Made by a program: the position numbers and the translations under genes. Under the pieces are notes generated by a model, which was not told the DNA's origin, did no database searches, and worked only from the letters and a program-made list of their open reading frames with translations. From Propionibacteriaceae bacterium (GTDB lineage: Bacteria; Actinomycetota; Actinomycetes; Propionibacteriales; Propionibacteriaceae): a DNA stretch of 64,000 nt. The stretch lies in NCBI GenBank assembly GCA_009782785.1, contig WRIJ01000002.1, forward strand, positions 1 through 64,000, read 5' to 3'. This document shows, in pieces, positions 1-64,000 of this stretch. Each line of letters begins with the position of its first letter. Position 1 is the first letter of the stretch.

Positions 1-239
1 GGAAAAGGGCGGTTTTAAGCAAATCTTTCAGTTCCTCATCGGTAGGATAACGCTACGAGAGAAAGACTCCCCCTTCAATCACGTCGCCTTCTTCGGCGTG
101 GCATCATCACACCCACAAAGAATTCTCGACTAATTCGTTCAAACTTTATGTGGCGCGACAAGGGGAAATGTGAGGCTGGCGAAGAGCTCAAGGAACTCTC
201 AACCCTCAGTCAAGGTTCACCTTCGGGCCATGGAATCCA
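1..239. other. left-edge intergenic stretch, no gene recognised
   Basis: No supported gene lies here. A short imperfect hairpin at 80-100 (CACGTCG, loop, CGGCGTG) lies downstream of the MerR gene on the minus strand. It could terminate that operon, but no T-run follows and the call is weak. Confidence 0.3.
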
Positions 240-923
240 CTAGTGATAGGACTGGTCGAGACCGACCTGTAAGAGGGCTGCATGTGCTTGTGCAACCACC
301 TCAGCAATCTCCAAGGTAGCTCGCTTGGCTATGTCGGGTTTGCGGGCATAGGTGGCAGCTGCAGCAAGAATGAGTTCCACCTCGTGATCAGCTGCGGCTT
401 TAATAACTCGTAGTTGCCTGGCTTCTATTCCCAGTGGAGCAACCTTGACTGCCACAATGGCCAAGGTGAGAGCCTCCCACCCATAATAAGAGGTTCCACG
501 ACGAAGGCGAATGATGCCCTGTCTCTCCAATTCGATTAATGTCGCTTCAGGCATGTGGGAGCGCTCTAAGAGTTCTTCCCGCGATATTCGGATCGGGGGT
601 TGATGGACAGCTTGGACAGTGTCGGACCCGCTCGGTGGTGGAGGATTCACTGGTTCAAGTGGAGCTGGTTCTATTCCCTGATCAATGAGGTCGAGGTTCT
701 CTTTGATGACTTTCAGTGGGAGATAGTGGTTCTGCTGGGCGGAGAGGATATACCGCAGTCTCTCAATATCCTGTTTGGAGAATCGTCGAAAACTCGAGTC
801 AGCGCGTTCTGGGGTGAGTAACCCCTCAGTTTCCCAATACCGGACCTTGGAAATGGAAATGTCAGGATACTCAGCTTTGAGTATCTCGACGACTTTTCCG
901 ATCGCAAGCCCTGAACTAGCCAT
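240..923 (-). CDS. ftsR: MerR-family transcriptional regulator, FtsR-like
   Basis: 227 residues. The N-terminal third is a MerR winged helix-turn-helix, with the typical YWETEGLL and FRRFSKQDIERL segments at about residues 28-55. A proline-rich linker (about 85-105) leads to a second, poorly conserved helical domain. Actinobacteria carry this gene next to garA and gcvH (Rv1828 in M. tuberculosis; FtsR, an activator of ftsZ, in Corynebacterium), and the same order is seen here. Its ATG overlaps the stop of the FHA gene by one base (TAATG), so the two are translationally coupled. Function is inferred from synteny; no DNA target is visible. Confidence 0.85.
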   Translation of the reverse strand: MASSGLAIGKVVEILKAEYPDISISKVRYWETEGLLTPERADSSFRRFSKQDIERLRYILSAQQNHYLPLKVIKENLDLIDQGIEPAPLEPVNPPPPSGSDTVQAVHQPPIRISREELLERSHMPEATLIELERQGIIRLRRGTSYYGWEALTLAIVAVKVAPLGIEARQLRVIKAAADHEVELILAAAATYARKPDIAKRATLEIAEVVAQAHAALLQVGLDQSYH

Positions 924-1408
924 TACTCAATCCCGGTGGAGCCTAGGAAAATGATCATCTTGAATTTCCCGATCTGAACCTCTTCACCATTGTTCAACAC
1001 CAGGGGTTCTTGGAGCAGTTCTCGCCGCACATAGGTTCCGTTGAGAGAACCCAGATCTTCAATAGTGACCTCGTAGTTATCAATCGTGAAGGCGGCATGA
1101 GCCCGCGACACTGTGATGTCGTCCAGGAAGATATCGGAGGCCGGATCACGCCCGGCAATGGTTCGTGGTTCATTGAGTAGGAAACGTGCACCGGTGGCAG
1201 GCCCGCGAAGGACAATGAGCAAAGCCGAACCCGCCGGTAGTTCTTCGATAGCAGCAATGTCGTCACTACTGAGCTCATTGGTTAAAGTAGTGTCCTCCAG
1301 AACACCGAGGGTTGTGGTGGATTCATTCGTGAGGATCTTTTCACCACATTGGGAGCAGAAGCGCGCATCGTCTTCTGTGTGATTCCCACAAGCTGGGCAG
1401 ATCAGCAT
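923..1408 (-). CDS. garA: FHA-domain regulator of central metabolism, GarA/OdhI-like, with N-terminal zinc ribbon
   Basis: 161 residues. Residues 3-23 form a zinc ribbon with two CxxC pairs (CPAC and CSQC). A Thr-rich stretch (ESTTTL, about 29-34) resembles the Ser/Thr-kinase-phosphorylated N-terminus of GarA/OdhI. The FHA domain fills about 60-155, with GRDPASDIFLDD, SRAHA and LGSLNGTYV motifs. GarA/OdhI binds and inhibits 2-oxoglutarate dehydrogenase when unphosphorylated. The start has a strong AAGGAG ribosome site six bases upstream. It sits between gcvH and ftsR, as in mycobacteria. The mycobacterial protein lacks a zinc ribbon; its role here is unknown. Confidence 0.85.
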   Translation of the reverse strand: MLICPACGNHTEDDARFCSQCGEKILTNESTTTLGVLEDTTLTNELSSDDIAAIEELPAGSALLIVLRGPATGARFLLNEPRTIAGRDPASDIFLDDITVSRAHAAFTIDNYEVTIEDLGSLNGTYVRRELLQEPLVLNNGEEVQIGKFKMIIFLGSTGIE

Positions 1409-1424
1409 CAGTACTCCTTAAGGT

Positions 1425-1799
1425 CTACTTCAGGTGTTCATCATACGCCTGACGATCGAGCAAGGTATCGATTTGAGCCGTGTCGGACATATCAATCTCA
1501 AAGAGCCACCCTGCCTGCCATGGATCATCATTGACGAGATCTGGGTTGGTGGCTGCGTCATTATTGACTGTCACTACCACTCCATCGAGGGGAGAGAATA
1601 CCTCGGAGACAGCCTTCGTAGACTCAACCTCAGCTACGACCTCACCTTGAGATACCTGCTGGCCCACTGTGGGCAATGACACGAAAACAATTCCATGGAG
1701 GGATTCCACCGCGTAGCTGGTGATACCCACGCGGGCGATTGATCCCTGGATGGATGAGACCCACTCATGGTCTTTCGTAAACTTCAACTGGTCGGACAT
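1425..1799 (-). CDS. gcvH: glycine cleavage system H protein
   Basis: 124 residues, normal for GcvH. This lipoyl carrier shuttles the aminomethyl group between GcvP and GcvT. The lipoylated lysine lies in VESTKAVSEV (Lys at about residue 62), between two halves of the lipoyl beta-barrel. No gcvP or gcvT is in the window. The gene precedes garA by 16 bases and follows a CDP-alcohol transferase by 24 bases in the same direction, so it is probably part of the thrS-to-ftsR transcript. Confidence 0.95.
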   Translation of the reverse strand: MSDQLKFTKDHEWVSSIQGSIARVGITSYAVESLHGIVFVSLPTVGQQVSQGEVVAEVESTKAVSEVFSPLDGVVVTVNNDAATNPDLVNDDPWQAGWLFEIDMSDTAQIDTLLDRQAYDEHLK

Positions 1800-1823
1800 C
1801 TCACTCCTTTGTTCGGTCTTGAC

Positions 1824-2465
1824 TCATTCTGCCACGAACTGCATGGCCAGGGGTGGAGTACGGCGCAAAAAGGACACTCCTTGGAACATGTAAAGGATTC
1901 CAGCCCACCAGTAGAAGAAGGCTCCCCACAGCACCACCGCCCACCCGAATATCCCAAAGACATGGGCCCCCGAGAAGACCTGCTCCCCCAACAGGACAAA
2001 GGGAAAGGCGTAAAGCAAGCAGAAGGTAGCGATTTTCCCCAAGAAATGAACAGGAAGGGAAGCAAAACCTCTCGACCTGAGCGATGGGATCAAGGTTGCC
2101 AGCATCACGTCACGAGCAACCAGGACAATGACCAGGATCCACGGAAGAACTCCCCTACTGGCCAGGCCACAGATGATGGCCAGGATATAGAGCCGATCGG
2201 CTATCGGATCAAGAACCTGACCCAGACGAGAGACTTGATGCCAGGAGCGTGCCAGATATCCATCGAGAAAATCGGTGATTCCTGCGATAGCTAAAATAGA
2301 GATAGCCAGGATATCCGCTTTGAGAACAAGCAGGCACCATAAAAAGACGGGAATTCCCGCCAGACGTACGAAACTCAAGATATTGGGAACAGTAAGAACT
2401 CGGGTGGTGTCATATCCTGGGGCCACCTCGGGAGCTGGGAGGGTCTGGGTCACTGTTGCCCCCAC
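1824..2465 (-). CDS. CDP-alcohol phosphatidyltransferase (PgsA2-like; possible cardiolipin synthase)
   Basis: 213 residues and an integral membrane protein. The family signature DGxxARxxxxxxxxGxxxDxxxD is complete (DGYLAR, then GQVLDPIADR), with several hydrophobic helices before and after it. It resembles mycobacterial PgsA2 (Rv1822), including the VLTVPNILSFVRL opening. Actinobacterial relatives of this type include an experimentally shown cardiolipin synthase in Streptomyces. The substrate alcohol cannot be read from sequence. It is distinct from the PgsA at 22542-23225. GTG start, overlapping the HIT gene by 16 bases. Confidence 0.85.
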   Translation of the reverse strand: MGATVTQTLPAPEVAPGYDTTRVLTVPNILSFVRLAGIPVFLWCLLVLKADILAISILAIAGITDFLDGYLARSWHQVSRLGQVLDPIADRLYILAIICGLASRGVLPWILVIVLVARDVMLATLIPSLRSRGFASLPVHFLGKIATFCLLYAFPFVLLGEQVFSGAHVFGIFGWAVVLWGAFFYWWAGILYMFQGVSFLRRTPPLAMQFVAE

Positions 2466-2989
2466 TGCTGGGCTAGTGCATCGCGTGTTTGGGGTAGTAA
2501 TTGCGACAGTGCCTTGGTCTGAGCGATGATCGGAAAGAAGTTCGCATCACCATTCCACCTGGGGACAACATGCTGGTGAACATGCTCCACTATTCCAGCT
2601 CCTCCAGCGACACCTTGGTTCATGCCGATGTTGAACCCTGTTGCTCGGTAGACAGCCTCCAGTGTTGTCATCGCCTGCCGGGTGAGATGAGCCATCTCTG
2701 TGACCTCCTCCATATTGAGATCAGTGTAGTAGGCAACATGGCGATAGGGGCACACCAGGACATGTCCTGAGTTGTAGGGGTAGAGATTCAACACCACATA
2801 GCAGGTTTCCCCTCGGGTGACCACGAGTGTTTCCTCCTGGTCAAGTTCAGGAGCCTCACAAAAAGGACAAGATCGGACTGGGCCACGATGAGAGGCAACA
2901 TAGGCCATCCGGTGGGGGGTCCACAGGCGTTGAAACCCATCGGGGGCTCCCACCATATCTTCGGCAGGAAAAACCTCTGGCTGAGTCAT
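2450..2989 (-). CDS. HIT-family nucleotide hydrolase/phosphorylase
   Basis: 179 residues. The histidine-triad motif is HVHQHVVPRW near residue 140, preceded by the HIT fold (NLYPYNSGHVLVCPYRH). A CPFC segment near residue 41 and a matching downstream histidine suggest the zinc-binding HIT subgroup. The mycobacterial syntenic protein (Rv2613c, between thrS and pgsA) is a diadenosine tetraphosphate phosphorylase, so the likely substrate is Ap4A or a related dinucleotide. The start overlaps the thrS stop by one base (TGATG), indicating coupling. Confidence 0.88.
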   Translation of the reverse strand: MTQPEVFPAEDMVGAPDGFQRLWTPHRMAYVASHRGPVRSCPFCEAPELDQEETLVVTRGETCYVVLNLYPYNSGHVLVCPYRHVAYYTDLNMEEVTEMAHLTRQAMTTLEAVYRATGFNIGMNQGVAGGAGIVEHVHQHVVPRWNGDANFFPIIAQTKALSQLLPQTRDALAQQWGQQ

Positions 2990-4983
2990 CAGGTCCTCTT
3001 AGAAATCGCATCGATGATTTCTTTGATGGCTTCAGCGATGGGAACACCATTCTTCTGGGTGCCATCTCGATACCTGAAAGAAACCGCCTGGTTGGCCTCA
3101 TCTTCTGCTCCAGCAATCAAAATGAAAGGAACCTTGGCCTTGGTGGCATTACGGATCTTCTTCTGCATTCTGTCGAAGGAATCGTCGAGCTCCACCCGTA
3201 CTCCTTGGGACTTCAGTTCAGTGAGGATCGAACCCAGATAGTCATTGAAATCAGCAGCTACAGGCACACCGATAACCTGGACGGGACTCAGCCACGGTGG
3301 GAAAGCCCCGCCGTGGTGTTCGGTTAGTACAGCAAAGAATCTCTCCATAGAACCAAACAGAGCACGATGAATCATGACAGGGCGCTGATGGGAGCCATCA
3401 GGAGCCACATACTCCAATTCAAACAACTCAGGGAGATTGAAATCCAATTGGATCGTCGAGATCTGCCAGGTACGACCGATGGCATCTTTGACTTGTACCG
3501 AAATCTTGGGTCCATAGAAAGCCGCTCCCCCCGGATCAGGAACCAGAGTCAACCCGGATTCCTCACCGACTTGGCGCAACACCTCAGTGGCATCGGCCCA
3601 GGTGGCATCATCACCGACATATTTCTCGGGGTTCTTGGTAGACAACTCCAGATAGAAATCATCGAAACCATAGTCACGCAACAGATCGAGAACAAAGGTG
3701 AGCAGGGAGGCTAACTCGTCTTTCATCTGATCGCGGGTGCAATAAATGTGAGCGTCATCCTGGGTGAAACCCCTAGCTCGCAGCATCCCTTGAACTACCC
3801 CAGATTTTTCATAGCGATAGACCGTACCGAATTCAAAGAGGCGCAGTGGCAGTTCACGATAACTGCGCCCTTTCGAACGAAAGATCAGGTTATGCATCGG
3901 ACAGTTCATGGGTTTGAGGTAGTAGTCCATTCCAGCACGTTTGATGCTGCCATCATCATTGGTCTCTTCATCGATATGCATGGGTGGGTACATCGCCTCT
4001 TCATACCAACTCAGATGCTGGGATATCTCAAACAATTTCCCCTTAGTGATATGGGGGGTGTTGACAAAGGAATAGTCAGCCTCCAGGTGGCGTTGACGGG
4101 AATAGTTCTCCATCTCCATGCGGATGATTCCACCCTTCGGATGGAAAACCGACAACCCTGGCCCTATCTCTTCGGGGAAGGAGAAGAGATCGAGTTCTGT
4201 TCCCAATTTGCGATGGTCTCGTTTCGCCGCTTCTTCCATACGAGTTGTGTACGCCACCAAGTCCTCCTTGGAGGCCCATGCTGTGCCGTAAACCCGCTGA
4301 AGGGTGTCCTTGGATTGATCACCACGCCAATAAGCAGCAGAGGTCTTCGTCAAAGAACAGGCCGTGATGTAACCAGTGTGAGGAACATGGGGGCCTCGAC
4401 ACAGATCCTTCCAAGCTACCGACCCATCCCGGCGAACATTGTCATAGATGGTGAGTTCATCTCCACCAATTTCAACCGATGCACCATCGGTGTCACCTGC
4501 GTGAGCCTTATCGCGAATCAGTTCGAGCTTGTAGGGCTCGTGGGCTTCTTCTTTGAGTGCTTCTTCTTCACTCACCACGCGCCTGACGAATTTTTGGCGC
4601 TCCTTGATCACCGACACCATCGCTTTTTCTATTGCTTTCAGATCTTCAGGAGTCAGTGGATCCACGCGGAAGTCGTAGTAGAACCCATCAGTGATGGGAG
4701 GCCCGATTCCTAGTTTGGCTTCCGGATGAAGTTTTTGGAGTGCTTGGGCGGTGACATGGGCTGCAGAGTGGCGAATAATCGACAACCCCTCATCACTGGT
4801 GGCGCTGACAGTCTCAACGAGATCCCCCTCCTGGAAGCAGGTCCCGAGATCCACTGTGGTTCCATTAACTCTCATGGCAACAATGGAACGATCCTCGCCA
4901 AACAATGTCAGCCCTGTGGAATCCTGCTCCACCACCTGGGGCACCTGGTCTTCTCCTTGCACCATCATCAGATTGAGTGACAT
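2989..4983 (-). CDS. thrS: threonine--tRNA ligase
   Basis: 664 residues, full length for bacterial ThrRS. Residues up to about 75 form a divergent TGS-like domain. The editing domain carries HSAAH. The class II core includes the zinc-ligand cysteine in MNCPMHN, the R-rich motif 2 region ([12 protein letters not shown]) and motif 3 ([12 protein letters not shown]). A C-terminal anticodon-binding domain follows ([11 protein letters not shown] onward). An AAAGGA ribosome site precedes the ATG. It is the first gene of the apparent thrS-HIT-transferase-gcvH-garA-ftsR operon. No T-box leader was seen in the 99 bases between it and hpf. Confidence 0.97.
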
Positions 4984-5082
4984 GCGGAATCCTTTCTGGG
5001 GTTTCTACCAGAACTATTCTGCCTGATTCTTGCCTAGTTTTCTTGGATGTATTCAGGCGTGGGTGCGTTTCGAGGGGTCGAC

Positions 5083-5682
5083 TCAGATGACTTGCAGGTG
5101 AATCACCCCATAGTCATAGGCTTTTCTGCGATAAACAACCGAAGGCCTAGAAGAATCGGCATCGACATAGAGGAAGAAATCATGACCGACCAACTCCATT
5201 TCATCAAGAGCCTGTGCCAAAGTCAGTGGCGCGGAAAGAAAGAGCTTTTCTCGAACAACCATCGGGCCATCGCCTTGGATCTCTAAACCAGCAACCCTTT
5301 TGACGGCAATAGGTGTCTTTGCTGGTTCTGGATCACTGTGAGTTTCAAGCGATGGTTCACTAAAACCGACTTTTCGTAGATTACGGTGGGAGCGCCTGCG
5401 GTCTTGGGCCTTACGCAACCTGGTCTTCAAATGGTCGAAGGCATCATCGAAGGCTTGAGATTTGTCATCAGCGATAGCCTCAGCGCGTACGACTGGACCC
5501 TTCCCGATGAGAGTGATCTCCACTCTGACTGCCTCCGAGGAACCCCTCGTTTCTGCTTGTGCGTGGATTTCCGCGCGAATGACCTTGTCAACTCGGGAAT
5601 CTAACTCCGCCATCCTCCTTGAAACCTGTTCTTTGAAGTCATCGGTGACTTGAATTTTGCGTCCGGTGATGGTGACATCCAT
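5083..5682 (-). CDS. hpf: ribosome hibernation-promoting factor, long form
   Basis: 199 residues from the chosen start. The N-terminal S30AE domain (about 1-100) binds the 30S decoding region. A variable linker follows (about 100-145), then the C-terminal dimerisation domain (about 145-199, with VVREKLFLSAPLT and DFFLYVDAD), which makes 100S ribosomes. I chose the ATG at 5682 because homologues begin with MDVTITGR and a GGAG site lies just upstream. An open frame extends 27 codons further but has no support. In many actinobacteria it precedes secA; here comF lies upstream in the same direction. Confidence 0.92.
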   Translation of the reverse strand: MDVTITGRKIQVTDDFKEQVSRRMAELDSRVDKVIRAEIHAQAETRGSSEAVRVEITLIGKGPVVRAEAIADDKSQAFDDAFDHLKTRLRKAQDRRRSHRNLRKVGFSEPSLETHSDPEPAKTPIAVKRVAGLEIQGDGPMVVREKLFLSAPLTLAQALDEMELVGHDFFLYVDADSSRPSVVYRRKAYDYGVIHLQVI

Positions 5683-5784
5683 GATTACTCCTTCATCGAT
5701 CCCCCAGGCAGGGGTATCCCCAAGGTTACCGCTGCGTTCGACACCAGGGAAGATGTCGGGCAAGGTGTCTCACCGATTGAATAA

Positions 5785-6474
5785 CTATGAGAGAGGTCCC
5801 TGCGGTGGACTAGACCTCAGTTGAGTAGCTGCTATTGTCGAGGCCCCCACCACCTGGTATCCCGCCTGATCCAAGGCTCGATATGCTTCCGTCAGACTTG
5901 CCCCTGTGGTGACCACGTCATCAGTAATCATCACGTTGCCTTCGAGCGGAAACCTGCTCGCCTGCAAGGACTCATGAAGATTAGCAAACCTAGCTGCCGT
6001 AGTGAGATTACCCTGATCCATGGTGGAGCGTGTGTGGCTCAGCACAGGTGCGACGCGAGTGTCCACCCCAATCCTCCCCAGGTGTATGGAGGCTTTCTTA
6101 GTAAGCTCTAGGGTGAAATCCAACCCACGGGTTCGTACCGCTTCCTTGGTGGAGGGAACAGGAACGAGAACCACAGGGAGGACCTCGCCGGTGTGGTCAA
6201 GGAAACCAGCCAGAGCGTACGCCAAACGCAGACTCAGCAGATTCACACCATCCAGGCGGTGGTGATCCTTGGCCGCAGAAATGATCTGGCGCACAGGGTT
6301 GGTATAAACTCCGCCAGTCCACAAAGGTAAAGTGAACCCCACTCGACAACACTGATGAACGCTACTGGACATGACCTGCCTCACACACCGCAGGCAGACG
6401 CCATATCCTGCACCACCACATCCAGGGCATACTCCTTGAACGAGTAGGTCTGCTACCGCATCACGAAACCTCAC
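5785..6474 (-). CDS. ComF-family phosphoribosyltransferase-like protein
   Basis: 229 residues. An N-terminal zinc finger (CPGC and CLRC, about residues 17-30) precedes a PRTase-like fold with the PRPP-binding loop VMITDDVVTTGASL near residue 190. ComF proteins take part in DNA uptake in competent bacteria, and their role in actinobacteria is unclear. It lies between lpqB and hpf, the usual actinobacterial position. GTG start without a clear ribosome site. Confidence 0.85.
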   Translation of the reverse strand: MRFRDAVADLLVQGVCPGCGGAGYGVCLRCVRQVMSSSVHQCCRVGFTLPLWTGGVYTNPVRQIISAAKDHHRLDGVNLLSLRLAYALAGFLDHTGEVLPVVLVPVPSTKEAVRTRGLDFTLELTKKASIHLGRIGVDTRVAPVLSHTRSTMDQGNLTTAARFANLHESLQASRFPLEGNVMITDDVVTTGASLTEAYRALDQAGYQVVGASTIAATQLRSSPPQGPLS

Positions 6475-6523
6475 AGTAGTAACTATGGGAGTTTTTTCAC
6501 CCGTTGTGCTGTCTATCCACAGA

Positions 6524-8257
6524 TTATGTGGGAAAAGCTAGAGTACTAACAGATACATCAATAGGATGATTCCAGCGATAACCATCCTGGTAAGCCCACA
6601 CTTGCTGGTCGGTGTCCAAGATCATGATCTGGGGGCCCTGCTCGGTGGTGGTTGCTGCCATCTGAGAGGGGGTCCATGACTGTGGAAGACCCCATTCATC
6701 GATGCCCAACCCATCAATATCGGTGTAAAACAATCCGGTTTGATTTCCACTGTGACTTCCCACCACCAGCAGAGATGATGGCCCCATCCATGCAACATCC
6801 ATGATGGTGGTCAGTGCAGAACCCTGCCAGGTCAAGCGGATGGGTTTCCACGACACAATTGAGCTCGGCCCTGAATCAGTCGATGAGATCAGGGCAATAC
6901 CCAGTTCATGGCGCTCAGGTTCGCCAGGAGAATTGGTCTGACGGATGAAAACCATTCTGCGACCCTCAGGTGAGAGTTGGAAACCACGGATTTTCATTCC
7001 CGCTAGAGCCGAGGAATCCACACTCACCTTGCCGGCTGGAGAGATCATGGTCAGTTGTGCAGAACCCTGCCAGGAGGAGACCACCCACAGATTTCCCTGA
7101 ATGTCGTACTGTGGTCTCAATAAGCCGTCAGCATTCAAGGCGACACTGGGAGTCTGGTCAAAAGACCCCACCTGTAGTTGGTTACCCACCACAGCAGCAA
7201 TCTCAGGAGTGTTGCTGGCCACGGCAAACGACGAGATCGCTCTATTGCGTGAACCCCACTCCCCTGGCACTGGAGATAAAGAAGTCGCGTCGAGGAAAGA
7301 AATGGTTCCCTCACTGACCACGTGGAGGTCCTTGGGTTGACTGGTTGCCTGCGGGGTGTAGCGATTGGCCAAAGAGACCGATACCGACCCATCACTAGCT
7401 GCATTACTGATAGGGATAACTTCCTCACCGTAGAGGAAACGAATCCGCGATACACCAGGAAGATCCTTCATCGAAGCAGCAACCTCAATGGCAAGATTAG
7501 TAGCCTGATCGACCGACAAGTCGAGTGCCCCCTCGGATAGTGGAATGTCCGCGATGTAGTTGGTAAGAGTCACCTCTCCTGCCAGATAGATATGTCCACG
7601 GATGTCGCTATCCATGATGGCAGATAGCCAGGTGGAGGGTCCGTTGACGACCAGACGGGCTGCAGTGGTGCGATCCCAGGCCCCACGTTGGACATAGCGA
7701 GGATCGGGAACCAGAACGGTTCCAGTCACAGGGAAGAAATAGGTGTCGATACGCGAGAAACTCTGGGTGAACATGTAGTACGACAAGGCAAGCCCCTCAG
7801 GAGGATGTGAAATCCTCCACTCCCCATTCTCACGGACCAAACCAAAATCATGGGTCCATGTGGGAGCATCAGCCCCCACAAAGGAGCCATCCGGTCTGAG
7901 GTGTCCAATGATGGCCCCCGACATGGTGACCCGATTACCTGACACCTGCGGTGTCGTACCGCTAGCGTAAATCAATACATCGGCTTGATGAGGTGACCAC
8001 GAATCTGAAGCCGAGGCGGTGAGATACTCTCGGGCAGTGGCATAATCCGATCCGAAACTCGCCATCGCTGTTAAAAACCCACGGATGATCATCGTGGGAG
8101 AGGCGCCTTGGGGAGGCGGCTCAGGGACAATAGTGATCCCTCCTGGGCTCAAATCAGCACTACGACGTGGTTCTGAATGAACGCTGCCAGAGGTGGGAAT
8201 AGAGGCGCATCCTGCCAGGGAGAGAACCACCACGAGAAGAATCATCTTGCGCATCAT
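6524..8257 (-). CDS. lpqB: lipoprotein LpqB, MtrAB-associated
   Basis: 577 residues. A type II signal peptide ends in the lipobox LAGC at about residue 17, so it is an extracytoplasmic lipoprotein. The middle carries a GerMN-like domain (about 195-310) and the C-terminal part a beta-propeller-like LpqB domain. LpqB interacts with the sensor MtrB and tunes MtrA output, affecting cell-wall homeostasis and division. Its start overlaps the mtrB stop by four bases, so the three genes form an operon. Confidence 0.93.
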   Translation of the reverse strand: MMRKMILLVVVLSLAGCASIPTSGSVHSEPRRSADLSPGGITIVPEPPPQGASPTMIIRGFLTAMASFGSDYATAREYLTASASDSWSPHQADVLIYASGTTPQVSGNRVTMSGAIIGHLRPDGSFVGADAPTWTHDFGLVRENGEWRISHPPEGLALSYYMFTQSFSRIDTYFFPVTGTVLVPDPRYVQRGAWDRTTAARLVVNGPSTWLSAIMDSDIRGHIYLAGEVTLTNYIADIPLSEGALDLSVDQATNLAIEVAASMKDLPGVSRIRFLYGEEVIPISNAASDGSVSVSLANRYTPQATSQPKDLHVVSEGTISFLDATSLSPVPGEWGSRNRAISSFAVASNTPEIAAVVGNQLQVGSFDQTPSVALNADGLLRPQYDIQGNLWVVSSWQGSAQLTMISPAGKVSVDSSALAGMKIRGFQLSPEGRRMVFIRQTNSPGEPERHELGIALISSTDSGPSSIVSWKPIRLTWQGSALTTIMDVAWMGPSSLLVVGSHSGNQTGLFYTDIDGLGIDEWGLPQSWTPSQMAATTTEQGPQIMILDTDQQVWAYQDGYRWNHPIDVSVSTLAFPT

Positions 8258-9819
8258 GATTCCTCCTCAGGTCCATCAGCAGGGACCAATTCAATAGGCG
8301 AGCTGCTCACTACTATGTTTTGGTTGCGAGGAAGAACCACTCGGAAATGGGCCCCATCGCCGGGATGGCCCCAGGCATGGATCCATCCTTGATGAAGGTG
8401 AACATCCTCCGAGGAGATCGCCAGCCCCAGACCTGTTCCACCGATATGGCGAGCCCTGGCTGGATCTGCCCTCCAGAATCGATCAAAGAGATGGGTGGCC
8501 TCCTCACTATCGAAACCCACTCCGTGGTCACGTATCGAGAAAGCCACAACATCTTTATCTTTTTTGAGACTCACGGTGACGGGTTGGCCTTCACCATGCT
8601 CGATGGCATTACTGAGCAGATTTCTCACCAAACGCGAGATCCTTCGTGAGTCGACCTCGGCAGTACACTGCTCATCAGCCTCCAAGGTGAGTTCACTTCC
8701 AGCTGAGGTAGCCAACTCTGACAGTGAATCCATCTCTGCGCGGATGAGATCACCCATGTCGTGTTCTTCCAGATCAAGGACAGCTGCTCCAGCATCAAAG
8801 CGAGAAATCTCCAGAAGGTCACCCAAGAGGGCTTCAAATCGATTGAGTTCCTTGTTGAGTAGTTCGATGGACTTATGTTGCACTTCTGGTAGAGACTCAC
8901 GTTTGTCATATATGACATCCACAGCCATGCGCACAGTTGTCAGCGGGGTGCGCAATTCGTGAGAGACATCAGAGACAAATCTTTGTTGGAGCCTCGAAAG
9001 CTGTTGCCAGGCTTGAATCCTCTGCTGGAGTTGGGTAGCCATATGGTTCATCGACCCAGCCAGTTGGGCAAGGTCATCTGTTCCACGTACGGGCATCAAT
9101 TCAGTCAGTTTTCCACTGGCCAGCTTCTCAGCGGCTTGGCTGGCCACCCGAACAGGAGCAAGAACCTGTCGTGATACTCCATAGGAGACCGCGCCCACCC
9201 CCAACAAGAGGACCAAGGAGGTCAATCCAACAGCGGTTCGTACCATGGCTAGTGTTCGTGCTTCATTCTCAAAAGAAAACACAAAGTAGACCACGTAGCG
9301 ATCACGCTGGGTGCCACCACCAGAGGCCACCACCAACCCCGGACCCGAGGAAGAATCCTTGAAGCGTACCTGGGTGGGAACCCAATGAACCAAAGCCGGG
9401 TCCTTCGCCACTGATTCGCGAATCTGGGGGGGGATAGCTGAGGTATCCATCGATGCTGCCGAGAAGGTGCCCACAGTGGTGACAAACTGGACCTGATAAC
9501 GCCCGGAGGAATACCCTCGTCGAATCGCCGAATTCACAATAGTGTTCAGTGCATCGGAATTGGCGGAATCATATCCGGTGGTTCTCATCATCTGCTCAAT
9601 TTCCACCAGAGCTTCATTGGCATCCACGAGTGCTGATTCTCGGGAATTATCGATGACACCCCCAGTGACCCGATAGAGCAAGAAAACCCCGGCGACCAAC
9701 ATCACCAAAAAGGAACCCAACATAGCTGAGGTGACCACCCTGAGAGCCAGCGAGGATTTCCACTGACGCGCAGGTGCACTCACCCAGGAGGGAATCCGGG
9801 GTCGGGTGATCTTATCCAC
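8254..9819 (-). CDS. mtrB: two-component sensor histidine kinase MtrB
   Basis: 521 residues. Two transmembrane helices (about 30-50 and 190-210) flank an extracytoplasmic sensor domain. A HAMP linker follows, then the HisKA phosphoacceptor box (VSHELRTPL, His near residue 285) and an HATPase domain with DHGVGF and GGTGLGLAIS. It responds to envelope or osmotic state and phosphorylates MtrA. Overlaps mtrA by eight bases and lpqB by four. Confidence 0.95.
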   Translation of the reverse strand: MDKITRPRIPSWVSAPARQWKSSLALRVVTSAMLGSFLVMLVAGVFLLYRVTGGVIDNSRESALVDANEALVEIEQMMRTTGYDSANSDALNTIVNSAIRRGYSSGRYQVQFVTTVGTFSAASMDTSAIPPQIRESVAKDPALVHWVPTQVRFKDSSSGPGLVVASGGGTQRDRYVVYFVFSFENEARTLAMVRTAVGLTSLVLLLGVGAVSYGVSRQVLAPVRVASQAAEKLASGKLTELMPVRGTDDLAQLAGSMNHMATQLQQRIQAWQQLSRLQQRFVSDVSHELRTPLTTVRMAVDVIYDKRESLPEVQHKSIELLNKELNRFEALLGDLLEISRFDAGAAVLDLEEHDMGDLIRAEMDSLSELATSAGSELTLEADEQCTAEVDSRRISRLVRNLLSNAIEHGEGQPVTVSLKKDKDVVAFSIRDHGVGFDSEEATHLFDRFWRADPARARHIGGTGLGLAISSEDVHLHQGWIHAWGHPGDGAHFRVVLPRNQNIVVSSSPIELVPADGPEEES

Positions 9820-10501
9820 TTGCTCGATACCCTACGCCTCGTACGGTAATAACAATCTCAGGATTATCAGGATCGCGTTCAATCTTGGCCCGCAAGCGTT
9901 GAATGTGGACATTGACCAGTCGAGTGTCAGCAGGATTCTGGTATCCCCACACTTGCTTGAGTAGTTGTTCACGGGTGAACACATGCTTCGGTTGGCGTGC
10001 CAGGGCCAACAGCAGATCAAATTCGAGGGGGGTGACATTGATGAGCTCATCACCTTTGGTGACTTGATGGGTTTCCACAGCAATGGTCAGATCGCCGATA
10101 GTGATGGTCTCTATTTCCGTACTCGCTGGTGTTCGGCGCAGTCGAGTATGAATCCTGGCCACGAGCTCTCGAGGAGCAAAAGGCTTAGCCACGTAGTCAT
10201 CAGCACCGGCTTCGAGACCCTTGACAACATCAGCGGTATCAGATTTGGCAGTGAGCATGACGATAGGGACCCCAGATTCACTGCGAATATCACGGCAGAT
10301 ATCCACCCCACCACGACCTGGAAGCATTAAATCCAACAGAACAAGATCTGGCTTCTCAGCGCGAAAAGCTTCGATGGCCTGATCACCACGTCCACACCAT
10401 GCGGTTTGAAAACCCTCTTGGCGTAAAACAATTTGAAGCATCTCAGCCAAAGACGCATCATCATCAATGACCAGAACCTTGCCTTCAACACTGTCAGTCA
10501 C
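9812..10501 (-). CDS. mtrA: DNA-binding response regulator MtrA
   Basis: 229 residues from the chosen start. The receiver domain (about 1-120) has the phospho-acceptor Asp in LVLLDLMLPG and the conserved Lys in YVAKPF. An OmpR-type winged helix follows (TPLEFDLLLAL, RVNVHIQRLR-like segment). I chose the GTG at 10501 because a near-perfect AAGGAGGT site lies six bases upstream; an in-frame extension to 10618 overlaps gatB and has no homology. MtrA is an essential or near-essential regulator of division and cell-wall genes in actinobacteria. Confidence 0.95.
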   Translation of the reverse strand: MTDSVEGKVLVIDDDASLAEMLQIVLRQEGFQTAWCGRGDQAIEAFRAEKPDLVLLDLMLPGRGGVDICRDIRSESGVPIVMLTAKSDTADVVKGLEAGADDYVAKPFAPRELVARIHTRLRRTPASTEIETITIGDLTIAVETHQVTKGDELINVTPLEFDLLLALARQPKHVFTREQLLKQVWGYQNPADTRLVNVHIQRLRAKIERDPDNPEIVITVRGVGYRASG

Positions 10502-10556
10502 CTTGACCTCCTTGTGAACCACGCTACACCTTAAAAACACTGTTGTGGAATATCTA

Positions 10557-12053
10557 TCACGGGTCTGTGAGGGTGGTGATAATGAGCTCACGCACCATAG
10601 CTGCATCGGCTTGACCACCCATGGCCTTCATCACTTGACCAATCAGAGCACCAGCTGCTTGGACCTTTCCTTCACGAATCTTGGTGGCTATCTCTTCATT
10701 GTCTGCGATGACTGACTGAACCACACGCGATAATTCATCAGTGTCAGTGACCACTGTCCAACCCTTATCTTCGACGATTGCAGTGGGTGTCCCCTCCCCG
10801 GCTATCACTGCCTCGATCACCTTGCGGGCAATCTTGTCGTTGATCACATTCGAATCAACGAGACCTTGGATATCGGCAATGTCTTGGGCGGTAATGGGCA
10901 ATTCATAAAGTTCCATTGAATCAGCGTTGGCACGCCTCAACAACTCCCCCATCCACCATTTGCGCGCTGAGGGGGGTGGGCACCCGGCAGCTACGGTGGC
11001 TTCAATCAGATCTACCGCGTCGGCAGCGACGACATCTCGCAGCTCGAGGTCAGAAAAGCCCCAAGCCGTTTTGAGCTTGGCGAGCCTGAGATGTGGAGCC
11101 TCGGGGATAGTGGTACGCAGTTGGTCCACCCACCCTCGACTGGGGGCAATGACTGTGAGATCAGGTTCAGGGAAATAGCGGTAGTCTTCAGCTTCTTCCT
11201 TGGATCTTCCTGATGATGTGGTGGAGGTGTCCTCATGGAAGTGGCGGGTTTCCTGGATCACCTTCCCGCCATTAAACAAGATGGCACCTTGACGACAGAT
11301 CTCATAGGTGAGGGCTTTCTCAATGGATTTCAGCGAGTTAATGTTCTTCGTCTCTGTTCGTGTTCCCAGAGTCGTTGAACCTCGTGGCATCAGCGAAACA
11401 TTGGCATCACAGCGAAGTGAGCCTTGTTCCATCCGTACGTCAGAGACCCCCAAGGCTCGAATCATGTCGCGGAGATACCCCACGTACCCCCGAGCAACCT
11501 GGGGAGCCAAAGAACCCGTACCCATGATGGGTTTGGTGACAATCTCGATCAGGGGCACCCCTGCTCGGTTGTAGTCCATCAGTGAATAGTCAGCTCCCTG
11601 GATGCGCCCAGTTGAGCCCTGGTGTTGGGATTTGCCTGCATCCTCTTCCATGTGGGCTCTCTCAATGGGTATGTCAAAGTGTTCCCCCTCGACGTCGAGC
11701 GATACCAGCCCATCGAAACAGATCGGCTCATCATATTGGGAGGTCTGGAAGTTCTTGGTCATATCCGGGTAGAAGTAGTTCTTCCGCGCAAAACAGCATT
11801 GCTGCGCAATTGAGCAGTTCAGTGCCAAACCAATGCGAATAGCCGATTCGATGGCAGTGGCATTCATCACCGGAAGTGAACCGGGCAAACCCAGACACAC
11901 TGGACAGGTCTGGGTATTGGGTTCTGCCCCAAATTGTGTGGAGCAGGAGCAAAACATTTTCGATGCAGTGCTCAATTCGACATGGACTTCGAGTCCAAGC
12001 ACTGGTTCATAGGAGGCCAGAACCTCATCAAAATCTCTCACATCGTCACTCAT
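10557..12053 (-). CDS. gatB: Asp-tRNA(Asn)/Glu-tRNA(Gln) amidotransferase subunit B
   Basis: 498 residues. GatB kinase domain with its zinc site (CSCS and CPVC near residues 35-55) and a C-terminal YqeY-like tRNA-binding tail ([16 protein letters not shown]). It phosphorylates misacylated tRNA-bound Glu or Asp before amidation by GatA. The ATG at 12053 overlaps the gatA stop as ATGA and has an AAGGAG site five bases upstream; a GTG two codons earlier falls inside that site and is rejected. Last gene of gatCAB. Confidence 0.97.
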
Positions 12054-13552
12054 GACCACTCCTTTGATACCAAGGCATCCAGCAGGGGTCCACCCCAGCG
12101 GTCGACCAACAATGCCTCAAGACACCCACCGACTTGATAGAGAAGATCATCCTTCATCGGTGGGGCCATGATCTGGATTCCAGTGGGCATCCCATCGGTG
12201 TCAGATAGACCGGAGGGAAGAGACATCGCAGCATTTCCGGCCAAATTCGTGGGGATTGTGCAGAGATCGTTGAGATACATTGCCATCGGATCATCAACTC
12301 TCTCCCCCAGTTTGAAAGCCGTGGTTGGAGAGGTGGGTGACATCAGAACATCAACAGTGGAAAAGGCGCGAGTAAAGTCTTCGATCACCAAGGTACGTAC
12401 CTTCTGCGCTGAGCCATAATAAGCGTCATAGTATCCGCTGGACAACGCATAGGTCCCCACAATGATCCTTCTTTTGACCTCCGCTCCAAAACCGGCACCG
12501 CGGGTGATTTTCATGACCTGCTCAGCTGAGTTTTCACCATTATCACCGAGACGCAACCCATATCTCATCGCATCAAAGCGAGCCAAGTTGGAGGAGACCT
12601 CACTGGGCATAATGAGGTAATAGGCAGCTAAAGCAGCATCAAAATGGGGACAAGAGACCTCCGTGATCTCAGCCCCAGCTGTCGCCAACATGTCGATCGA
12701 CTCATGGAACCTGGTGAGAACATCTGGGGAATAGCCATCGCCTGCCAACTGTGACACTATCCCAATCTTGAGACCTGTGACATCCTTAACCTGGGCAGCT
12801 TCGACGACTCCAGGAACCTCCTGATTGATGGAGGTTGAGTCCAAGGGATCATACCCAGCCATGATCTGGTGGAGTAAGGCAGTGTCTACAACCGTTCGCC
12901 CGCAAGGCCCTGGTTGATCCAGTGAGGAAGCCATAGCCACCAATCCGTACCTCGAACACGCCCCATAGGTGGGTTTGACACCCACCGTACCTGTGGCAGC
13001 GGCAGGCTGGCGAATAGAACCACCCGTGTCAGAACCAACGGCCAGGGGGGCTTCGAAGGCAGCTAGTGCGGCAGCCGATCCTCCACCCGAGCCCCCGGGA
13101 ACCCTGTCAGTGTCCCAAGGATTATGCGTTGGTCCAAAGGCTGAGTTTTCCGTTGAAGAACCCATGGCAAATTCGTCGAGGTTTGTCTTGCCCACAATGA
13201 CCATGTCAGCGTCGAGCAGGCGCTGAGTGATGGTTGAATTGTAGGGAGGAATCCATCCTTCCAACATCTTGGACCCACAGGTCGTGGGGGCACCCACGTA
13301 GGTGAAAGCATCCTTCAAGGCAACAGGAACTCCTGCCAGGGCACTGAGCTGTTCACCTCGGGACCGCTTGGCATCAACCTTCTGGGCAGTGTCGAGAGCT
13401 CGATCGCCATCCACGTGGAGAAAAGCGTGAATGACCTCGTCTACTTCCGTAATTCTCTGTAAAAACCCCTGCGTGACCTCGTAGGAGGACACCTGCCGCG
13501 TAGAGATCAACTGAGCAAGCTCCGCAGCAGTCTTAGTGATCAACTCGTTCAT
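12050..13552 (-). CDS. gatA: Asp-tRNA(Asn)/Glu-tRNA(Gln) amidotransferase subunit A
   Basis: 500 residues, an amidase-signature enzyme. The catalytic Lys is in VPVALKDAF, and the Ser-cisSer-Lys triad region is [15 protein letters not shown]. It releases ammonia from glutamine and channels it to GatB. Translationally coupled on both sides: its start overlaps the gatC stop by four bases and its stop overlaps the gatB start by four bases. Confidence 0.97.
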
Positions 13553-13842
13553 GACTCCCCCAAGATTCGCGGTACGCGGAATCGCCCAGCTTCGGCCACA
13601 GGTGCCATCGCCAGGACAGATTCAACCGGGAGGGATTCTTTCACTTCATCGGCGCGGAAAACATTAGTCATAGGGATTCCAGGAGAACTAGGCTCAACAT
13701 AGTCACCCGCAACAGTGGAAACACTCGCGACCGCATCAAGAATGACATCGAGTTGCCCCACCATGGTGGTCATCTCTTCTTCTGTCAGCTCTAGACGAGC
13801 CAGATCGGCAAGCCGAGCAACATCGGCAGTAGTTAAGGACAC
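13549..13842 (-). CDS. gatC: Asp-tRNA(Asn)/Glu-tRNA(Gln) amidotransferase subunit C
   Basis: 97 residues, typical of GatC, a small helical belt that holds GatA and GatB together. The opening [19 protein letters not shown] and the central [18 protein letters not shown] segment are family features. First gene of gatCAB. It is divergent from the O-methyltransferase, with about 70 bases shared between them. Confidence 0.95.
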
Positions 13843-13897
13843 ATTTTTCCCATCAGTGAAGTTTCTTACCTGTGATTCTATCTGAGGAAGAGTGGAC

Positions 13898-13903
13898 TAA
13901 GGT
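13898..13903 (+). promoter_or_regulatory. -10 element for a leaderless transcript (O-methyltransferase)
   Basis: TAAGGT lies seven bases before the GTG at 13911, and no ribosome site is present. The predicted transcription start coincides with the start codon. This is the same arrangement as at eight other genes in the window. Confidence 0.45.
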
Positions 13904-13910
13904 TATAGGT

Positions 13911-14573
13911 GTGGATTTAGCAACACATATCGTCACACTCCAGTCCTATGTCGAGTCTTTCCCCCATCAGAGCCCCGCCATGGCCACAGCTCGACGTACC
14001 TCCCTAGAATTTGGGCTCGAACCAGTCACCTTAGCGGTGGCACAGACCTTGACATGGCTGGCGACCACTGTTCAAGCGAAGGCTATCGTGGAGGTAGGTA
14101 CAGGGGCAGGTGTGTCCACTGTGGCTCTCATGGATGGCATGAACGACCATGGGGTCCTCACCACCATTGATCATGAAGCTGAGCACCACAATGCAGCGCG
14201 GCGCGCGCTACAGATGGCAGGATACGCACCTCATCGCACTCGTTTCATCACTGGTGAAGCACTCAATGTGTTGCCTAAGCTGACTAGCGAAGCCTATGAT
14301 CTTGTCTTCGTTGATGCAGATTATGTGCATTATCCCGACTATTTCGAGGAGGGACTCAAGCTTCTTCGCCCAGGCGGGGTCCTGGTCCTCTACCATGTCC
14401 TGCTCAATGGACAGGTAGCTGATGAGTCCCATATCGACGATGACACCATCATGCTGCGCGATACTCTCGACGTGGTTCGTGCCATGGAGGATGTACGCTA
14501 TAGCCTGGCTCCACTCGGCGATGGGCTACTCATGGTCACCAAGGTGGCTACACAACCCTCACCCGACGCCTAA
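13911..14573 (+). CDS. SAM-dependent O-methyltransferase
   Basis: 220 residues from the chosen start. Class I Rossmann methyltransferase with the SAM-binding VEVGTGAGVS motif near residue 63, acidic motif LTTIDHE, and FVDADYVHYPDYF where family 3 O-methyltransferases place metal ligands. The mycobacterial counterpart is Rv1220c; the substrate is unknown. I chose the GTG at 13911 because homologues begin about ten residues before the SYVESF segment and a leaderless -10 fits; a GTG at 13872 is the alternative. It is the only plus-strand gene in the first 30 kb. Its 3' end overlaps the end of lhr by 26 bases, tail to tail. Confidence 0.85.
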   Translation: MDLATHIVTLQSYVESFPHQSPAMATARRTSLEFGLEPVTLAVAQTLTWLATTVQAKAIVEVGTGAGVSTVALMDGMNDHGVLTTIDHEAEHHNAARRALQMAGYAPHRTRFITGEALNVLPKLTSEAYDLVFVDADYVHYPDYFEEGLKLLRPGGVLVLYHVLLNGQVADESHIDDDTIMLRDTLDVVRAMEDVRYSLAPLGDGLLMVTKVATQPSPDA

Positions 14574-17500
14574 ACCCTGACGGTGTCATCACAAAACCCG
14601 CCTGCTCCAAGGCTGGTGCCCATGCAGTTACCTCAAAGGATGATTGTGAATTGATGGTTGTGATGGTGATGGTGTCGAGTCTGCGCTCATCGACCCATCG
14701 ACCTACCTCAATCAGTCCCCGAGTAATCTGATCCAAGTCGTTGGTGAAACTCACCACGGTGTGCGCTCCTCTTTCCACATAGATCACCGGGTTTCCCTCA
14801 TCGAGGATAACCACAGCTCCGGCTTTACGCGCGGGTCGATGCCCGTATGTTTCGGGCCACGCCAGTGATGCTCCCCAAGGATTCGCGGGATCACAAGCCG
14901 CCAGCAGTATCAGGGAGGCTGATGAGACGCTTCTCAGGCGATCCACTGCCCCCGGTAGGGCAAATTGGGCAGGACCTAGGCCCTTGACAAAGTATCCGCG
15001 ACGAATAGCTCCTGACTGCTCCATGGCAGCGAGCACCTGATAGGTGTCCATGTAGGTCGATGTCATGACCTCAGTCAGGACACTGCCCTTGGTGAGTATC
15101 CCGTATCGATTCAGCTCAACGTCCGTGCACTGAATAAAACGTTCGGTGTGGTTAACCCTGGCTTGAGGAGCGAGAAACCACCGACCTGTGGAGGTGGACC
15201 TCACCACACGCGGGCGTACCATCCTACGTGTTCGAGGGATGGAGGGTTGTTTGAGTACGCCTCGATTGCTGGTCAACGCACGCAGTGGGGACAGGTTGTC
15301 ACTGGTGATATACCCGGCCCAGGCTAGCTCCCACACTGCATCGAGTGTTGCCGCTCGTGGGTTCTCCCCCATCAGGGACTCCACACTCCAAGCACCACCA
15401 GAGCCAAGTCGCTCCAAGATGACACGAGCTTGGTCACTCAGCTCACTGGCGGCTGGTTCAATGAGATGGTCCATATCGCCAGGCCACAGGCTCACCCAAC
15501 CATCGCTACGCCCAAGTGACCCATGACCTGACCAGGTGACCTGTGAGGTGGACACCAGGTGGTCCAGCATCGCGGGGGTGTAGTTGGCGACCCGCGAAGG
15601 GAGAATAACCGAGTCCACCATGGAGAAAGGCAGGCGATATCCAGCAAGATGCTCAATGGCTGCCAGCAGAGCCTCCTCCCCGGTGCCTGGGGTGTCGACC
15701 TGGGACCACTGGCCTAAGAATCGAGCAAATTGACTGGGTTCCACTGGCTGGATGCTGGCGCGATAATTGGAAACAATCCGCTGGCGTACCCTGGCCAGGA
15801 CCTCCTGCGTGATGTACTGCGGCTGCGGAGAATCAAGGTAGGTTCCCTTCAACAGATGAGATTGACTCACCAAATTGTCGAGAACCATTCTCACGTGGGA
15901 ATCGTCAAGGTGATAACGCGCGGAGATGTGTGTGGGCTGAACTACGCCATGGCATCGAACCCAGCGCTTCACCAAGGTGTCCACTGATGCAGGGGCTGGC
16001 CACGCCTCGAATAGTGATTCATCTTCAGCCACTATCACCATGGGACGCCCAGTAACCTGGATGTCGACAATCCTGCCAGTGGCCTTGAGTTCGTGGAGCC
16101 ACGTTGAGGGCTCTTCTGCGCAACGTTGGACACATTCTTCTTCGGTGAGTGGACCAATTCGTCTGATCAAATCCCACAGGGATTCTGCGCTGCTGGCTGG
16201 GCGAGACAGCCCCTGGAGCCCAGTGACAACCTCGGCGAGAACCTGCTCATCGAGCTGGTCGGTGGGACCAACCCCAATGAGGCTCGACAACAAGGTGGGA
16301 TCAACCAAACTGGCTGCATGAACTCTCTCGGCAAGAGGTTGATCGGGGTCATACATGAAGTCCCCCACGTACCCAAAGAGCATGGAGGAAGCAAAAGGAG
16401 ATGGCGAGGGTGTTTCGACCTCGACGAGATGGATCTTTCGAGCAGCGATATCAGACAGGAGTTTCCTCAATGTGGTGATGTCGAACACATCCACCAGGCA
16501 TTCCCTCAAAGCCTCGACAATCATGGGAAAGTTTGGATAAGCCGAAGCAACCCCCAGAAGGTGGTGGGATCTCAGTCTTTGTTGCCACAGGGGGGAACGC
16601 TTGGTGGGGTCACGGCGAGGCAGTAATAATGCCCGGGCAGCGCAGTGACGGAAATGGGCAGCAAACAGTGAGGAATGTTGGGTTTCTTCGGCAAGAATCT
16701 GGTCGAGCTGATCGGTCGGACATACTAAAAGATGGGCAATGGAGGGGTTCTCAATTTCTCCAAGTCGAATGATCAAACCATCATCGGTTGCCACGACATT
16801 GATATCGCTGGATGATTCCACGTCGGATCGCTGACGTAATTGATGTTGGATGACCATGGCCCAGGGTTGAAGAACTCTGGTGCCGAGTTGGCAGTGGACA
16901 CAGATCCTCCAACTTCCGATCTCATCGCGGTGACGCTCAATGAGTATGGTGGAATTATCAGGGAGTTCTTTGGTGGCACGACGTTGGGCGCGGATATACT
17001 CCACGAGGTTGTCTTGGGCGCGAGGTTCAATGGTGGCGCACTGGTCGACAATCCCTTCCCAGGCAGGCGGGTCCTTGGAGAGGTTGTGGACTGTTTCTTG
17101 GACTATTTTCCCCACCTCAGCTGAACGCGATAAGGCTTCATCACCTTTCCAGAAAGGCATTCTGCCTGTTTGGCCGGGTACGGGAATCACCTCAACGTGG
17201 TGGGCGGTGATGTTGGTGATCCTCCACGCAGAGGTACCCAAGGTGAATACATCCCCAATCCGAGATTCGTACACCATTTCCTCGTCGAGTTCTCCGACTC
17301 GCCGACTTGTTGCCCTGGGCGAGGAATCTGTCTCATGATCAGAAGCTAGGAACACCGGATAGAGTCCACGATCGGGGATGGTGCCTCCCGATGTGGTAAC
17401 TAGCCTGCGCGCACCCGGTCGGGCGGACAATGTTCCAGCCTTATGGTCCCAGGCCAAGCGAGGGCGCAATTCCACAAAATCATCACTGGGGTATTTTCCA

Positions 17501-18963
17501 GTGAGCATATCCACACAGTCATTGAACCACTGGCGAGGAAGACTGGAAAAGCACTGGGCATGGGTGACCACCTCGTAAAGCCTGTCTGGTTTCTGGGGAG
17601 TATCTAAACACATAGAGACCAAGTGTTGACACAAAATGTCGAGAGGATTGGAGATGGATGTGATGTTTTCGATTTCTCCACGACCCATTTTGGCTACCAC
17701 CACGCACGTGGTCAACAAATCTGATCGATTGAGGGGAAAGAGCACTCCAGTGGAGACCTCACCCACCTGGTGGCCTCCCCTGCCGATTCTCTGCAATCCT
17801 GAGGCCACCGAGGGAGGTGCTCCCACTTGGATCACCAGATCGACAGCTCCCATGTCTATACCGAGTTCGAGGGAGTTAGTGGCCACCACACAAGGTAAGC
17901 GACCCTCTTTAAGTTCAGTTTCGATCTCTTGGCGTAGAGCCTTGGAGATTGATCCATGGTGGGTCCGAGCGATCACCGATCCTGGGTCCCCAGGATTCTT
18001 CTGGTCGTGGAGAGTGTTGAGGTGATTGGAAAGTTTCTCTGCTACAGCGCGGGAATTACAGAAACAAATCGTTGACTGATGGGCCATGATGAGGTCATAG
18101 ATCTCTTCTTCCACGTAGGGCCAGATCGACCCCGCAGTGGTACGCCGCGGATCGGCTCCCGCAGTGGAATTCGCCTCGCCAGGAACCACACTCGCCAGCT
18201 GGGTCATGTCATCAACTGGCACGCGAACATCGAGTTGAAAGGATTTCTCCATGGGTGGTTGGACAATGTGGACCCCACCTTGGGTTCCTCCCAAAAAGTC
18301 AGCCACGATCGCGGGCGGCCGTACTGTGGCAGAAAGCCCAATGCGTTGAAAACCACCACGCGTACTCAAAGCCTGGAGTCTTTCCAAACTGACACCAAGG
18401 TGGGCTCCACGTTTGTTACCCGCGAGGTAGTGGATCTCGTCAACAATGACCGTCTCAACTTCCTTGAGAATGTTGAAAGCCGCTGAACTCAACATCAGAA
18501 AGAGAGATTCTGGGGTGGTGATGAGAATCTGGGGAGGATTCTTCACCAGATGACGCCTCTGACTTTGGGTGGTGTCACCACTGCGTATTCCCACAGAAAT
18601 CTGGGTCACATCCATAGAGGTGCCAGCGGCTTTCTCAGCTATCCCCGCCAAGGGAACCCGGAGGTTCTTCTCCACATCAACACCGAGTGCCTTCAGCGGG
18701 GAAATATAGAGAACCTTCACCCCCGGTGAAATAGCTGGAGTTCTCATGAGATGGTCGATACTGTGCAAGAAAGCAGCGAGGGTTTTCCCCGACCCAGTCG
18801 GAGCAATCACCAGAGCATTCCTGCCCTTTTCAATCTGCTCCCAGGCTTCAACTTGGACCTGGGTTGGCTTGCCCAGCGTTGAAGTAAACCACTGCCGGGT
18901 CGGGGCAGATAAATTGGCCAGAGGATCAACTCTGGTTAGGTTTTCTCCTCCCGGTTTCACCAT
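14548..18963 (-). CDS. lhr: large ATP-dependent helicase Lhr
   Basis: 1471 residues, matching full-length bacterial Lhr. The superfamily 2 motor occupies the first 450 or so residues: Walker A APTGSGKTLA, Walker B VDEIHYLAG, motif III LSATVRPP and motif VI QRIGRGGHQ. The rest is the winged-helix and Lhr C-terminal module. Mycobacterial Lhr is a 3'-to-5' translocase that unwinds RNA:DNA hybrids and is induced by DNA damage, which suits its place just downstream of recA-recX-miaB. Its ATG is one base from the miaB stop. Confidence 0.93.
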   Translation of the reverse strand: MVKPGGENLTRVDPLANLSAPTRQWFTSTLGKPTQVQVEAWEQIEKGRNALVIAPTGSGKTLAAFLHSIDHLMRTPAISPGVKVLYISPLKALGVDVEKNLRVPLAGIAEKAAGTSMDVTQISVGIRSGDTTQSQRRHLVKNPPQILITTPESLFLMLSSAAFNILKEVETVIVDEIHYLAGNKRGAHLGVSLERLQALSTRGGFQRIGLSATVRPPAIVADFLGGTQGGVHIVQPPMEKSFQLDVRVPVDDMTQLASVVPGEANSTAGADPRRTTAGSIWPYVEEEIYDLIMAHQSTICFCNSRAVAEKLSNHLNTLHDQKNPGDPGSVIARTHHGSISKALRQEIETELKEGRLPCVVATNSLELGIDMGAVDLVIQVGAPPSVASGLQRIGRGGHQVGEVSTGVLFPLNRSDLLTTCVVVAKMGRGEIENITSISNPLDILCQHLVSMCLDTPQKPDRLYEVVTHAQCFSSLPRQWFNDCVDMLTGKYPSDDFVELRPRLAWDHKAGTLSARPGARRLVTTSGGTIPDRGLYPVFLASDHETDSSPRATSRRVGELDEEMVYESRIGDVFTLGTSAWRITNITAHHVEVIPVPGQTGRMPFWKGDEALSRSAEVGKIVQETVHNLSKDPPAWEGIVDQCATIEPRAQDNLVEYIRAQRRATKELPDNSTILIERHRDEIGSWRICVHCQLGTRVLQPWAMVIQHQLRQRSDVESSSDINVVATDDGLIIRLGEIENPSIAHLLVCPTDQLDQILAEETQHSSLFAAHFRHCAARALLLPRRDPTKRSPLWQQRLRSHHLLGVASAYPNFPMIVEALRECLVDVFDITTLRKLLSDIAARKIHLVEVETPSPSPFASSMLFGYVGDFMYDPDQPLAERVHAASLVDPTLLSSLIGVGPTDQLDEQVLAEVVTGLQGLSRPASSAESLWDLIRRIGPLTEEECVQRCAEEPSTWLHELKATGRIVDIQVTGRPMVIVAEDESLFEAWPAPASVDTLVKRWVRCHGVVQPTHISARYHLDDSHVRMVLDNLVSQSHLLKGTYLDSPQPQYITQEVLARVRQRIVSNYRASIQPVEPSQFARFLGQWSQVDTPGTGEEALLAAIEHLAGYRLPFSMVDSVILPSRVANYTPAMLDHLVSTSQVTWSGHGSLGRSDGWVSLWPGDMDHLIEPAASELSDQARVILERLGSGGAWSVESLMGENPRAATLDAVWELAWAGYITSDNLSPLRALTSNRGVLKQPSIPRTRRMVRPRVVRSTSTGRWFLAPQARVNHTERFIQCTDVELNRYGILTKGSVLTEVMTSTYMDTYQVLAAMEQSGAIRRGYFVKGLGPAQFALPGAVDRLRSVSSASLILLAACDPANPWGASLAWPETYGHRPARKAGAVVILDEGNPVIYVERGAHTVVSFTNDLDQITRGLIEVGRWVDERRLDTITITTINSQSSFEVTAWAPALEQAGFVMTPSGFRRRVRVV

Positions 18964-20384
18964 TATTGCCTTTGAATGGGGATAGGTTTGCCTGCCTGTT
19001 GGACCTCCCAGGCATCCCCACCTGACGTACGTTGAAGGTCGAACAGTGGCGAATCAGCCAGGAGATGATGGGGAGCAGCATAGGTGATCGTGGTTGTGGC
19101 GATGTCACCAGGGCGAGGAATCTCACTACCGTGTGGCAGCCCCACATGAACCAGGCGATTATCTCTGGCTCTGCCTGTCAACCTCAGGGTTTGCCCGTCC
19201 TTGCGCCCCTCACCCGAGGCGAACAACACCTCGACTTCGTGGCCAATGAGTTTCTTATTCTCTTCCCAAGCAATCTCGTCGATCAGTGCAACGAGTCGTT
19301 CATAGCGCTCTTGGACAGCTTCATGTAGAACCTGATCCGCGTCAGTAGCTGCCTCGGTTCCTGGGCGGGCAGAATACAAGAAGGTGAACCCAGCAGAGAA
19401 TCGAGCCTGTCGGATCACATCAAGGGTGTCTTGGAAGTCTGATTCTGTCTCACCAGGGAACCCCACGATCACATCAGTGGTGATGGCGGCATCGGGAATA
19501 GAACCACGTACCTTGGCGAGAATCTCCAAGAACCTGTCTCGACGATAGGCGCGACGCATCTTCTTCAAGATCACATCAGAACCTGACTGCAAGGGCATGT
19601 GGAGACTAGGCATCACCGTGGGAGTCTCGGCCATCGCTGAGATCACCGAGTCGGTAAAGTACGCGGGATGCGGCGAAGCAAAACGTAACCTCTGCAGACC
19701 ATCAACACTTCCCACTGTTTTCAATAGCTTGGCAAAAGCATCCGGATCGCCAAACTCAACACCATAGGTGTTGACGTTTTGTCCCAACAAGGTAACCTCT
19801 TGAACACCTTGATCAACAAGTTGTTTCACCTCATCAACAATGCTTGAAGGATTGCGGTCTGTCTCTTTTCCTCTCACCAGTGGGACCAGACAGAAACTAC
19901 AGGTGTTATTACACCCCACTGAGATTGTCACCCAGGCAGAATATGCAGATTCGCGCCTGGTGGGCAGGTTCGAAGGAAAAGTCAGCAGTGAATCGACTAT
20001 CTCTACCTGGGCGCTGGATTCAAGGCGAGCTTTCTCCAGCAAGGCAGGAAGATGGTTGATGTTATGGGTTCCAAACACCACATCCACCCAGGGTGCTTTG
20101 GCCAGAACAATGTCCTTATCTTTCTGTGCCATACATCCGCCCACAGCGATCTGCATCGAAGGATTAGTTTGTTTCTTCGGAGCTAAGTGGCCGAGGTTTC
20201 CGTACAACCTATTGTCAGCATTTTCGCGAACAGAGCAGGTGTTGAAAACAATGATGTCGGGGTCTTGGTCAAGGTCGACCGGTTCATATCCAGCATTATC
20301 GAGCAGACCAGCAATCCTCTCCGAGTCATGGAGGTTCATTTGGCAGCCATAGGTGATGACCTGGTAGGTGCGTGGTTTATTCAT
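18963..20384 (-). CDS. miaB: tRNA-2-methylthio-N6-dimethylallyladenosine synthase MiaB
   Basis: 473 residues. The N-terminal cluster domain contains YGCQMN and further cysteines. The radical-SAM motif is GCNNTCSFC near residue 147, and a TRAM domain closes the protein. It methylthiolates i6A37 of tRNAs using two [4Fe-4S] clusters. I chose the ATG at 20384, where homology begins and where it overlaps the recX stop (ATGAATAA); an ATG ten codons upstream lies inside recX and lacks a ribosome site. Confidence 0.95.
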
Positions 20385-20877
20385 CGGTGTTGACCCTACC
20401 GTGGTTAGACTCATCCATCACAGTGTTCACTGCGCTACGAACAATCGAGTATGAAAAGCCTCGCCTTTCTAGTTGTCCTGACAGCCGGCGTTGGATCGTT
20501 TCGCGCTCACATCCACTCATCGCCCGTAGACGTCTGCGAGCCAGATCCACAGCCAGATCCAAGTCAGATGAAGTTTCATCGCTGGACAAGGCCTGGTCGA
20601 TCACTGCACAGTCCACTCCTTTAGCTACCAACTCCTGGCGCAGTTTGCGACTCGATAAAGACTTGCTGCGTCGCCTTGAGCGTACCCACGTCCGCGCAAA
20701 TTCACTATCATCGAGCAACCCCGATTCGAGGAACCTCTCCACCACTTGATCAGCGATGTCGCCATCAACATCTCGATCACACAGATCCTGACGCAACTCC
20801 TGGCAGGATCTCATGCGGACAGTCAACCGACGAAGGGCAATATCCTTCGCCTGATTCAGATCCGTGATCTGGTCCAC
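20377..20877 (-). CDS. recX: RecA regulatory protein RecX
   Basis: 166 residues, composed of three-helix RecX repeats (for example [19 protein letters not shown]-like first repeat). RecX binds RecA filaments and limits recombinase activity. It starts on the base after the recA stop, so it is co-expressed, and its end overlaps the miaB start by eight bases. Confidence 0.93.
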
Positions 20878-21918
20878 CTAGAAACTCACTTCACCGGTGA
20901 GAGGATCAACATCGGCAGGAACCTCCTGACCAACACCATAGGTTTCCAGGATCTTGGCCTCAATCTCATCAGCCATCTCAGGATGGCTCTTGAGGAATCC
21001 GCGAACATTCTCTTTACCTTGACCGAGTTGTTCTCCTTCATAGGTGAACCAGCTACCCGCTTTGCGTACGATTCCTTGCTCCACACCCAAGTCAATAAGG
21101 CCCCCCTCCCGAGAAATCCCTTCCCCGTAGAGGATGTCGAACTCGGCTTGCTTGAAAGGTGGGGCAACCTTGTTTTTCACGACCTTCACCCGTGTTCTGT
21201 TCCCCACAGTATCCGAGCCATCTTTGAGGGCTTCGATCCTGCGAACATCCAGACGTACTGAGGAATAGAACTTCAAGGCACGCCCACCTGTGGTGGTCTC
21301 TGGTGAGCCAAACATCACCCCGATCTTTTCACGAAGCTGATTAATGAAGATCGCTGTTGTCTTGGCATTAGCAAGGCCACCGGCCATCTTGCGCAAGGCC
21401 TGACTCATCAAACGAGCCTGCAACCCCACATGGGAGTCACCCATTTCCCCTTCAATCTCAGCGCGAGGTGTCAAAGCAGCCACAGAGTCAATCACCAACA
21501 AGGCTAGCGCTCCCGAGCGAACCAGGGTGTCAGCAATCTCCAGAGCCTGTTCACCATTATCGGGTTGACTCACCAACAGGTCGTCGGTATTCACCCCAAG
21601 TTTGGCTGCATATTCTGGGTCGAGAGCGTGCTCAGCGTCAATAAAAGCACAGATTCCTCCAGCTTTTTGAGCAGCGGCAATCATGTGCAAAGCGAGGGTT
21701 GTTTTACCTGAGGATTCTGGTCCATATATCTCAACGATCCGCCCACGAGGGATACCACCAATACCGAGAGCAATATCAAGAGCGATCGCACCAGTGGGAA
21801 TCACCTCGATTGCTTGGTCAGTCCTCTCCCCCAGTTTCATCACAGAACCTTTTCCGTGTTGTTTTTCTATCTGAGCGAGTGCAGCTTCGAGAGCTTTCTC
21901 ACGATCGGTGGCGGCCAT
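20878..21918 (-). CDS. recA: recombinase RecA
   Basis: 346 residues. Walker [11 protein letters not shown] at about residues 65-74, Walker [11 protein letters not shown], and the C-terminal acidic tail are intact; there is no intein. It forms filaments on single-stranded DNA, drives homologous recombination and triggers LexA self-cleavage. A near-consensus actinobacterial LexA box sits about 100 bases upstream. An AAAGG site precedes the ATG. Confidence 0.98.
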
Positions 21919-22016
21919 GGTGTCCCTTTCATTTGTTACTAACTCTAACCATAGAACCCAGCACTGACATTGTGCGCCTGAGTTGTTCAGCTGTGGATAA
22001 CCTTATCCCACTCTAA

Positions 22017-22032
22017 GGGAACATTTGTTCGA
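22017..22032 (-). promoter_or_regulatory. LexA/SOS box upstream of recA
   Basis: On the minus strand the 16-mer reads TCGAACAAATGTTCCC. It matches the actinobacterial LexA consensus TCGAAC-N4-GTTCGA at 10 of 12 fixed positions; only the last two bases differ. The position, 99 bases upstream of the recA start, is appropriate for SOS repression. Confidence 0.8.
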
Positions 22033-22058
22033 TTCTCGTGACCATGTCCGGCGTGTCG

Positions 22059-22253
22059 TCACCTCAAAGAGTCAGGAAGCTCCAATTGTGTCCACACAGC
22101 CCTCCAAATAGTTTTGAAATCAAGACCAGCCTCGATAGCTTCGTTGACCACGCGACCCCCCAAATCCTCCAAGACCACCAGGTCAGCCCACGCCGGAGCA
22201 TAATCATCACCGAGGACCTCATTCATCCTCTTCCACAGTTCGGCTTCCCTCAT
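22059..22253 (-). CDS. DUF3046 family protein
   Basis: 64 residues, matching the small actinobacterial DUF3046 family (Rv2738c in M. tuberculosis), which almost always lies between clgR and recA. It is a helical protein with a conserved Trp-rich tail (FKTIWRAVW). Function unknown. Its start overlaps the clgR stop by four bases, so it is co-transcribed with clgR. Confidence 0.85.
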   Translation of the reverse strand: MREAELWKRMNEVLGDDYAPAWADLVVLEDLGGRVVNEAIEAGLDFKTIWRAVWTQLELPDSLR

Positions 22254-22537
22254 GCAGCCAGCCTGTGCAAGAACACGACCGCTTCAGTTTCGTAGGCTCT
22301 CATGCGTGAGGAAACCTCGCTGAGCAGTTCCCCCACACTCATATCAAAAGCTTCAGCAATGGAGGCTAACACTTCCGATGAGGCTTCCTTTTGTCCTCGT
22401 TCAATTTCGGAGAGATACCCCAAGGAAACCTGGGCATCAGCCGAGACATCTCGCAGGGTACGCCCGTACTGCAAGCGAAGATCGCGAATGGTGTCACCCA
22501 TGGCTTCGCGCAATAGGACCGTACGAGGAGAACTCAC
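22250..22537 (-). CDS. clgR: XRE-family transcriptional activator ClgR
   Basis: 95 residues. An N-terminal cro/C1 helix-turn-helix (about 15-70: LRDVSADAQVSLGYLSEIERG) matches ClgR, the actinobacterial activator of clp protease and other stress genes. The conserved order is pgsA-clgR-DUF3046-recA. GTG start without a ribosome site; a TAGAAT element six bases upstream predicts a leaderless mRNA initiated inside the 3' end of pgsA. Confidence 0.88.
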   Translation of the reverse strand: MSSPRTVLLREAMGDTIRDLRLQYGRTLRDVSADAQVSLGYLSEIERGQKEASSEVLASIAEAFDMSVGELLSEVSSRMRAYETEAVVFLHRLAA

Positions 22538-22541
22538 GGCT

Positions 22542-23225
22542 CTATTCTACCGTGGTCGAACCAGTAACCTCGGGATCGTCCACCAATGTTTTGGGGGGTG
22601 TTGAGTCCTGCTCGGCAAGCCACTGCTTGCGTAGGGCTATGGCGCCGAGAACATAGTTCACGCCGGAAACCACAGTCAAAATCAGGGCAATCCCCATGGC
22701 GATGATGGCTATCCAGTGCAAGAGGAAGCACACCAGATACCACGGTCCTGACACTAGTTGTTCCATGTAGAAAATGAAGGGAGCCAGTAAACCAATCAGA
22801 GCAATAGTTTGGGTGAGGGTCTTCATTTTGCCGAGTTTGTCGGCGGCTTGGACCCCGTACTTCACAATGAGGAACCTCATGATCGTGATCCCCCATTCGC
22901 GGATCAGGATCACAATGGTCACCCACCACCACAGTTCCCCCAGGATCGATAATCCGATCATCGCCATGCCCGTGATTGCCTTGTCAGCAATCGGGTCCCA
23001 GAGTTTCCCGAAATTGGTGATGAGGTTCTTCTTGCGAGCGATTGCCCCATCGGCGAGGTCGGTGAGCAAAGCAATGATAAACACCGCCGTGGTGGCCCAA
23101 CGCCAGGTGATGTCATGGGGGTGGGCGAGCAACATCCAGGCAAACAGTGGCACCATGACCAACCGAAGCAACGTCAAAGCATTAGGAAGGTTGACGACAG
23201 GGACAACTTTGTCAGACTCAGTCAT
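22542..23225 (-). CDS. pgsA: CDP-diacylglycerol--glycerol-3-phosphate 3-phosphatidyltransferase
   Basis: 227 residues with about six hydrophobic helices. The CDP-alcohol transferase motif is complete (DGAIARKKN, then GKLWDPIADK, about residues 57-84). Position next to clgR matches actinobacterial PgsA (PgsA3 in mycobacteria), which makes phosphatidylglycerol phosphate. The second such enzyme in the window (1824-2465) belongs to a different subgroup. ATG start with only a weak GGGA upstream. Confidence 0.92.
   Translation of the reverse strand: MTESDKVVPVVNLPNALTLLRLVMVPLFAWMLLAHPHDITWRWATTAVFIIALLTDLADGAIARKKNLITNFGKLWDPIADKAITGMAMIGLSILGELWWWVTIVILIREWGITIMRFLIVKYGVQAADKLGKMKTLTQTIALIGLLAPFIFYMEQLVSGPWYLVCFLLHWIAIIAMGIALILTVVSGVNYVLGAIALRKQWLAEQDSTPPKTLVDDPEVTGSTTVE
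22544..22549 (-). promoter_or_regulatory. -10 element for leaderless clgR transcript
   Basis: TAGAAT on the minus strand ends six bases before the clgR GTG, and no Shine-Dalgarno is present. It lies at the very end of pgsA. Confidence 0.55.
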
Positions 23226-23270
23226 GGATTCCCGTTCTGTGGATAGTGGCGTGCGCCATCACTGCCCATC

Positions 23271-24623
23271 CTACACTCGTATCTGCCAGTCAACTCCATC
23301 AGTATCAGCAATAATTCCTTCAACAATCTGACCGATCTGGTGGTCGCCGGTGAGATAACTTGCTCCATCTTCCGGGCCTTGTTGTTCAGCTCTGCCTTCA
23401 CTGAGATTGTCTTGGGTGGATTCCACCAGTACGCGTACTTGTTCGCCGATGCGATCCTCGGCGCGACCAGAGGTCAAGGTGTCAACGAATTGTGCCAGTG
23501 TGGATGCGCGTGCACGAATCTCATCGTCATCAACGTGTTTGTCGAGCCCAGCAGCTTCAGTGCCTTCCTCATCGCTGTAGGCGAAAACCCCCACTGCATC
23601 GAATTGCCCGTCCGCCAGAAAAGAAGTCAACACTTCAACATCAGCGGTGGTTTCCCCAGGAAACCCAACAATGACATTGGTACGGATACCTGCTTGGGGC
23701 ATGGCGCGACGAATCTGGGTTAACAACTCCAGATAGGACTCTCCGTCCCCGAAGCGACGCATGCGAGACAAGATGGCGCCACTGGCATGTTGGAAGGGAA
23801 GATCGAAATAGTTCACAACCTTGTCGGTGGATGCGATCGCCTCGATGAGGGATGGCCGAACCTCTGCTGGCTGGAGATAACTCAGCCTGATTCTGTCGAT
23901 TCCATCAACCTTATTCAGTTCACCAAGCAGGCCTTCGAGGGTGTGGGATGGAAGATCCTTGCCATAGGAGGTGGTGTTCTCTGAGACAAGGAATAGTTCC
24001 TTCACTCCCTGGGTAGCTAACCATTCGGCTTCCTGTCGCAGCTCCATCACCGGCCGTGATTGGAAGCGCCCCCGGAAACTGGGAATGGAGCAAAAGGCAC
24101 ACTTGCGATCACATCCGGTGGCGATCTTCAGCGGTGCGATAGGTGAATCAGACAGTCTCACTCGCTTAGTAGGTTGCCACTGCTGGGGACCTGATGAGTG
24201 GGGCTGGTTGGAAACAACCGGAAGAAGGCGACGATCGTGGGGCTGATGGGCGATGATGGGGTGTCCAGCGAGAAGACCACGGATACGGGTGGCCATCTGG
24301 TCGAGGTCGTCAAAACCGACCACGCCGTCAGCCTCAGGGAGGGCTCTCGCCAATTGATCACCATACCTCTGCGCCAAACACCCAGCGGCGATCACCTTCG
24401 CCGAAGAATTCTTCACCTGGGCAGCCGAAAGAATCTCAGCAATAGACTCATTTTTCGCTGGCTCAATGAAACCGCAGGTGTTGACCACAATGACCTCGGC
24501 TTCGGTTTCCGACTCGACTAACTGGAATCCATCGTGGATGAAACGTGCAGCCATCTCCTCGGAATCCACCTCATTGCGCGCACAACCCAGGGTATGGATA
24601 TAGACCGTTGTGTGAGCGTCCAT
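23271..24623 (-). CDS. rimO: ribosomal protein uS12 methylthiotransferase RimO
   Basis: 450 residues. The N-terminal domain has LGCARNEVDSEEM and further conserved cysteines; the radical-SAM motif is GCDRKCAFC near residue 172, and a TRAM domain ends the protein. It methylthiolates an aspartate of ribosomal protein S12. RimO is told from MiaB (also in the window) by the CARN opening and the SIPSFRGRF segment after the SAM cysteines. Start and ftsK stop overlap by one base (TAATG). Confidence 0.94.
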   Translation of the reverse strand: MDAHTTVYIHTLGCARNEVDSEEMAARFIHDGFQLVESETEAEVIVVNTCGFIEPAKNESIAEILSAAQVKNSSAKVIAAGCLAQRYGDQLARALPEADGVVGFDDLDQMATRIRGLLAGHPIIAHQPHDRRLLPVVSNQPHSSGPQQWQPTKRVRLSDSPIAPLKIATGCDRKCAFCSIPSFRGRFQSRPVMELRQEAEWLATQGVKELFLVSENTTSYGKDLPSHTLEGLLGELNKVDGIDRIRLSYLQPAEVRPSLIEAIASTDKVVNYFDLPFQHASGAILSRMRRFGDGESYLELLTQIRRAMPQAGIRTNVIVGFPGETTADVEVLTSFLADGQFDAVGVFAYSDEEGTEAAGLDKHVDDDEIRARASTLAQFVDTLTSGRAEDRIGEQVRVLVESTQDNLSEGRAEQQGPEDGASYLTGDHQIGQIVEGIIADTDGVDWQIRV

Positions 24624-26941
24624 TAGCTCTCCAGCCAGGAAAGAACCTCATCAATTTGGTCAGGTGTCACCAGGACATCACGAGGTTTCGATCCTTCCGA
24701 AGGTCCCACCACTCCGCGGGATTCCAAAATATCCATAAGCCGCCCAGCTTTAGCGAACCCCACCCTGAGTTTGCGTTGCAACATAGAGGTTGATCCGATT
24801 TGTGAATTCACCACCAGGCGAGCTGCTTCCTGAGCAAGGTCGAGGTCGTCCCCAATATCCTCAGCCACTTTCTTCGAAGCAGCTGCCACCTCAGCAATGT
24901 CTTCGCGATACTGCGTCGGCACCTGGGCACTAACATGGGCCACAACAGACTTGATCTCCTCATCGCTGACCCAGGCGCCCTGGATTCTCACCGGCTTGGA
25001 AGCATCCTGGGGAAGATAGAGTCCATCACCTTTGCCCACGAGTTTTTCAGCACCCGGCTGGTCGAGGATTACCCTCGAATCAGTCATGGAACTAGCTGCA
25101 AAAGCCAGTCGCGCAGGAGTATTGGTCTTGATCAACCCTGTCACCACATCGGTGGAGGGGCGTTGGGTGGCCAAAACCAGATGGATCCCAGCTGCACGCG
25201 CTAATTGCAGGATGCGAACCACTGAATCTTCCACCTCCCGAGGAGCAACCATCATCAAATCAGCTAATTCGTCAATGATGACTAAAAGATAGGGGTACGG
25301 CGTCAGCTCACGCTCACTTCCGAGCAGTGGCTTGAGTCCACCAGAGCGTACATCTCGATTGAAATCATCAATATGGCGGTATCCGAAGGCATGGAGGTCG
25401 TCGTAGCGCAACTGCATCTCATTAACCACCCATTGCAGAGCATCAGCGGCTTTCTTAGCACTAGTGATGATCGGGGTGACCAGGTGAGGTATTCCTGAGT
25501 AGTGGCTCAGCTCCACCCTCTTCGGATCCACCAGAAGCATGCGTACCTCATCGGGGGTTGCTCTCATCATGATCGACACAATCACAGAGTTGATGAAACT
25601 CGATTTACCTGAACCAGTCGTACCACCAACTAAGAGGTGCGGCATCGTAGCGAGATTAGTCACCACGAATCCACCCTCCACATCTTTACCCAAGGCAACA
25701 GTGAGTGGATGGCTTTCCTTGCGTGCCTGGCTTGAACGCAGAACATCACCCAAGGAGACGATCTCCTTGTCCACATTGGGGATCTCGATGCCAATAGCGG
25801 ACTTGCCTGGGATAGGTGAACGGATCAACACATCAGTGGACGCCACGGCATAGGCGAGATTCTTTGATAAGGCAGTGACCTTCTCCACTTTGACCGCTGG
25901 CCCGAGTTCAACCTCATAGCGGGTAACCGTGGGTCCCCGGGAATAGCCAGTAACCTCAGCATCAATATCGAACTCACGGAAAACCGCTTGCAGGGAAGAA
26001 ACAACCTGGTCTGAGGCTTTGGTTTTCAGTTGGGCAATCGAACCGACTCTCAGCAGGGAGGGAGCAGGAAGATGGTAGTCGACCCCTTGAGCTAGGACAG
26101 GGCTTTGACGCAGTGGTGCAGTGTTTTCTGGCACATGGGTCTCGGGTTGGGTACCACTGGTGGCTTTCTTCGTGGGGGTACGCCTGCTGCGTTTGGGTTG
26201 GGGAGCTTCAACAACCTCAGTGTGGTCCTCACTGGTTGGTGGGTGAGGTGAGTCCTCGCCCACCTGGGGGAAGAGTATCTTCTGGATGTGGGCACTGACC
26301 TCAGTCAAAATCTGGGAGATAGGTTTACCCACCATGATGAGGATTCCATAGAGCCCCAAAATCACCAGCAGCGGTGTGGCCACCCATACAGTTAAGGGCT
26401 GCTCAAGAATCGAGGAGGCCACATAACCGATGAGCCCACCTGCAGCGCGTACTGCCGCCATATCCTCGGGTTTGGGAAGACCACGAGAAATGTGAAGGAG
26501 CCCCAGGAAACTCAAACTCACGCCAACCCATCCCAAAGCCATCCGCCCTCCACCTGTGGGACGACGATTCCTGAAGACGAGAAGGGAGGACAGTAAAGCA
26601 ATGAGTGGAACAGTGTAGGCCCCCACCCCAAAGCACGTGGTGATACCCACACGAACCCAGCGACCAAAGGTGCCAGGAAGCTGGAACCAGAATGCTGCCC
26701 CCAGGACAATACCGACCGCCAGAAGGAAGAGCCCAAGGCCATCACGGCGCACATCAGGGTCAATATCGCGTGCGCTCCGCCCAATACTGCGCACCACACG
26801 ACCCAAGGCCCGTGCCAGCGCATTCCACAGTGAGGCCATCCCTCGACCCATCCTGGGAAGAAGGCCACTGGGTTGCCTCGCAGGTTTCTTCTTGGCCACC
26901 GGTTTGCGGGCGCGCTTCTTTGTTGGTGTACGGCTCGCCAT
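24623..26941 (-). CDS. ftsK: DNA translocase FtsK/SpoIIIE
   Basis: 772 residues. A basic N-terminus is followed by four to five membrane helices (about 65-215), a variable linker, the motor with Walker A GGTTGSGKSSF and Walker B LLVIIDELADLMM, and a C-terminal gamma winged helix (LQRKLRVGFAKAGRLMD) that reads KOPS/FRS-type sites. It pumps chromosome ends through the septum at division. It has no ribosome site; TAGTGT seven bases before the ATG suggests leaderless expression. Confidence 0.96.
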   Translation of the reverse strand: MASRTPTKKRARKPVAKKKPARQPSGLLPRMGRGMASLWNALARALGRVVRSIGRSARDIDPDVRRDGLGLFLLAVGIVLGAAFWFQLPGTFGRWVRVGITTCFGVGAYTVPLIALLSSLLVFRNRRPTGGGRMALGWVGVSLSFLGLLHISRGLPKPEDMAAVRAAGGLIGYVASSILEQPLTVWVATPLLVILGLYGILIMVGKPISQILTEVSAHIQKILFPQVGEDSPHPPTSEDHTEVVEAPQPKRSRRTPTKKATSGTQPETHVPENTAPLRQSPVLAQGVDYHLPAPSLLRVGSIAQLKTKASDQVVSSLQAVFREFDIDAEVTGYSRGPTVTRYEVELGPAVKVEKVTALSKNLAYAVASTDVLIRSPIPGKSAIGIEIPNVDKEIVSLGDVLRSSQARKESHPLTVALGKDVEGGFVVTNLATMPHLLVGGTTGSGKSSFINSVIVSIMMRATPDEVRMLLVDPKRVELSHYSGIPHLVTPIITSAKKAADALQWVVNEMQLRYDDLHAFGYRHIDDFNRDVRSGGLKPLLGSERELTPYPYLLVIIDELADLMMVAPREVEDSVVRILQLARAAGIHLVLATQRPSTDVVTGLIKTNTPARLAFAASSMTDSRVILDQPGAEKLVGKGDGLYLPQDASKPVRIQGAWVSDEEIKSVVAHVSAQVPTQYREDIAEVAAASKKVAEDIGDDLDLAQEAARLVVNSQIGSTSMLQRKLRVGFAKAGRLMDILESRGVVGPSEGSKPRDVLVTPDQIDEVLSWLES

Positions 26942-26948
26942 GGGCGTG

Positions 26949-26954
26949 ACACTA
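26949..26954 (-). promoter_or_regulatory. -10 element for leaderless ftsK transcript
   Basis: TAGTGT on the minus strand, seven bases before the ftsK ATG; no ribosome site in between. Confidence 0.5.
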
Positions 26955-26998
26955 CGCTATGGAGCACTCACAAAGGTGACTCCCACGCCGTACCCACT

Positions 26999-27946
26999 CT
27001 AGAAATGGCTCCAACCAGTCTCCCCCAGCCATGGTTCACCATCAACAACCACCCCAGGGTCCCGGTCCTGGGGGTCCTCGATCTCCCCGATTGCCTTCCA
27101 GGATTGGGGAAGAGAATCTGGGGGGAAACATCCCACCAAAGCGTGGTCTTCCCCACCAGCCATGACAAAGTCGAGAGGGTCACGCCCGGTGGCGTGGGCG
27201 ACCGCTTTGAGAGGTTCAGGCAGGTCAATGGTTGAAGAATCAAGTCCCACCACCACCTGGGAACCCCAAGCGATGTGGGTGAGATCAGCAACCAACCCAT
27301 CAGAGATATCCATGAGCGCGTGAGCACCATAGCGTACTGCTTCCCCACCTGCGCCATAGGGGACCTGGGGTTGCCGGTAAGCGTTGACCAATTCCCGAGG
27401 AGAACGAAAACCGCGAGACAACACAGCAAGACCCGCAGCGGCATATCCGAGGCGTCCGCGGTACGCCACAATGTCACCGACTTTGGCTCCTCTGCGAGTG
27501 AGAATAGGTTGGCCTCTGGTCTCCCCCAAGGCTGTGACAGCAATGCTGATGGAATCTGCTTGGGAGAGATCACCACCCATCAGTGAAACATGGGCGTGGT
27601 CGATTTCTTCCAAGACCCCAGCGGTGAAATCATCAAACCAGGAGACCTCAGTGGACCCAGGAGCCGATAACCCGAGCAAGACACCCGTGGGGACTGCACC
27701 CATGGCCTCAATATCCGCTAACCCACCAGCTACACATCTGTGGCCAATGTTGTTGGCGCTGGACCAGTCACGGCGAAAATGCACCTGCTCATTCATCACA
27801 TCGGTGGAGACCACCACTAGACCATCAACGTTGAGTACCCCAGCATCATCACCTGGGCCAAGGACCACCTGGGGGCCAGTCACCACCTGCGCAGTGATCC
27901 GCTGGATGAGGGCAAATTCTCCAATATCGGCAAGGGTCTCAGGCAT
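26999..27946 (-). CDS. thiL: thiamine-monophosphate kinase
   Basis: 315 residues, an AIR-synthase-like fold. Characteristic segments are GPGDDAGVL near residue 32, AMGAVPTGVLLGLSAP near residue 80 and LMDISDGLVADL near residue 210. It phosphorylates thiamine monophosphate to the cofactor TPP. TAGGCT six bases before the ATG, with no ribosome site, predicts a leaderless transcript. Confidence 0.94.
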   Translation of the reverse strand: MPETLADIGEFALIQRITAQVVTGPQVVLGPGDDAGVLNVDGLVVVSTDVMNEQVHFRRDWSSANNIGHRCVAGGLADIEAMGAVPTGVLLGLSAPGSTEVSWFDDFTAGVLEEIDHAHVSLMGGDLSQADSISIAVTALGETRGQPILTRRGAKVGDIVAYRGRLGYAAAGLAVLSRGFRSPRELVNAYRQPQVPYGAGGEAVRYGAHALMDISDGLVADLTHIAWGSQVVVGLDSSTIDLPEPLKAVAHATGRDPLDFVMAGGEDHALVGCFPPDSLPQSWKAIGEIEDPQDRDPGVVVDGEPWLGETGWSHF

Positions 27947-27952
27947 GGTTCT

Positions 27953-27958
27953 AGCCTA
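27953..27958 (-). promoter_or_regulatory. -10 element for leaderless thiL transcript
   Basis: TAGGCT on the minus strand, six bases before the thiL ATG, with no Shine-Dalgarno. Confidence 0.55.
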
Positions 27959-27990
27959 AACCCCGCTACCGACACTTCTGTGACGAAACC

Positions 27991-28018
27991 CCGAGAGACC
28001 CCGTTGTTAGGTTCTCGG
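27991..28018 (-). terminator. possible terminator hairpin after leuD
   Basis: CCGAGA at 27991-27996 pairs with TCTCGG at 28013-28018 across a 16-base loop, just downstream of leuD on the minus strand. No U-run follows, so this is weak. Confidence 0.3.
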
Positions 28019-28029
28019 CCACGTGAGCT

Positions 28030-28635
28030 TCAGGTAGCCACCCGAGCTGGAAGTGTGGTGGGTTTGAACCCTGGACGGGACTGCTCAAAGGCAGTGATGG
28101 CGTCGGCATGGGCCAAGGTCACAGAGATGTCGTCGAGACCGTTGAGGAGGCGGTGACGGGTGTAATCATCAATGGTGAAGTCGAAAGTTTTCTCACCAGC
28201 AGTGATGGTCAACTTGTCGAGATCGACACTCAGCTCCACACCTGGGGTGGACTCCAAATCCGCCCACAGTTCCTCCACCACCTGCTCGCTCACTTGTGCG
28301 GTGAGCAAACCCGCTTTGCCACAGTTACCCTTGAAGATATCGGCAAACCGGGGGCTGATCACCACACGAAATCCATAATCCATCAGTGCCCATACGGCGT
28401 GTTCGCGTGAGGACCCCGTACCAAAATCTACTCCAGCAACCAGAACAGACCCGGATGAATAGGGCTGTTGGTTCAACACGAAGTCAGGGTCTTGACGCCA
28501 CCCATGGAACAGCCCGTCTTCAAAGCCCGTTCGTGTGACACGCTTGAGGTAGACCGCGGGAATAATTTGGTCGGTGTCGACATTGGATCGGCGAAGAGGC
28601 ACTCCTATGCCTGTGTGGGTGGAAAACTTGTCCAT
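28030..28635 (-). CDS. leuD: 3-isopropylmalate dehydratase small subunit
   Basis: 201 residues. Aconitase swivel domain with [16 protein letters not shown] near the start and [14 protein letters not shown] near residue 75. With LeuC it isomerises 2- to 3-isopropylmalate in leucine synthesis. I chose the ATG at 28635: homology begins there and a perfect AAGGAGG overlaps the leuC stop. An open frame extends 51 codons upstream into leuC without support. Confidence 0.95.
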
Positions 28636-28645
28636 ATCATCCTCC

Positions 28646-30046
28646 TTAAAGATCACTGAGATCAGCGAGATGTCCGGTGATCGCAGTGGCTGCCGCCACC
28701 ACTGGGGAGACCAGATGAGTACGCCCACCTCGGCCTTGGCGACCCTCGAAGTTTCGATTAGAAGTGGAAGCTGAGCGCTCCCCCACATCGAGGGTGTCGG
28801 GATTCATGCCCAGGCACATGGAGCATCCGGCCTCCCGCCACTGGGCTCCCGCGTTAATAAAGACCTGGTCCAGGCCCTCTTTCATCGCTTGGACGCGAAC
28901 CCGAGCCGAACCAGGAACCACGAGCATCCGAAGGTTCTTGTTGATCTTGTGCCCTTTGAGAATCTCGGCAGCTTCGCGCAGGTCCTCAATGCGCCCATTC
29001 GTGCATGAGCCTAAGAACACCGTATCGATGGCGATATCGCGCATCGGTGTGCCAGGGTGCAAACCCATGTAATCCAAGGCCCTCTGCGCAGCTATGACCT
29101 CGACAGGATCAGTGAAATCTGCAGGTGATGGAACCACAGAGTTCAAGGCGATCCCCTGGCCTGGGTTGGTTCCCCAAGTGACAAAGGGTGTCAAGGTGGA
29201 ACCGTCAATGGTGACCTCGGCGTCAAAGGAAGCGTTCGCGTCAGTGGCCAAGGTTCTCCAATAGGCAACAGCCTCATCCCACAGTTCCCCTTGGGGAGCA
29301 TGGGGGCGAGATTCAAGGTAAGCAAAAGTGGTGTCATCGGGTGCAATCATGCCGGCGCGGGCACCCCATTCGATGCTCATGTTGCAGATAGTCATCCGTG
29401 CTTCCATGCTCATCGCTTCGATGGTGTCACCACGGTATTCAGCAATGAAACCAGCACCACCACCAGTTCCGACCTGGGCGATGTGAGCCAAGGTCAAGTC
29501 TTTGGCACTCACCCCAGGTGGCAGCTGTCCAGAAACTGTGACAGCCATCGTACGAGACTTGGCTTGGGGAAGGGTCTGGGTGGCGAGAACATGCTCAACC
29601 TCTGAGGTTCCGATACCAAAAGCCAGGGCACCGAAGGCTCCATGGGTGGAGGTATGGGAGTCTCCACACACGATAGTCATCCCCGGTTGGGTGAGGCCCA
29701 AGTCAGGGCCAATAATGTGGACAACACCTTGGTCTTTGTCCCCCAGGGAATGCAGGCGGATCCCAAATTCCTTGGCGTTATTTCTCAGTGTGTCGACTTG
29801 GAGGCGGGACACTGGATCAGCAATGGGAGCCAGGATGTCAACGGTAGGAGTGTTATGATCCTCGGTCGCTAAGGTGAGATCGGGTCGACGAACCTTCCGA
29901 CCTGCCAGGCGAAGACCATCAAAAGCTTGGGGGCTGGTCACCTCGTGGCAGAGATGCAAGTCTATATAGAGCAGATCAGGTTCTCCTGCTGCTCCTGGGT
30001 TCACCACATGGTCATCCCATAGTTTCTGGCTTAATGTGCGTGCCAT
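28646..30046 (-). CDS. leuC: 3-isopropylmalate dehydratase large subunit
   Basis: 466 residues. Iron-sulphur aconitase-family enzyme; cluster cysteines lie in GSCTNGR (about residue 347) and CSMCLGMN (about 408-411). It opens with the family start [20 protein letters not shown] ribosome site precedes the ATG. It is divergent from the IclR regulator across 71 bases, the standard actinobacterial arrangement for control of leuCD. Confidence 0.96.
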
Positions 30047-30090
30047 TACTCTCCCTTCGCCTGATTACTCGATCATTCCACTAGACTTCT

Positions 30091-30121
30091 CATATGGCAA
30101 GACTGTAGTATCAGCATATGG
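30091..30121. promoter_or_regulatory. leuCD / IclR-regulator divergent promoter region with CATATGG repeats and leaderless -10
   Basis: CATATGG occurs at 30091-30097 and again at 30115-30121, 24 bases apart, the second across the regulator start codon. This is a candidate operator for autoregulation. TAGTAT at 30106-30111 stands six bases before the ATG at 30118 and no ribosome site exists, which predicts a leaderless regulator mRNA. Confidence 0.45.
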
Positions 30122-30840
30122 ACGTTTCTTCCGGAGTTGGTGTGCTCGACAAGGCAGCCTCGGTCTTAACCGCATTAGAATCAGGCCCCATGACCCTCGC
30201 CGGTCTTGTCACTGTGACCGGACTAGCCAGACCCACGGCTCACCGTCTCGCAGTCGCTCTAGAATATCACCGTCTGGTGGGACGTGATCTCAATGGACGC
30301 TTCGTGCTCGGCCCACGCTTAGCGGAGCTGGCCCAATCCGCTGGAGAAGACCGATTACTTGCCACCGCTGGCCCCATCCTGGCCCGGTTGCGCGATATCA
30401 CTGGTGAGTCTGCCCAGCTCTTCCGTCGCCAAGGTGATGTCCGTATCTGCGTGGCCGCCTCAGAACGACCCTCAGGGCTACGTGACACAGTCCCCGTAGG
30501 AGCCCAGCTATCCCTCAAAGCCGGTTCAGCAGCCCACGTACTGCTGGCCTGGGAGGAACCCGACCGGATACAGCGAGGACTCATCCAAGCCTTCTTCACC
30601 GCAGAAACCCTCTCCACGGTACGCCACCGCGGATGGGCCCAATCGGTGGCAGAACGCGAGGCAGGGGTCGCATCGGTTTCAGCTCCCGTACGCTCCCCCG
30701 GAGGGAAAACCATTGCTGCGGTTTCTGTGTCCGGCCCCATCGAACGCCTCACCCGCTCCCCTGGACGCCTCCATGCTCCAGCGGTGGTTGCTGCTGCCGA
30801 GAAACTCTCCGCTGTCCTGCGCAGAACCAGCGGTCAGTGA
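30118..30840 (+). CDS. ltbR: IclR-family regulator of leucine biosynthesis (LtbR/NdgR-like)
   Basis: 240 residues. An N-terminal winged helix-turn-helix (about 8-65: TLAGLVTVTGLARPTAHRLA) precedes an IclR effector domain (about 80-235). The protein opens with SGVGVLDKAA, typical of the actinobacterial LtbR/NdgR group that controls leuCD and other amino-acid genes. Divergence from leuC supports this assignment. Confidence 0.88.
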   Translation: MDVSSGVGVLDKAASVLTALESGPMTLAGLVTVTGLARPTAHRLAVALEYHRLVGRDLNGRFVLGPRLAELAQSAGEDRLLATAGPILARLRDITGESAQLFRRQGDVRICVAASERPSGLRDTVPVGAQLSLKAGSAAHVLLAWEEPDRIQRGLIQAFFTAETLSTVRHRGWAQSVAEREAGVASVSAPVRSPGGKTIAAVSVSGPIERLTRSPGRLHAPAVVAAAEKLSAVLRRTSGQ

Positions 30841-30856
30841 ACTGACACTTTAGTGA

Positions 30857-30862
30857 TAGTTT
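30857..30862 (+). promoter_or_regulatory. possible leaderless -10 element before the small membrane protein
   Basis: TAGTTT ends seven bases before the ATG at 30870 and no Shine-Dalgarno is present. Read-through from the regulator gene 29 bases upstream is also possible. Confidence 0.35.
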
Positions 30863-30869
30863 TATCTCT

Positions 30870-31253
30870 ATGAGTCTTGAGAAAGTCTTTTTTGGGTTCT
30901 TCGTTCTGCTTGCCGCAACCTTGAACTTTGGTTTCTTTTTAGGTGAGATGACCGACCCACTCCATCATTCGTCTGTCGAGTTGTACGCCGCTATCGTGGT
31001 GGGGCTTGTCGCCACCGTGTTGAAACTAGGTGACCGTACCCAGATCGGTGCTGTTCACTTGGCCACCTCACTGGTTGCTGAAATACAGCTCATCGCCGCC
31101 GCTGTGGTCTACACCATTGGTGTGGCCTCCTATTCGACGATTCCCGCCAACCTCGTGTCCACCACCGTGTCACTGTCGGGTGGAGCGCTGTTCGCCAACG
31201 TCGTCTCAGTGATCCTGCTCGTCATTGAAACCTCCTCCTTCCGTCGCCGCTGA
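30870..31253 (+). CDS. four-helix membrane protein paired with a potassium channel (DUF6394-like)
   Basis: 127 residues with four predicted membrane helices (about 7-25, 40-58, 68-90, 98-122), ending in a basic tail. I place it tentatively in the DUF6394 group from its length and its coupling to a channel gene. Its stop overlaps the start of the channel gene (the TGATG junction at 31251-31255), so the two are almost certainly co-expressed. It may be an auxiliary or assembly subunit of the channel; no catalytic residues are seen. Confidence 0.6.
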   Translation: MSLEKVFFGFFVLLAATLNFGFFLGEMTDPLHHSSVELYAAIVVGLVATVLKLGDRTQIGAVHLATSLVAEIQLIAAAVVYTIGVASYSTIPANLVSTTVSLSGGALFANVVSVILLVIETSSFRRR

Positions 31254-32983
31254 TGCCCACTCGTCGCCGTCGGCGTGTGATCTCGCCGATTCGTACTCGT
31301 CGCCTCCAAGCCGCCCAAGTGGAGATCCCCACCGAGATCCCCCACACCACCGCGGTGTTCATTGCCTTGCGTCGGGTACGGACCCCGCTGTTGACCATCA
31401 TCACGATCATGACCGTGGGAATAATCGGTTTGACCCTCATGCCTGGACTCCCCCAGCCAGACGGGTCCTCGGGACGGCTGAGCGCCTTTGAGGCGTTCTA
31501 TGTGTTCTCCACCACCGCCACCACGATCGGTTTCGGGGAGATACCGCACGAGTTCTCTATCTACCAGCGCTGGTGGGTGGTGGGATTCGTCTATCTGTCG
31601 GTCATCGGATGGGCGTACATGCTTGGACGCGTGATGTCCCTCATGCAGGACTCCGCCTTCCAATCGGCGCGCGCCGCCCAATCCGTACGGCGAACCATCA
31701 ACCACATGCGCCAGCCTTTCGTCATCATTGCTGGGTACGGATACACCGGTCGAAGTGTGGCCAAAACACTAGATCGTTTGGGCAGAAGGATCGTGGTGTT
31801 GGATGCCCAAGCTCTACCGATTGAACGCCTCGCCACAGACATGTTGAGCCAGGAGGTGCCCGGGATCACTGGGGATGCCCGTAACCCTGCGACGCTGGGG
31901 TTGGCTGGTCTCGGCCACCACAACTGTGAGGCGGTGCTGGCCCTGACCGGGGATGAAGAAATCAACCTCCAGATCGTCATCAACTGCACCCTGCTTCGGC
32001 CCGAGATTCCTGTGATCGCTCGCGCCGCAACCCCACGAATCGTGGAAGCCATGGAGGAATTCTCCCCCCAATGTGTGATCAACCCCTTCGATGATTTCGG
32101 CAATGTTTTTGTGCTGGCACTCAAAAACCCGTACACCTATCGGCTGATCACCTGGTTGATGGCTGATGAAGGGACACCCCTTCCCCCTGTTCCAACGCGA
32201 GCCAAGGTAGACAACTGGTTAGTGGTCAGTGATGATCCTTTCGGTGAGCAGATCGCCAATGATTTACGTCGCGAAAAATATAGTGTCCGGGTGGAGGACC
32301 CACTGGTTGATCATGATCTGTCCGATGTTCAAGCGGTGATCGCTGGGGCTACCTCGGATACAACCAATCTCGCTCTGGCCGCCCACCTGCGAAACTCCCA
32401 TCCCGAAATCTTCCTGGTGGTTCGCCAGCGTGACCATTCCCGCCTACCGTTGCTGGATGCCTTCGTTCCGGACTACACCTTCTTCCCACCACAGGTCATT
32501 GGACAACGCGCCATGGCCCATCTGGTGAGTCCACGCATGTGGGAGTTTCTGCAATTCTTGATGACCAGCACCGATAGTCTCACCCAGAAACTCACCAACA
32601 CAATGGTGGATCGGGTGGGTGCCACCACGCCACGGGCAGTCAAGATGCTCATCAGCGCCCAGCAGACACCCACCATTGAGCGATGGATGCATCACCAAAC
32701 CATCACACTAGGTGACCTTTTCCATTCCCCCCAAGACTCCAGTCAGCCCATCGCCGCCATGGCGATCATGGTGGTTCGCGGTGAGGAAGTGTTCACCCTG
32801 CCTGACGATGATTTCGAGTTGGCTCTGGGCGATGAGGTTCTCATGATCGGCACCGGTGAGGCTTTCGATGAGCAAAGTGAGGCACTCTATGATGACTCCA
32901 CCTTGTACTACACCGTCACCGGCAAAGACATCCCCACCTCACGAGCCTGGAGAATGCTCACTCGTCGACACTTCACCCACTGA
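31253..32983 (+). CDS. potassium channel with two RCK (TrkA-N) domains
   Basis: 576 residues. After a basic N-terminus, a two-helix pore module occupies about 40-125, with the selectivity filter TTIGFGE near residue 94. A first RCK domain follows (about 155-290, nucleotide-binding IIAGYGYTGRSVAKTL), then a second Rossmann-like RCK (about 315-430) and a TrkA-C-like end (about 495-560). The filter TxGFG is the common GYG variant of prokaryotic channels, so K+ is the likely ion. Ligand gating by NAD(H), nucleotides or divalent cations is inferred from the RCK domains. Confidence 0.85.
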   Translation: MPTRRRRRVISPIRTRRLQAAQVEIPTEIPHTTAVFIALRRVRTPLLTIITIMTVGIIGLTLMPGLPQPDGSSGRLSAFEAFYVFSTTATTIGFGEIPHEFSIYQRWWVVGFVYLSVIGWAYMLGRVMSLMQDSAFQSARAAQSVRRTINHMRQPFVIIAGYGYTGRSVAKTLDRLGRRIVVLDAQALPIERLATDMLSQEVPGITGDARNPATLGLAGLGHHNCEAVLALTGDEEINLQIVINCTLLRPEIPVIARAATPRIVEAMEEFSPQCVINPFDDFGNVFVLALKNPYTYRLITWLMADEGTPLPPVPTRAKVDNWLVVSDDPFGEQIANDLRREKYSVRVEDPLVDHDLSDVQAVIAGATSDTTNLALAAHLRNSHPEIFLVVRQRDHSRLPLLDAFVPDYTFFPPQVIGQRAMAHLVSPRMWEFLQFLMTSTDSLTQKLTNTMVDRVGATTPRAVKMLISAQQTPTIERWMHHQTITLGDLFHSPQDSSQPIAAMAIMVVRGEEVFTLPDDDFELALGDEVLMIGTGEAFDEQSEALYDDSTLYYTVTGKDIPTSRAWRMLTRRHFTH

Positions 32984-33024
32984 GTGCTAGTGAGTCGCCA
33001 CGGTGACAAAGGGGGACGCCCTCA

Positions 33025-33074
33025 CCCCGTCATTCTGCGCAGCGTTACGACTCGCAGAATCCAGACTATCCAGT
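33025..33074 (+). repeat. dispersed palindromic repeat, copy 1
   Basis: CGTCATTCTGCG, a short GC-rich loop and CGCAGAATCCAGACTA form a stem around ATTCTGCG/CGCAGAAT. The same pattern recurs near 35053, 36032, 39693, 40573 and 41570. This copy reaches into the next gene and supplies its stop codon at 33066. Confidence 0.8.
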
Positions 33075-33809
33075 GAGACAATCGTGTTTCCTGATGTGCC
33101 AGGGGACGTACATCATGGCCCACAGCACGATCAGCAAACCGAGCAAGAGTGGAATGTAGAGGTTTCCTGCGAACCCCTGGAGTGGTTCCAGGGGCGAACC
33201 GGGGGCTGCGGTGGCAAGGAACCAGAAGTTCGTACCCAGGAAATGATTGGCGAGCAGGGAGGGTACGACGAACCCCACCATGATGATCACGGCTTTCCAC
33301 AGGTTCCTGATCGATGGACGGAATTCTTTCGCCACGAGAATCATCAGGGCGTACCCCACCAAGAGGGCGTGAACACTAAAGGATTGCCAGGTGAACAGGT
33401 TCATCAAGGGTTGGTCGGCCCAATCGGGGAAGATCAGCGCGCAAGTCGCACCCCAAGTTCCCAGCGCATAGATGAACTCGCGACACCAAGAGTTGGGTTT
33501 CACTGAGTCGATGAACACCAAGAAAGTCGTCGCAGCGCAGGCATGCAAGGGAAGAATATCGGCGGTATAGATTCCTTTGATGAGAAAACCACCTTGGCGG
33601 ATACCGAGTTCCAAGGTGAGAACAGTGATGCCGACAACCAGGCGGATGACCCGGCGTCGTTCTATGGAGGCGACCCGGTAGACCCATACGAGTGCGACAA
33701 TGATCCCCACCATGACACCGAGCATCCCTAGGTGAGCTGGGGTGAACTGTCCGAAGGCAAGCTCCGGTGGGGTTGCTCCAGGGGACGAGAAAAAGTAGTC
33801 GAAGTTCAC
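33066..33809 (-). CDS. YwaF/TIGR02206-family membrane protein
   Basis: 247 residues with about seven membrane helices. The conserved family segment is LPLHACAATTFL near residue 92. TIGR02206 proteins (YwaF in Bacillus) have no established function. The stop codon lies inside a dispersed repeat, so the last few residues may be repeat-derived. The start overlaps the stop of the upstream glycosyltransferase by four bases (ATGA), so the two are co-translated. Confidence 0.75.
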   Translation of the reverse strand: MNFDYFFSSPGATPPELAFGQFTPAHLGMLGVMVGIIVALVWVYRVASIERRRVIRLVVGITVLTLELGIRQGGFLIKGIYTADILPLHACAATTFLVFIDSVKPNSWCREFIYALGTWGATCALIFPDWADQPLMNLFTWQSFSVHALLVGYALMILVAKEFRPSIRNLWKAVIIMVGFVVPSLLANHFLGTNFWFLATAAPGSPLEPLQGFAGNLYIPLLLGLLIVLWAMMYVPWHIRKHDCLTG

Positions 33810-34879
33810 TGGTTGGATCCTGCACCCTCAATCGGTCCAAACCATTGCTCCAGGCAGGTGACCATGGTGGACTCGAACTGGTCCTGGTCATGGTGTTGGC
33901 GCAACCAAGTCGCAAAGTCACCATCCACTGTTGCGTCGATTTCTGCTCGACACTGATCGGGGGAGGTCACTGCGCGCAGGATCATGGCTTCGGCTTCACC
34001 CGGAGTCGAATAGAGGAAGGGATATCCTTCGGGAAGAATCGCATGGGCCCACGGCTTGTCAGGCAGTACGCCGATAGCTCCCGCCACCATCGCTTCCACG
34101 TACTGCAACCCATAGGATTCCTCATCAGAAGTGGCCAAGAAAGCGGTGGTCCTTGCCAGAGCCGCCCAATAGTCGTGGCGGAAAGGCAGCAACGGTGACA
34201 CACTCGCCCAACGTTGGCGACCAAACTCCATGGCTTGGTGGCTGGTCAAATGGGACTCCACCAACCGTACCTCCACTTTGACCGGAGTCTTCTTCACGAT
34301 TTTGCTCATGATCTCGAAGAACAGTTTCGGATTCTTACGTTTCGACATGTAGATCGCCGGATAGAGGACCACGGGGATCTCTGTTTCTTGTCTATCCTGG
34401 GCGTGCTCAAGCTGGATACCCAAGTTGGCGGAGGTCATGGTTGCTTTCTCCGCAAGGTGTTGCGGGGTCCATCTTTGGAGTTCGACTCTCAGGGATGAGG
34501 CTGTGCGGTCAGAGTTAGCGATCGTGGGGAATAATGCGCAGGACAGGGACAGCTCGGCGGCCTCGATCTCGGTGGCGTACTTTTTCGGACTCCACCACAC
34601 AAAGTTGACCACCTTGGGTGTGTCGGAGTTTTCTTTGAGGACCCGCCAGGTGGGGATCGAGTCGATCACATTCATGTTGAGCAGCACGGTGTTGTCCCCA
34701 TCGATCATCTCCAGGGGCATGGTCTCGAAGTCATCATAGGTGTGTTTCTTTTTATCGATGAGGATCGCCCCCGGAAAAATCCTCATCAACCGACGTACCA
34801 GGGTGTCCCCCGCATCATGCCCAGCAACATGCCCAGCCCGATCAATCCTCAATCCCTCGTACTGTATGGCGACCTTCAC
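33806..34879 (-). CDS. GT-B-type glycosyltransferase-like protein
   Basis: 357 residues from the GTG at 34879, chosen because a GGGAG site lies five bases upstream and because it puts the beta-strand VKVAIQYEG first. Earlier in-frame starts run into repeat DNA. The C-terminal half has a GT-B donor-binding pattern (ATSDEESYGLQYVEAMVAG near residue 275), with the EE/E arrangement of GT4-like retaining enzymes. No acceptor can be named. Coupled to the YwaF-like membrane protein by an ATGA overlap, which suggests envelope glycan work. Confidence 0.65.
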   Translation of the reverse strand: MKVAIQYEGLRIDRAGHVAGHDAGDTLVRRLMRIFPGAILIDKKKHTYDDFETMPLEMIDGDNTVLLNMNVIDSIPTWRVLKENSDTPKVVNFVWWSPKKYATEIEAAELSLSCALFPTIANSDRTASSLRVELQRWTPQHLAEKATMTSANLGIQLEHAQDRQETEIPVVLYPAIYMSKRKNPKLFFEIMSKIVKKTPVKVEVRLVESHLTSHQAMEFGRQRWASVSPLLPFRHDYWAALARTTAFLATSDEESYGLQYVEAMVAGAIGVLPDKPWAHAILPEGYPFLYSTPGEAEAMILRAVTSPDQCRAEIDATVDGDFATWLRQHHDQDQFESTMVTCLEQWFGPIEGAGSNQ

Positions 34880-35052
34880 GACGTCTCCCTTCCGCATCGC
34901 CCATCCTATCGGCAGTCTCCTCCCAACGGAATGCTCTCTGCTCCACAACCACCGCAAATCATCAACGGTCAACACTGACCAATCGTTGCGTATTAACTGT
35001 CCGTGACAAATCAGCTCACCGCCACCCTGCAGAGTGTTGCGACTCGACCTAA

Positions 35053-35160
35053 CCCCCGTCACCCTGCGGAGCGAAGCGACTCGCAGGGTCCAGACTACCC
35101 AGTTGTTCGACTGTGGATTCTGGATTCTGCGAGTCGCAACGCTGCGCAGAATGACCGAGG
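35053..35160. repeat. dispersed palindromic repeat, head-to-head pair (copy 2)
   Basis: A forward unit (GTCACCCTGCGGAGC, then GACTCGCAGGGTCCAGACTA) is followed by an inverted unit (GGATTCTGCGAGTCGC, then GCTGCGCAGAATGAC). Both have an internal stem, giving a two-hairpin, REPIN-like structure. Confidence 0.8.
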
Positions 35161-35172
35161 GAGGTCAGCCAG

Positions 35173-35217
35173 GCAGAATCCAGATACCACAGCCCCAACT
35201 CATTCCAGCACGTGACC
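35173..35217 (+). repeat. left direct repeat flanking the toxin-antitoxin module
   Basis: The 45 bases starting GCAGAATCCAGATACCACA and ending TTCCAGCACGTGACC recur with a few mismatches and one indel at 36052-36095, on the far side of fitAB and in the same orientation. Confidence 0.7.
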
Positions 35218-35277
35218 ATACATTCAAGGGTGCCAAACGCCTACGAACAGAGGTATGTTGTCACACCAACGTACTGA

Positions 35278-35298
35278 TACAATGCTAGCATTGCTAGC
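35278..35298 (+). promoter_or_regulatory. fitAB promoter and palindromic operator
   Basis: TACAAT (35278-35283) resembles a -10 hexamer. It runs into the perfect 12-base palindrome AATGCTAGCATT (35281-35292), followed by a second GCTAGC core (35293-35298). A palindrome over the -10 fits autorepression by the ribbon-helix-helix antitoxin. Confidence 0.6.
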
Positions 35299-35311
35299 AG
35301 AGGAGGAGACT

Positions 35312-35563
35312 ATGGCAACTCTGACCATTCGTGGGATAGATGAGACCACCCGTGATCGTATTCAGCTTCAAGCGGCCCGCAACCGGCGCTCGATGGAATC
35401 AGAGGTACGAGCGGTACTCGATGACATCTACGGTCAAAAGCCATGGGGTGAGGCCCTGATCACGGCTTCTGAACAATTCAGGCGGGACAGCGACGGAATC
35501 GATCTCGATATTCCCCCTCGCAGCCTTCCGCAGATCGTAGATTTGGGTGGTGGTGAGGTGTGA
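35312..35563 (+). CDS. FitA/VapB-like ribbon-helix-helix antitoxin
   Basis: 83 residues from the ATG at 35312, which has a strong AGGAGGAG site; upstream in-frame ATGs lie in the operator. The N-terminal beta strand TLTIRGID and helices DRIQLQAARNRRSMESEVR form an Arc-type DNA-binding dimer. The C-terminal tail (about 45-83) should neutralise the toxin. Its stop overlaps the toxin start as GTGA. Confidence 0.85.
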   Translation: MATLTIRGIDETTRDRIQLQAARNRRSMESEVRAVLDDIYGQKPWGEALITASEQFRRDSDGIDLDIPPRSLPQIVDLGGGEV

Positions 35564-35970
35564 TCGTACTCGACACCAATGTTGTCTCAGAGACACTGAA
35601 ACCCCACCCTGATGAGGGTGTCATCCAGTGGTTGACCACCCATGGCAACGACACAACAATCACCGCTATCACTGTTGCTGAGATCAGTGTGGGGATAGAG
35701 ATTCTCCCCGAGGGGAAACGCAAGAGGGATCTCCGGCAATGGATTGGGGAGGTGTTTGATTCCTATGAATCACGTGTCTTGGTGTTGGACAACCAGTCAG
35801 CTCGAATCTACGGCTCGCTGGTTGCACGTAGGAGATCACAAGGAAACCCCCTGACCACCGAGGACGCCATGATCGCTGCGATCTGCACTGTGGGTGGTTT
35901 CCCCCTAGCAACCCGCAACACCAAGGATTTTGAGGGCCTAGATCTCACGTTAATCAACCCCTGGGAGTAA
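35560..35970 (+). CDS. FitB/VapC-like PIN-domain toxin
   Basis: 136 residues, full length for the family. The acidic PIN residues are visible: Asp in MIVLDTNVVSE (residue 5), Glu in VAEISVG (about 42), Asp in TTEDAMIAA (about 103) and Asp in NTKDFEG (about 122). It is expected to be a Mg2+-dependent RNase cleaving tRNA or another structured RNA. GTG start overlaps the antitoxin stop by four bases. The module is bracketed by imperfect direct repeats. Confidence 0.87.
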   Translation: MIVLDTNVVSETLKPHPDEGVIQWLTTHGNDTTITAITVAEISVGIEILPEGKRKRDLRQWIGEVFDSYESRVLVLDNQSARIYGSLVARRRSQGNPLTTEDAMIAAICTVGGFPLATRNTKDFEGLDLTLINPWE

Positions 35971-36031
35971 GTACGCCGATAGGGTCATTGGGACCAACAG
36001 ACCCACTCCCTATGTGTGGAATGCCCGTTTT

Positions 36032-36072
36032 CCGTCATTCTGTGCGAAGTCGCAGAATCCAGAAACCACATT
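36032..36072 (+). repeat. dispersed palindromic repeat, copy 3
   Basis: CCGTCATTCTGTGCGAAGTC and CGCAGAATCCAGAAACC give the ATTCTG/CAGAAT stem. It lies upstream of the large TPR gene and partly overlaps the right direct repeat of the toxin-antitoxin module. Confidence 0.75.
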
Positions 36073-36095
36073 CCCACCCATTCCAGTATGTGACC
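36052..36095 (+). repeat. right direct repeat flanking the toxin-antitoxin module
   Basis: 44 bases starting GCAGAATCCAGAAACCACA and ending TTCCAGTATGTGACC, an imperfect direct copy of 35173-35217. A shared CTAGCATTG also follows further downstream on each side (35285, 36122). Confidence 0.7.
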
Positions 36096-36157
36096 CAACA
36101 GTCAGTGAAAGTCTTCCACAACTAGCATTGGCGCATCTCGCATTGATCGGAGAAATG

Positions 36158-39100
36158 ATGTCGCACACTGATCCGTCCATCCCGCAGACTCCACTTCAGC
36201 CAACCCCCATTCCTCCTGCCTCCCCTGCTCAGTCAGTCAGAGAGAATAAGCGCTCACCGCTGAGTTGGCTCGTTGTTGTTCTCGCTAGTTTGGTGATTCT
36301 CACCAGTACGGCTTTCCCCTTTGTTGCCCAGTCATATGCCGCCTCGCGTACCCTCGGTGAGGACGCCATTGCCAACGCCGGGAACAGCGACAAGGAGTAC
36401 GCCGACCTGGGCATCCGCAACCTTCCCCTGCTCAGCGACGAAGCAGCCGACAATTGGCGCAAAGACCCCGAACAGGCACTGCAGATTGCCGGAGAGAAGG
36501 CCTTCGGTGATCAATGGTCGACGATCATGAGCGCTCCCGAACCGTACGTGTCGTATGGTGGTTGGGATGGGAATGATTTCGGAGGGATAGGACCTTCCTT
36601 AGCCCAGGCAATATCAACGCTCTCCCCAGACCAAGAAACCAATGTCATCGATGTCCTGTCTCTGGCTATCCTCTTGGGAGTGTGGCCTGAGTCCATGTAC
36701 AATTCCGACGGCACAGACAATTTCGGCGACATAAAAATCCGCCCGACGGTCATCGCCCTAAGCGGAGTGCTCTCTGCATCGGACCATTTCAACAGTTGCG
36801 ACTCTATTCTCATGAGAGCTTATGTCGCCAATCTTCGAGATTGGGGAATAGACCCAGAATCACTGCGAATGCGTTGGAACAACGCCATTCATGCATGCCC
36901 CGATGATCCCACCCCTGTCATCGAATATGCGCGAAGTCGGTTGACGCTCACGGATCACTGGTGGGGAGAAATCTGGTCATGGGGATTCTCTCCTAGCATC
37001 GTGCAGGAGGATCTCCGCAGGTTAGAAGAGGTTTTCTCTACACTGCCAGAGGTCCCAGCAAAGTACGTCCTCATGGGTGACGCATATCGAAATCTTGTCA
37101 TCCGTCCAGCTAGCATGGATACCAATACATATGCAATCACCCCACCATTTACCTTCCGCCATTACACTACTTTGGCCATTGATGCCTACGAACACGCTGC
37201 AAAGCTATCGTCAGCCCCAGAAGTGAGAATCTCCTGGGCGAGTGCATTACTTGCCAATGGAGAATCTGAGCAAGCTTGGCAGGTATTGAACACTCTTAGT
37301 GGGGAAGAGCAGAACACCTCAACCGCGCTCCACGTTCGGGCTGCTATTGAACTTGCTCGAGACGAACCAACCGCTGCGCAGGAATCATCAATAGCAGCTT
37401 TCACCAGCCAAACATCAGAACCTGTGGTGAGGAGAATATCTTATGACTGTGGAGAGCAACAGCCCTTTATTAATACGCGACCTGCTGGAAGTCTCGTTGG
37501 TCGACTAACGCTTCCACACGCTGGTGGTTGCGGCGCAGCTGGAGCAGCCCAGGATTTTGGGTTTGTTCCTCTCCATCGATCAGGACATGACACTGTTGAT
37601 CCGCTGGTGGTCGAACAGGGTTCAAGAAACGACGCTCGGGTGAAGTATTTTCGACAAGAGCTTGCCATAATTGCTGAAGACTGGGATGAGGGCACAGTGA
37701 TCTGTGCCAATTTCAATCCCGGCGAATGGCCTGGAGCTAATAAGCGCTGTGACGTCATTCACGCCAGAGGGCAGATCAGTGAGCTTTCAGATATGACTCT
37801 TGACTATCTCCAAGACATGTACCGACGACTTGGCTACCTTGGCAAAGCAAAGGACCTTACCCTGCAGTGGAGTCAACAGCGCAATGGCGTTCCCGAAGCC
37901 CATGAACGTTTAGGTGAGATACTGTTCCTCCTCGGAGACTACCCAGCCTCGGCATCTGCCTCAGGCATGGCCAGGCTAGCATATGCTAGGAGTTACGGAT
38001 GGGCATGCTCAGGCGACCCGAGCGATCAGTGTTCCGCAACAGGTCCAGGGTGGGCAACTCTTCGCGAGGCTGCCGCCGGCAGAATGTCAGACAGTGGCGA
38101 ATCTGACGAAGCTTTACTATCATCAGCCCCCAACCTTCAGTTTGGTTTCGCTTTCGATTCACAAGGAGATAGCAACCTTCTGTGGATTTACATACACATG
38201 GAGATAGCCCAGTTGGCATTTGAGCGCCAAGACTATCAAGGAGCCATCTCCTTCATGATGGATTCCATCATGATACGCGATTCAGAGAGCATCTCATACT
38301 TCGGTAATCCCCCAAGGGCAGTTAATGGCGCTCAAGAACAATTGATCTCGGTCTCGTACTTCGCTCTAGGGGACTATCAGAGTTCTCTTGATTGGGCTGA
38401 GAAAGCTCTAGCCTGCGATCCGTACAATCCGCTGTACTTGGAAGCTAAAGCAGATGCACAGCGTGCGCTCGGTGGGGCTACACCCACTGAGCCGATTGAC
38501 CCGGATGATCCCGATGATCCGGGCCAGCAAACTGATTCACGCCAAGAATGGATCGACTCCTATGAACAGGTTCTGAGCATTGATCCCTCCCTGTTTTCTT
38601 CGTGGAATAACCTCGGTGTGTTGCATGCTCAAATGGGGAACACTCGCCAAGCCGAGAATGCTTTCAAACAAGCCATCCAAGCCCGACCCGATTACGGGCT
38701 TGCTTGGTTCAATCTTGGGGCTGTGAAAGCACGGCACTTTGGTCCACGATCCTTCCTCTATGCCCAAGGAGCACTCGGCAAGGCAGGCCAACTCGATCCA
38801 GGGTTGAAAGGACAAAACCCTGTGGTCACTTTCGATGATGAGGTGTACTCCAGTGACACCGATGTGTCGAAACCCATTCCCGCCGATTGGAAATACTCCA
38901 AGACCATGCGATCCAACCCTGTGCCCCTGACCGCCTCGATGATCCTGATCATTGTTGGGCGACTCGCCTGGACACTGGGTAAAAGTTTCTTCAGTGAACG
39001 CTGGGCCACCGGCGCTCTGCGTACGTGGAGAACAAAACCAGGATTCCTCGCCAACCTCACACGGTGGGGACCACACCCAATCATCACCACACTCATCACA

Positions 39101-39637
39101 CTTGGTGCACTGCTGTGGTTGTCCTCGGTGAGTGGGTTGCTTGAAACTATGATTGCTGGAACCATTGCTGTCGCCTTGTTGGCCTTGCACTCTTTCCTGC
39201 CCAAGCTGGCTCAACCCTCCATGGCCGGGTATCCCACACCCACCATCAACCACGAATCCAGTCCTGCAGCCTCAGCGATCACACTGCTACTAGCCCCCTT
39301 CGGGCTTGGTTTCGCACCACCAGCACCCATGAAAACTCATCAAGGACTCTACACAGACCCCACCAACCCACAACACGACTGGGCACCCGTCATGGTACGC
39401 CGCATGGGGGTTATTGGTGTCGGAACAGCCACCCTACTGGTCGGTGTGGTCGCGAGCTTCACCGCCGTACCATTGGCCAGAGTAGCCACCCTCATGGGAA
39501 TCATCCTGCTGAGCTCCGCACTCGTACCCGTCAACCCCCTCGACGGAGCACGACTCGGCCTCAAACGCTGGATCGAACTCGTGCTCACCGTCCTACTCAT
39601 CGCAGTAGCCACCCTCCACGTCATGCAAATCATCTAA
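36158..39637 (+). CDS. large TPR membrane protein with degenerate site-2-protease-like C-terminus
   Basis: 1159 residues from the ATG at 36158 (GGAG six bases upstream; the frame stays open for 48 codons more but runs through repeat DNA). A Pro-rich cytoplasmic tail leads to one membrane helix (about 34-56) and a long extracytoplasmic-like region of helical repeats. Clear TPRs occur near 740-780 and 806-875 (SWNNLGVLHAQMGNTRQA), with an acidic DDPDDP linker between. About residues 925-1159 hold four to six membrane helices ending in VPVNPLDGARL (1126-1130 NPLDG), the second metal motif of M50 site-2 proteases. No HExxH is present. I cannot name a function; a catalytically dead, substrate-binding intramembrane protein is one possibility. 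Confidence 0.6.
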   Translation: MSHTDPSIPQTPLQPTPIPPASPAQSVRENKRSPLSWLVVVLASLVILTSTAFPFVAQSYAASRTLGEDAIANAGNSDKEYADLGIRNLPLLSDEAADNWRKDPEQALQIAGEKAFGDQWSTIMSAPEPYVSYGGWDGNDFGGIGPSLAQAISTLSPDQETNVIDVLSLAILLGVWPESMYNSDGTDNFGDIKIRPTVIALSGVLSASDHFNSCDSILMRAYVANLRDWGIDPESLRMRWNNAIHACPDDPTPVIEYARSRLTLTDHWWGEIWSWGFSPSIVQEDLRRLEEVFSTLPEVPAKYVLMGDAYRNLVIRPASMDTNTYAITPPFTFRHYTTLAIDAYEHAAKLSSAPEVRISWASALLANGESEQAWQVLNTLSGEEQNTSTALHVRAAIELARDEPTAAQESSIAAFTSQTSEPVVRRISYDCGEQQPFINTRPAGSLVGRLTLPHAGGCGAAGAAQDFGFVPLHRSGHDTVDPLVVEQGSRNDARVKYFRQELAIIAEDWDEGTVICANFNPGEWPGANKRCDVIHARGQISELSDMTLDYLQDMYRRLGYLGKAKDLTLQWSQQRNGVPEAHERLGEILFLLGDYPASASASGMARLAYARSYGWACSGDPSDQCSATGPGWATLREAAAGRMSDSGESDEALLSSAPNLQFGFAFDSQGDSNLLWIYIHMEIAQLAFERQDYQGAISFMMDSIMIRDSESISYFGNPPRAVNGAQEQLISVSYFALGDYQSSLDWAEKALACDPYNPLYLEAKADAQRALGGATPTEPIDPDDPDDPGQQTDSRQEWIDSYEQVLSIDPSLFSSWNNLGVLHAQMGNTRQAENAFKQAIQARPDYGLAWFNLGAVKARHFGPRSFLYAQGALGKAGQLDPGLKGQNPVVTFDDEVYSSDTDVSKPIPADWKYSKTMRSNPVPLTASMILIIVGRLAWTLGKSFFSERWATGALRTWRTKPGFLANLTRWGPHPIITTLITLGALLWLSSVSGLLETMIAGTIAVALLALHSFLPKLAQPSMAGYPTPTINHESSPAASAITLLLAPFGLGFAPPAPMKTHQGLYTDPTNPQHDWAPVMVRRMGVIGVGTATLLVGVVASFTAVPLARVATLMGIILLSSALVPVNPLDGARLGLKRWIELVLTVLLIAVATLHVMQII

Positions 39638-39692
39638 CCCCCGTCGCTTCGCTCCTCAGCCGACACTCTGCAGAACACAAGTCACCCCGACC

Positions 39693-39780
39693 CAGTCACC
39701 CTGCGCGAAGTCGCAGGGCCCAGACTACCCAGTTGTCAAACTGTTGAGTCTGGATTCCGCGAGTCGCTCCGCTCCGCGGA
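39693..39780. repeat. dispersed palindromic repeat, head-to-head pair (copy 4)
   Basis: Forward unit GTCACCCTGCGCGAAGTCGC then AGGGCCCAGACTACCCAGTT, followed by an inverted unit TCTGGATTCCGCGAGTCGC ending CCGCGGAATGACC. The inverted unit merges into the tandem array. Confidence 0.75.
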
Positions 39781-39900
39781 ATGACCGGGGGGAGGGCGCT
39801 CCGCGGAATGACCGGGGGGAGGGCGCTCCGCGGAATGACCGGGGGGAGGGCGCTCCGCGGAATGACCGGGGGGAGGGCGCTCCGCGGACAGCGGGGAGGG
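39770..39900 (+). repeat. 27-bp tandem repeat, four perfect copies plus one degenerate
   Basis: The unit begins CGCTCCGCGGAATGACC and continues with GGGGGGAGGG. Copies start at 39770, 39797, 39824 and 39851; a shortened, diverged copy starts at 39878. The unit is the outer end of the dispersed palindromic repeat, so the array grew by local duplication. Confidence 0.9.
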
Positions 39901-40057
39901 TGCTCTGCAGAACGATGGGGGTTGAGTTGCGTCAATCGAGTGGGGCATGAGAAGAAGGTTGATCAGCAAGAAAGCGCAATCAGCCACAACGCAACGTACG
40001 TGTGTGTGGCACTGGTGGACAGTTGCGGCTGAAGGGGCAATCCATCGGGAACACGGG

Positions 40058-40063
40058 TAGTGT
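40058..40063 (+). promoter_or_regulatory. -10 element for leaderless thioesterase transcript
   Basis: TAGTGT ends six bases before the ATG at 40070, and no purine-rich ribosome site of the usual kind is present. Confidence 0.5.
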
Positions 40064-40069
40064 GGGGGT

Positions 40070-40507
40070 ATGAAGATGCAACCGATAACGCTGAGACATA
40101 TTGTGTTGGGTGGGGATTTGAATCACCATGGGACACTGTACGCGGGGCGCTGTGTGGAGTGGATGGTTGAAGCTGGGCTCATTGCTGCTTGTGATGCCAC
40201 CAGGAGGAATCACATCGTCTGTGTGCACATCAACGACCTGTCCTTCCGTACGCCGGTCCACAAAGGGGATCAAGTCCTCTACACCTCCACTCTGTGTTAT
40301 CTGGGGCGCTCCTCACTCGTGGTGAACGTACGGGTGGAAAACGTCATGACCGGTGGATTCGTGGTCGATGGATTCTTCACCTACGTCAACGTCACCGAGG
40401 ATGGTTCACCACTACCCCACGAGCTCACCCTCGAAGCAGAAACCGATGAGGAACAAGCCCTCATGGAGCAGGGTTCCAAATACGCGAGCAAACCTGCGAC
40501 ACAGTGA
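40070..40507 (+). CDS. hotdog-fold acyl-CoA thioesterase
   Basis: 145 residues, a single hotdog domain. The YciA/BACH-type signature is LGGDLNHHGTLYAG (about 13-26), followed by the helix VEWMVEAGLIAACD with acidic residues and the strand INDLSFRTPVHKGD. It should hydrolyse acyl-CoA to free acid and CoA; chain length is unknown. Flanked by repeats on both sides and transcribed alone. Confidence 0.82.
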   Translation: MKMQPITLRHIVLGGDLNHHGTLYAGRCVEWMVEAGLIAACDATRRNHIVCVHINDLSFRTPVHKGDQVLYTSTLCYLGRSSLVVNVRVENVMTGGFVVDGFFTYVNVTEDGSPLPHELTLEAETDEEQALMEQGSKYASKPATQ

Positions 40508-40572
40508 CTATCCAGACCCGTAACCTCAAGCTCCACCGTCATTGAGGGGTTCCACCGTCCTGCTGAGGCACC

Positions 40573-40671
40573 ACCGTCATTCTGCACGAAGTCGCAGAAT
40601 CCAGACTACACAGTTGGGCTAAATGTGATTTCTGTCCCTTGCGAGTCGTAACGCTGCGCAGGGTGACGGGA
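40573..40671. repeat. dispersed palindromic repeat, head-to-head pair (copy 5)
   Basis: Forward unit CCGTCATTCTGCACGAAGTC then CGCAGAATCCAGACTACACA, followed by an inverted unit CTTGCGAGTCGTAACGCTGC ending GCAGGGTGACGGG. Confidence 0.75.
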
Positions 40672-40775
40672 GTCAATCGTTTTGCCCATACTGTGACAAT
40701 TATCATCGAGTGGCATGAAGGTGGAGTAAAATAGCTGGCGGTTCGGTGAACCACGGATCTCAAAAGGACACATAC

Positions 40776-41189
40776 ATGAAGAAAACCGCCACCCGTCTCG
40801 TCACCCTTGCTGGTATCATCATTGCTGCTTTCTCGCTGACTGCCTGTGGTGCAGCAGTGGACAAAGCCCTCTCCGACGCTGTCAAGCAGCTCAATGAGTC
40901 AACACCCATGCTGGTTGACTCCGAAACCCAGCTCGATAATGCAGAAGCCCCCGGCAACCGCGTACTGCGCTACAACTACTCGCTGGTCAACATTGCCCAA
41001 GGTGACCTCACTGCTGAAGAAATCAACGAACTCGAACAGGGTGTTGCTCCTGGTGTTATCACCCAAATCAAAGGCAACGCCTCCATGGACCCCCTGAAGA
41101 GCCTCGATGTGATCTTCGAATTCCGCTACAGCACCAATGATGGTCAAGAGCTGTTCACCATCAGAGTTGAACCCGAGGATTACAAGTAA
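40776..41189 (+). CDS. small lipoprotein of unknown function
   Basis: 137 residues from the ATG at 40776, preceded by AAAGGA. A Lys-rich n-region (KKTATR), hydrophobic stretch and lipobox LTAC (Cys at about 24) predict a membrane-anchored lipoprotein. The mature part is about 113 residues, acidic, with a beta-rich C-terminus (LDVIFEFRYSTNDGQELFTIRVE). I recognise no family. A strong hairpin follows immediately. Confidence 0.75.
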   Translation: MKKTATRLVTLAGIIIAAFSLTACGAAVDKALSDAVKQLNESTPMLVDSETQLDNAEAPGNRVLRYNYSLVNIAQGDLTAEEINELEQGVAPGVITQIKGNASMDPLKSLDVIFEFRYSTNDGQELFTIRVEPEDYK

Positions 41190-41205
41190 GCCACACCCCT
41201 ATCAC

Positions 41206-41246
41206 ATAATGAAGGCTGCCCGGTTGAACCGGACAGCCTTCATTAT
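41206..41246. terminator. strong bidirectional terminator hairpin
   Basis: ATAATGAAGGCTG (41206-41218) pairs perfectly with CAGCCTTCATTAT (41234-41246), with an inner CCGG/CCGG stem closing a short loop. The AT-rich ends give a U-tract on both strands. It separates the lipoprotein gene from the convergent 55-residue membrane protein gene. Confidence 0.85.
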
Positions 41247-41257
41247 TCGCAGAGGAA

Positions 41258-41425
41258 CTATAACCCCTTGAGGACACATGCTGCGGCAAGCAGGATGCCG
41301 CCAACAAGAGTGACCCAGTAGCCCACAGCTGACAGTGAGGCAACAAAGAGGAATAGAATCAGACCAATCAGCATCAGTGCAACACTGATGTAGAAAACGA
41401 TTTTGGTTGGTGCATTCAATCTCAC
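41258..41425 (-). CDS. 55-residue two-helix membrane protein
   Basis: Read directly from the sequence: GTG at 41425 with GGAGAA six bases upstream, stop TAG at 41258-41260. The product opens MRLNAPTKIVFYI, has one helix at about 9-31 and a second at about 34-50, and ends ACVLKGL. The strong ribosome site, clean two-helix pattern and facing terminator support it as a real gene. Small actinobacterial membrane families such as DUF3188 have this size, but I cannot assign it. Confidence 0.7.
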   Translation of the reverse strand: MRLNAPTKIVFYISVALMLIGLILFLFVASLSAVGYWVTLVGGILLAAACVLKGL

Positions 41426-41883
41426 AGTTTCTCCAATCGCTAGTACGATGAAATCCCTTTCACCTTATCGACTGACCGCAAGAAACTCAGAGGATTTTCC
41501 CGCTGTTATGGACTTGCTGACAGGTGGGGAGGAAGGTGTTTTTGTTACCAAGTTCCGGACTCCCCAACTGGTGGACTGTGGATTCTGGATTCTGCGACTT
41601 CGCGCAGAAAGACGGGGATGGAGCACAGTCAGATGGGGATGGAGCACAGTCAGATGGAGATCAGAGCAGAAAGACGGAGATGGATCCCGCCCCCCGTCTC
41701 CCTGCGCGAAGTCGCAGGGTCTATCAGTCACAACTGTGGTGGGCCAGTGGATTCTGCGACTTCGCGCAGAAAGACGGGGTGGGTGTGCGCGGATGGGTGT
41801 GACACCGGGGCCTGTCCCCAACTTTCCTGTCCCCGATTTTCCTCAATGACCCAAGTGGGACAAAACAGTACCGTCCCCAATTG
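41426..41883. other. repeat-rich intergenic stretch downstream of hypD
   Basis: Between 41426 and 41883 I find inverted and forward units of the dispersed repeat (about 41570-41780), a 21-base tandem duplication (41614-41655) and a stretch with CCTGTCCCC motifs (41811-41835). A plus-strand open frame to 41849 is made largely of repeat sequence and is not accepted as a gene. Confidence 0.6.
41570..41780. repeat. dispersed palindromic repeat cluster (copy 6, three units) with 21-bp tandem duplication
   Basis: Inverted unit GGATTCTGCGACTTCGCGCA at 41587-41606, forward unit CCCTGCGCGAAGTCGCAGGG at 41700-41719, and another inverted unit at 41748-41778. GGGGATGGAGCACAGTCAGAT is duplicated in tandem at 41614-41634 and 41635-41655. 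Confidence 0.75.
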
Positions 41884-42981
41884 TCACAGTCGGCCGAAAG
41901 AGTAGTAGGCGGCGCAGGCTCCCTCGGGAGAGACCATGCAGGTTCCGATGGGGGTTTCGGGGGTGCAGCCATTGGCGAAAACCTTGCAGTCCCTAGGTTT
42001 GATCTGGCCTGTGAGCACTAAGCCACACTGGCAGGCTGGGTGGTCCAGGACCTTCACACCGGGCAGATCGAAGTGTTTCTCCGCATCATGATCTTCGTAG
42101 TCTTGCGACAACTCGTACCCGGAGAATGGAATCGAGCCTAATCCTCGCCATTCGAAGGATTCACGAACAGTGAACACCTCACCAAGAATCCTGATCGCTT
42201 CGAGGTTGCCTTGTGGGAGTACGACACGGGAATACTGGTTTTCCACCTCGCAGCGACCCTCAGCAAATTGGGTGAGCAACATCGCCACCGACTGGAGAAT
42301 ATCCAAAGGTTCAAAACCGGTCACCACAATCGGTGTGGCAAACTCGTTGGTGATGAACTGGAAATGGTCACTGCCCACCACTGATGCCACATGGCCTGGC
42401 CCGATCAGACCATCGAGTTGAACATTCTTGGTTTCCAAGATGGCCCGTACTGGCGGATTAATGAGAACGTGGTTACAGAACACAAAGAAGTTTCTCAACG
42501 CGAGGTTCTTGGCCACCATGAGGGCCATCGCCGTTGAGGGTGCGGTTGTCTCAAACCCAACAGCGAAAAACACCACTTGTCGATTCGGATTCTCTTGGGC
42601 GATTTTCACTGCGTCCAGGGGGGAATAGATGAAGCGTACGTCCGCACCACGGGCTTGGGCTTGGAGAAGACTTCCCTGTTTTCCTGGTACGCGCATCATG
42701 TCGCCAAAGGTGGTGAAGATCACCCCATCTTGACCTGCTAACCACACAGCATCATCGACGCGTCCTGATGGGATCACACACACGGGGCACCCTGGTCCAT
42801 GAACGAATTCGACCTCTTCAGGTAGGAGATGCTCCAACCCGTGGCGATAGATGGTGTGGGTGTGGCCCCCGCAGACCTCCATGAATTTCCACGTACGCCC
42901 CTGACGCTCGGCCATCGCTGTGATCGATGAAATGAGCCCTTGGGCCGCTGCCGGATCACGAAACTCGTCAACGTACTTCAT
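41884..42981 (-). CDS. hypD: hydrogenase maturation protein HypD
   Basis: 365 residues. It carries an iron-sulphur cluster and, with HypC, assembles Fe(CN)2CO before transfer to the large subunit. Conserved segments CGGHTHTIYRHGL (about 39-51) and HGPGCPVCV (about 66-74), and C-terminal cluster cysteines (HPACQCGLVL, FANGCTPE) are all present. Its ATG overlaps the hypC stop by four bases. Last gene of the hypF-E-C-D run. Confidence 0.97.
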   Translation of the reverse strand: MKYVDEFRDPAAAQGLISSITAMAERQGRTWKFMEVCGGHTHTIYRHGLEHLLPEEVEFVHGPGCPVCVIPSGRVDDAVWLAGQDGVIFTTFGDMMRVPGKQGSLLQAQARGADVRFIYSPLDAVKIAQENPNRQVVFFAVGFETTAPSTAMALMVAKNLALRNFFVFCNHVLINPPVRAILETKNVQLDGLIGPGHVASVVGSDHFQFITNEFATPIVVTGFEPLDILQSVAMLLTQFAEGRCEVENQYSRVVLPQGNLEAIRILGEVFTVRESFEWRGLGSIPFSGYELSQDYEDHDAEKHFDLPGVKVLDHPACQCGLVLTGQIKPRDCKVFANGCTPETPIGTCMVSPEGACAAYYSFGRL

Positions 42982-43244
42982 CGAATCTCTCTTTGAGCAA
43001 AAGCATCCAATTCGTCATCGAAGACAGCCCCCATTTTCTTGATCTGATCCAAGGTTTGGGTCGCTTCCTCGGCGTCAATCTTGGATAGTGCGAAACCAAC
43101 GTGAACCAGAACCCAGTCCCCTGGTTGGATGGACTCGTCTTTCAGCAGCCCGATAGAGATCTCACGCTCAACGCCACTGACCGACACCATGGCCAGATCA
43201 TCATCTAAAAGCGTGATCACCTCACAGGGTAGTCCCAAACACAT
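42978..43244 (-). CDS. hypC: hydrogenase maturation chaperone HypC (copy 1)
   Basis: 88 residues. It begins MCLGLPCEV; Cys2 is the residue that binds the Fe(CN)2CO unit and the large subunit. It lies between hypE and hypD and overlaps hypD, so it is the canonical HypC. A second HypC-type gene lies at 49730-49972. Confidence 0.95.
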   Translation of the reverse strand: MCLGLPCEVITLLDDDLAMVSVSGVEREISIGLLKDESIQPGDWVLVHVGFALSKIDAEEATQTLDQIKKMGAVFDDELDAFAQREIR

Positions 43245-43252
43245 ATGTACTC

Positions 43253-44326
43253 CTAACAGATCCTTGGCAGTGGATCGGTGACCAGCATGTCAACAAGCCG
43301 GGTCCCACCAAAACCATTACGCACAGCCACAAGCCCTGGTGGATCACTGACGACCTGGCCGATGACGGAAGCCTGCTCGGCTCCTGACCCGCGCAAAGCC
43401 ACCAATGCCTTGTCAGCATTCGCCTCGTCCACCACGGCGATGAAGCATCCCTCATTGGCGACATAAAGAGGATCAATCCCTAACATGTCACAGGCCCCGC
43501 GTACTGCGGGTTCAACCGTGAAAGCTTCCTCGTCGAGGAGGACACCCTGGCCGGAGGTGTTGGCGAGTTCATTGAGTACGGTCGCCACTCCCCCACGGGT
43601 GGCATCACGCATCCAGCGCACATCCTCATCGGCTACAGCCGAATACAGGGCCTCCACCAGGTGATTGAGTGGTGCGCAGTCTGATGTAATGGGCGCTGTG
43701 ATGGCGAGGTTTCCTCGGGCAATCATGACCGCCATGCCGTGGGCTGCGATCGGGCCCGAGATGATGAGCCGATCCCCCACCCGTACTCTCTCAGCGCCGA
43801 GGGTACGACCCGGTGGAATCACCCCAATCCCTGATGTGTTGATGAAAATCTGATCGGCTGCACCGTGAGGAACCACCTTCGTGTCACCGGCGACAATCTG
43901 CACCCCAGCCAGTTCAGCTGCTTGGCGCATATCCTCGACGACCGCGCGCAATTCGGCGATAGGGAAACCCTCCTCCAGGATGAAACCTGCCGTCAACCAT
44001 CGCGGTTGGGCACCACTGACAGCTAGGTCATTGACTGTTCCATTGATCGCCAACTCACCGATGCTGGCCCCAGGAAACCGAATCGGTTGAACCACAAAAG
44101 AGTCGGTGGTGTAGGCGATCTGCCCAGCCTCCACCACTAGGGTTGCAGCATCGGGTAACCCCGCCGATGTGGGGTTGCCGAATGCGGGCATGAACACCTC
44201 GTCGAGCAGGGCAGCTGCGGCTTTGCCCCCGGACCCGTGGGCCATGGTCACGGCAACATCATTGAGTGGGGTTGTGCGTGTACGCCGGGGAGGACTGGGG
44301 CTATCAATCATGTCCATCCTCTTCAT
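43253..44326 (-). CDS. hypE: hydrogenase maturation protein HypE
   Basis: 357 residues. An AIR-synthase-like ATPase that dehydrates the C-terminal thiocarboxamide to thiocyanate, the cyanide source. The motif MAHGSGGKA (about 28-36) and the essential C-terminal PRIC are both present. Starts at 44326 and 44311 each have a GAGG site; the later one removes five residues. Homology begins only at the HGSGG region, so the first 20 residues are uncertain. Confidence 0.96.
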   Translation of the reverse strand: MKRMDMIDSPSPPRRTRTTPLNDVAVTMAHGSGGKAAAALLDEVFMPAFGNPTSAGLPDAATLVVEAGQIAYTTDSFVVQPIRFPGASIGELAINGTVNDLAVSGAQPRWLTAGFILEEGFPIAELRAVVEDMRQAAELAGVQIVAGDTKVVPHGAADQIFINTSGIGVIPPGRTLGAERVRVGDRLIISGPIAAHGMAVMIARGNLAITAPITSDCAPLNHLVEALYSAVADEDVRWMRDATRGGVATVLNELANTSGQGVLLDEEAFTVEPAVRGACDMLGIDPLYVANEGCFIAVVDEANADKALVALRGSGAEQASVIGQVVSDPPGLVAVRNGFGGTRLVDMLVTDPLPRIC

Positions 44327-44346
44327 CGGTGAGCCTCATTATCCTA

Positions 44347-46635
44347 TCAGTTGACCAGGTGCAGATATCCGGCGTAAGCCTGCCCGAGTGACAGTCCACC
44401 ATCATTAGCAGGTACGACGTGGTGGGTCACGGTGGTGAAACCGTGGCGAGCCAGTTGGGTGGTGATTTCCCTAGTCAACAGCCGATTAGCGAAGACACCC
44501 CCGGTGAGCCCAATAGTGGTAGATGATGGGTTGGTTGCCACGAGCATCTCCACCAGGATGTGGGCAAGACCTGTGTGAAACTCATGAGCCAAACACCCCA
44601 CGTCACAGTGATTCTTCACTCCGTCCAGCAGTGCGGCGATGAGGTCCTCCACATCTGTGTAGTTAACCTGATGCTCATGATTGCAGGCGTGTGCCTCCAA
44701 TTCCATGGCCGCTTGAGCCTCATAGGTGATCTGGTGACAGATACCCAGGATCGACGACACCGCATCAAAAAGCCGCCCTGTGGAGGTGGTAAACACACAG
44801 TTGAGGTGGGTCTGAAGTTGGGAGGACACCCCAGCAATCTCTTCCGCAGTGGGTACTCCACGAGAACCATCCAAGTCCTGCCAGGCACGCACCTCACCAG
44901 GGTCGATACCGTACTGGTTCAACACCCCAAGGGCTGATTTCCAGGGATGGCGTACGGCTGAATCCCCTCCAGGGAGCAGAAATCCCGGCAGATGCCCGAC
45001 GCGCTCATAATCGAGCGGGGTACTTCCCAGGCGCAGAATCTCCCCACCCCAGATGGTTCCATCATCACCGTACCCGGTTCCATCGAGAACCACGAAGGTT
45101 GACTCTTCGTCCATTCTTGATTCAGCGACAAGCGATAGAGCATGCCCATGGTGATGTTGAACCTCTAGAACCTCCACACCCAGTTCATGGGCTTTGTTGA
45201 TCCCCCAGCGGTGGGTGGCATATCCAGGGTGTTTGTCGACCACGATCAATTCGGGTGTACGCCGGTGTGCTCCCATCATCTGCGCCACCGACTTCTCGTA
45301 AGCAACCTGTGTTTCGAGCGAACCCATATCCCCGATGTGTGCACTGAGGAAGGCCATCCCGTCACGCGTGAGGGCAAAAGTGTTCTTCAGCTCCGCGCCC
45401 ACCCCCAGGACACAGCAATCTTGGTCGCCCAGGAACACAGGCAAGGGCGCGTACCCACGGGAACGCCGAATCGGGTGAATCTGCCCACCATCAGCCATCA
45501 CCACTGAATCCTCCACCGGCACCTCAATGATGCGGTCGTGCATGAGAAACCCATCAACAATGCCCGAGAGGTCGTTTCGTGCATCCTGCTCACGATAGGT
45601 CAAAGGCAGGGATGAGGAATTGGCACTAGTGGCGACCAGAATCTGTCCGGGTTCGACCAGTAACTGATGCAGTGGTGAATAAGCCATCATTACCCCCACC
45701 ACATCAAGACCAGGGGCAACACTAGGAGCAAGATCATAGTGAGCACTCTTGGGTGCCAGTACGATCGGCGCTTCACGACTGGTGAGAACCTTGTCCTGGG
45801 CTTCACTGAGATCTGCCACAACGCGTACCGCCTCTATGGACCCAGCCATCACAGCTAGTGGTTTCCCGCGACGATTCTTCCTGTCGCGAAGAAGTGCCAC
45901 AGCCGATTCGTTGCGGGCCTCACACATGACAGTGAACCCACCGATTCCTTTGACCGCAAGAATCCTGCCTTGGGCCAGCATGGTTCTGGCCTGAGTGAGT
46001 GCTTCGGCACTCCCGCGGCGACGATCCTCACTGACAGGTGAGTGGGGTTGGCCCGGCATCTCCAACCACAAGGTAGGTCCACAATCGAAACAGGAGATCG
46101 GTTGGGCATGGAAACGCCGATCCCGCGGGTTTTCGTACTCGCCGAAGCACAACTCACACATCGGGAAATCCACCATCGTGGTCAAGGGTCGGTCATAGGG
46201 AACATCACGGATAATCGACAACCGCGGTCCACAATTCGTACACGTCGTAAAAGGGTACTGATAACGCCTGCCCAGTGGATCAGCCATGTCGGATAGACAA
46301 TCTACGCAGATCGCGGCATCCGGTGGAATCAAGGTGAGCGCCCCGGCAGCACGCCTGGAAGCAACGATATGGAATCCGGATTGATAGGTGGGCAACATAT
46401 CCCCGGTCGCCACAGCCACCACACTAGCCATGGGCGGAATATTCCTCACCACCTCGTCGCTGAAGGCGTCCACCTGGTCAGGGGTGCCCTCCACCTCGAT
46501 GAAGACAGAATTATCATCGTTACCGCAGAAACCTGAAACGCCATGACGGGTAGCCATCGATGCCACATGGGGGCGAAAACCAACACCCTGGACCACCCCA
46601 GTGAGTCTGATGTGTTGGCGGACGGTTGATTCCAC
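44347..46635 (-). CDS. hypF: carbamoyltransferase HypF
   Basis: 762 residues from the GTG at 46635, matching the usual length; a frame open to 46824 overlaps hypA and is rejected. GAAGGG precedes the GTG. Domains in order: acylphosphatase (GVVQGVGFRPHV, about 10-95), two zinc fingers (CVDC, CTNCGP, CELC, CFDCGP, about 105-180), YrdC-like (about 200-380) and Kae1-like carbamoyl transfer domain (HHGHA, GLTGGVFANRLL). It makes S-carbamoyl HypE from carbamoyl phosphate. Divergent from hypA-hypB. Confidence 0.96.
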   Translation of the reverse strand: MESTVRQHIRLTGVVQGVGFRPHVASMATRHGVSGFCGNDDNSVFIEVEGTPDQVDAFSDEVVRNIPPMASVVAVATGDMLPTYQSGFHIVASRRAAGALTLIPPDAAICVDCLSDMADPLGRRYQYPFTTCTNCGPRLSIIRDVPYDRPLTTMVDFPMCELCFGEYENPRDRRFHAQPISCFDCGPTLWLEMPGQPHSPVSEDRRRGSAEALTQARTMLAQGRILAVKGIGGFTVMCEARNESAVALLRDRKNRRGKPLAVMAGSIEAVRVVADLSEAQDKVLTSREAPIVLAPKSAHYDLAPSVAPGLDVVGVMMAYSPLHQLLVEPGQILVATSANSSSLPLTYREQDARNDLSGIVDGFLMHDRIIEVPVEDSVVMADGGQIHPIRRSRGYAPLPVFLGDQDCCVLGVGAELKNTFALTRDGMAFLSAHIGDMGSLETQVAYEKSVAQMMGAHRRTPELIVVDKHPGYATHRWGINKAHELGVEVLEVQHHHGHALSLVAESRMDEESTFVVLDGTGYGDDGTIWGGEILRLGSTPLDYERVGHLPGFLLPGGDSAVRHPWKSALGVLNQYGIDPGEVRAWQDLDGSRGVPTAEEIAGVSSQLQTHLNCVFTTSTGRLFDAVSSILGICHQITYEAQAAMELEAHACNHEHQVNYTDVEDLIAALLDGVKNHCDVGCLAHEFHTGLAHILVEMLVATNPSSTTIGLTGGVFANRLLTREITTQLARHGFTTVTHHVVPANDGGLSLGQAYAGYLHLVN

Positions 46636-46703
46636 TGCAATGGCCCTTCGGTAGAATGTCAGCGTATCACCGCAGACGAGACTGGATGGGAAGATTGGGA
46701 TTA
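46636..46703. promoter_or_regulatory. hypF / hypAB divergent promoter region
   Basis: 68 bases between the two starts. TAGAAT at 46652-46657 is a good -10 hexamer for hypAB; no convincing -35, FNR or nickel-regulator site was found. Confidence 0.4.
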
Positions 46704-47042
46704 ATGCATGAACTATCCTTATGCCAGTCCATCCTTGCCATCGCGAGCAAGAACAGTGGGGGACGGCGAGTACGTAGTGTGGAAATCGATGTTGGCCATC
46801 TGCGCCAGGTCGTACCCGAAACACTCCTGAGCTGTTGGGAACTCACCACACCAGGCACGCCACTGGAATCGTCCACCCTCCAGATTCGCCACATCCCTGC
46901 AGTGATCCAGTGTGGCTCCTGCGGACAAGAAACCACGCTTGAGGACTCACCTATACTGGTGTGTGAGTTCTGTGGGAGCCAGGATGTCACCATTGTCAGT
47001 GGTGAAGAGTTCATGGTTTGTGCACTACAAGTAGAGGATTAA
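46704..47042 (+). CDS. hypA: hydrogenase nickel metallochaperone HypA (copy 1)
   Basis: 112 residues from the ATG at 46704. The nickel ligand His2 and the MHEL start are intact. The zinc site is CGSC (about 72-75) and CEFC (about 90-93). It delivers nickel to the large subunit together with HypB, whose gene follows after one base. Another HypA lies at 51257-51601. Confidence 0.95.
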   Translation: MHELSLCQSILAIASKNSGGRRVRSVEIDVGHLRQVVPETLLSCWELTTPGTPLESSTLQIRHIPAVIQCGSCGQETTLEDSPILVCEFCGSQDVTIVSGEEFMVCALQVED

Positions 47043-47043
47043 C

Positions 47044-47874
47044 ATGGGAAGATTCCACCGCCACGACGATGGTACGGTTCACTCTCACGGTGATGGTACG
47101 CCGCACAGTCACGATCACGACGGCCATTCCCACGATCATGTGAATGATCACGCCCATTCCCACCACAGTGATGAAGACCGCCAGGAAATAATTGGTGACC
47201 ACAGTGGTTATTCCACCGGCAGTGAACGCATTGACGTTTTGGAGAGAATCTTTGACGAAAATGATCGTGCAGCTGACTCTAATCGAGCCCTGTTTGACGC
47301 CGCGGGAATCACAGCCATCAATCTGATGAGTTCACCGGGTGCCGGGAAAACCACCCTTCTAGTAGAAACATTGAAGGCCCTGGGCTCTGAGGTACGCTGT
47401 GGGATCATCGAAGGGGATATTGAAACCTCACTCGATGCTGACCGGCTCCAAGGATTGGGTGCCCAGATTTCCTTGCTGAACACTGGAGATGGGTTCGGTG
47501 GGGAATGTCACCTCGATGCCCCCATGGTTGCCCGTGCATTGACCCGTCTCAATCTAGAGGAACTCGACCTCGTACTGGTTGAAAACGTAGGGAACCTCGT
47601 GTGCCCAGCAGAATTTGATGTGGGTGCTCACCGTCGCGCCATGGTCACCTCGGTGACCGAAGGGGAAGACAAACCGCTGAAATACCCAGTCATGTTCCGC
47701 AGCGTGGATGCAGTGGTCATCAACAAAATCGACCTCCTGCCGTACCTCACCTTCGACATGGATCTGTTCCTGGCTAATATCCGTGCGGTTAACCCACAGG
47801 CAACGGTTCTTCTCACGAGTGCAACCACGGGTGAAGGCATTGATGAGTGGGTCAACTGGGTGAAGGCTCACTGA
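47044..47874 (+). CDS. hypB: hydrogenase nickel incorporation GTPase HypB
   Basis: 276 residues. Residues 4-46 are extremely His-rich (HSHDHDGHSHDH), a nickel-storage tail; the N-terminal CxxCGC high-affinity site of E. coli HypB is absent. The GTPase domain has Walker A SSPGAGKTTLL (about 97-107), the G-domain metal-site pair in GECHLD (about 158-163), and NKIDLL. It powers nickel insertion. Its 3' end overlaps the tatC 3' end by 23 bases. Confidence 0.96.
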   Translation: MGRFHRHDDGTVHSHGDGTPHSHDHDGHSHDHVNDHAHSHHSDEDRQEIIGDHSGYSTGSERIDVLERIFDENDRAADSNRALFDAAGITAINLMSSPGAGKTTLLVETLKALGSEVRCGIIEGDIETSLDADRLQGLGAQISLLNTGDGFGGECHLDAPMVARALTRLNLEELDLVLVENVGNLVCPAEFDVGAHRRAMVTSVTEGEDKPLKYPVMFRSVDAVVINKIDLLPYLTFDMDLFLANIRAVNPQATVLLTSATTGEGIDEWVNWVKAH

Positions 47875-48688
47875 GCCCCAGGTTTTCTGGTTTCTTCAGG
47901 CGTCTGGAGTCGTTGATCCGGCAAATCACCTCAGCAATGACGTACATGGCCACCATAGGAATCAGCAAGACGATCATGGTGAGGGGGTCAGCGGGTGTGG
48001 CGATCGCTGAGAAAACAGCACAGATAACGATGGCGACGGATCTAAACCTTCCCAGAGCATGACCGGTGACTAGTCCCAATTTGTTGAGTGCCACCAGAAG
48101 AACTGGTAGGAGGAAGGTCAAACCGAAGACCACCAGGAGCCGTAACTCGAAGTTGAGGAAGGTGCCAACATCATTCAGATTAGTGACCGTGGGTGGGTTG
48201 AAACTCAACATGACCGCAAAACCATAGGGGCACATGGAATACCCCAGGGCCACCCCAGCCAAAAATAGGGGGATGGCAGCCACAAGAAAGAGGCGGGCTG
48301 TGGTTCTCTCCCGTCTACCTAGAGCAGGAATGATGAACCTCCACAGGTGATAAAGCCACACCGGGCAAGCAGCAATGAAACCAGCGAGGAAACCCACTTT
48401 GAAATAGAGGGCGAACCCAGCAGTCACCCCCTGGGTGACCATCTCCACATGGTCAGTGGGGCGCGCATTGTTGAAAATCTGAACTGCCTGATCGATGGGC
48501 CACAAAACGACCGCCAAGAGTTGGGCCTGGAAAATCAGTGCGATCGCCGTGGTGATGATGATAGCGATCATCGACATGAGGAATCGGTAACGCAATTCCC
48601 TCAAGTGGTCGAAGATGGACATCGACCCTTCGGTGTCTCGTGGCTTGGGTGCCCGAAGCCACGCCAGACGTGATCCCTTCTTGGGCAC
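47852..48688 (-). CDS. tatC: Sec-independent translocase TatC
   Basis: 278 residues with six membrane helices. The conserved SIFDHLRELRYR segment near residue 24 and the WRFIIPALGRRER loop near residue 115 form the twin-arginine signal receptor. It follows tatA by 11 bases. Inside the hydrogenase island its obvious client is the small subunit HyaA. Confidence 0.95.
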   Translation of the reverse strand: MPKKGSRLAWLRAPKPRDTEGSMSIFDHLRELRYRFLMSMIAIIITTAIALIFQAQLLAVVLWPIDQAVQIFNNARPTDHVEMVTQGVTAGFALYFKVGFLAGFIAACPVWLYHLWRFIIPALGRRERTTARLFLVAAIPLFLAGVALGYSMCPYGFAVMLSFNPPTVTNLNDVGTFLNFELRLLVVFGLTFLLPVLLVALNKLGLVTGHALGRFRSVAIVICAVFSAIATPADPLTMIVLLIPMVAMYVIAEVICRINDSRRLKKPENLGLSEPSPS

Positions 48689-48699
48689 AGAAAACTCAG

Positions 48700-48918
48700 C
48701 TACTTGCTGGACGAGGCCTCATCAGAGTCCATCTTCTCTGATTCGGAATCTGAGGAGGAATCCGCACTGATCTCATCTTTGAATTCACGGATGGCTCGAC
48801 CTGCGCCTTTACCAATGCCAGCGAGTTTTGCGCCACCAAACAATAGGACAGCGATGGCCAAAATGATTAACCATTCCATTCCACCGGGTGGCGAAAAAAG
48901 GAAAACCATGGGACTCAT
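48700..48918 (-). CDS. tatA: Sec-independent translocase TatA
   Basis: 72 residues from the ATG at 48918, chosen for its GGAGG site five bases upstream. One membrane helix (GGMEWLIILAIAVLLFGGAK) leads into an amphipathic helix with LAGIGKGAGRAIREF, the TatA/E signature, and an acidic, Ser-rich tail. TatA forms the export pore with TatC. Confidence 0.92.
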   Translation of the reverse strand: MSPMVFLFSPPGGMEWLIILAIAVLLFGGAKLAGIGKGAGRAIREFKDEISADSSSDSESEKMDSDEASSSK

Positions 48919-48969
48919 GAAAACCTCCATCATCGAGGGCGACGCCATGATCCTATCAGCCCACACCCG

Positions 48970-49068
48970 CCCCGGTCCCCTTTTCACCAATTTCCCCCAA
49001 CAAAAGGGGACGGGGCGTTTGTCACACAGGGACAACAAAAGGGGACGGGGCGTTTGTCACACGGGGAC
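48970..49068. repeat. palindrome and 35-bp tandem duplication between tatA and tatB
   Basis: CCCCGGTCCCCTTTT near 48970-48984 is complementary (one extra G) to AAAAGGGGACGGGG at 49002-49015. The segment beginning AACAAAAGGGGACGGGGCG is then repeated in tandem: 48999-49033 and 49034-49068, with one base difference near the end. Confidence 0.8.
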
Positions 49069-49125
49069 AGGCACCGCGTGACAGGGGGTCGGTATGAACT
49101 GTCACACCGTCTCGCATGACCAGGC

Positions 49126-49131
49126 TAGACT
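49126..49131 (+). promoter_or_regulatory. -10 element for leaderless tatB transcript
   Basis: TAGACT ends six bases before the ATG at 49138, with no ribosome site. Confidence 0.55.
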
Positions 49132-49137
49132 GTGGAC

Positions 49138-49545
49138 ATGACACCCATGTTTCTGGACATCTCGATGGCTGAGTTCCTGATTATTTGTGTCATCGCTGCC
49201 ATCCTGCTTGGTCCTGAAAAACTACCTCCCTTAGCGAAGAAAGCAGGACGGGTGTTCAAGTTTCTGCGTTCAGTAGCCAATAATGCCACTGAGCAGATCA
49301 AGGAGGAACTTGGTCCCGAGTTCTCCGACCTTCCCATCGACAGCATCCAGGACCTCAACCCAAAGAACCTGGTGGGTTCAATGCTCACTGGTGAAACCAT
49401 GCAGTCGGGTGTTGGTGGAGAACTCACGGCACTGCGCGACGAGATGGAATCCATGCGTACCGAGGTCACCAAACTCCGCCTCCAAGCCGGAGCCCCCCTG
49501 ATCCCCCCACGCCCGCGCACTCCCGCAGCCACACCCGAGGAATAA
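49138..49545 (+). CDS. tatB: Sec-independent translocase TatB
   Basis: 135 residues from the ATG at 49138; a GTG two codons earlier is the alternative. One N-terminal helix with the TatB pattern (MAEFLIICVIAAILLGPEKLP) is followed by a long amphipathic helix and a charged, coiled-coil-like C-terminus. It should recognise twin-arginine precursors with TatC. Divergent from tatA. A TAGACT hexamer six bases upstream predicts a leaderless mRNA. Confidence 0.88.
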   Translation: MTPMFLDISMAEFLIICVIAAILLGPEKLPPLAKKAGRVFKFLRSVANNATEQIKEELGPEFSDLPIDSIQDLNPKNLVGSMLTGETMQSGVGGELTALRDEMESMRTEVTKLRLQAGAPLIPPRPRTPAATPEE

Positions 49546-49680
49546 ACCGCACCCGTCAACCAGTTTTGAGACAGAAACGTTGCATAGTAACTCACAGTTG
49601 TCATACTGCGGAGCGCGACGGGGAACAGGTGCCGCAAAGTCACCCGATGGTGAGACAGGAACGTCAATGCCTTTCCGCAG

Positions 49681-49734
49681 ATGCTCAGTAGCGGGTGTGC
49701 TCACCACCGATGCTCAGTTGCGGTTGTGTTTACC
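49681..49734 (+). repeat. imperfect 29-bp direct repeat downstream of hypC copy 2
   Basis: ATGCTCAGTAGCGGGTGTG with CTCACC (49681-49705) recurs as ATGCTCAGTTGCGGTTGTG with TTTACC (49710-49734). The second copy covers the end of the HypC-type gene. The rest of 49546-49729 shows nothing else. Confidence 0.6.
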
Positions 49735-49972
49735 GTTGAATGGCTGAGGGTAATTGGGCTAGTTCCTCGAAGGCGGCTTGGCTTTGGGTGACTGCTTCGT
49801 CGTCGAGGAGTTGGGTAGCGAAACCGTTTTGGACCAGGACATAATCACCTGCGCGTGCTTCGGGGACGTAGGCGAAGCAGCAGGGATGTGGCTCGCCTTC
49901 ACTCAAAACATGGCCCATGGGCATGGGGCCTTCGCCGATGTCGAGAACAGGTACAGGAGCGGCAATGCACAT
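49730..49972 (-). CDS. second HypC/HupF/HoxL-type chaperone
   Basis: 80 residues. It begins MCIAAPVPV with the invariant Cys2 of HypC proteins, but is diverged from the canonical HypC at 42978-43244, with an extra CC pair (PHPCCFAYVPE, about 30-40). It lies five bases after the large-subunit-like gene, in the same direction. HoxL/HupF are HypC paralogues working with HoxV/HupK on the Fe(CN)2CO unit of uptake hydrogenases; the pairing here suggests the same role (inference). Confidence 0.75.
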   Translation of the reverse strand: MCIAAPVPVLDIGEGPMPMGHVLSEGEPHPCCFAYVPEARAGDYVLVQNGFATQLLDDEAVTQSQAAFEELAQLPSAIQR

Positions 49973-49976
49973 GGGG

Positions 49977-51224
49977 TTATCCTCTCACATCTGTATCAAC
50001 GACGAGTCCCATTGCGCCCACGGGGGCGCTGGAACAGGGCAAACATGGGTCGGCCTCACGAATAGCAGCCTCCATGTGGTGAACATTCCCGGTGGAGCCC
50101 GACGCTGCCTGGGTGAGCAGGCTCGCCAACCAGGGTTCGTTTTGAGCAGTGGGGGTCAAAATCTGTGCGGATTCCACCACACCGCGCTCACCTGTTTGAT
50201 AGCGATGAACAAGCAACCCCCGTGCACCATCCACCCATCCCACACCAACACCAGCAGCGAATTCTTCCTTCCAGGGTACGGCGACCTTGTCCAGAATCAG
50301 GATTGGATCTGTGAGAATCTGCTCAATGACTTCCACACAGTGAAGAATGATGGTGGCACGAGCCTGGGGTGCTCCCCCACCAGACTGCAACCACTGTTTC
50401 TGCAAGCGCGCTGAATGAGGTGTACCCAGTGGCGCTACACGTAACTGGGCCACGGGCCCTACCCGATAGGCCCCCTGGTCTGGACCGAGAGGGAGAAGAT
50501 AGGGGCGCGGAGCCGAGGATCCCGCATCTGTTTCAGCGACCATGGAATCCCAGTGATCGGAGGCGACTGAGTCAATGAGCACACCACCACCGCCCCCCAC
50601 CACTCGCAGGTATTCACCAAACAGATCAAGGTTGCCCCGCTCATCCACCAGAGCTACATCTGCTCCTTCAAAGTGGTCTGGCAGACTCGGTAACACACTC
50701 ACTGATTCCCACACTGCCCGAGCAGCTTCCAGAGCCTGGGGAACCATATCAAGAGTTTCAGTACGCTTCTCAGCAACCACCGGTGTGGTCACTCCCCCAG
50801 GAATAGCTGTGGTTGGGAAATGCCCTGGTGAACCAGCAGCCGCCATTGCTAGCTTCGCAAACTGGCGAAGGACCAAGGCTTGGTCGGGGAAGGTGGCAAG
50901 GAGTCCAACAACATGGATGGAGATCACCGAACCATAGTGGAGTAGCCGGCGTAGCTCCTGGGCAGCCACCGGTATTCCATCCAGCCCAGCGAGGGATTCT
51001 AGTGCTCGAACACCAGCGAGATGATGAGCCTGCGGGCAGATTCCGCACAGCCTCTCCACCAGCGAGGGCACCTCCCCCACAGCTCGACCCGTCAACATTC
51101 CATCCACACGCGGTAAGCCCGCCAAATCAAAGGTGGCACTCACCTGTCCGGCATCATCGTGTGTCACGACCACCCTGGCGGGAGCTGGATCAATGATCTC
51201 CCCAATGTTCACCTGCTGTATCAT
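49977..51224 (-). CDS. [NiFe]-hydrogenase large-subunit-like protein, HoxV/HupK-like scaffold candidate
   Basis: 415 residues, shorter than the 595-residue HyaB. It retains both cysteine pairs of a catalytic subunit: RLCGICPQAHH (Cys about 60 and 63) and DPCLPC near residue 395. After the second pair, however, the His/Arg that marks the protease cut site is replaced (SSAPVG), and no matching small subunit is encoded. Candidate role: a scaffold like HoxV/HupK that receives Fe(CN)2CO before transfer. A catalytic role with another small subunit cannot be excluded. A GAGGTGATT site precedes the ATG; 32 bases separate it from a divergent hypA. Confidence 0.7.
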   Translation of the reverse strand: MIQQVNIGEIIDPAPARVVVTHDDAGQVSATFDLAGLPRVDGMLTGRAVGEVPSLVERLCGICPQAHHLAGVRALESLAGLDGIPVAAQELRRLLHYGSVISIHVVGLLATFPDQALVLRQFAKLAMAAAGSPGHFPTTAIPGGVTTPVVAEKRTETLDMVPQALEAARAVWESVSVLPSLPDHFEGADVALVDERGNLDLFGEYLRVVGGGGGVLIDSVASDHWDSMVAETDAGSSAPRPYLLPLGPDQGAYRVGPVAQLRVAPLGTPHSARLQKQWLQSGGGAPQARATIILHCVEVIEQILTDPILILDKVAVPWKEEFAAGVGVGWVDGARGLLVHRYQTGERGVVESAQILTPTAQNEPWLASLLTQAASGSTGNVHHMEAAIREADPCLPCSSAPVGAMGLVVDTDVRG

Positions 51225-51256
51225 GGAATCACCTCACCTAAGACACAAGGAAACAC

Positions 51257-51601
51257 ATGCATGAACTCTCTCTGCTGGTCTCGGTAGTGAACTCGGTCAC
51301 GCAAGTAGCGCGATCCCGTGGAGCCACAAGAATCGAAAGAGTGGGTCTTCGTGTGGGAGCCCGAAGTGGAGCAGTACGTGAGGCCTTGGAGGGGTCGTGG
51401 CCGTTGGCGACACCAGGAACCATGTGCGAACAAGCGATTTTGGAGATTGAAGAGATCCCTGCACGAGTGTGGTGTTCCACCTGCGAGATCGATCAGGTGA
51501 TTGATGAGTTTTTCGCCCTGAAATGTCCCACATGTGGGGACCCTGCCGGCAAGATCACCAGTGGGACCGAGTTCGATGTGGCCTTCGCCGACATGGAATG
51601 A
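51257..51601 (+). CDS. hypA: hydrogenase nickel metallochaperone HypA (copy 2)
   Basis: 114 residues. MHEL start with nickel ligand His2, and zinc pairs CSTC (about 73-76) and CPTC (about 90-93). Clearly HypA, but diverged from copy 1. It lies on the plus strand inside a minus-strand operon: 32 bases from the divergent large-subunit-like gene and two bases from the convergent end of hyaD. AAGGAAA serves as ribosome site. Confidence 0.92.
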   Translation: MHELSLLVSVVNSVTQVARSRGATRIERVGLRVGARSGAVREALEGSWPLATPGTMCEQAILEIEEIPARVWCSTCEIDQVIDEFFALKCPTCGDPAGKITSGTEFDVAFADME

Positions 51602-51603
51602 TC

Positions 51604-52119
51604 TCATGAAACCTCGACTTGGTCGATATCGTCCAGCCACCCTTGGATGACACGGGTTGCCCTGGATTCTGCTTCGGCTAGTGCGCCTTGGACCTTCTCC
51701 CCTAAACCCAGGTGCGGACCAACATAGTCAGGCACGACACCCACCACAGCCAGTTCGTCGGGTTCACCACCGAGCAAACGCGCTGAGGTGAAGATATCCA
51801 GCAACCCCACTTGGTGAGGCGAGAGTTTCGAGGATAGCAACCGTGGAATTTGATCACCGGCTAGTTGAACCACCTCCCCTGGTGTGGAACCCGCCACGGC
51901 ATCTAGGATCAGTAACCGCGTCGAGTCTTGAACCACGGGTACAAGTTCGAGCCCAGCCGTACCGCCGTCAACAAAGTCAATCCGAGGATCATCAAACTTC
52001 GCAGTCAACACTTCCAGCAGGGCGAGACCGACACCATCATCGCCCATGAGGGGATTGCCGACACCCATGACGGTGACGGCAAACCCATCGCGTAAAGACT
52101 CGTCGATAACCGGACTCAC
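51604..52119 (-). CDS. hyaD: hydrogenase maturation endopeptidase HyaD
   Basis: 171 residues, M52-type protease. VMGVGNPLMGDDGVG (Glu/Asp nickel-sensing region near 25-30), DFVDGGTAGLEL and LILDAVAG are the family motifs. After nickel insertion it removes the C-terminal peptide of HyaB following DPCMSCAVH. Its start overlaps the cytochrome stop by four bases, so it is coupled to the structural operon. Confidence 0.94.
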   Translation of the reverse strand: MSPVIDESLRDGFAVTVMGVGNPLMGDDGVGLALLEVLTAKFDDPRIDFVDGGTAGLELVPVVQDSTRLLILDAVAGSTPGEVVQLAGDQIPRLLSSKLSPHQVGLLDIFTSARLLGGEPDELAVVGVVPDYVGPHLGLGEKVQGALAEAESRATRVIQGWLDDIDQVEVS

Positions 52120-53342
52120 TCAACCTTGGGGGCATCTACGGGCTCAGAGCCACGCCTGACCCAGACTCCACCGTTGATCATGGCGGACAATCCACCATGG
52201 CGTTCCAGGGATTCGCTACGCAACACCATGTAGATGTGCATGATGACGAAAGCCCACAAAAGGAACATCATCAGTGCGTGGATGAGACGCAAAGCCCCGA
52301 TACCAATCCATCCTGCAGGCAGAGAGATGAAAGCCCAGAAGGCACTGGTTTGATGATAGAGACCATAGAGCATGAACCCGGTCAGCAACTGGAATCCACC
52401 AGCGACATACAACGAGGTGTACGCCAGCTGCTGCAGTGGATTGTGAGCCAGATACAAAGGAGCATGTTCCTTGATGAAGGCATAGTGTTGCAGCACTCGA
52501 CCAAGGTTTTTGACATCTTCCTTGTTCTTCAATGGCCACAGGGTTTGCCAGCGAAGATAGCGGTCACGCGACATGAAAGCCGACCATATACGCGCCGCCC
52601 CAATCACCAGCCAGACAAAAGCTGCGGTGAAATGGATCACTCGAATCCAACCCATCAAGTAGCCACTGGCATCCGTACCGAAAGTGGTGGCCCCAAAGAA
52701 AGGATCCATGATGAAGATACCGGTGCAACTGAGGACAAAGATAGTCGCCACGTTCAACCAGTGCTGGAACCTGAGTGACACCGACCATAGCGGTACGCGG
52801 GCAAAGATCGCAGGCCCCGATGAGACATCAGCGGATTTTGCGTGACTTGCTGCAGGAGCAATCGGGACAAACCCTTCTATCCTGAACGGCCCCACGTGGT
52901 CGTCGTCATCAACTTTGGCCCGTGCCACAGCTAAAGGACGCCATCCGTTCACTTGAACAGCCTTAGCATTCTTCTTGATGACCCGGCGTTCCTCCTTGGA
53001 TATCTCCACCTTGTCGAGTACGGCATCCAGGTCACCACGCATGATCACACGATCATCGCGTCCACCATCTTGACGGTGGTAGCTACGAATCCGAGCCAAA
53101 CTGTAGCGCCTATTCGGCGATGCAGGATCAATGTCTGCTGCATCCACCTCGGGAACATCAAGACCCACATAGTTGGCTTTGAGCGATGCGATCGCAGCCC
53201 GATCGACAGGGTCATCACTATTCGGTGGGGCTGCTGCCGCCATCGTCATAATGCGACCCTCGCTGACGACACCCAGGCTATAAGCCGTCCCTGCTACCAG
53301 GGCGGGAAGCTCGGTTGTCGTAGCAGTTGAGTTACTGGTCAT
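52116..53342 (-). CDS. hydrogenase b-type cytochrome with P-type-ATPase-N-domain-like extension
   Basis: 408 residues. The C-terminal part (about 186-390) is a HyaC-type four-helix cytochrome b with candidate haem ligands His194, His237, His355 and His369; it should pass electrons from the small subunit to quinone. The first 185 residues are soluble and absent from normal HyaC (about 230 residues). They carry a string of segments like a P-type ATPase nucleotide-binding domain: DDPVDRAAI (43-51), DPASPNRRYSL (72-82), VIMRGDLDAVL (99-109), NGWRPLAVARAK (132-143) and FRIEGFVPI (153-161), without the phosphorylation DKTGT motif or ATPase membrane helices. Overlaps both neighbours by four bases. 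Confidence 0.85.
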   Translation of the reverse strand: MTSNSTATTTELPALVAGTAYSLGVVSEGRIMTMAAAAPPNSDDPVDRAAIASLKANYVGLDVPEVDAADIDPASPNRRYSLARIRSYHRQDGGRDDRVIMRGDLDAVLDKVEISKEERRVIKKNAKAVQVNGWRPLAVARAKVDDDDHVGPFRIEGFVPIAPAASHAKSADVSSGPAIFARVPLWSVSLRFQHWLNVATIFVLSCTGIFIMDPFFGATTFGTDASGYLMGWIRVIHFTAAFVWLVIGAARIWSAFMSRDRYLRWQTLWPLKNKEDVKNLGRVLQHYAFIKEHAPLYLAHNPLQQLAYTSLYVAGGFQLLTGFMLYGLYHQTSAFWAFISLPAGWIGIGALRLIHALMMFLLWAFVIMHIYMVLRSESLERHGGLSAMINGGVWVRRGSEPVDAPKVE

Positions 53343-55126
53343 GATTGGGCCACCTGGAGAACATTGCCCTCGTCATCCAAGACGTGGACAGCACACGACA
53401 TGCATGGGTCGAAGGAGTGGATGGTGCGCAGCACCTCCAGTGGCTGAGTGGGATCGGCCAAAGGATGCTCCTTGTTGCCTGCCAGTGAGTGCTCGAAGGG
53501 GCTCATTTGACCGGACTCATCACGTCCACCACCCAGCCATGTGGTCGGAACCACACACTGATAGTTGGCGATCTTCCTATCCTTGATCGTCACCCAGTGG
53601 GAGAGCATCCCGCGGGCCACCTCAAGCATGCCGAACCCGGAGGCTTCCTTCGGCCAGCTGCTGGGCTCCCACTTGGAAGCATCAAAGACATCATAATTGC
53701 CTTCGCGCAGGTTCTGGACGAATGTCGGGAAGACCTCGTCTTTCATCAGTTCCGCTGTCAACAGGCACTCGGCTGCACGAGCGAGGGCACGACCAGCAGT
53801 GGAGTTCATCTGCCCGAGGGTGATACCCAAGGTGGCCACAGCGCCGTCCACGATTTCTGTCATGCGTGGATGGCCTTGGGCGTACGCCATGATGACGCGG
53901 GCCACCGGACCCACCTGCATGCGCTTGCCGTCGTACATCGGTTCCTTGCACCAGGTGTATTTCCCATCCCAGTTGTCGTCTCGACCTACCAGCAAAACGG
54001 AGTCTGCATCAGGGAAGGTCTTTCCTTCGTAGGGTGGTTTCGGCCCTGAGTACGCCATCGTGGTTTCGCCCTCAAGTGGGGGCAATTCTTTGTCTGAACC
54101 TGAGTAGCTCAACCACGTCGAGTTCACCGATTCGGTGATCTTGGCAGGATCGAAAGGATGAACTGTCGAGAAATCATCATCGAAGATGACACCAGGTTTG
54201 ACGGTCATCTTGGAGGAAGGGAATTTCGGTTCAATATTCGGATCACCGGAATACATCGCACCGCCGAGACCCACCGCCAAATAGTTGGGGTTGGCTGCAC
54301 CGATATCGAAGTAGTCCTTATACACACCCACGATAGCCATCGCATCTGGTACATAACAGGTAGCTACGAATTCATGAATCTCGTTGATCCACTGCTGAAT
54401 GTGGGAGACCTGAACCTGGTTGACTGTCTCAGACTTGTTCTGATCGATGGTGCAAGCCATTCCACCAACAAGGAAGTGAGGGTGGGGGTTCTTTCCACCA
54501 AAGACCGTGACAATACGGATCATAGAACGCTGGAATTCCAGAGCATCTAAGTAGTGGGCCACAGCCATCAGATCAGCTTCTGGTGGGAGGCGATAATCCG
54601 CATGTCCCCAGTAGCCGTTCGTGAAGATAGATAATTGACCAGACTCGACAAGGTTCTTGACGGTGTCGCGTACCTCGGTCATGCGAGTGAGATTGTTGCC
54701 TCTCCAGGTTGAACCAATTGACTTGGCGAAATCCACAGCCTTCTGGGGGTCAGCGCTCGCTGCATTAGCTGCGTTGACGAAATCCAAGGCATGTAGGTGA
54801 TAGAAGTGCACCACATGGTCATGGATATCGGTGGTAGACAACACCATGTCACGGATGAGCATGGCCTGTTCGGGTGGCTGTGAGCCGATAGCATCCTCAA
54901 CTGCCATCACCGAAGTGGTGGCGTGGGTGCCCGTACACACTCCGCAGATGCGGTTGACGAAAGCCCAAGCATCCCTGGGATCACGGCCTTTGAGGATTTC
55001 TTCTAAACCCCTGAATTGGGTGGTGGAACTCCAAGCATCAGTGATCTTGCCACCTTCTGTTTCGAGTTCAATGCGCAGGTGACCCTCAATACGTGTGATG
55101 GGGTCGATAACGACGCGGTCTGCCAT
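53339..55126 (-). CDS. hyaB: [NiFe]-hydrogenase large subunit
   Basis: 595 residues. Nickel ligands: RICGVCTGTH (Cys61, Cys64) and DPCMSCAVH (Cys575, Cys578, His581); the 14 residues after His581 are the peptide removed by HyaD. The family opening VIDPITRIEGHLRIE is present. With HyaA it forms a membrane-bound group 1 uptake hydrogenase that oxidises H2 at the outer face. AAAGGA precedes the ATG, 18 bases after hyaA. Confidence 0.97.
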   Translation of the reverse strand: MADRVVIDPITRIEGHLRIELETEGGKITDAWSSTTQFRGLEEILKGRDPRDAWAFVNRICGVCTGTHATTSVMAVEDAIGSQPPEQAMLIRDMVLSTTDIHDHVVHFYHLHALDFVNAANAASADPQKAVDFAKSIGSTWRGNNLTRMTEVRDTVKNLVESGQLSIFTNGYWGHADYRLPPEADLMAVAHYLDALEFQRSMIRIVTVFGGKNPHPHFLVGGMACTIDQNKSETVNQVQVSHIQQWINEIHEFVATCYVPDAMAIVGVYKDYFDIGAANPNYLAVGLGGAMYSGDPNIEPKFPSSKMTVKPGVIFDDDFSTVHPFDPAKITESVNSTWLSYSGSDKELPPLEGETTMAYSGPKPPYEGKTFPDADSVLLVGRDDNWDGKYTWCKEPMYDGKRMQVGPVARVIMAYAQGHPRMTEIVDGAVATLGITLGQMNSTAGRALARAAECLLTAELMKDEVFPTFVQNLREGNYDVFDASKWEPSSWPKEASGFGMLEVARGMLSHWVTIKDRKIANYQCVVPTTWLGGGRDESGQMSPFEHSLAGNKEHPLADPTQPLEVLRTIHSFDPCMSCAVHVLDDEGNVLQVAQS

Positions 55127-55144
55127 GGTTTATTCCTTTCAGGA

Positions 55145-56359
55145 CTAACTTGCCGTGGTTTCGGCATCGTTGGTGGACGTTGAGGCGCCTTCGTCACCGA
55201 AGGCAGCTAAGGATTCCTCATCGGAGTCCTTGGAAGAGGCGGCTTTACGGATGGCGGTTGCTCCCGCATGCAGACCGATACCGGCGACTGTGGCTGCAAC
55301 CAGCCCCAAACCAACCTTCTCGGCTGTTCCTTCGACACCGAAACCCGGGACATTGGGCAGACGGGAGAAGAAAGGAGTGAACTTGTCGAAGAAGTCCTTC
55401 TCCGTACACCCGATACATGGGTTTCCGCTCTTGACTGGCCAAGAGGTGTGCATATTCCATTGGATGATCGGGCAAGCACTAAACGTACTGGGGCCCTTGC
55501 ATCCCACCTGGTAGAGACACCACCCGTTGCGGGCACCCTCGTCATCGAAGGTACGCACAAACTGTCCGGCGTCAAAGTGCGGACGACGCTGGCAGGAGTC
55601 ATGGATCCGCTGATCATAGGCGAACAGTGGACGACCCTGCGAGTCTGTCTTAGGAGCGGAACCATGAGTCAGGAAGTATGCGATCGTTGCCAAAATCACT
55701 TCAGCAATCGGCGGGCACCCGGACACATTGATGACCGACTTGCTACCCAATACAGTGTCAACACCCACAGCGCCGGTGGGGTTTGGGTAAGCGGCTTGAA
55801 CACCGCCATACACCGAGCAAGCGCCGACGGCGAGAACAGCAGCGGCACCCTTTGCTGACTTTTTGAGCACCTCTTCTGAGGTTTCCCCGCCGATCATGCA
55901 ACAGACACCTCCCTCTGCGCGGGAGACAGCGCCGTTGACGACGAGAATATGCCCGCCTTCGGCAACAGTGTCTTCCAGGGCCTTGTTGGCTGCTTCACCG
56001 GTGGCTGCCATGACTAGCTCGTTGTAGTTGACCGAGAGAAGATTCAGTACGACATCTTCAACAGTCGTGCCTGATCCTCTCAGAACCGACTCCATGCAAC
56101 CAGTACATTCTTGGAGTTGCAACCAGATCACATTAGGTTTCGTCACCGAGTCGAATGCTCGGGCGATGTCGTCTGCTGTGACATTTCCTGGCAGCGGTTC
56201 AGCGTTGGCTGCTACCGGCGATCCGAGAACCGTGGAACCGGCTGCAAAGACAGCTGCGAGGCTGCCACAATAAGTGAGAAAGTCACGGCGGGATACCCCA
56301 GCTTTCTCAAGATTTTCCGAAAAGGTTGGTTCAGACCAACCGTCCATTGAATAAGTCAC
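55145..56359 (-). CDS. hyaA: [NiFe]-hydrogenase small subunit with Tat signal
   Basis: 404 residues from the GTG at 56359 (GGAG five bases upstream). The twin-arginine signal is SRRDFL (Arg24, Arg25). The proximal cluster ligand pair is ECTGC, the ordinary four-Cys type, not the CTCC seen in oxygen-tolerant enzymes. Further cluster ligands lie in GACSVYGG, SGCPP, CQRRPHFDAG, GWCLYQVGCKGP, SACPIIQWN and CIGC. A C-terminal helix (VGLGLVAATVAGIGLHAGA) anchors it in the membrane, followed by an acidic Ser/Thr tail. First gene of hyaA-hyaB-cytochrome b-hyaD. Confidence 0.96.
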   Translation of the reverse strand: MTYSMDGWSEPTFSENLEKAGVSRRDFLTYCGSLAAVFAAGSTVLGSPVAANAEPLPGNVTADDIARAFDSVTKPNVIWLQLQECTGCMESVLRGSGTTVEDVVLNLLSVNYNELVMAATGEAANKALEDTVAEGGHILVVNGAVSRAEGGVCCMIGGETSEEVLKKSAKGAAAVLAVGACSVYGGVQAAYPNPTGAVGVDTVLGSKSVINVSGCPPIAEVILATIAYFLTHGSAPKTDSQGRPLFAYDQRIHDSCQRRPHFDAGQFVRTFDDEGARNGWCLYQVGCKGPSTFSACPIIQWNMHTSWPVKSGNPCIGCTEKDFFDKFTPFFSRLPNVPGFGVEGTAEKVGLGLVAATVAGIGLHAGATAIRKAASSKDSDEESLAAFGDEGASTSTNDAETTAS

Positions 56360-56548
56360 TCGAACTCCGCTCCTTTGGGGATTGTCCGACCGCTTGTGCC
56401 CCCTCAACTCCCGGTTAAATCCGGGCCTGCGAGTCACGAACGATCACTAGCCACATCATAGCGGGTGGGTGATGATCGAGGGAGAAATCTTGCTTAGATT
56501 CAACACAATGTGAGACACCAAGATTTTCACGCCTGAAACAACCGGTGA
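56360..56548 (-). promoter_or_regulatory. upstream region of the hydrogenase operon
   Basis: 189 bases. On the minus strand TATGAT (about 56455-56460) is the best -10 candidate. The leader then holds a small hairpin, CCCGG-N6-CCGGG, at 56410-56425. I found no convincing FNR, NikR or HoxA-type site. Confidence 0.35.
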
Positions 56549-57520
56549 TTATGGCTTTTTCTTCGCCAACTCAGTCTCAGTATTCGGATCACGGTAAAGA
56601 TCGGGCTCCAAATACATCAGCCCCACCACCGAGCTGGCGCTGCGTACTGCCGCTTCAGCCTCATTGATAATTCTGGCCACATCGTCGGTGGTTTTCCCCG
56701 GGGTGATTTCGATCTTTGCTGCCACCAGAACCTCATCGGGGCTGAGGTGAATGGTTTTCATATGGATGAGTCGCTGGATTCCTTCGGTGGAGGTTAGGGC
56801 CTGGGTGATCAGAGCAATGTCTTCATCGGATGCTGATTCCCCAATCAGCAGGGAGTGGGTTTCGGTGGCGAGAAAAATGGCCACGGTAATGAGCAGAATA
56901 CCAATGGCAGCCGTACCAATAACATCCCAACCAGCCCAGCCGGTCAGGAGCGTCATGCCCACCCCGATGAAGGCAAAGATGAGTCCCAGGAGTGCTGCCA
57001 CATCTTCGAGCAGGATCACAGGTAGTTCAGGTGACTTGACCCGGCGAATAAAACGCCACCAAGAGGCTGAACCTTTCGCAGGTCGAGATTCTTTCACGGC
57101 AGTACGTAAGCTCAACGATTCCGCAACTGTGGCACCAGCCAAAACAACCAGGGGAACCCACCACCAGGTGGAGTGCAATAATTCGTTGGGTTGACCGGAG
57201 CGTACCTCCCCTATTTTCCGGTACGCCTCATACAGAGCGAAGAGCCCACCCATGGAAAACAAAATCATGGAGACAAGAAAGGCACTCAGATAGCGTTCAC
57301 GACCAAACCCAAACGGATGAAGATCAGTGGCTTTCTTTTTCGCTGACCTTGTTCCCAACAGCAGAAGGATCTGGTTGGTGCAATCCGCAAACGAGTGAAT
57401 TGCCTCAGCCAGCATCGACGATGCCCGAGTCAACACAAAAGCAATCAGTTTCATCAACGCAATAGAGATATTCGCAGCCAACGCCGCCACCACCGCTTTC
57501 GTCCCACTGGGTTGACTCAT
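56549..57520 (-). CDS. cation diffusion facilitator transporter, SLC30A9-like
   Basis: 323 residues, six membrane helices plus a C-terminal cytoplasmic domain. Metal site A is HSFAD in helix 2 and an E-D variant (LLEDVAALLG) in helix 5 instead of HxxxD, as in the SLC30A9-type branch. HPFGFGRERY after helix 2 is a family signature. Probable substrate is a divalent metal, usually zinc. Placement next to the hydrogenase island hints at metal balance but does not prove a nickel role. Confidence 0.85.
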   Translation of the reverse strand: MSQPSGTKAVVAALAANISIALMKLIAFVLTRASSMLAEAIHSFADCTNQILLLLGTRSAKKKATDLHPFGFGRERYLSAFLVSMILFSMGGLFALYEAYRKIGEVRSGQPNELLHSTWWWVPLVVLAGATVAESLSLRTAVKESRPAKGSASWWRFIRRVKSPELPVILLEDVAALLGLIFAFIGVGMTLLTGWAGWDVIGTAAIGILLITVAIFLATETHSLLIGESASDEDIALITQALTSTEGIQRLIHMKTIHLSPDEVLVAAKIEITPGKTTDDVARIINEAEAAVRSASSVVGLMYLEPDLYRDPNTETELAKKKP

Positions 57521-57646
57521 ATCCCCACTCTCACATCCGTCTTAGTCCCTACCATTGTAGTGGTATATCACTTACATGAGTCGGGATCCGCTCTCCGTCT
57601 GCGGAGCAGGTTGGGTGTGCCCCTCCTCCCGTCTCCTTGAGGCGAG

Positions 57647-57652
57647 TAGGGT
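57647..57652 (+). promoter_or_regulatory. -10 element for leaderless epimerase transcript
   Basis: TAGGGT ends six bases before the ATG at 57659; no standard ribosome site. Further upstream, AGTGGTATATCACT (about 57558-57571) is a near-palindrome that might be an operator. Confidence 0.45.
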
Positions 57653-57658
57653 GGGGTT

Positions 57659-58891
57659 ATGAGTAGTACATGGGATCCGCAGGCCCACCTGCAGCAGATG
57701 GAGGCCCACTTGAAGGGGTTGGGTGAGTTTTGGCGTCAGCGCGGGATCGATCCTGCCGGTGGGTATCACACGACTTTTGATCAGGAGGGTCACACTGTCC
57801 CTCAACAGCGCAAGACACTGGTGGCGCAGACCCGCATACTGTGGACGTTCACGGCTCTGGCTGAAGCATTCGACGACACTTCTTTTCTGGAGATGGCAAA
57901 CCATGGTGTTGATTATCTGGAGAAGCAGTTCCTCGATGCTGATCTTGGTGGATGGTTTTGGTCACGGGGTAGTGATGATCTGGCCAAGATCATGTATGGG
58001 CAGTCTTTTGCCCTCTACGCCTTGGCTACCTATGCTCGCGTTGCTAGCAGTGACCATGCCCGCCAGCTCGCTTGTGACACCTTCGATGTCATGCACAAGG
58101 CTGCGGATATTGCCGAGGGTGGATTCTGGGAGAACTGCGGGAGAGATTGGTCCCCTGAGGACACCGATTCCGGGCGGAGAAAGTCCCTCGACATTCACCT
58201 TCACCTTCTCGAATCTTTCACTGCGCTGGCCGAGTTGACCGGTGACCCCACCCATCTGCGTCGTCTGCGTGAGATCCGTGAACTGCTACTAGAGAAGATG
58301 ATCGACTGGGCGACAGTGATTCCTGGGAATCAGTACAACGGGTCATGGGTTGAGCAACTCCCGATCGTCATTTCGCGAACATGGATTGCTGAGCGTATCG
58401 GTGATGAGGCTTTACCCCCAGGGCAGATCGTCACCTCGTACGGGCACAACCTGGAACTCGGGTGGTTACTGGGCTGGGCTGATCAGGTTCTTGATGGGGA
58501 CCCCACCTATGGTGGTGATCTCGTGTACGAACTCGCCGCCCACACCCTTCGCTATGGCTTCGACCATACCCACGGTGGTATCTATCGTGAGGGACCACCG
58601 GAGGGTAAGGCCACCGACACCGATAAGGAGTTCTGGCAAAATTCCGAGGCTCTGATCGGTTTCCTCCACGCGTTCGAGCGCACCGGCAAACAGGAATACG
58701 CTGATGCCTTTGCCTCCACCTGGGATTTCGCCCGGAGGCATTTGATTCACCCCGAACACTGCGAGTGGAGGATTCGCACGACTCGCGACGGTTCACCAAT
58801 CGACTCCACCCTCGGCAACCAGTGGACAGGTGGTTACCACACAGTACGCGCTGCGATCGAGTCAGTGAAACGACTCCAGAGATTTCAGTAG
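57659..58891 (+). CDS. AGE-family sugar 2-epimerase/isomerase (cellobiose/mannobiose epimerase-like)
   Basis: 410 residues, an (alpha/alpha)6 barrel. Segments typical of cellobiose/mannobiose 2-epimerases are SLDIHLHLLESFTAL (about 182-196), YGHNLELGWLL (about 263-273) and KEFWQNSEALIGF (about 325-337), with GYHTVRA near the end supplying another candidate catalytic histidine. Mannose isomerase or GlcNAc epimerase are alternatives. A sugar ABC transporter lies convergent downstream, which suggests linked carbohydrate use. Confidence 0.8.
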   Translation: MSSTWDPQAHLQQMEAHLKGLGEFWRQRGIDPAGGYHTTFDQEGHTVPQQRKTLVAQTRILWTFTALAEAFDDTSFLEMANHGVDYLEKQFLDADLGGWFWSRGSDDLAKIMYGQSFALYALATYARVASSDHARQLACDTFDVMHKAADIAEGGFWENCGRDWSPEDTDSGRRKSLDIHLHLLESFTALAELTGDPTHLRRLREIRELLLEKMIDWATVIPGNQYNGSWVEQLPIVISRTWIAERIGDEALPPGQIVTSYGHNLELGWLLGWADQVLDGDPTYGGDLVYELAAHTLRYGFDHTHGGIYREGPPEGKATDTDKEFWQNSEALIGFLHAFERTGKQEYADAFASTWDFARRHLIHPEHCEWRIRTTRDGSPIDSTLGNQWTGGYHTVRAAIESVKRLQRFQ

Positions 58892-59059
58892 TAACGTTGC
58901 TCCGGGCAACAGCTGGGTGGTGTGAAGGGTGATTTAGCTCAGGTTCCTTCACGTAGGATGTCCAGATACGCAGCGTAGGAGTATCTCCGATTACGCTGCC
59001 CTGTGCTTCATGGTCGCTCACCTTTCGTGAAAGTAAAACATGGACCTATTGCTGGTGTT

Positions 59060-59095
59060 CCTTATTATAGTTTAAACCCTTAACCAATAATAAGG
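59060..59095. terminator. possible terminator hairpin after the ABC permease genes
   Basis: CCTTATTAT (59060-59068) is complementary to ATAATAAGG (59087-59095), with a GTTTAAAC palindrome in the loop. It lies between the convergent epimerase and permease genes. The rest of 58892-59117 shows nothing I can name. Confidence 0.45.
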
Positions 59096-59117
59096 GAACA
59101 TAGGTGACGGGGTTGTC

Positions 59118-60032
59118 TTAACCCTTGACAGAGCCGGCCATGAGTCCGCCGATGAAATAGCGGCCCAACAGGACGTAGATGATCATGGTGGGGGCTGAGG
59201 CCAGGATGGCTGCTGCCATGGTGGCGCCGTGGTCAGCGTACATCGAACCTGAGGCGATATGTTGTAGGGCAACAGTGACAGGGGCTTGCTTGTCCACGTT
59301 TCCACCGAAGAATACTGCAAACAGGTAGTCATTCCAGGCGGAGGTGAACTGCCAGATCAGCACCACTACGAAACTAGGAATCGAGATCGGTAGGATCACT
59401 CGCCCATAGGTGGCCATCATTCCGGCCCCATCAACGCGAGCGGCTTCGACCAACTCCTGGGGTACGTTTTGGTAGTAGTTGCGGAAAATCAGCGTGGTGA
59501 TGGGTATCCCATAGATCACATGCAACATGATCAGTGAAGGTATACCGGGACTCAACAAAGGCGACTGCTGCATCTGTGTGACCATTTGATACAGGGGAAT
59601 GATGACAGCCTGGTAGGGAATGAACATTCCAAAGAGCAACAGGGTGAAAACAATGTTGGCTTTCGGGAAACGCCACCGTGAGAGAACAAAACCATTCATT
59701 GAACCAAGGAAACTGGAGATCAGGGCAGCAGGGACGACCATGAACAAGGTACGAAGTAGTGCCTTACCAATAGCAGGCATGGCATTACTACCGGTCCATG
59801 CCCGTATCCAGCCACCCAGAGACCAGACTTCGGGGAAAGCCCAAGCCCGCGAAGGACCAGCATCGCCCACCTCTTTGAAGGAGGTGATGACCAGAACATA
59901 AACCGGCATGAGAACAAAAGCCAGACCAAGCAACAAGAACAGGTAGCGAACCAGCCGACCCCAGTCGAATCCTTGGGTGACGTGATGGGCCTCAACTTTT
60001 TTATCGGTGAGGGGTGTGGAGATCGTACTCAC
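59118..60032 (-). CDS. sugar ABC transporter permease, MalG/CUT1 type
   Basis: 304 residues, six membrane helices. The EAA loop EAARVDGAGMMATYGRVILP (about residue 193) contacts the ATPase, and the conserved WNDYLFA follows. It pairs with the upstream permease, whose stop overlaps its start by four bases. No ATPase gene is in the cluster, so a shared MsmK/UgpC-type ATPase is expected. Confidence 0.92.
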   Translation of the reverse strand: MSTISTPLTDKKVEAHHVTQGFDWGRLVRYLFLLLGLAFVLMPVYVLVITSFKEVGDAGPSRAWAFPEVWSLGGWIRAWTGSNAMPAIGKALLRTLFMVVPAALISSFLGSMNGFVLSRWRFPKANIVFTLLLFGMFIPYQAVIIPLYQMVTQMQQSPLLSPGIPSLIMLHVIYGIPITTLIFRNYYQNVPQELVEAARVDGAGMMATYGRVILPISIPSFVVVLIWQFTSAWNDYLFAVFFGGNVDKQAPVTVALQHIASGSMYADHGATMAAAILASAPTMIIYVLLGRYFIGGLMAGSVKG

Positions 60033-61006
60033 TTATCCTCCCTCGCGATGTGAACCAGATAAGGAATGATAACGATGGCGATGATCACCAGCAGGATCAC
60101 ACCCACCGCAGATGCCGAAGCGTACTCTTTCGAATTGAAGAGTTTATACAGCGAAACAGCTGGAACCTCGGTGGGACGGTGGCTCTTGCCGGTCAACGCC
60201 ATCACCAGGTCGAAGACTTTCAGCGACATATGACCCAAGATGATCAAAGCTGACAAGGCCACTGGCGAAAGTTGGGGAAATAGTACGTGACGATAAAGCT
60301 GCCATTCGGTGGCGCCATCAACTCTTGCTGCTTCACGCATCTCATTGGATATCCCGCGGAATCCTGCCAGGAACAAGGCCATGACATACCCGGACATCTG
60401 CCAGATCGCGGGGATAGCGACAGCGATGATGCCAATACCTGGAGCGCCGACCATGTCTGGGCCATTAGTCCATCCGTTTTGAAGGAACCCTAAACCAATA
60501 TATTGGAAGAGACGATTAACCCCTGTGGCCAGGTCACCAGTGTTGGCGTTCAGCAACCATTTCCACACCACACCAGCTGCGATCGATGAAACAGCAAAAG
60601 GAAAGAGGAACAGTGAGCGGAAGATTCCTTCAGCCCGGGAGCGGCGATCCAGCAACCAGGCCCAGAAAAATCCGAGGATCATAGTGCCCCCGATAAACAC
60701 CAGGGTGTAGATCAGCAAGTTCATCAACGAGTGCTGGAAGTCAGCATTAGTCAGCAGGGAAACATAGTTGTCTAAACCCACGAATTCGACGGGGTCTTTC
60801 CCCATGAGTTGAGGGGTGGTGGTGGTGTTGGTCATCGACATCTGTGCTGCTCGGAAAATCATGTAGTACACAAAAATCCCGATTAAAAGGATCGACGGTG
60901 ACAGCAACAACAGAGGTGGGCCGTACCTCTTCAGCCCAGAAGCAAACTTCTTCTTCCTTACCGGAGACCCCTGGGTTTGCCTAGTCATAGTCCTAGTATG
61001 CACCAA
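60029..61006 (-). CDS. sugar ABC transporter permease, MalF/CUT1 type
   Basis: 325 residues with a basic N-terminus and six membrane helices. EAA loop EAARVDGATEWQLYRHVLFP near residue 225. Forms the membrane channel with the MalG-type partner. A strong hairpin separates it from the binding-protein gene. Confidence 0.92.
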   Translation of the reverse strand: MVHTRTMTRQTQGSPVRKKKFASGLKRYGPPLLLLSPSILLIGIFVYYMIFRAAQMSMTNTTTTPQLMGKDPVEFVGLDNYVSLLTNADFQHSLMNLLIYTLVFIGGTMILGFFWAWLLDRRSRAEGIFRSLFLFPFAVSSIAAGVVWKWLLNANTGDLATGVNRLFQYIGLGFLQNGWTNGPDMVGAPGIGIIAVAIPAIWQMSGYVMALFLAGFRGISNEMREAARVDGATEWQLYRHVLFPQLSPVALSALIILGHMSLKVFDLVMALTGKSHRPTEVPAVSLYKLFNSKEYASASAVGVILLVIIAIVIIPYLVHIAREDK

Positions 61007-61042
61007 ACCCGCGGAGTGACCAAGGGGTCACCCCACGGGTTT
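61005..61042 (-). terminator. long hairpin between binding-protein and permease genes
   Basis: AAACCCGCGGAGTGACC (61005-61021) and GGTCACCCCACGGGTTT (61026-61042). In minus-strand RNA all 17 positions pair (two as G-U) around a four-base loop. Probably a partial terminator or mRNA-stabilising structure that keeps binding protein more abundant than permeases. Confidence 0.75.
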
Positions 61043-61072
61043 TGTGTGAAACCTATGAAGGTTTGTTGGTGT

Positions 61073-62362
61073 TTAGGCGTACGCCGCAGCCAACTCGCCC
61101 TGCAAGGTTGCCAAAGCGGCATCATCCATCGCACCGGTGGTGAACTTGGAGACAGCATCTCCAGTGTCATTACCCTGCTTGATGGTTGCTACAGCACCAT
61201 GCTGAATCGATCCGACGATCTTGTCGTTCTTGAAGGATTCGGCAGCAGCCTGCTGATAGGCGGGGAAGGTGGCGAGATCGATGTCCGTACGAGCCGGGAT
61301 CGAACCCTTGACAATGTTGAAGGCGGTCTGGCCATCAGCGGAAGAAATGACATCAAGCCATGCCTTGCCAGCTTCAGGGTTCGGGCCCCCAACGGTCAAA
61401 CCGAAGGAGTCAGCCAAGAAACCATAGGTACCCTTGGTGCCTGGGGACGGTGCCCACAGGTAATCGGTGCCCTCGACCTTGTTGCCTGCATCAAGTGCGC
61501 CAGGAACCCAGTCGCCCATGATCGTGAAGACAGCTGCGCCTTCGAACATCTTGTTCATAGCGGGCTCCCAGTCCATGGAGTCGCGGTCAACATTGGTGTA
61601 GGTCATCAACTTAGCGAAGTGAGCCAAAGCAGCTTTCACTTCGTCGCCATTCCAGTCGGTCGTACCATCAAAGAGGCCATTGTACTGAGCCTGATCGAGG
61701 TCAGCCATGAGAACGGTCTCCAACAGGTGAACCTGGGTCCAGGTGGCACCAACAGCCAGAGGCTTCTCGATACCAGCTGCAACAGCGGTATCCAAAGCGG
61801 CAATGAAGGCGTCAATGGAGTCATAGTAGGCATCTTCAGTGGAGAGCCCAGCAGCTTCGAGGGAAGCAACAGAAGCCCAGATCACATTGGAACGGTGAAC
61901 GTTGGAGGGGATGGTGTAGATCTTGCCATCTTGGGTGAGCATGTCAACGAGGTCCTTGGGGAAGACATTGTTGAGACCGAACTCATCATAGAGAGCGGAG
62001 ACATCTTCCAGCTGACCAGCGGAGATATAGTCTTGAGCCTCAGCACCAGCATGGACCTGGAAGGAATCCGGAGGATTGCCACCAGCCATACGGGTTTCGA
62101 GGACGTCCTTAGCGGAACCGCCACCAGTGGCAGCGCCGTTGTTGACGAAGTTCACATCAGGATACTTGTCAGCCAGGACACCTTGGAGTGCAGCGAGCCC
62201 GTTAGCTTCGGACCCGGCAACCCACCAGGAGAAGATTTCCAAGTCACCGGAAACACCCTCAATGATGGGGTCTTCGGTCTTGGTTTCTGTGCCGCAGCCA
62301 GAGAGGCTTGCCAGCGCGAGTGCCGCAGCAGAGAGAGCTGCGATGATCTTGCCATGACGCAT
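61073..62362 (-). CDS. sugar ABC transporter substrate-binding lipoprotein
   Basis: 429 residues, family 1 (CUT1) binding protein. Signal peptide with lipobox LSGC (Cys at about 22) anchors it outside. The first mature strand reads DLEIFSWWVAGSEANGL, and AGGNPPDSFQVHAG is typical of oligosaccharide binders. It delivers sugar to the two permeases downstream. GGAAA precedes the ATG. Confidence 0.92.
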   Translation of the reverse strand: MRHGKIIAALSAAALALASLSGCGTETKTEDPIIEGVSGDLEIFSWWVAGSEANGLAALQGVLADKYPDVNFVNNGAATGGGSAKDVLETRMAGGNPPDSFQVHAGAEAQDYISAGQLEDVSALYDEFGLNNVFPKDLVDMLTQDGKIYTIPSNVHRSNVIWASVASLEAAGLSTEDAYYDSIDAFIAALDTAVAAGIEKPLAVGATWTQVHLLETVLMADLDQAQYNGLFDGTTDWNGDEVKAALAHFAKLMTYTNVDRDSMDWEPAMNKMFEGAAVFTIMGDWVPGALDAGNKVEGTDYLWAPSPGTKGTYGFLADSFGLTVGGPNPEAGKAWLDVISSADGQTAFNIVKGSIPARTDIDLATFPAYQQAAAESFKNDKIVGSIQHGAVATIKQGNDTGDAVSKFTTGAMDDAALATLQGELAAAYA

Positions 62363-62625
62363 GAGTCATTTTCCTTTGTTCGAAGGGATAAGAACCGCGA
62401 GAGCTAACCCACTACATTGTCCTGCATTGTGGGGGTTTCCCCCTCACCATGGGCCACTCTACGGCGTCTATCTAGACTACGGTAGCCCCCTTTCACCGGC
62501 AATTCTTCTCGCCGTATTGTGACCGATCCGTTACCTAGAAACAACCACATTGTTATCTTTGAGGCGTACGATCCCCACCGGCGGCTATCCACTAAGCTAG
62601 TGTTGCGCCCAACCCAAGGATCATA
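62363..62625. promoter_or_regulatory. divergent region between binding protein and flippase genes
   Basis: 263 bases. GGGGG-TTT-CCCCC (62431-62443) is a hairpin in the leader of the binding-protein gene. GTCTATCTAGAC (62466-62477) has GTCTA/TAGAC arms and might be an operator. No regulator gene is adjacent. Confidence 0.4.
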
Positions 62626-63909
62626 GTGCTCAATCGGTTTCTCACCACCTCGAAGAATGTCGAGCGCAGTTCCTATCTGTGGAATATGGCCGCCTCGATC
62701 ATCTCCGCTGCACAATCGGTGGTCATGCTCTTCGGGGTCTCCAACATCCTGGGCGCCGAACCCACAGGGATTTTCTCGATCGCCACTGCTCAGGCTTTCA
62801 TTTTCTGGACGATTGGTTGTTTTGGGGTACGGCGTTTCCAAGCCTCCGATGTCAACCGCCTGTTCACCCAGCGTGAATATATCTGGTCGAGGGTGATCAC
62901 TGCTGGTCTCATGGTGGTGTCTGCGATCGTTTTCCTTTTCTATCAAATGATGCGCGGAACCTATGACTCCTACAAGCTGTGGGTGATTGTCCTCATGGTG
63001 GCCCTGCGCCTGGTGGATGTGATCGACGATTTCTTTGGTGGATATTTTCAGCAAACCGGACGCCTCGATATTGGCTCTCGGATGACCACAGTACGCTTCG
63101 CGGTGACCACTGTGGTTTTTGTTGGTGCACTCATCGCCACCGGGGATCTGCTGATGAGTCTGCTCATTACCTTCGGTGTGTCTCTTGGGCTTCTCGGAGT
63201 TCTCGTGGTCGTGGCTTTGCGCGACTATGACCCCGATCGGAAAAGTACCGCGCAGCGCACCAGAGTTGTTCAGCTTCTGCGCGCCTGCTTCCCTCTCTTC
63301 TTGAGCACGTTCATGCTGATGTATATCAACAATTCCCCACGGTACGGTATCGATGCTGTGTTGGATGAAACCGCACAAGCCAATTTTGGGTTGATCTACA
63401 TGCCGGTGTTCATTATTTACCTCCTGGCCTCCTTGATTTTCAATCCTCTGATCTACAAGATGTCAACCTACTGGTTAGAAAATCAGCTGAAGGCTTTCCG
63501 CCGCAGTGTTGTGGTGGTGTCAGCCATCATTGCTGGGGTGACACTGGTGTGTGTCCTGGGTGGTGTCACCGTGGGCCTTCCCATTTTGTCGTGGATGTCC
63601 GGACTCGATCTGAGTGGCCTCACAGTGGAGCTGGGTGTGCTTCTGCTTGCTGGTGGAGTCATCGCGCTGTCCACCTACTTCACCACAGTCTTGACGATCA
63701 TGCGACGCCAAACTGCTACGGCATGGATGCTGGGGGTCGTCACAGTGTGCTCACTGAGTGCCAACCTCTGGGCGAGCTGGTTAGGTGTCTTAGGTGTGTG
63801 TCTTCTTCTTTTGGTTCTCTACGCCCTGAACAGTCTGCTCACCGGTGGACTACTGTGGTGGACCTTGCATCGCAAGGAGCAATCCCTTCACGACAAGGAA
63901 TCGACATGA
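62626..63909 (+). CDS. polysaccharide flippase / Wzx-like membrane protein
   Basis: 427 residues with about 12 membrane helices, matching MOP-superfamily lipid-linked oligosaccharide flippases. GTG start with AAGGA five bases upstream. No catalytic motif is expected. Its stop overlaps the start of a glycosyltransferase by four bases, so it heads a polysaccharide operon that continues beyond the window. Confidence 0.8.
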   Translation: MLNRFLTTSKNVERSSYLWNMAASIISAAQSVVMLFGVSNILGAEPTGIFSIATAQAFIFWTIGCFGVRRFQASDVNRLFTQREYIWSRVITAGLMVVSAIVFLFYQMMRGTYDSYKLWVIVLMVALRLVDVIDDFFGGYFQQTGRLDIGSRMTTVRFAVTTVVFVGALIATGDLLMSLLITFGVSLGLLGVLVVVALRDYDPDRKSTAQRTRVVQLLRACFPLFLSTFMLMYINNSPRYGIDAVLDETAQANFGLIYMPVFIIYLLASLIFNPLIYKMSTYWLENQLKAFRRSVVVVSAIIAGVTLVCVLGGVTVGLPILSWMSGLDLSGLTVELGVLLLAGGVIALSTYFTTVLTIMRRQTATAWMLGVVTVCSLSANLWASWLGVLGVCLLLLVLYALNSLLTGGLLWWTLHRKEQSLHDKEST

Positions 63910-64000
63910 GATTCCTTTTCTTTTCTGCACAATACCTGCCAACGATCGGTGGAATCGAACGGTTCAACTACGACCTTGGTCGCGCACTAGTCGGTGAGGG
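63906..64000 (+). CDS. glycosyltransferase family 4, truncated by window edge
   Basis: The first 31 residues are visible. MRFLFFSAQYLPTIGGIERF shows the GT4 N-terminal pattern: a hydrophobic strand, then P-x-x-GG-x-E/Q in the acceptor domain. Start ATG overlaps the flippase stop (ATGA). The rest lies outside the window. Confidence 0.75.
   Translation, partial: MRFLFFSAQYLPTIGGIERFNYDLGRALVGE

Follow-up and report, generated by a model that had tools for sequence, protein, structure and literature searches.

The nucleotide-binding domains (N-domains) of P-type ATPases are, to our knowledge, known as parts of pumps. In plasma-membrane proton pumps of type IIIA, such as Pma1 and AHA2, the N-domain carries the segments DP(V/I)D, xPxxxR, (K/R)G, LRxLAVA, and G(F/L)(V/L)P in that order. 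The KdpB N-domain (1svj) and the CopA ATP-binding domain (2b8e) were both excised from pumps. The b-type cytochromes of the HyaC/HupC/CybH family (TIGR02125) are encoded after the small and large hydrogenase subunit genes, and the members that we read outside the family Propionibacteriaceae are without an N-domain.

We analyzed a window of 64,000 nucleotides (contig WRIJ01000002.1 of a Propionibacteriaceae bacterium) that encodes a cytochrome of this kind with an N-terminal extension. The membrane part scored above the TIGR02125 cut-off, and its gene follows the two subunit genes. The extension shares with Pma1 and AHA2 the order of the five segments and the predicted fold; it differs from these pumps in that the phosphorylation domain, actuator, and transport helices are missing, the stacking Phe is mostly replaced by Val or Ile, and the Lys of the KGA motif is Arg. 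Whereas the KdpB and CopA domains had to be cut out of pumps, this one occurs naturally without a pump. Judging from sequence and predicted structure, we are nearly certain that this protein, the quinone-facing cytochrome b subunit of an exported [NiFe] uptake hydrogenase, carries at its N terminus, on a flexible linker, a genuine P-type ATPase N-domain. Strict term combinations retrieved no description of such a fusion, or of a stand-alone N-domain, from the open-access literature, although one may still be published.

The extended cytochrome b gene lies in a hydrogenase operon

The fused gene (positions 52116 to 53342, minus strand) is an open reading frame of 408 amino acids. Residues 186 to 391 form the cytochrome b part, which matched TIGR02125 with an E value of 2e-39 (135.3 bits, compared to a curated cut-off of 121.5) and PF01292 with an E value of 1.1e-25, the sole Pfam family found in the whole protein at an E value of ≤1. 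The original prediction had counted about 185 extra N-terminal residues, and the start of the cytochrome b match at residue 186 agrees with that count. On the DNA, the membrane part occupies 52116..52787 and the linker that joins it to the N-domain 52788..52841 (both minus strand).

The score above the cut-off and the adjoining small and large subunit genes place the protein in the TIGR02125 family. The large-subunit gene (hyaB-like; 53339..55126, minus strand; PF00374, E value of 2.5e-197) overlaps the cytochrome gene, the fusion ATG and the large-subunit stop sharing 4 bases. This overlap fixes the start of the fusion, and the 185 extra residues are therefore part of the gene. The abutment is retained in a second copy in the same genome, where hyaB residues run to position 8721 and the domain begins at 8721. 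The small-subunit gene (hyaA-like; 55145..56437, minus strand; PF01058 and PF14720) encodes an RR motif, SRRDFLTY, that we recognized by eye; it is listed with a GTG start, and its true start is uncertain. A hydrogenase maturation protease gene (hupD/hycI; 51604..52119, minus strand; PF01750, E value of 3.5e-22) completes the order hyaA-hyaB-fusion-hupD, which was found in 12 of the 12 longer loci that were read (11.6 to 20 kb).

Sequence homology of the N-terminal domain to P-type ATPase N-domains

Sequence comparisons showed that residues 22 to 166 (52845..53279, minus strand) are homologous to P-type ATPase N-domains. The five segments on which the original prediction was based, by visual resemblance, are present in the N-terminal region in the order it gave. 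When the N-terminal 185 residues were scanned, residues 23 to 161 matched positions 310 to 439 of TIGR01647, the NCBIfam proton-pump model, with an E value of 0.0017 (0.012 when the whole fused protein was scanned). Scanned singly, 17 of the 28 known members of the fusion (described below) matched TIGR01647 at an E value of ≤1 (best, 7.1e-6) and 11 had no match. The only other NCBIfam families found in more than one member were heavy-metal (3 members) and cadmium (2 members) P-type ATPases; eight unrelated families matched one member each, with E values of 0.03 to 0.23. A Pfam scan of all 28 members yielded no P-type family at an E value of ≤1.

Comparison of alignments gave a stronger signal. 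With hhalign, a profile of the domain matched a set of six P-type ATPase stretches with a probability of 96% and an E value of 3.8e-9 over 146 columns, while the second alignment, with its columns shuffled 40 times, reached at most 0.9% (E value of 0.059) and, when reversed, 0.1%. We also searched genomes with the domain profile. All 13 outside matches whose DNA was read (6 from the order, 5 from the class, and 2 more from the phylum; 24 further order-level matches were left unread) fell within P-type ATPases, in the stretch between DKTGT and TGD. Singly these matches were weak (E values of 7.9e-6 to 0.002). Those from the order lay mainly on the Ala-rich start (residues 17 to 76), several being confined to residues 24 to 66, and those from the class and phylum also covered residues 46 to 153.

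Matches so confined are what chance or convergent similarity in a partly Ala-rich sequence would produce, and searches of PDB sequences can be read the same way: a single-sequence search with the domain returned nothing up to an E value of 10, and profile searches, with best E values of 0.26 and 0.17, returned P-type ATPases among the best rows (E values of 0.17 to 1.2) together with hexokinase, SopB, and a histone methyltransferase. Given these weak values and the admixture of unrelated proteins, we discounted the PDB profile matches as evidence of homology. In the profile comparisons, however, the similarity to P-type ATPases extends along the domain and is not confined to a low-complexity stretch, and the profile, genome-search, and fold results together place the resemblance above chance, so we give chance or convergence almost no credence.

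The predicted fold of the domain, like its sequence, is that of a P-type ATPase N-domain, as had been proposed. P-type ATPases accounted for 49 of the 50 listed fold matches, and the 50th was titled only as a membrane transport protein. Pma1 and plant and fungal proton pumps filled the first five VIA-align rows; Foldseek ranked the calcium pump SPCA1 first. In the full-length model, residues 168 to 179 form a low-confidence linker (pLDDT of <50), and the placement of the domain relative to the rest of the protein is not confident (pTM of 0.50).

The remainder of a pump is missing, as the original prediction had stated. The DKTGT phosphorylation site and the P-domain are absent from the 408 residues, and no DKTGT frame was found in loci L069 and L070; transport helices and an actuator domain are likewise absent, the membrane part being cytochrome b. 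Since it is without a phosphorylation domain, the domain cannot act as a P-type ATPase. It might instead act in trans on a cellular P-type ATPase, competing for or sensing the regulatory partner of that enzyme and so coordinating H2 oxidation with ion pumping. Proton pumps are its best NCBIfam and VIA-align matches, and three P-type ATPase loci of its own genome are among the TIGR01647 matches; these three, however, fall below the TIGR01647 cut-off. We looked for a P-type ATPase gene adjoining the cluster and rejected this candidate when no DKTGT[LI]T motif was found in the 12 longer loci. The next P-type match on the contig of the window lies ~46 kb away, and the partner ATPase suggested by the original prediction has gained no support so far. 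We consider action in trans very improbable.

Distribution of the fusion

The fusion is not confined to the window. We searched 198 genomes from the family of the window bacterium for the domain; 27 of them contained it, with 28 complete cases in total. Genome G178, with only a fragment of the domain at the edge of a contig, was excluded from this count, and five weaker domain matches (E values of 0.0015 to 0.009) were set aside; two of the latter (L031 and L032), read by eye, had no recognizable relative. When the same 198 genomes were searched with TIGR02125, 28 places in 27 genomes scored over the cut-off, and they were the same 28 places: every over-cut-off cytochrome b of the family (28/28) bears the domain. 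A 29th TIGR02125 match, in genome G056, was far under the cut-off, in a frame of 210 amino acids.

Outside the family, the cytochrome was found without the domain. Among 346 genomes sampled from the phylum, 11 had TIGR02125 matches over the cut-off, the own genome included; the open frames of the other 10, at 206 to 330 amino acids, are too short for domain plus cytochrome, and the 330-amino-acid frame (G822) partly overlaps the large-subunit gene. Domain-profile searches of 391 genomes of the order, 394 of the class, and 396 of the phylum, samples that overlap, gave no strong match beyond the family of the window. Plasmid records matched the fused query in 75 cases, none of which covered 80% of it, and the two longest matches (79% and 71%) carry the large-subunit gene where they reach the domain region. 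The sole match to the fused protein in a search of genome contigs was to the cytochrome part, in a Chlorobium MAG. Ribosomal protein S7 of the window genome (L138) had its best PDB match in 8crx, the Cutibacterium acnes ribosome, a hint that the genome belongs to the Propionibacteriaceae. Several genera of a single bacterial family use the N-domain as a module of its own, attached to an enzyme of respiration. Strict term combinations found nothing on hydrogen uptake by this family in the open-access literature.

Conservation of the putative nucleotide pocket

Four segments of the domain align with the nucleotide pocket of P-type ATPases (all coordinates on the minus strand). D44-P-V-D47 (53202..53213) is the counterpart of the acidic DxID/EATE turn; D44 is invariant (28/28) and position 47 is Asp or Glu in 27 of 28 members. 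I71-D-P-A-S-P-N-R-R-Y-S81 (53100..53132) corresponds to the FxPxxKR strand, with P73 in 28/28 and Arg or Lys at position 78 in 27/28. R102-G103-D104 (53031..53039), the counterpart of KGA, aligns with KGD/KGA of P-type ATPases, R102 and G103 being present in 28/28, and W-R135-P-L-A-V-A (52923..52943) corresponds to GLRxLAVA, with R135, L137, and A140 in 28/28. We take the D44/D47 turn to be equivalent to SERCA E439/E442, and pocket positions presumably also relate to SERCA K492 and K515. Ten columns are invariant overall, and D44, P73, R102, G103, R135, and L137 lie in or beside the pocket segments.

In SERCA, the nucleotide is anchored by Phe487 and Arg560 (PMC3203174). The counterpart of R560 is present in 28/28 members of the fusion. 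The stacking Phe, at position 71, is kept in 5/28 and replaced in 23/28 (V18 F5 I3 S1 T1; Ile in the window protein), a register that is uncertain because the loop is longer than in pumps. The Lys of KGA is Arg in all 28. With these two substitutions, the domain may bind ATP only weakly or no longer at all. The original prediction envisaged ATP binding by the domain and a coupling of H2 oxidation to energy state; both are inferred, the charged residues of the pocket being kept and the adenine-stacking Phe mostly not.

The domain is conserved and, as the sequence comparisons showed, under purifying selection: dN/dS was 0.03 to 0.32 in 7 pairs, the value for the window protein and L002 being rough because dS was saturated (2.1). 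Its mean distance is larger than that of the cytochrome (0.50 versus 0.35), a faster divergence that might be expected if an ancient gene fusion had left it behind as a neutral passenger. A passenger, however, would hardly be kept in 28/28 cases with invariant pocket residues and such dN/dS values, and we consider this explanation very improbable. Pairwise distances of domain and cytochrome are correlated (Mantel r of 0.79; best of 2000 permutations, 0.26), the pattern expected of an old single fusion.

Topology and a candidate partner peptide

Across the 28 members, Lys and Arg residues number 8 to 11 in the loop at residues 251 to 300, 4 to 6 in the C-terminal tail, and 0 to 2 and 0 to 1 in the other two loops. 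By the positive-inside rule, this distribution puts both termini, and with them the N-domain, on the cytosolic side; the catalytic subunits are inferred to lie outside, given the RR motif of the small subunit.

A part of the hydrogenase that might contact the domain is the small-subunit tail (peptide EESLAAFGDEGAS), which follows the membrane helix of that subunit. In the window it includes the motif SLAAFGD (55193..55213, minus strand), a candidate partner peptide of the N-domain. AFGD was present in 25 of 26 complete tails from fused clusters (21 as PLxAFGD) and in 0 of 12 from unfused clusters, a comparison confounded with ancestry in that all over-cut-off family cytochromes are fused and all unfused tails belong to other lineages; nor are the 25 independent events. 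In 20 aligned fused tails, only PLxAFGD and the C-terminal Glu were kept in at least 90% of sequences beyond the helix. The 26 tails comprised these first 20 followed by L131, L154, L158, L159, L163, and L164; L155, where no small subunit was found, and L021 (genome G161) were left out. The 12 unfused tails (11 plus L147, with L003 dropped) represent 9 of the 10 phylum genomes that scored over the cut-off, together with G949 and G794 (below the cut-off) and one plasmid.

These tails bring in a different explanation, which is possible though somewhat unlikely: that nucleotide binding has been lost and the domain is a docking or assembly platform that binds the PLxAFGD tail, independently of ATP, and either keeps the cytochrome attached to the catalytic dimer or monitors their assembly. 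The missing stacking Phe in 23/28 members and the tail motif of fused clusters favor such a role. So does the sole fused tail without AFGD (L159, genome G164), which is paired with a cytochrome (L015) that deviates at conserved domain columns (P45L, V46L, A74V, R78Q, S81Q, and R132H). The coincidence of a lost AFGD and a changed domain in G164 is, however, a single case that we noticed only in retrospect. Four other domains (L010, L022, L023, and L029) differ in 6 to 8 columns, some of these within the segments changed in L015 (D47T, D72E, and S81T in L010; D47E and D72S in L022), yet their tails (L156, L132, L128, and L134, respectively) are intact. The tail motif may also mark a lineage and not the domain, because several of the fused genomes are closely related and the unfused tails used for comparison all belong to different lineages. 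Finally, a charged pocket (D44, R102-G103, and R135) that is invariant would be superfluous in a pure scaffold.

A possible regulatory role of the domain

We favor, with a probability of about 0.5, a cytochrome b whose N-domain regulates electron transfer by reversible binding of a nucleotide or another anionic ligand. The N-domain most likely would bind such a ligand reversibly and would attach to, or detach from, the membrane complex on its cytoplasmic side, perhaps by way of the conserved small-subunit tail; its docking state would then set the rate at which electrons from H2 enter the quinone pool. A more specific form of this regulation, which we offer only tentatively and think doubtful, is a cytosolic gating of the respiratory hydrogenase by the borrowed ion-pump domain, in which ATP/ADP and the PLxAFGD tail compete for or share the pocket, with the Phe of the tail perhaps occupying the site vacated by the stacking Phe, and energy charge switches the flow from H2 to quinone. 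If true, such gating would show a P-type ATPase N-domain serving in nature as a sensor on its own. If the domain binds nucleotide, energy charge and H2 oxidation would be linked directly at the enzyme itself, and a small soluble domain would be at hand for studying N-domain binding and regulation without a pump. The AFGD tail motif makes a candidate partner directly testable.

Other features of the hydrogenase cluster

The window cluster also contains hypA (51257..51601, plus strand; PF01155, E value of 3.5e-26) and a large-subunit paralogue (49977..51224, minus strand; partial PF00374 match, E value of 1.6e-10) that we take to be HupK-like. Extra cysteines near the proximal cluster are a feature of O2-tolerant hydrogenases. 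The proximal cluster motif of the small subunit (55145 to 56437) is ECTGCMES, without extra cysteines, and the hydrogenase is therefore probably of the O2-sensitive type.

The same assembly contains another hydrogenase operon with the gene order of the window (locus L126; G000:C1:5704-12106), whose small subunit, large subunit, domain, and cytochrome are 84 to 89% identical to those of the window. Because assembly contamination is 6.48%, this copy could be either a paralogue or part of another strain. Genes that we named tat-like by eye (47852 to 49545) adjoin the window cluster, and tblastn located tat-like genes beside the hydrogenase cluster in L126 and L127 as well.
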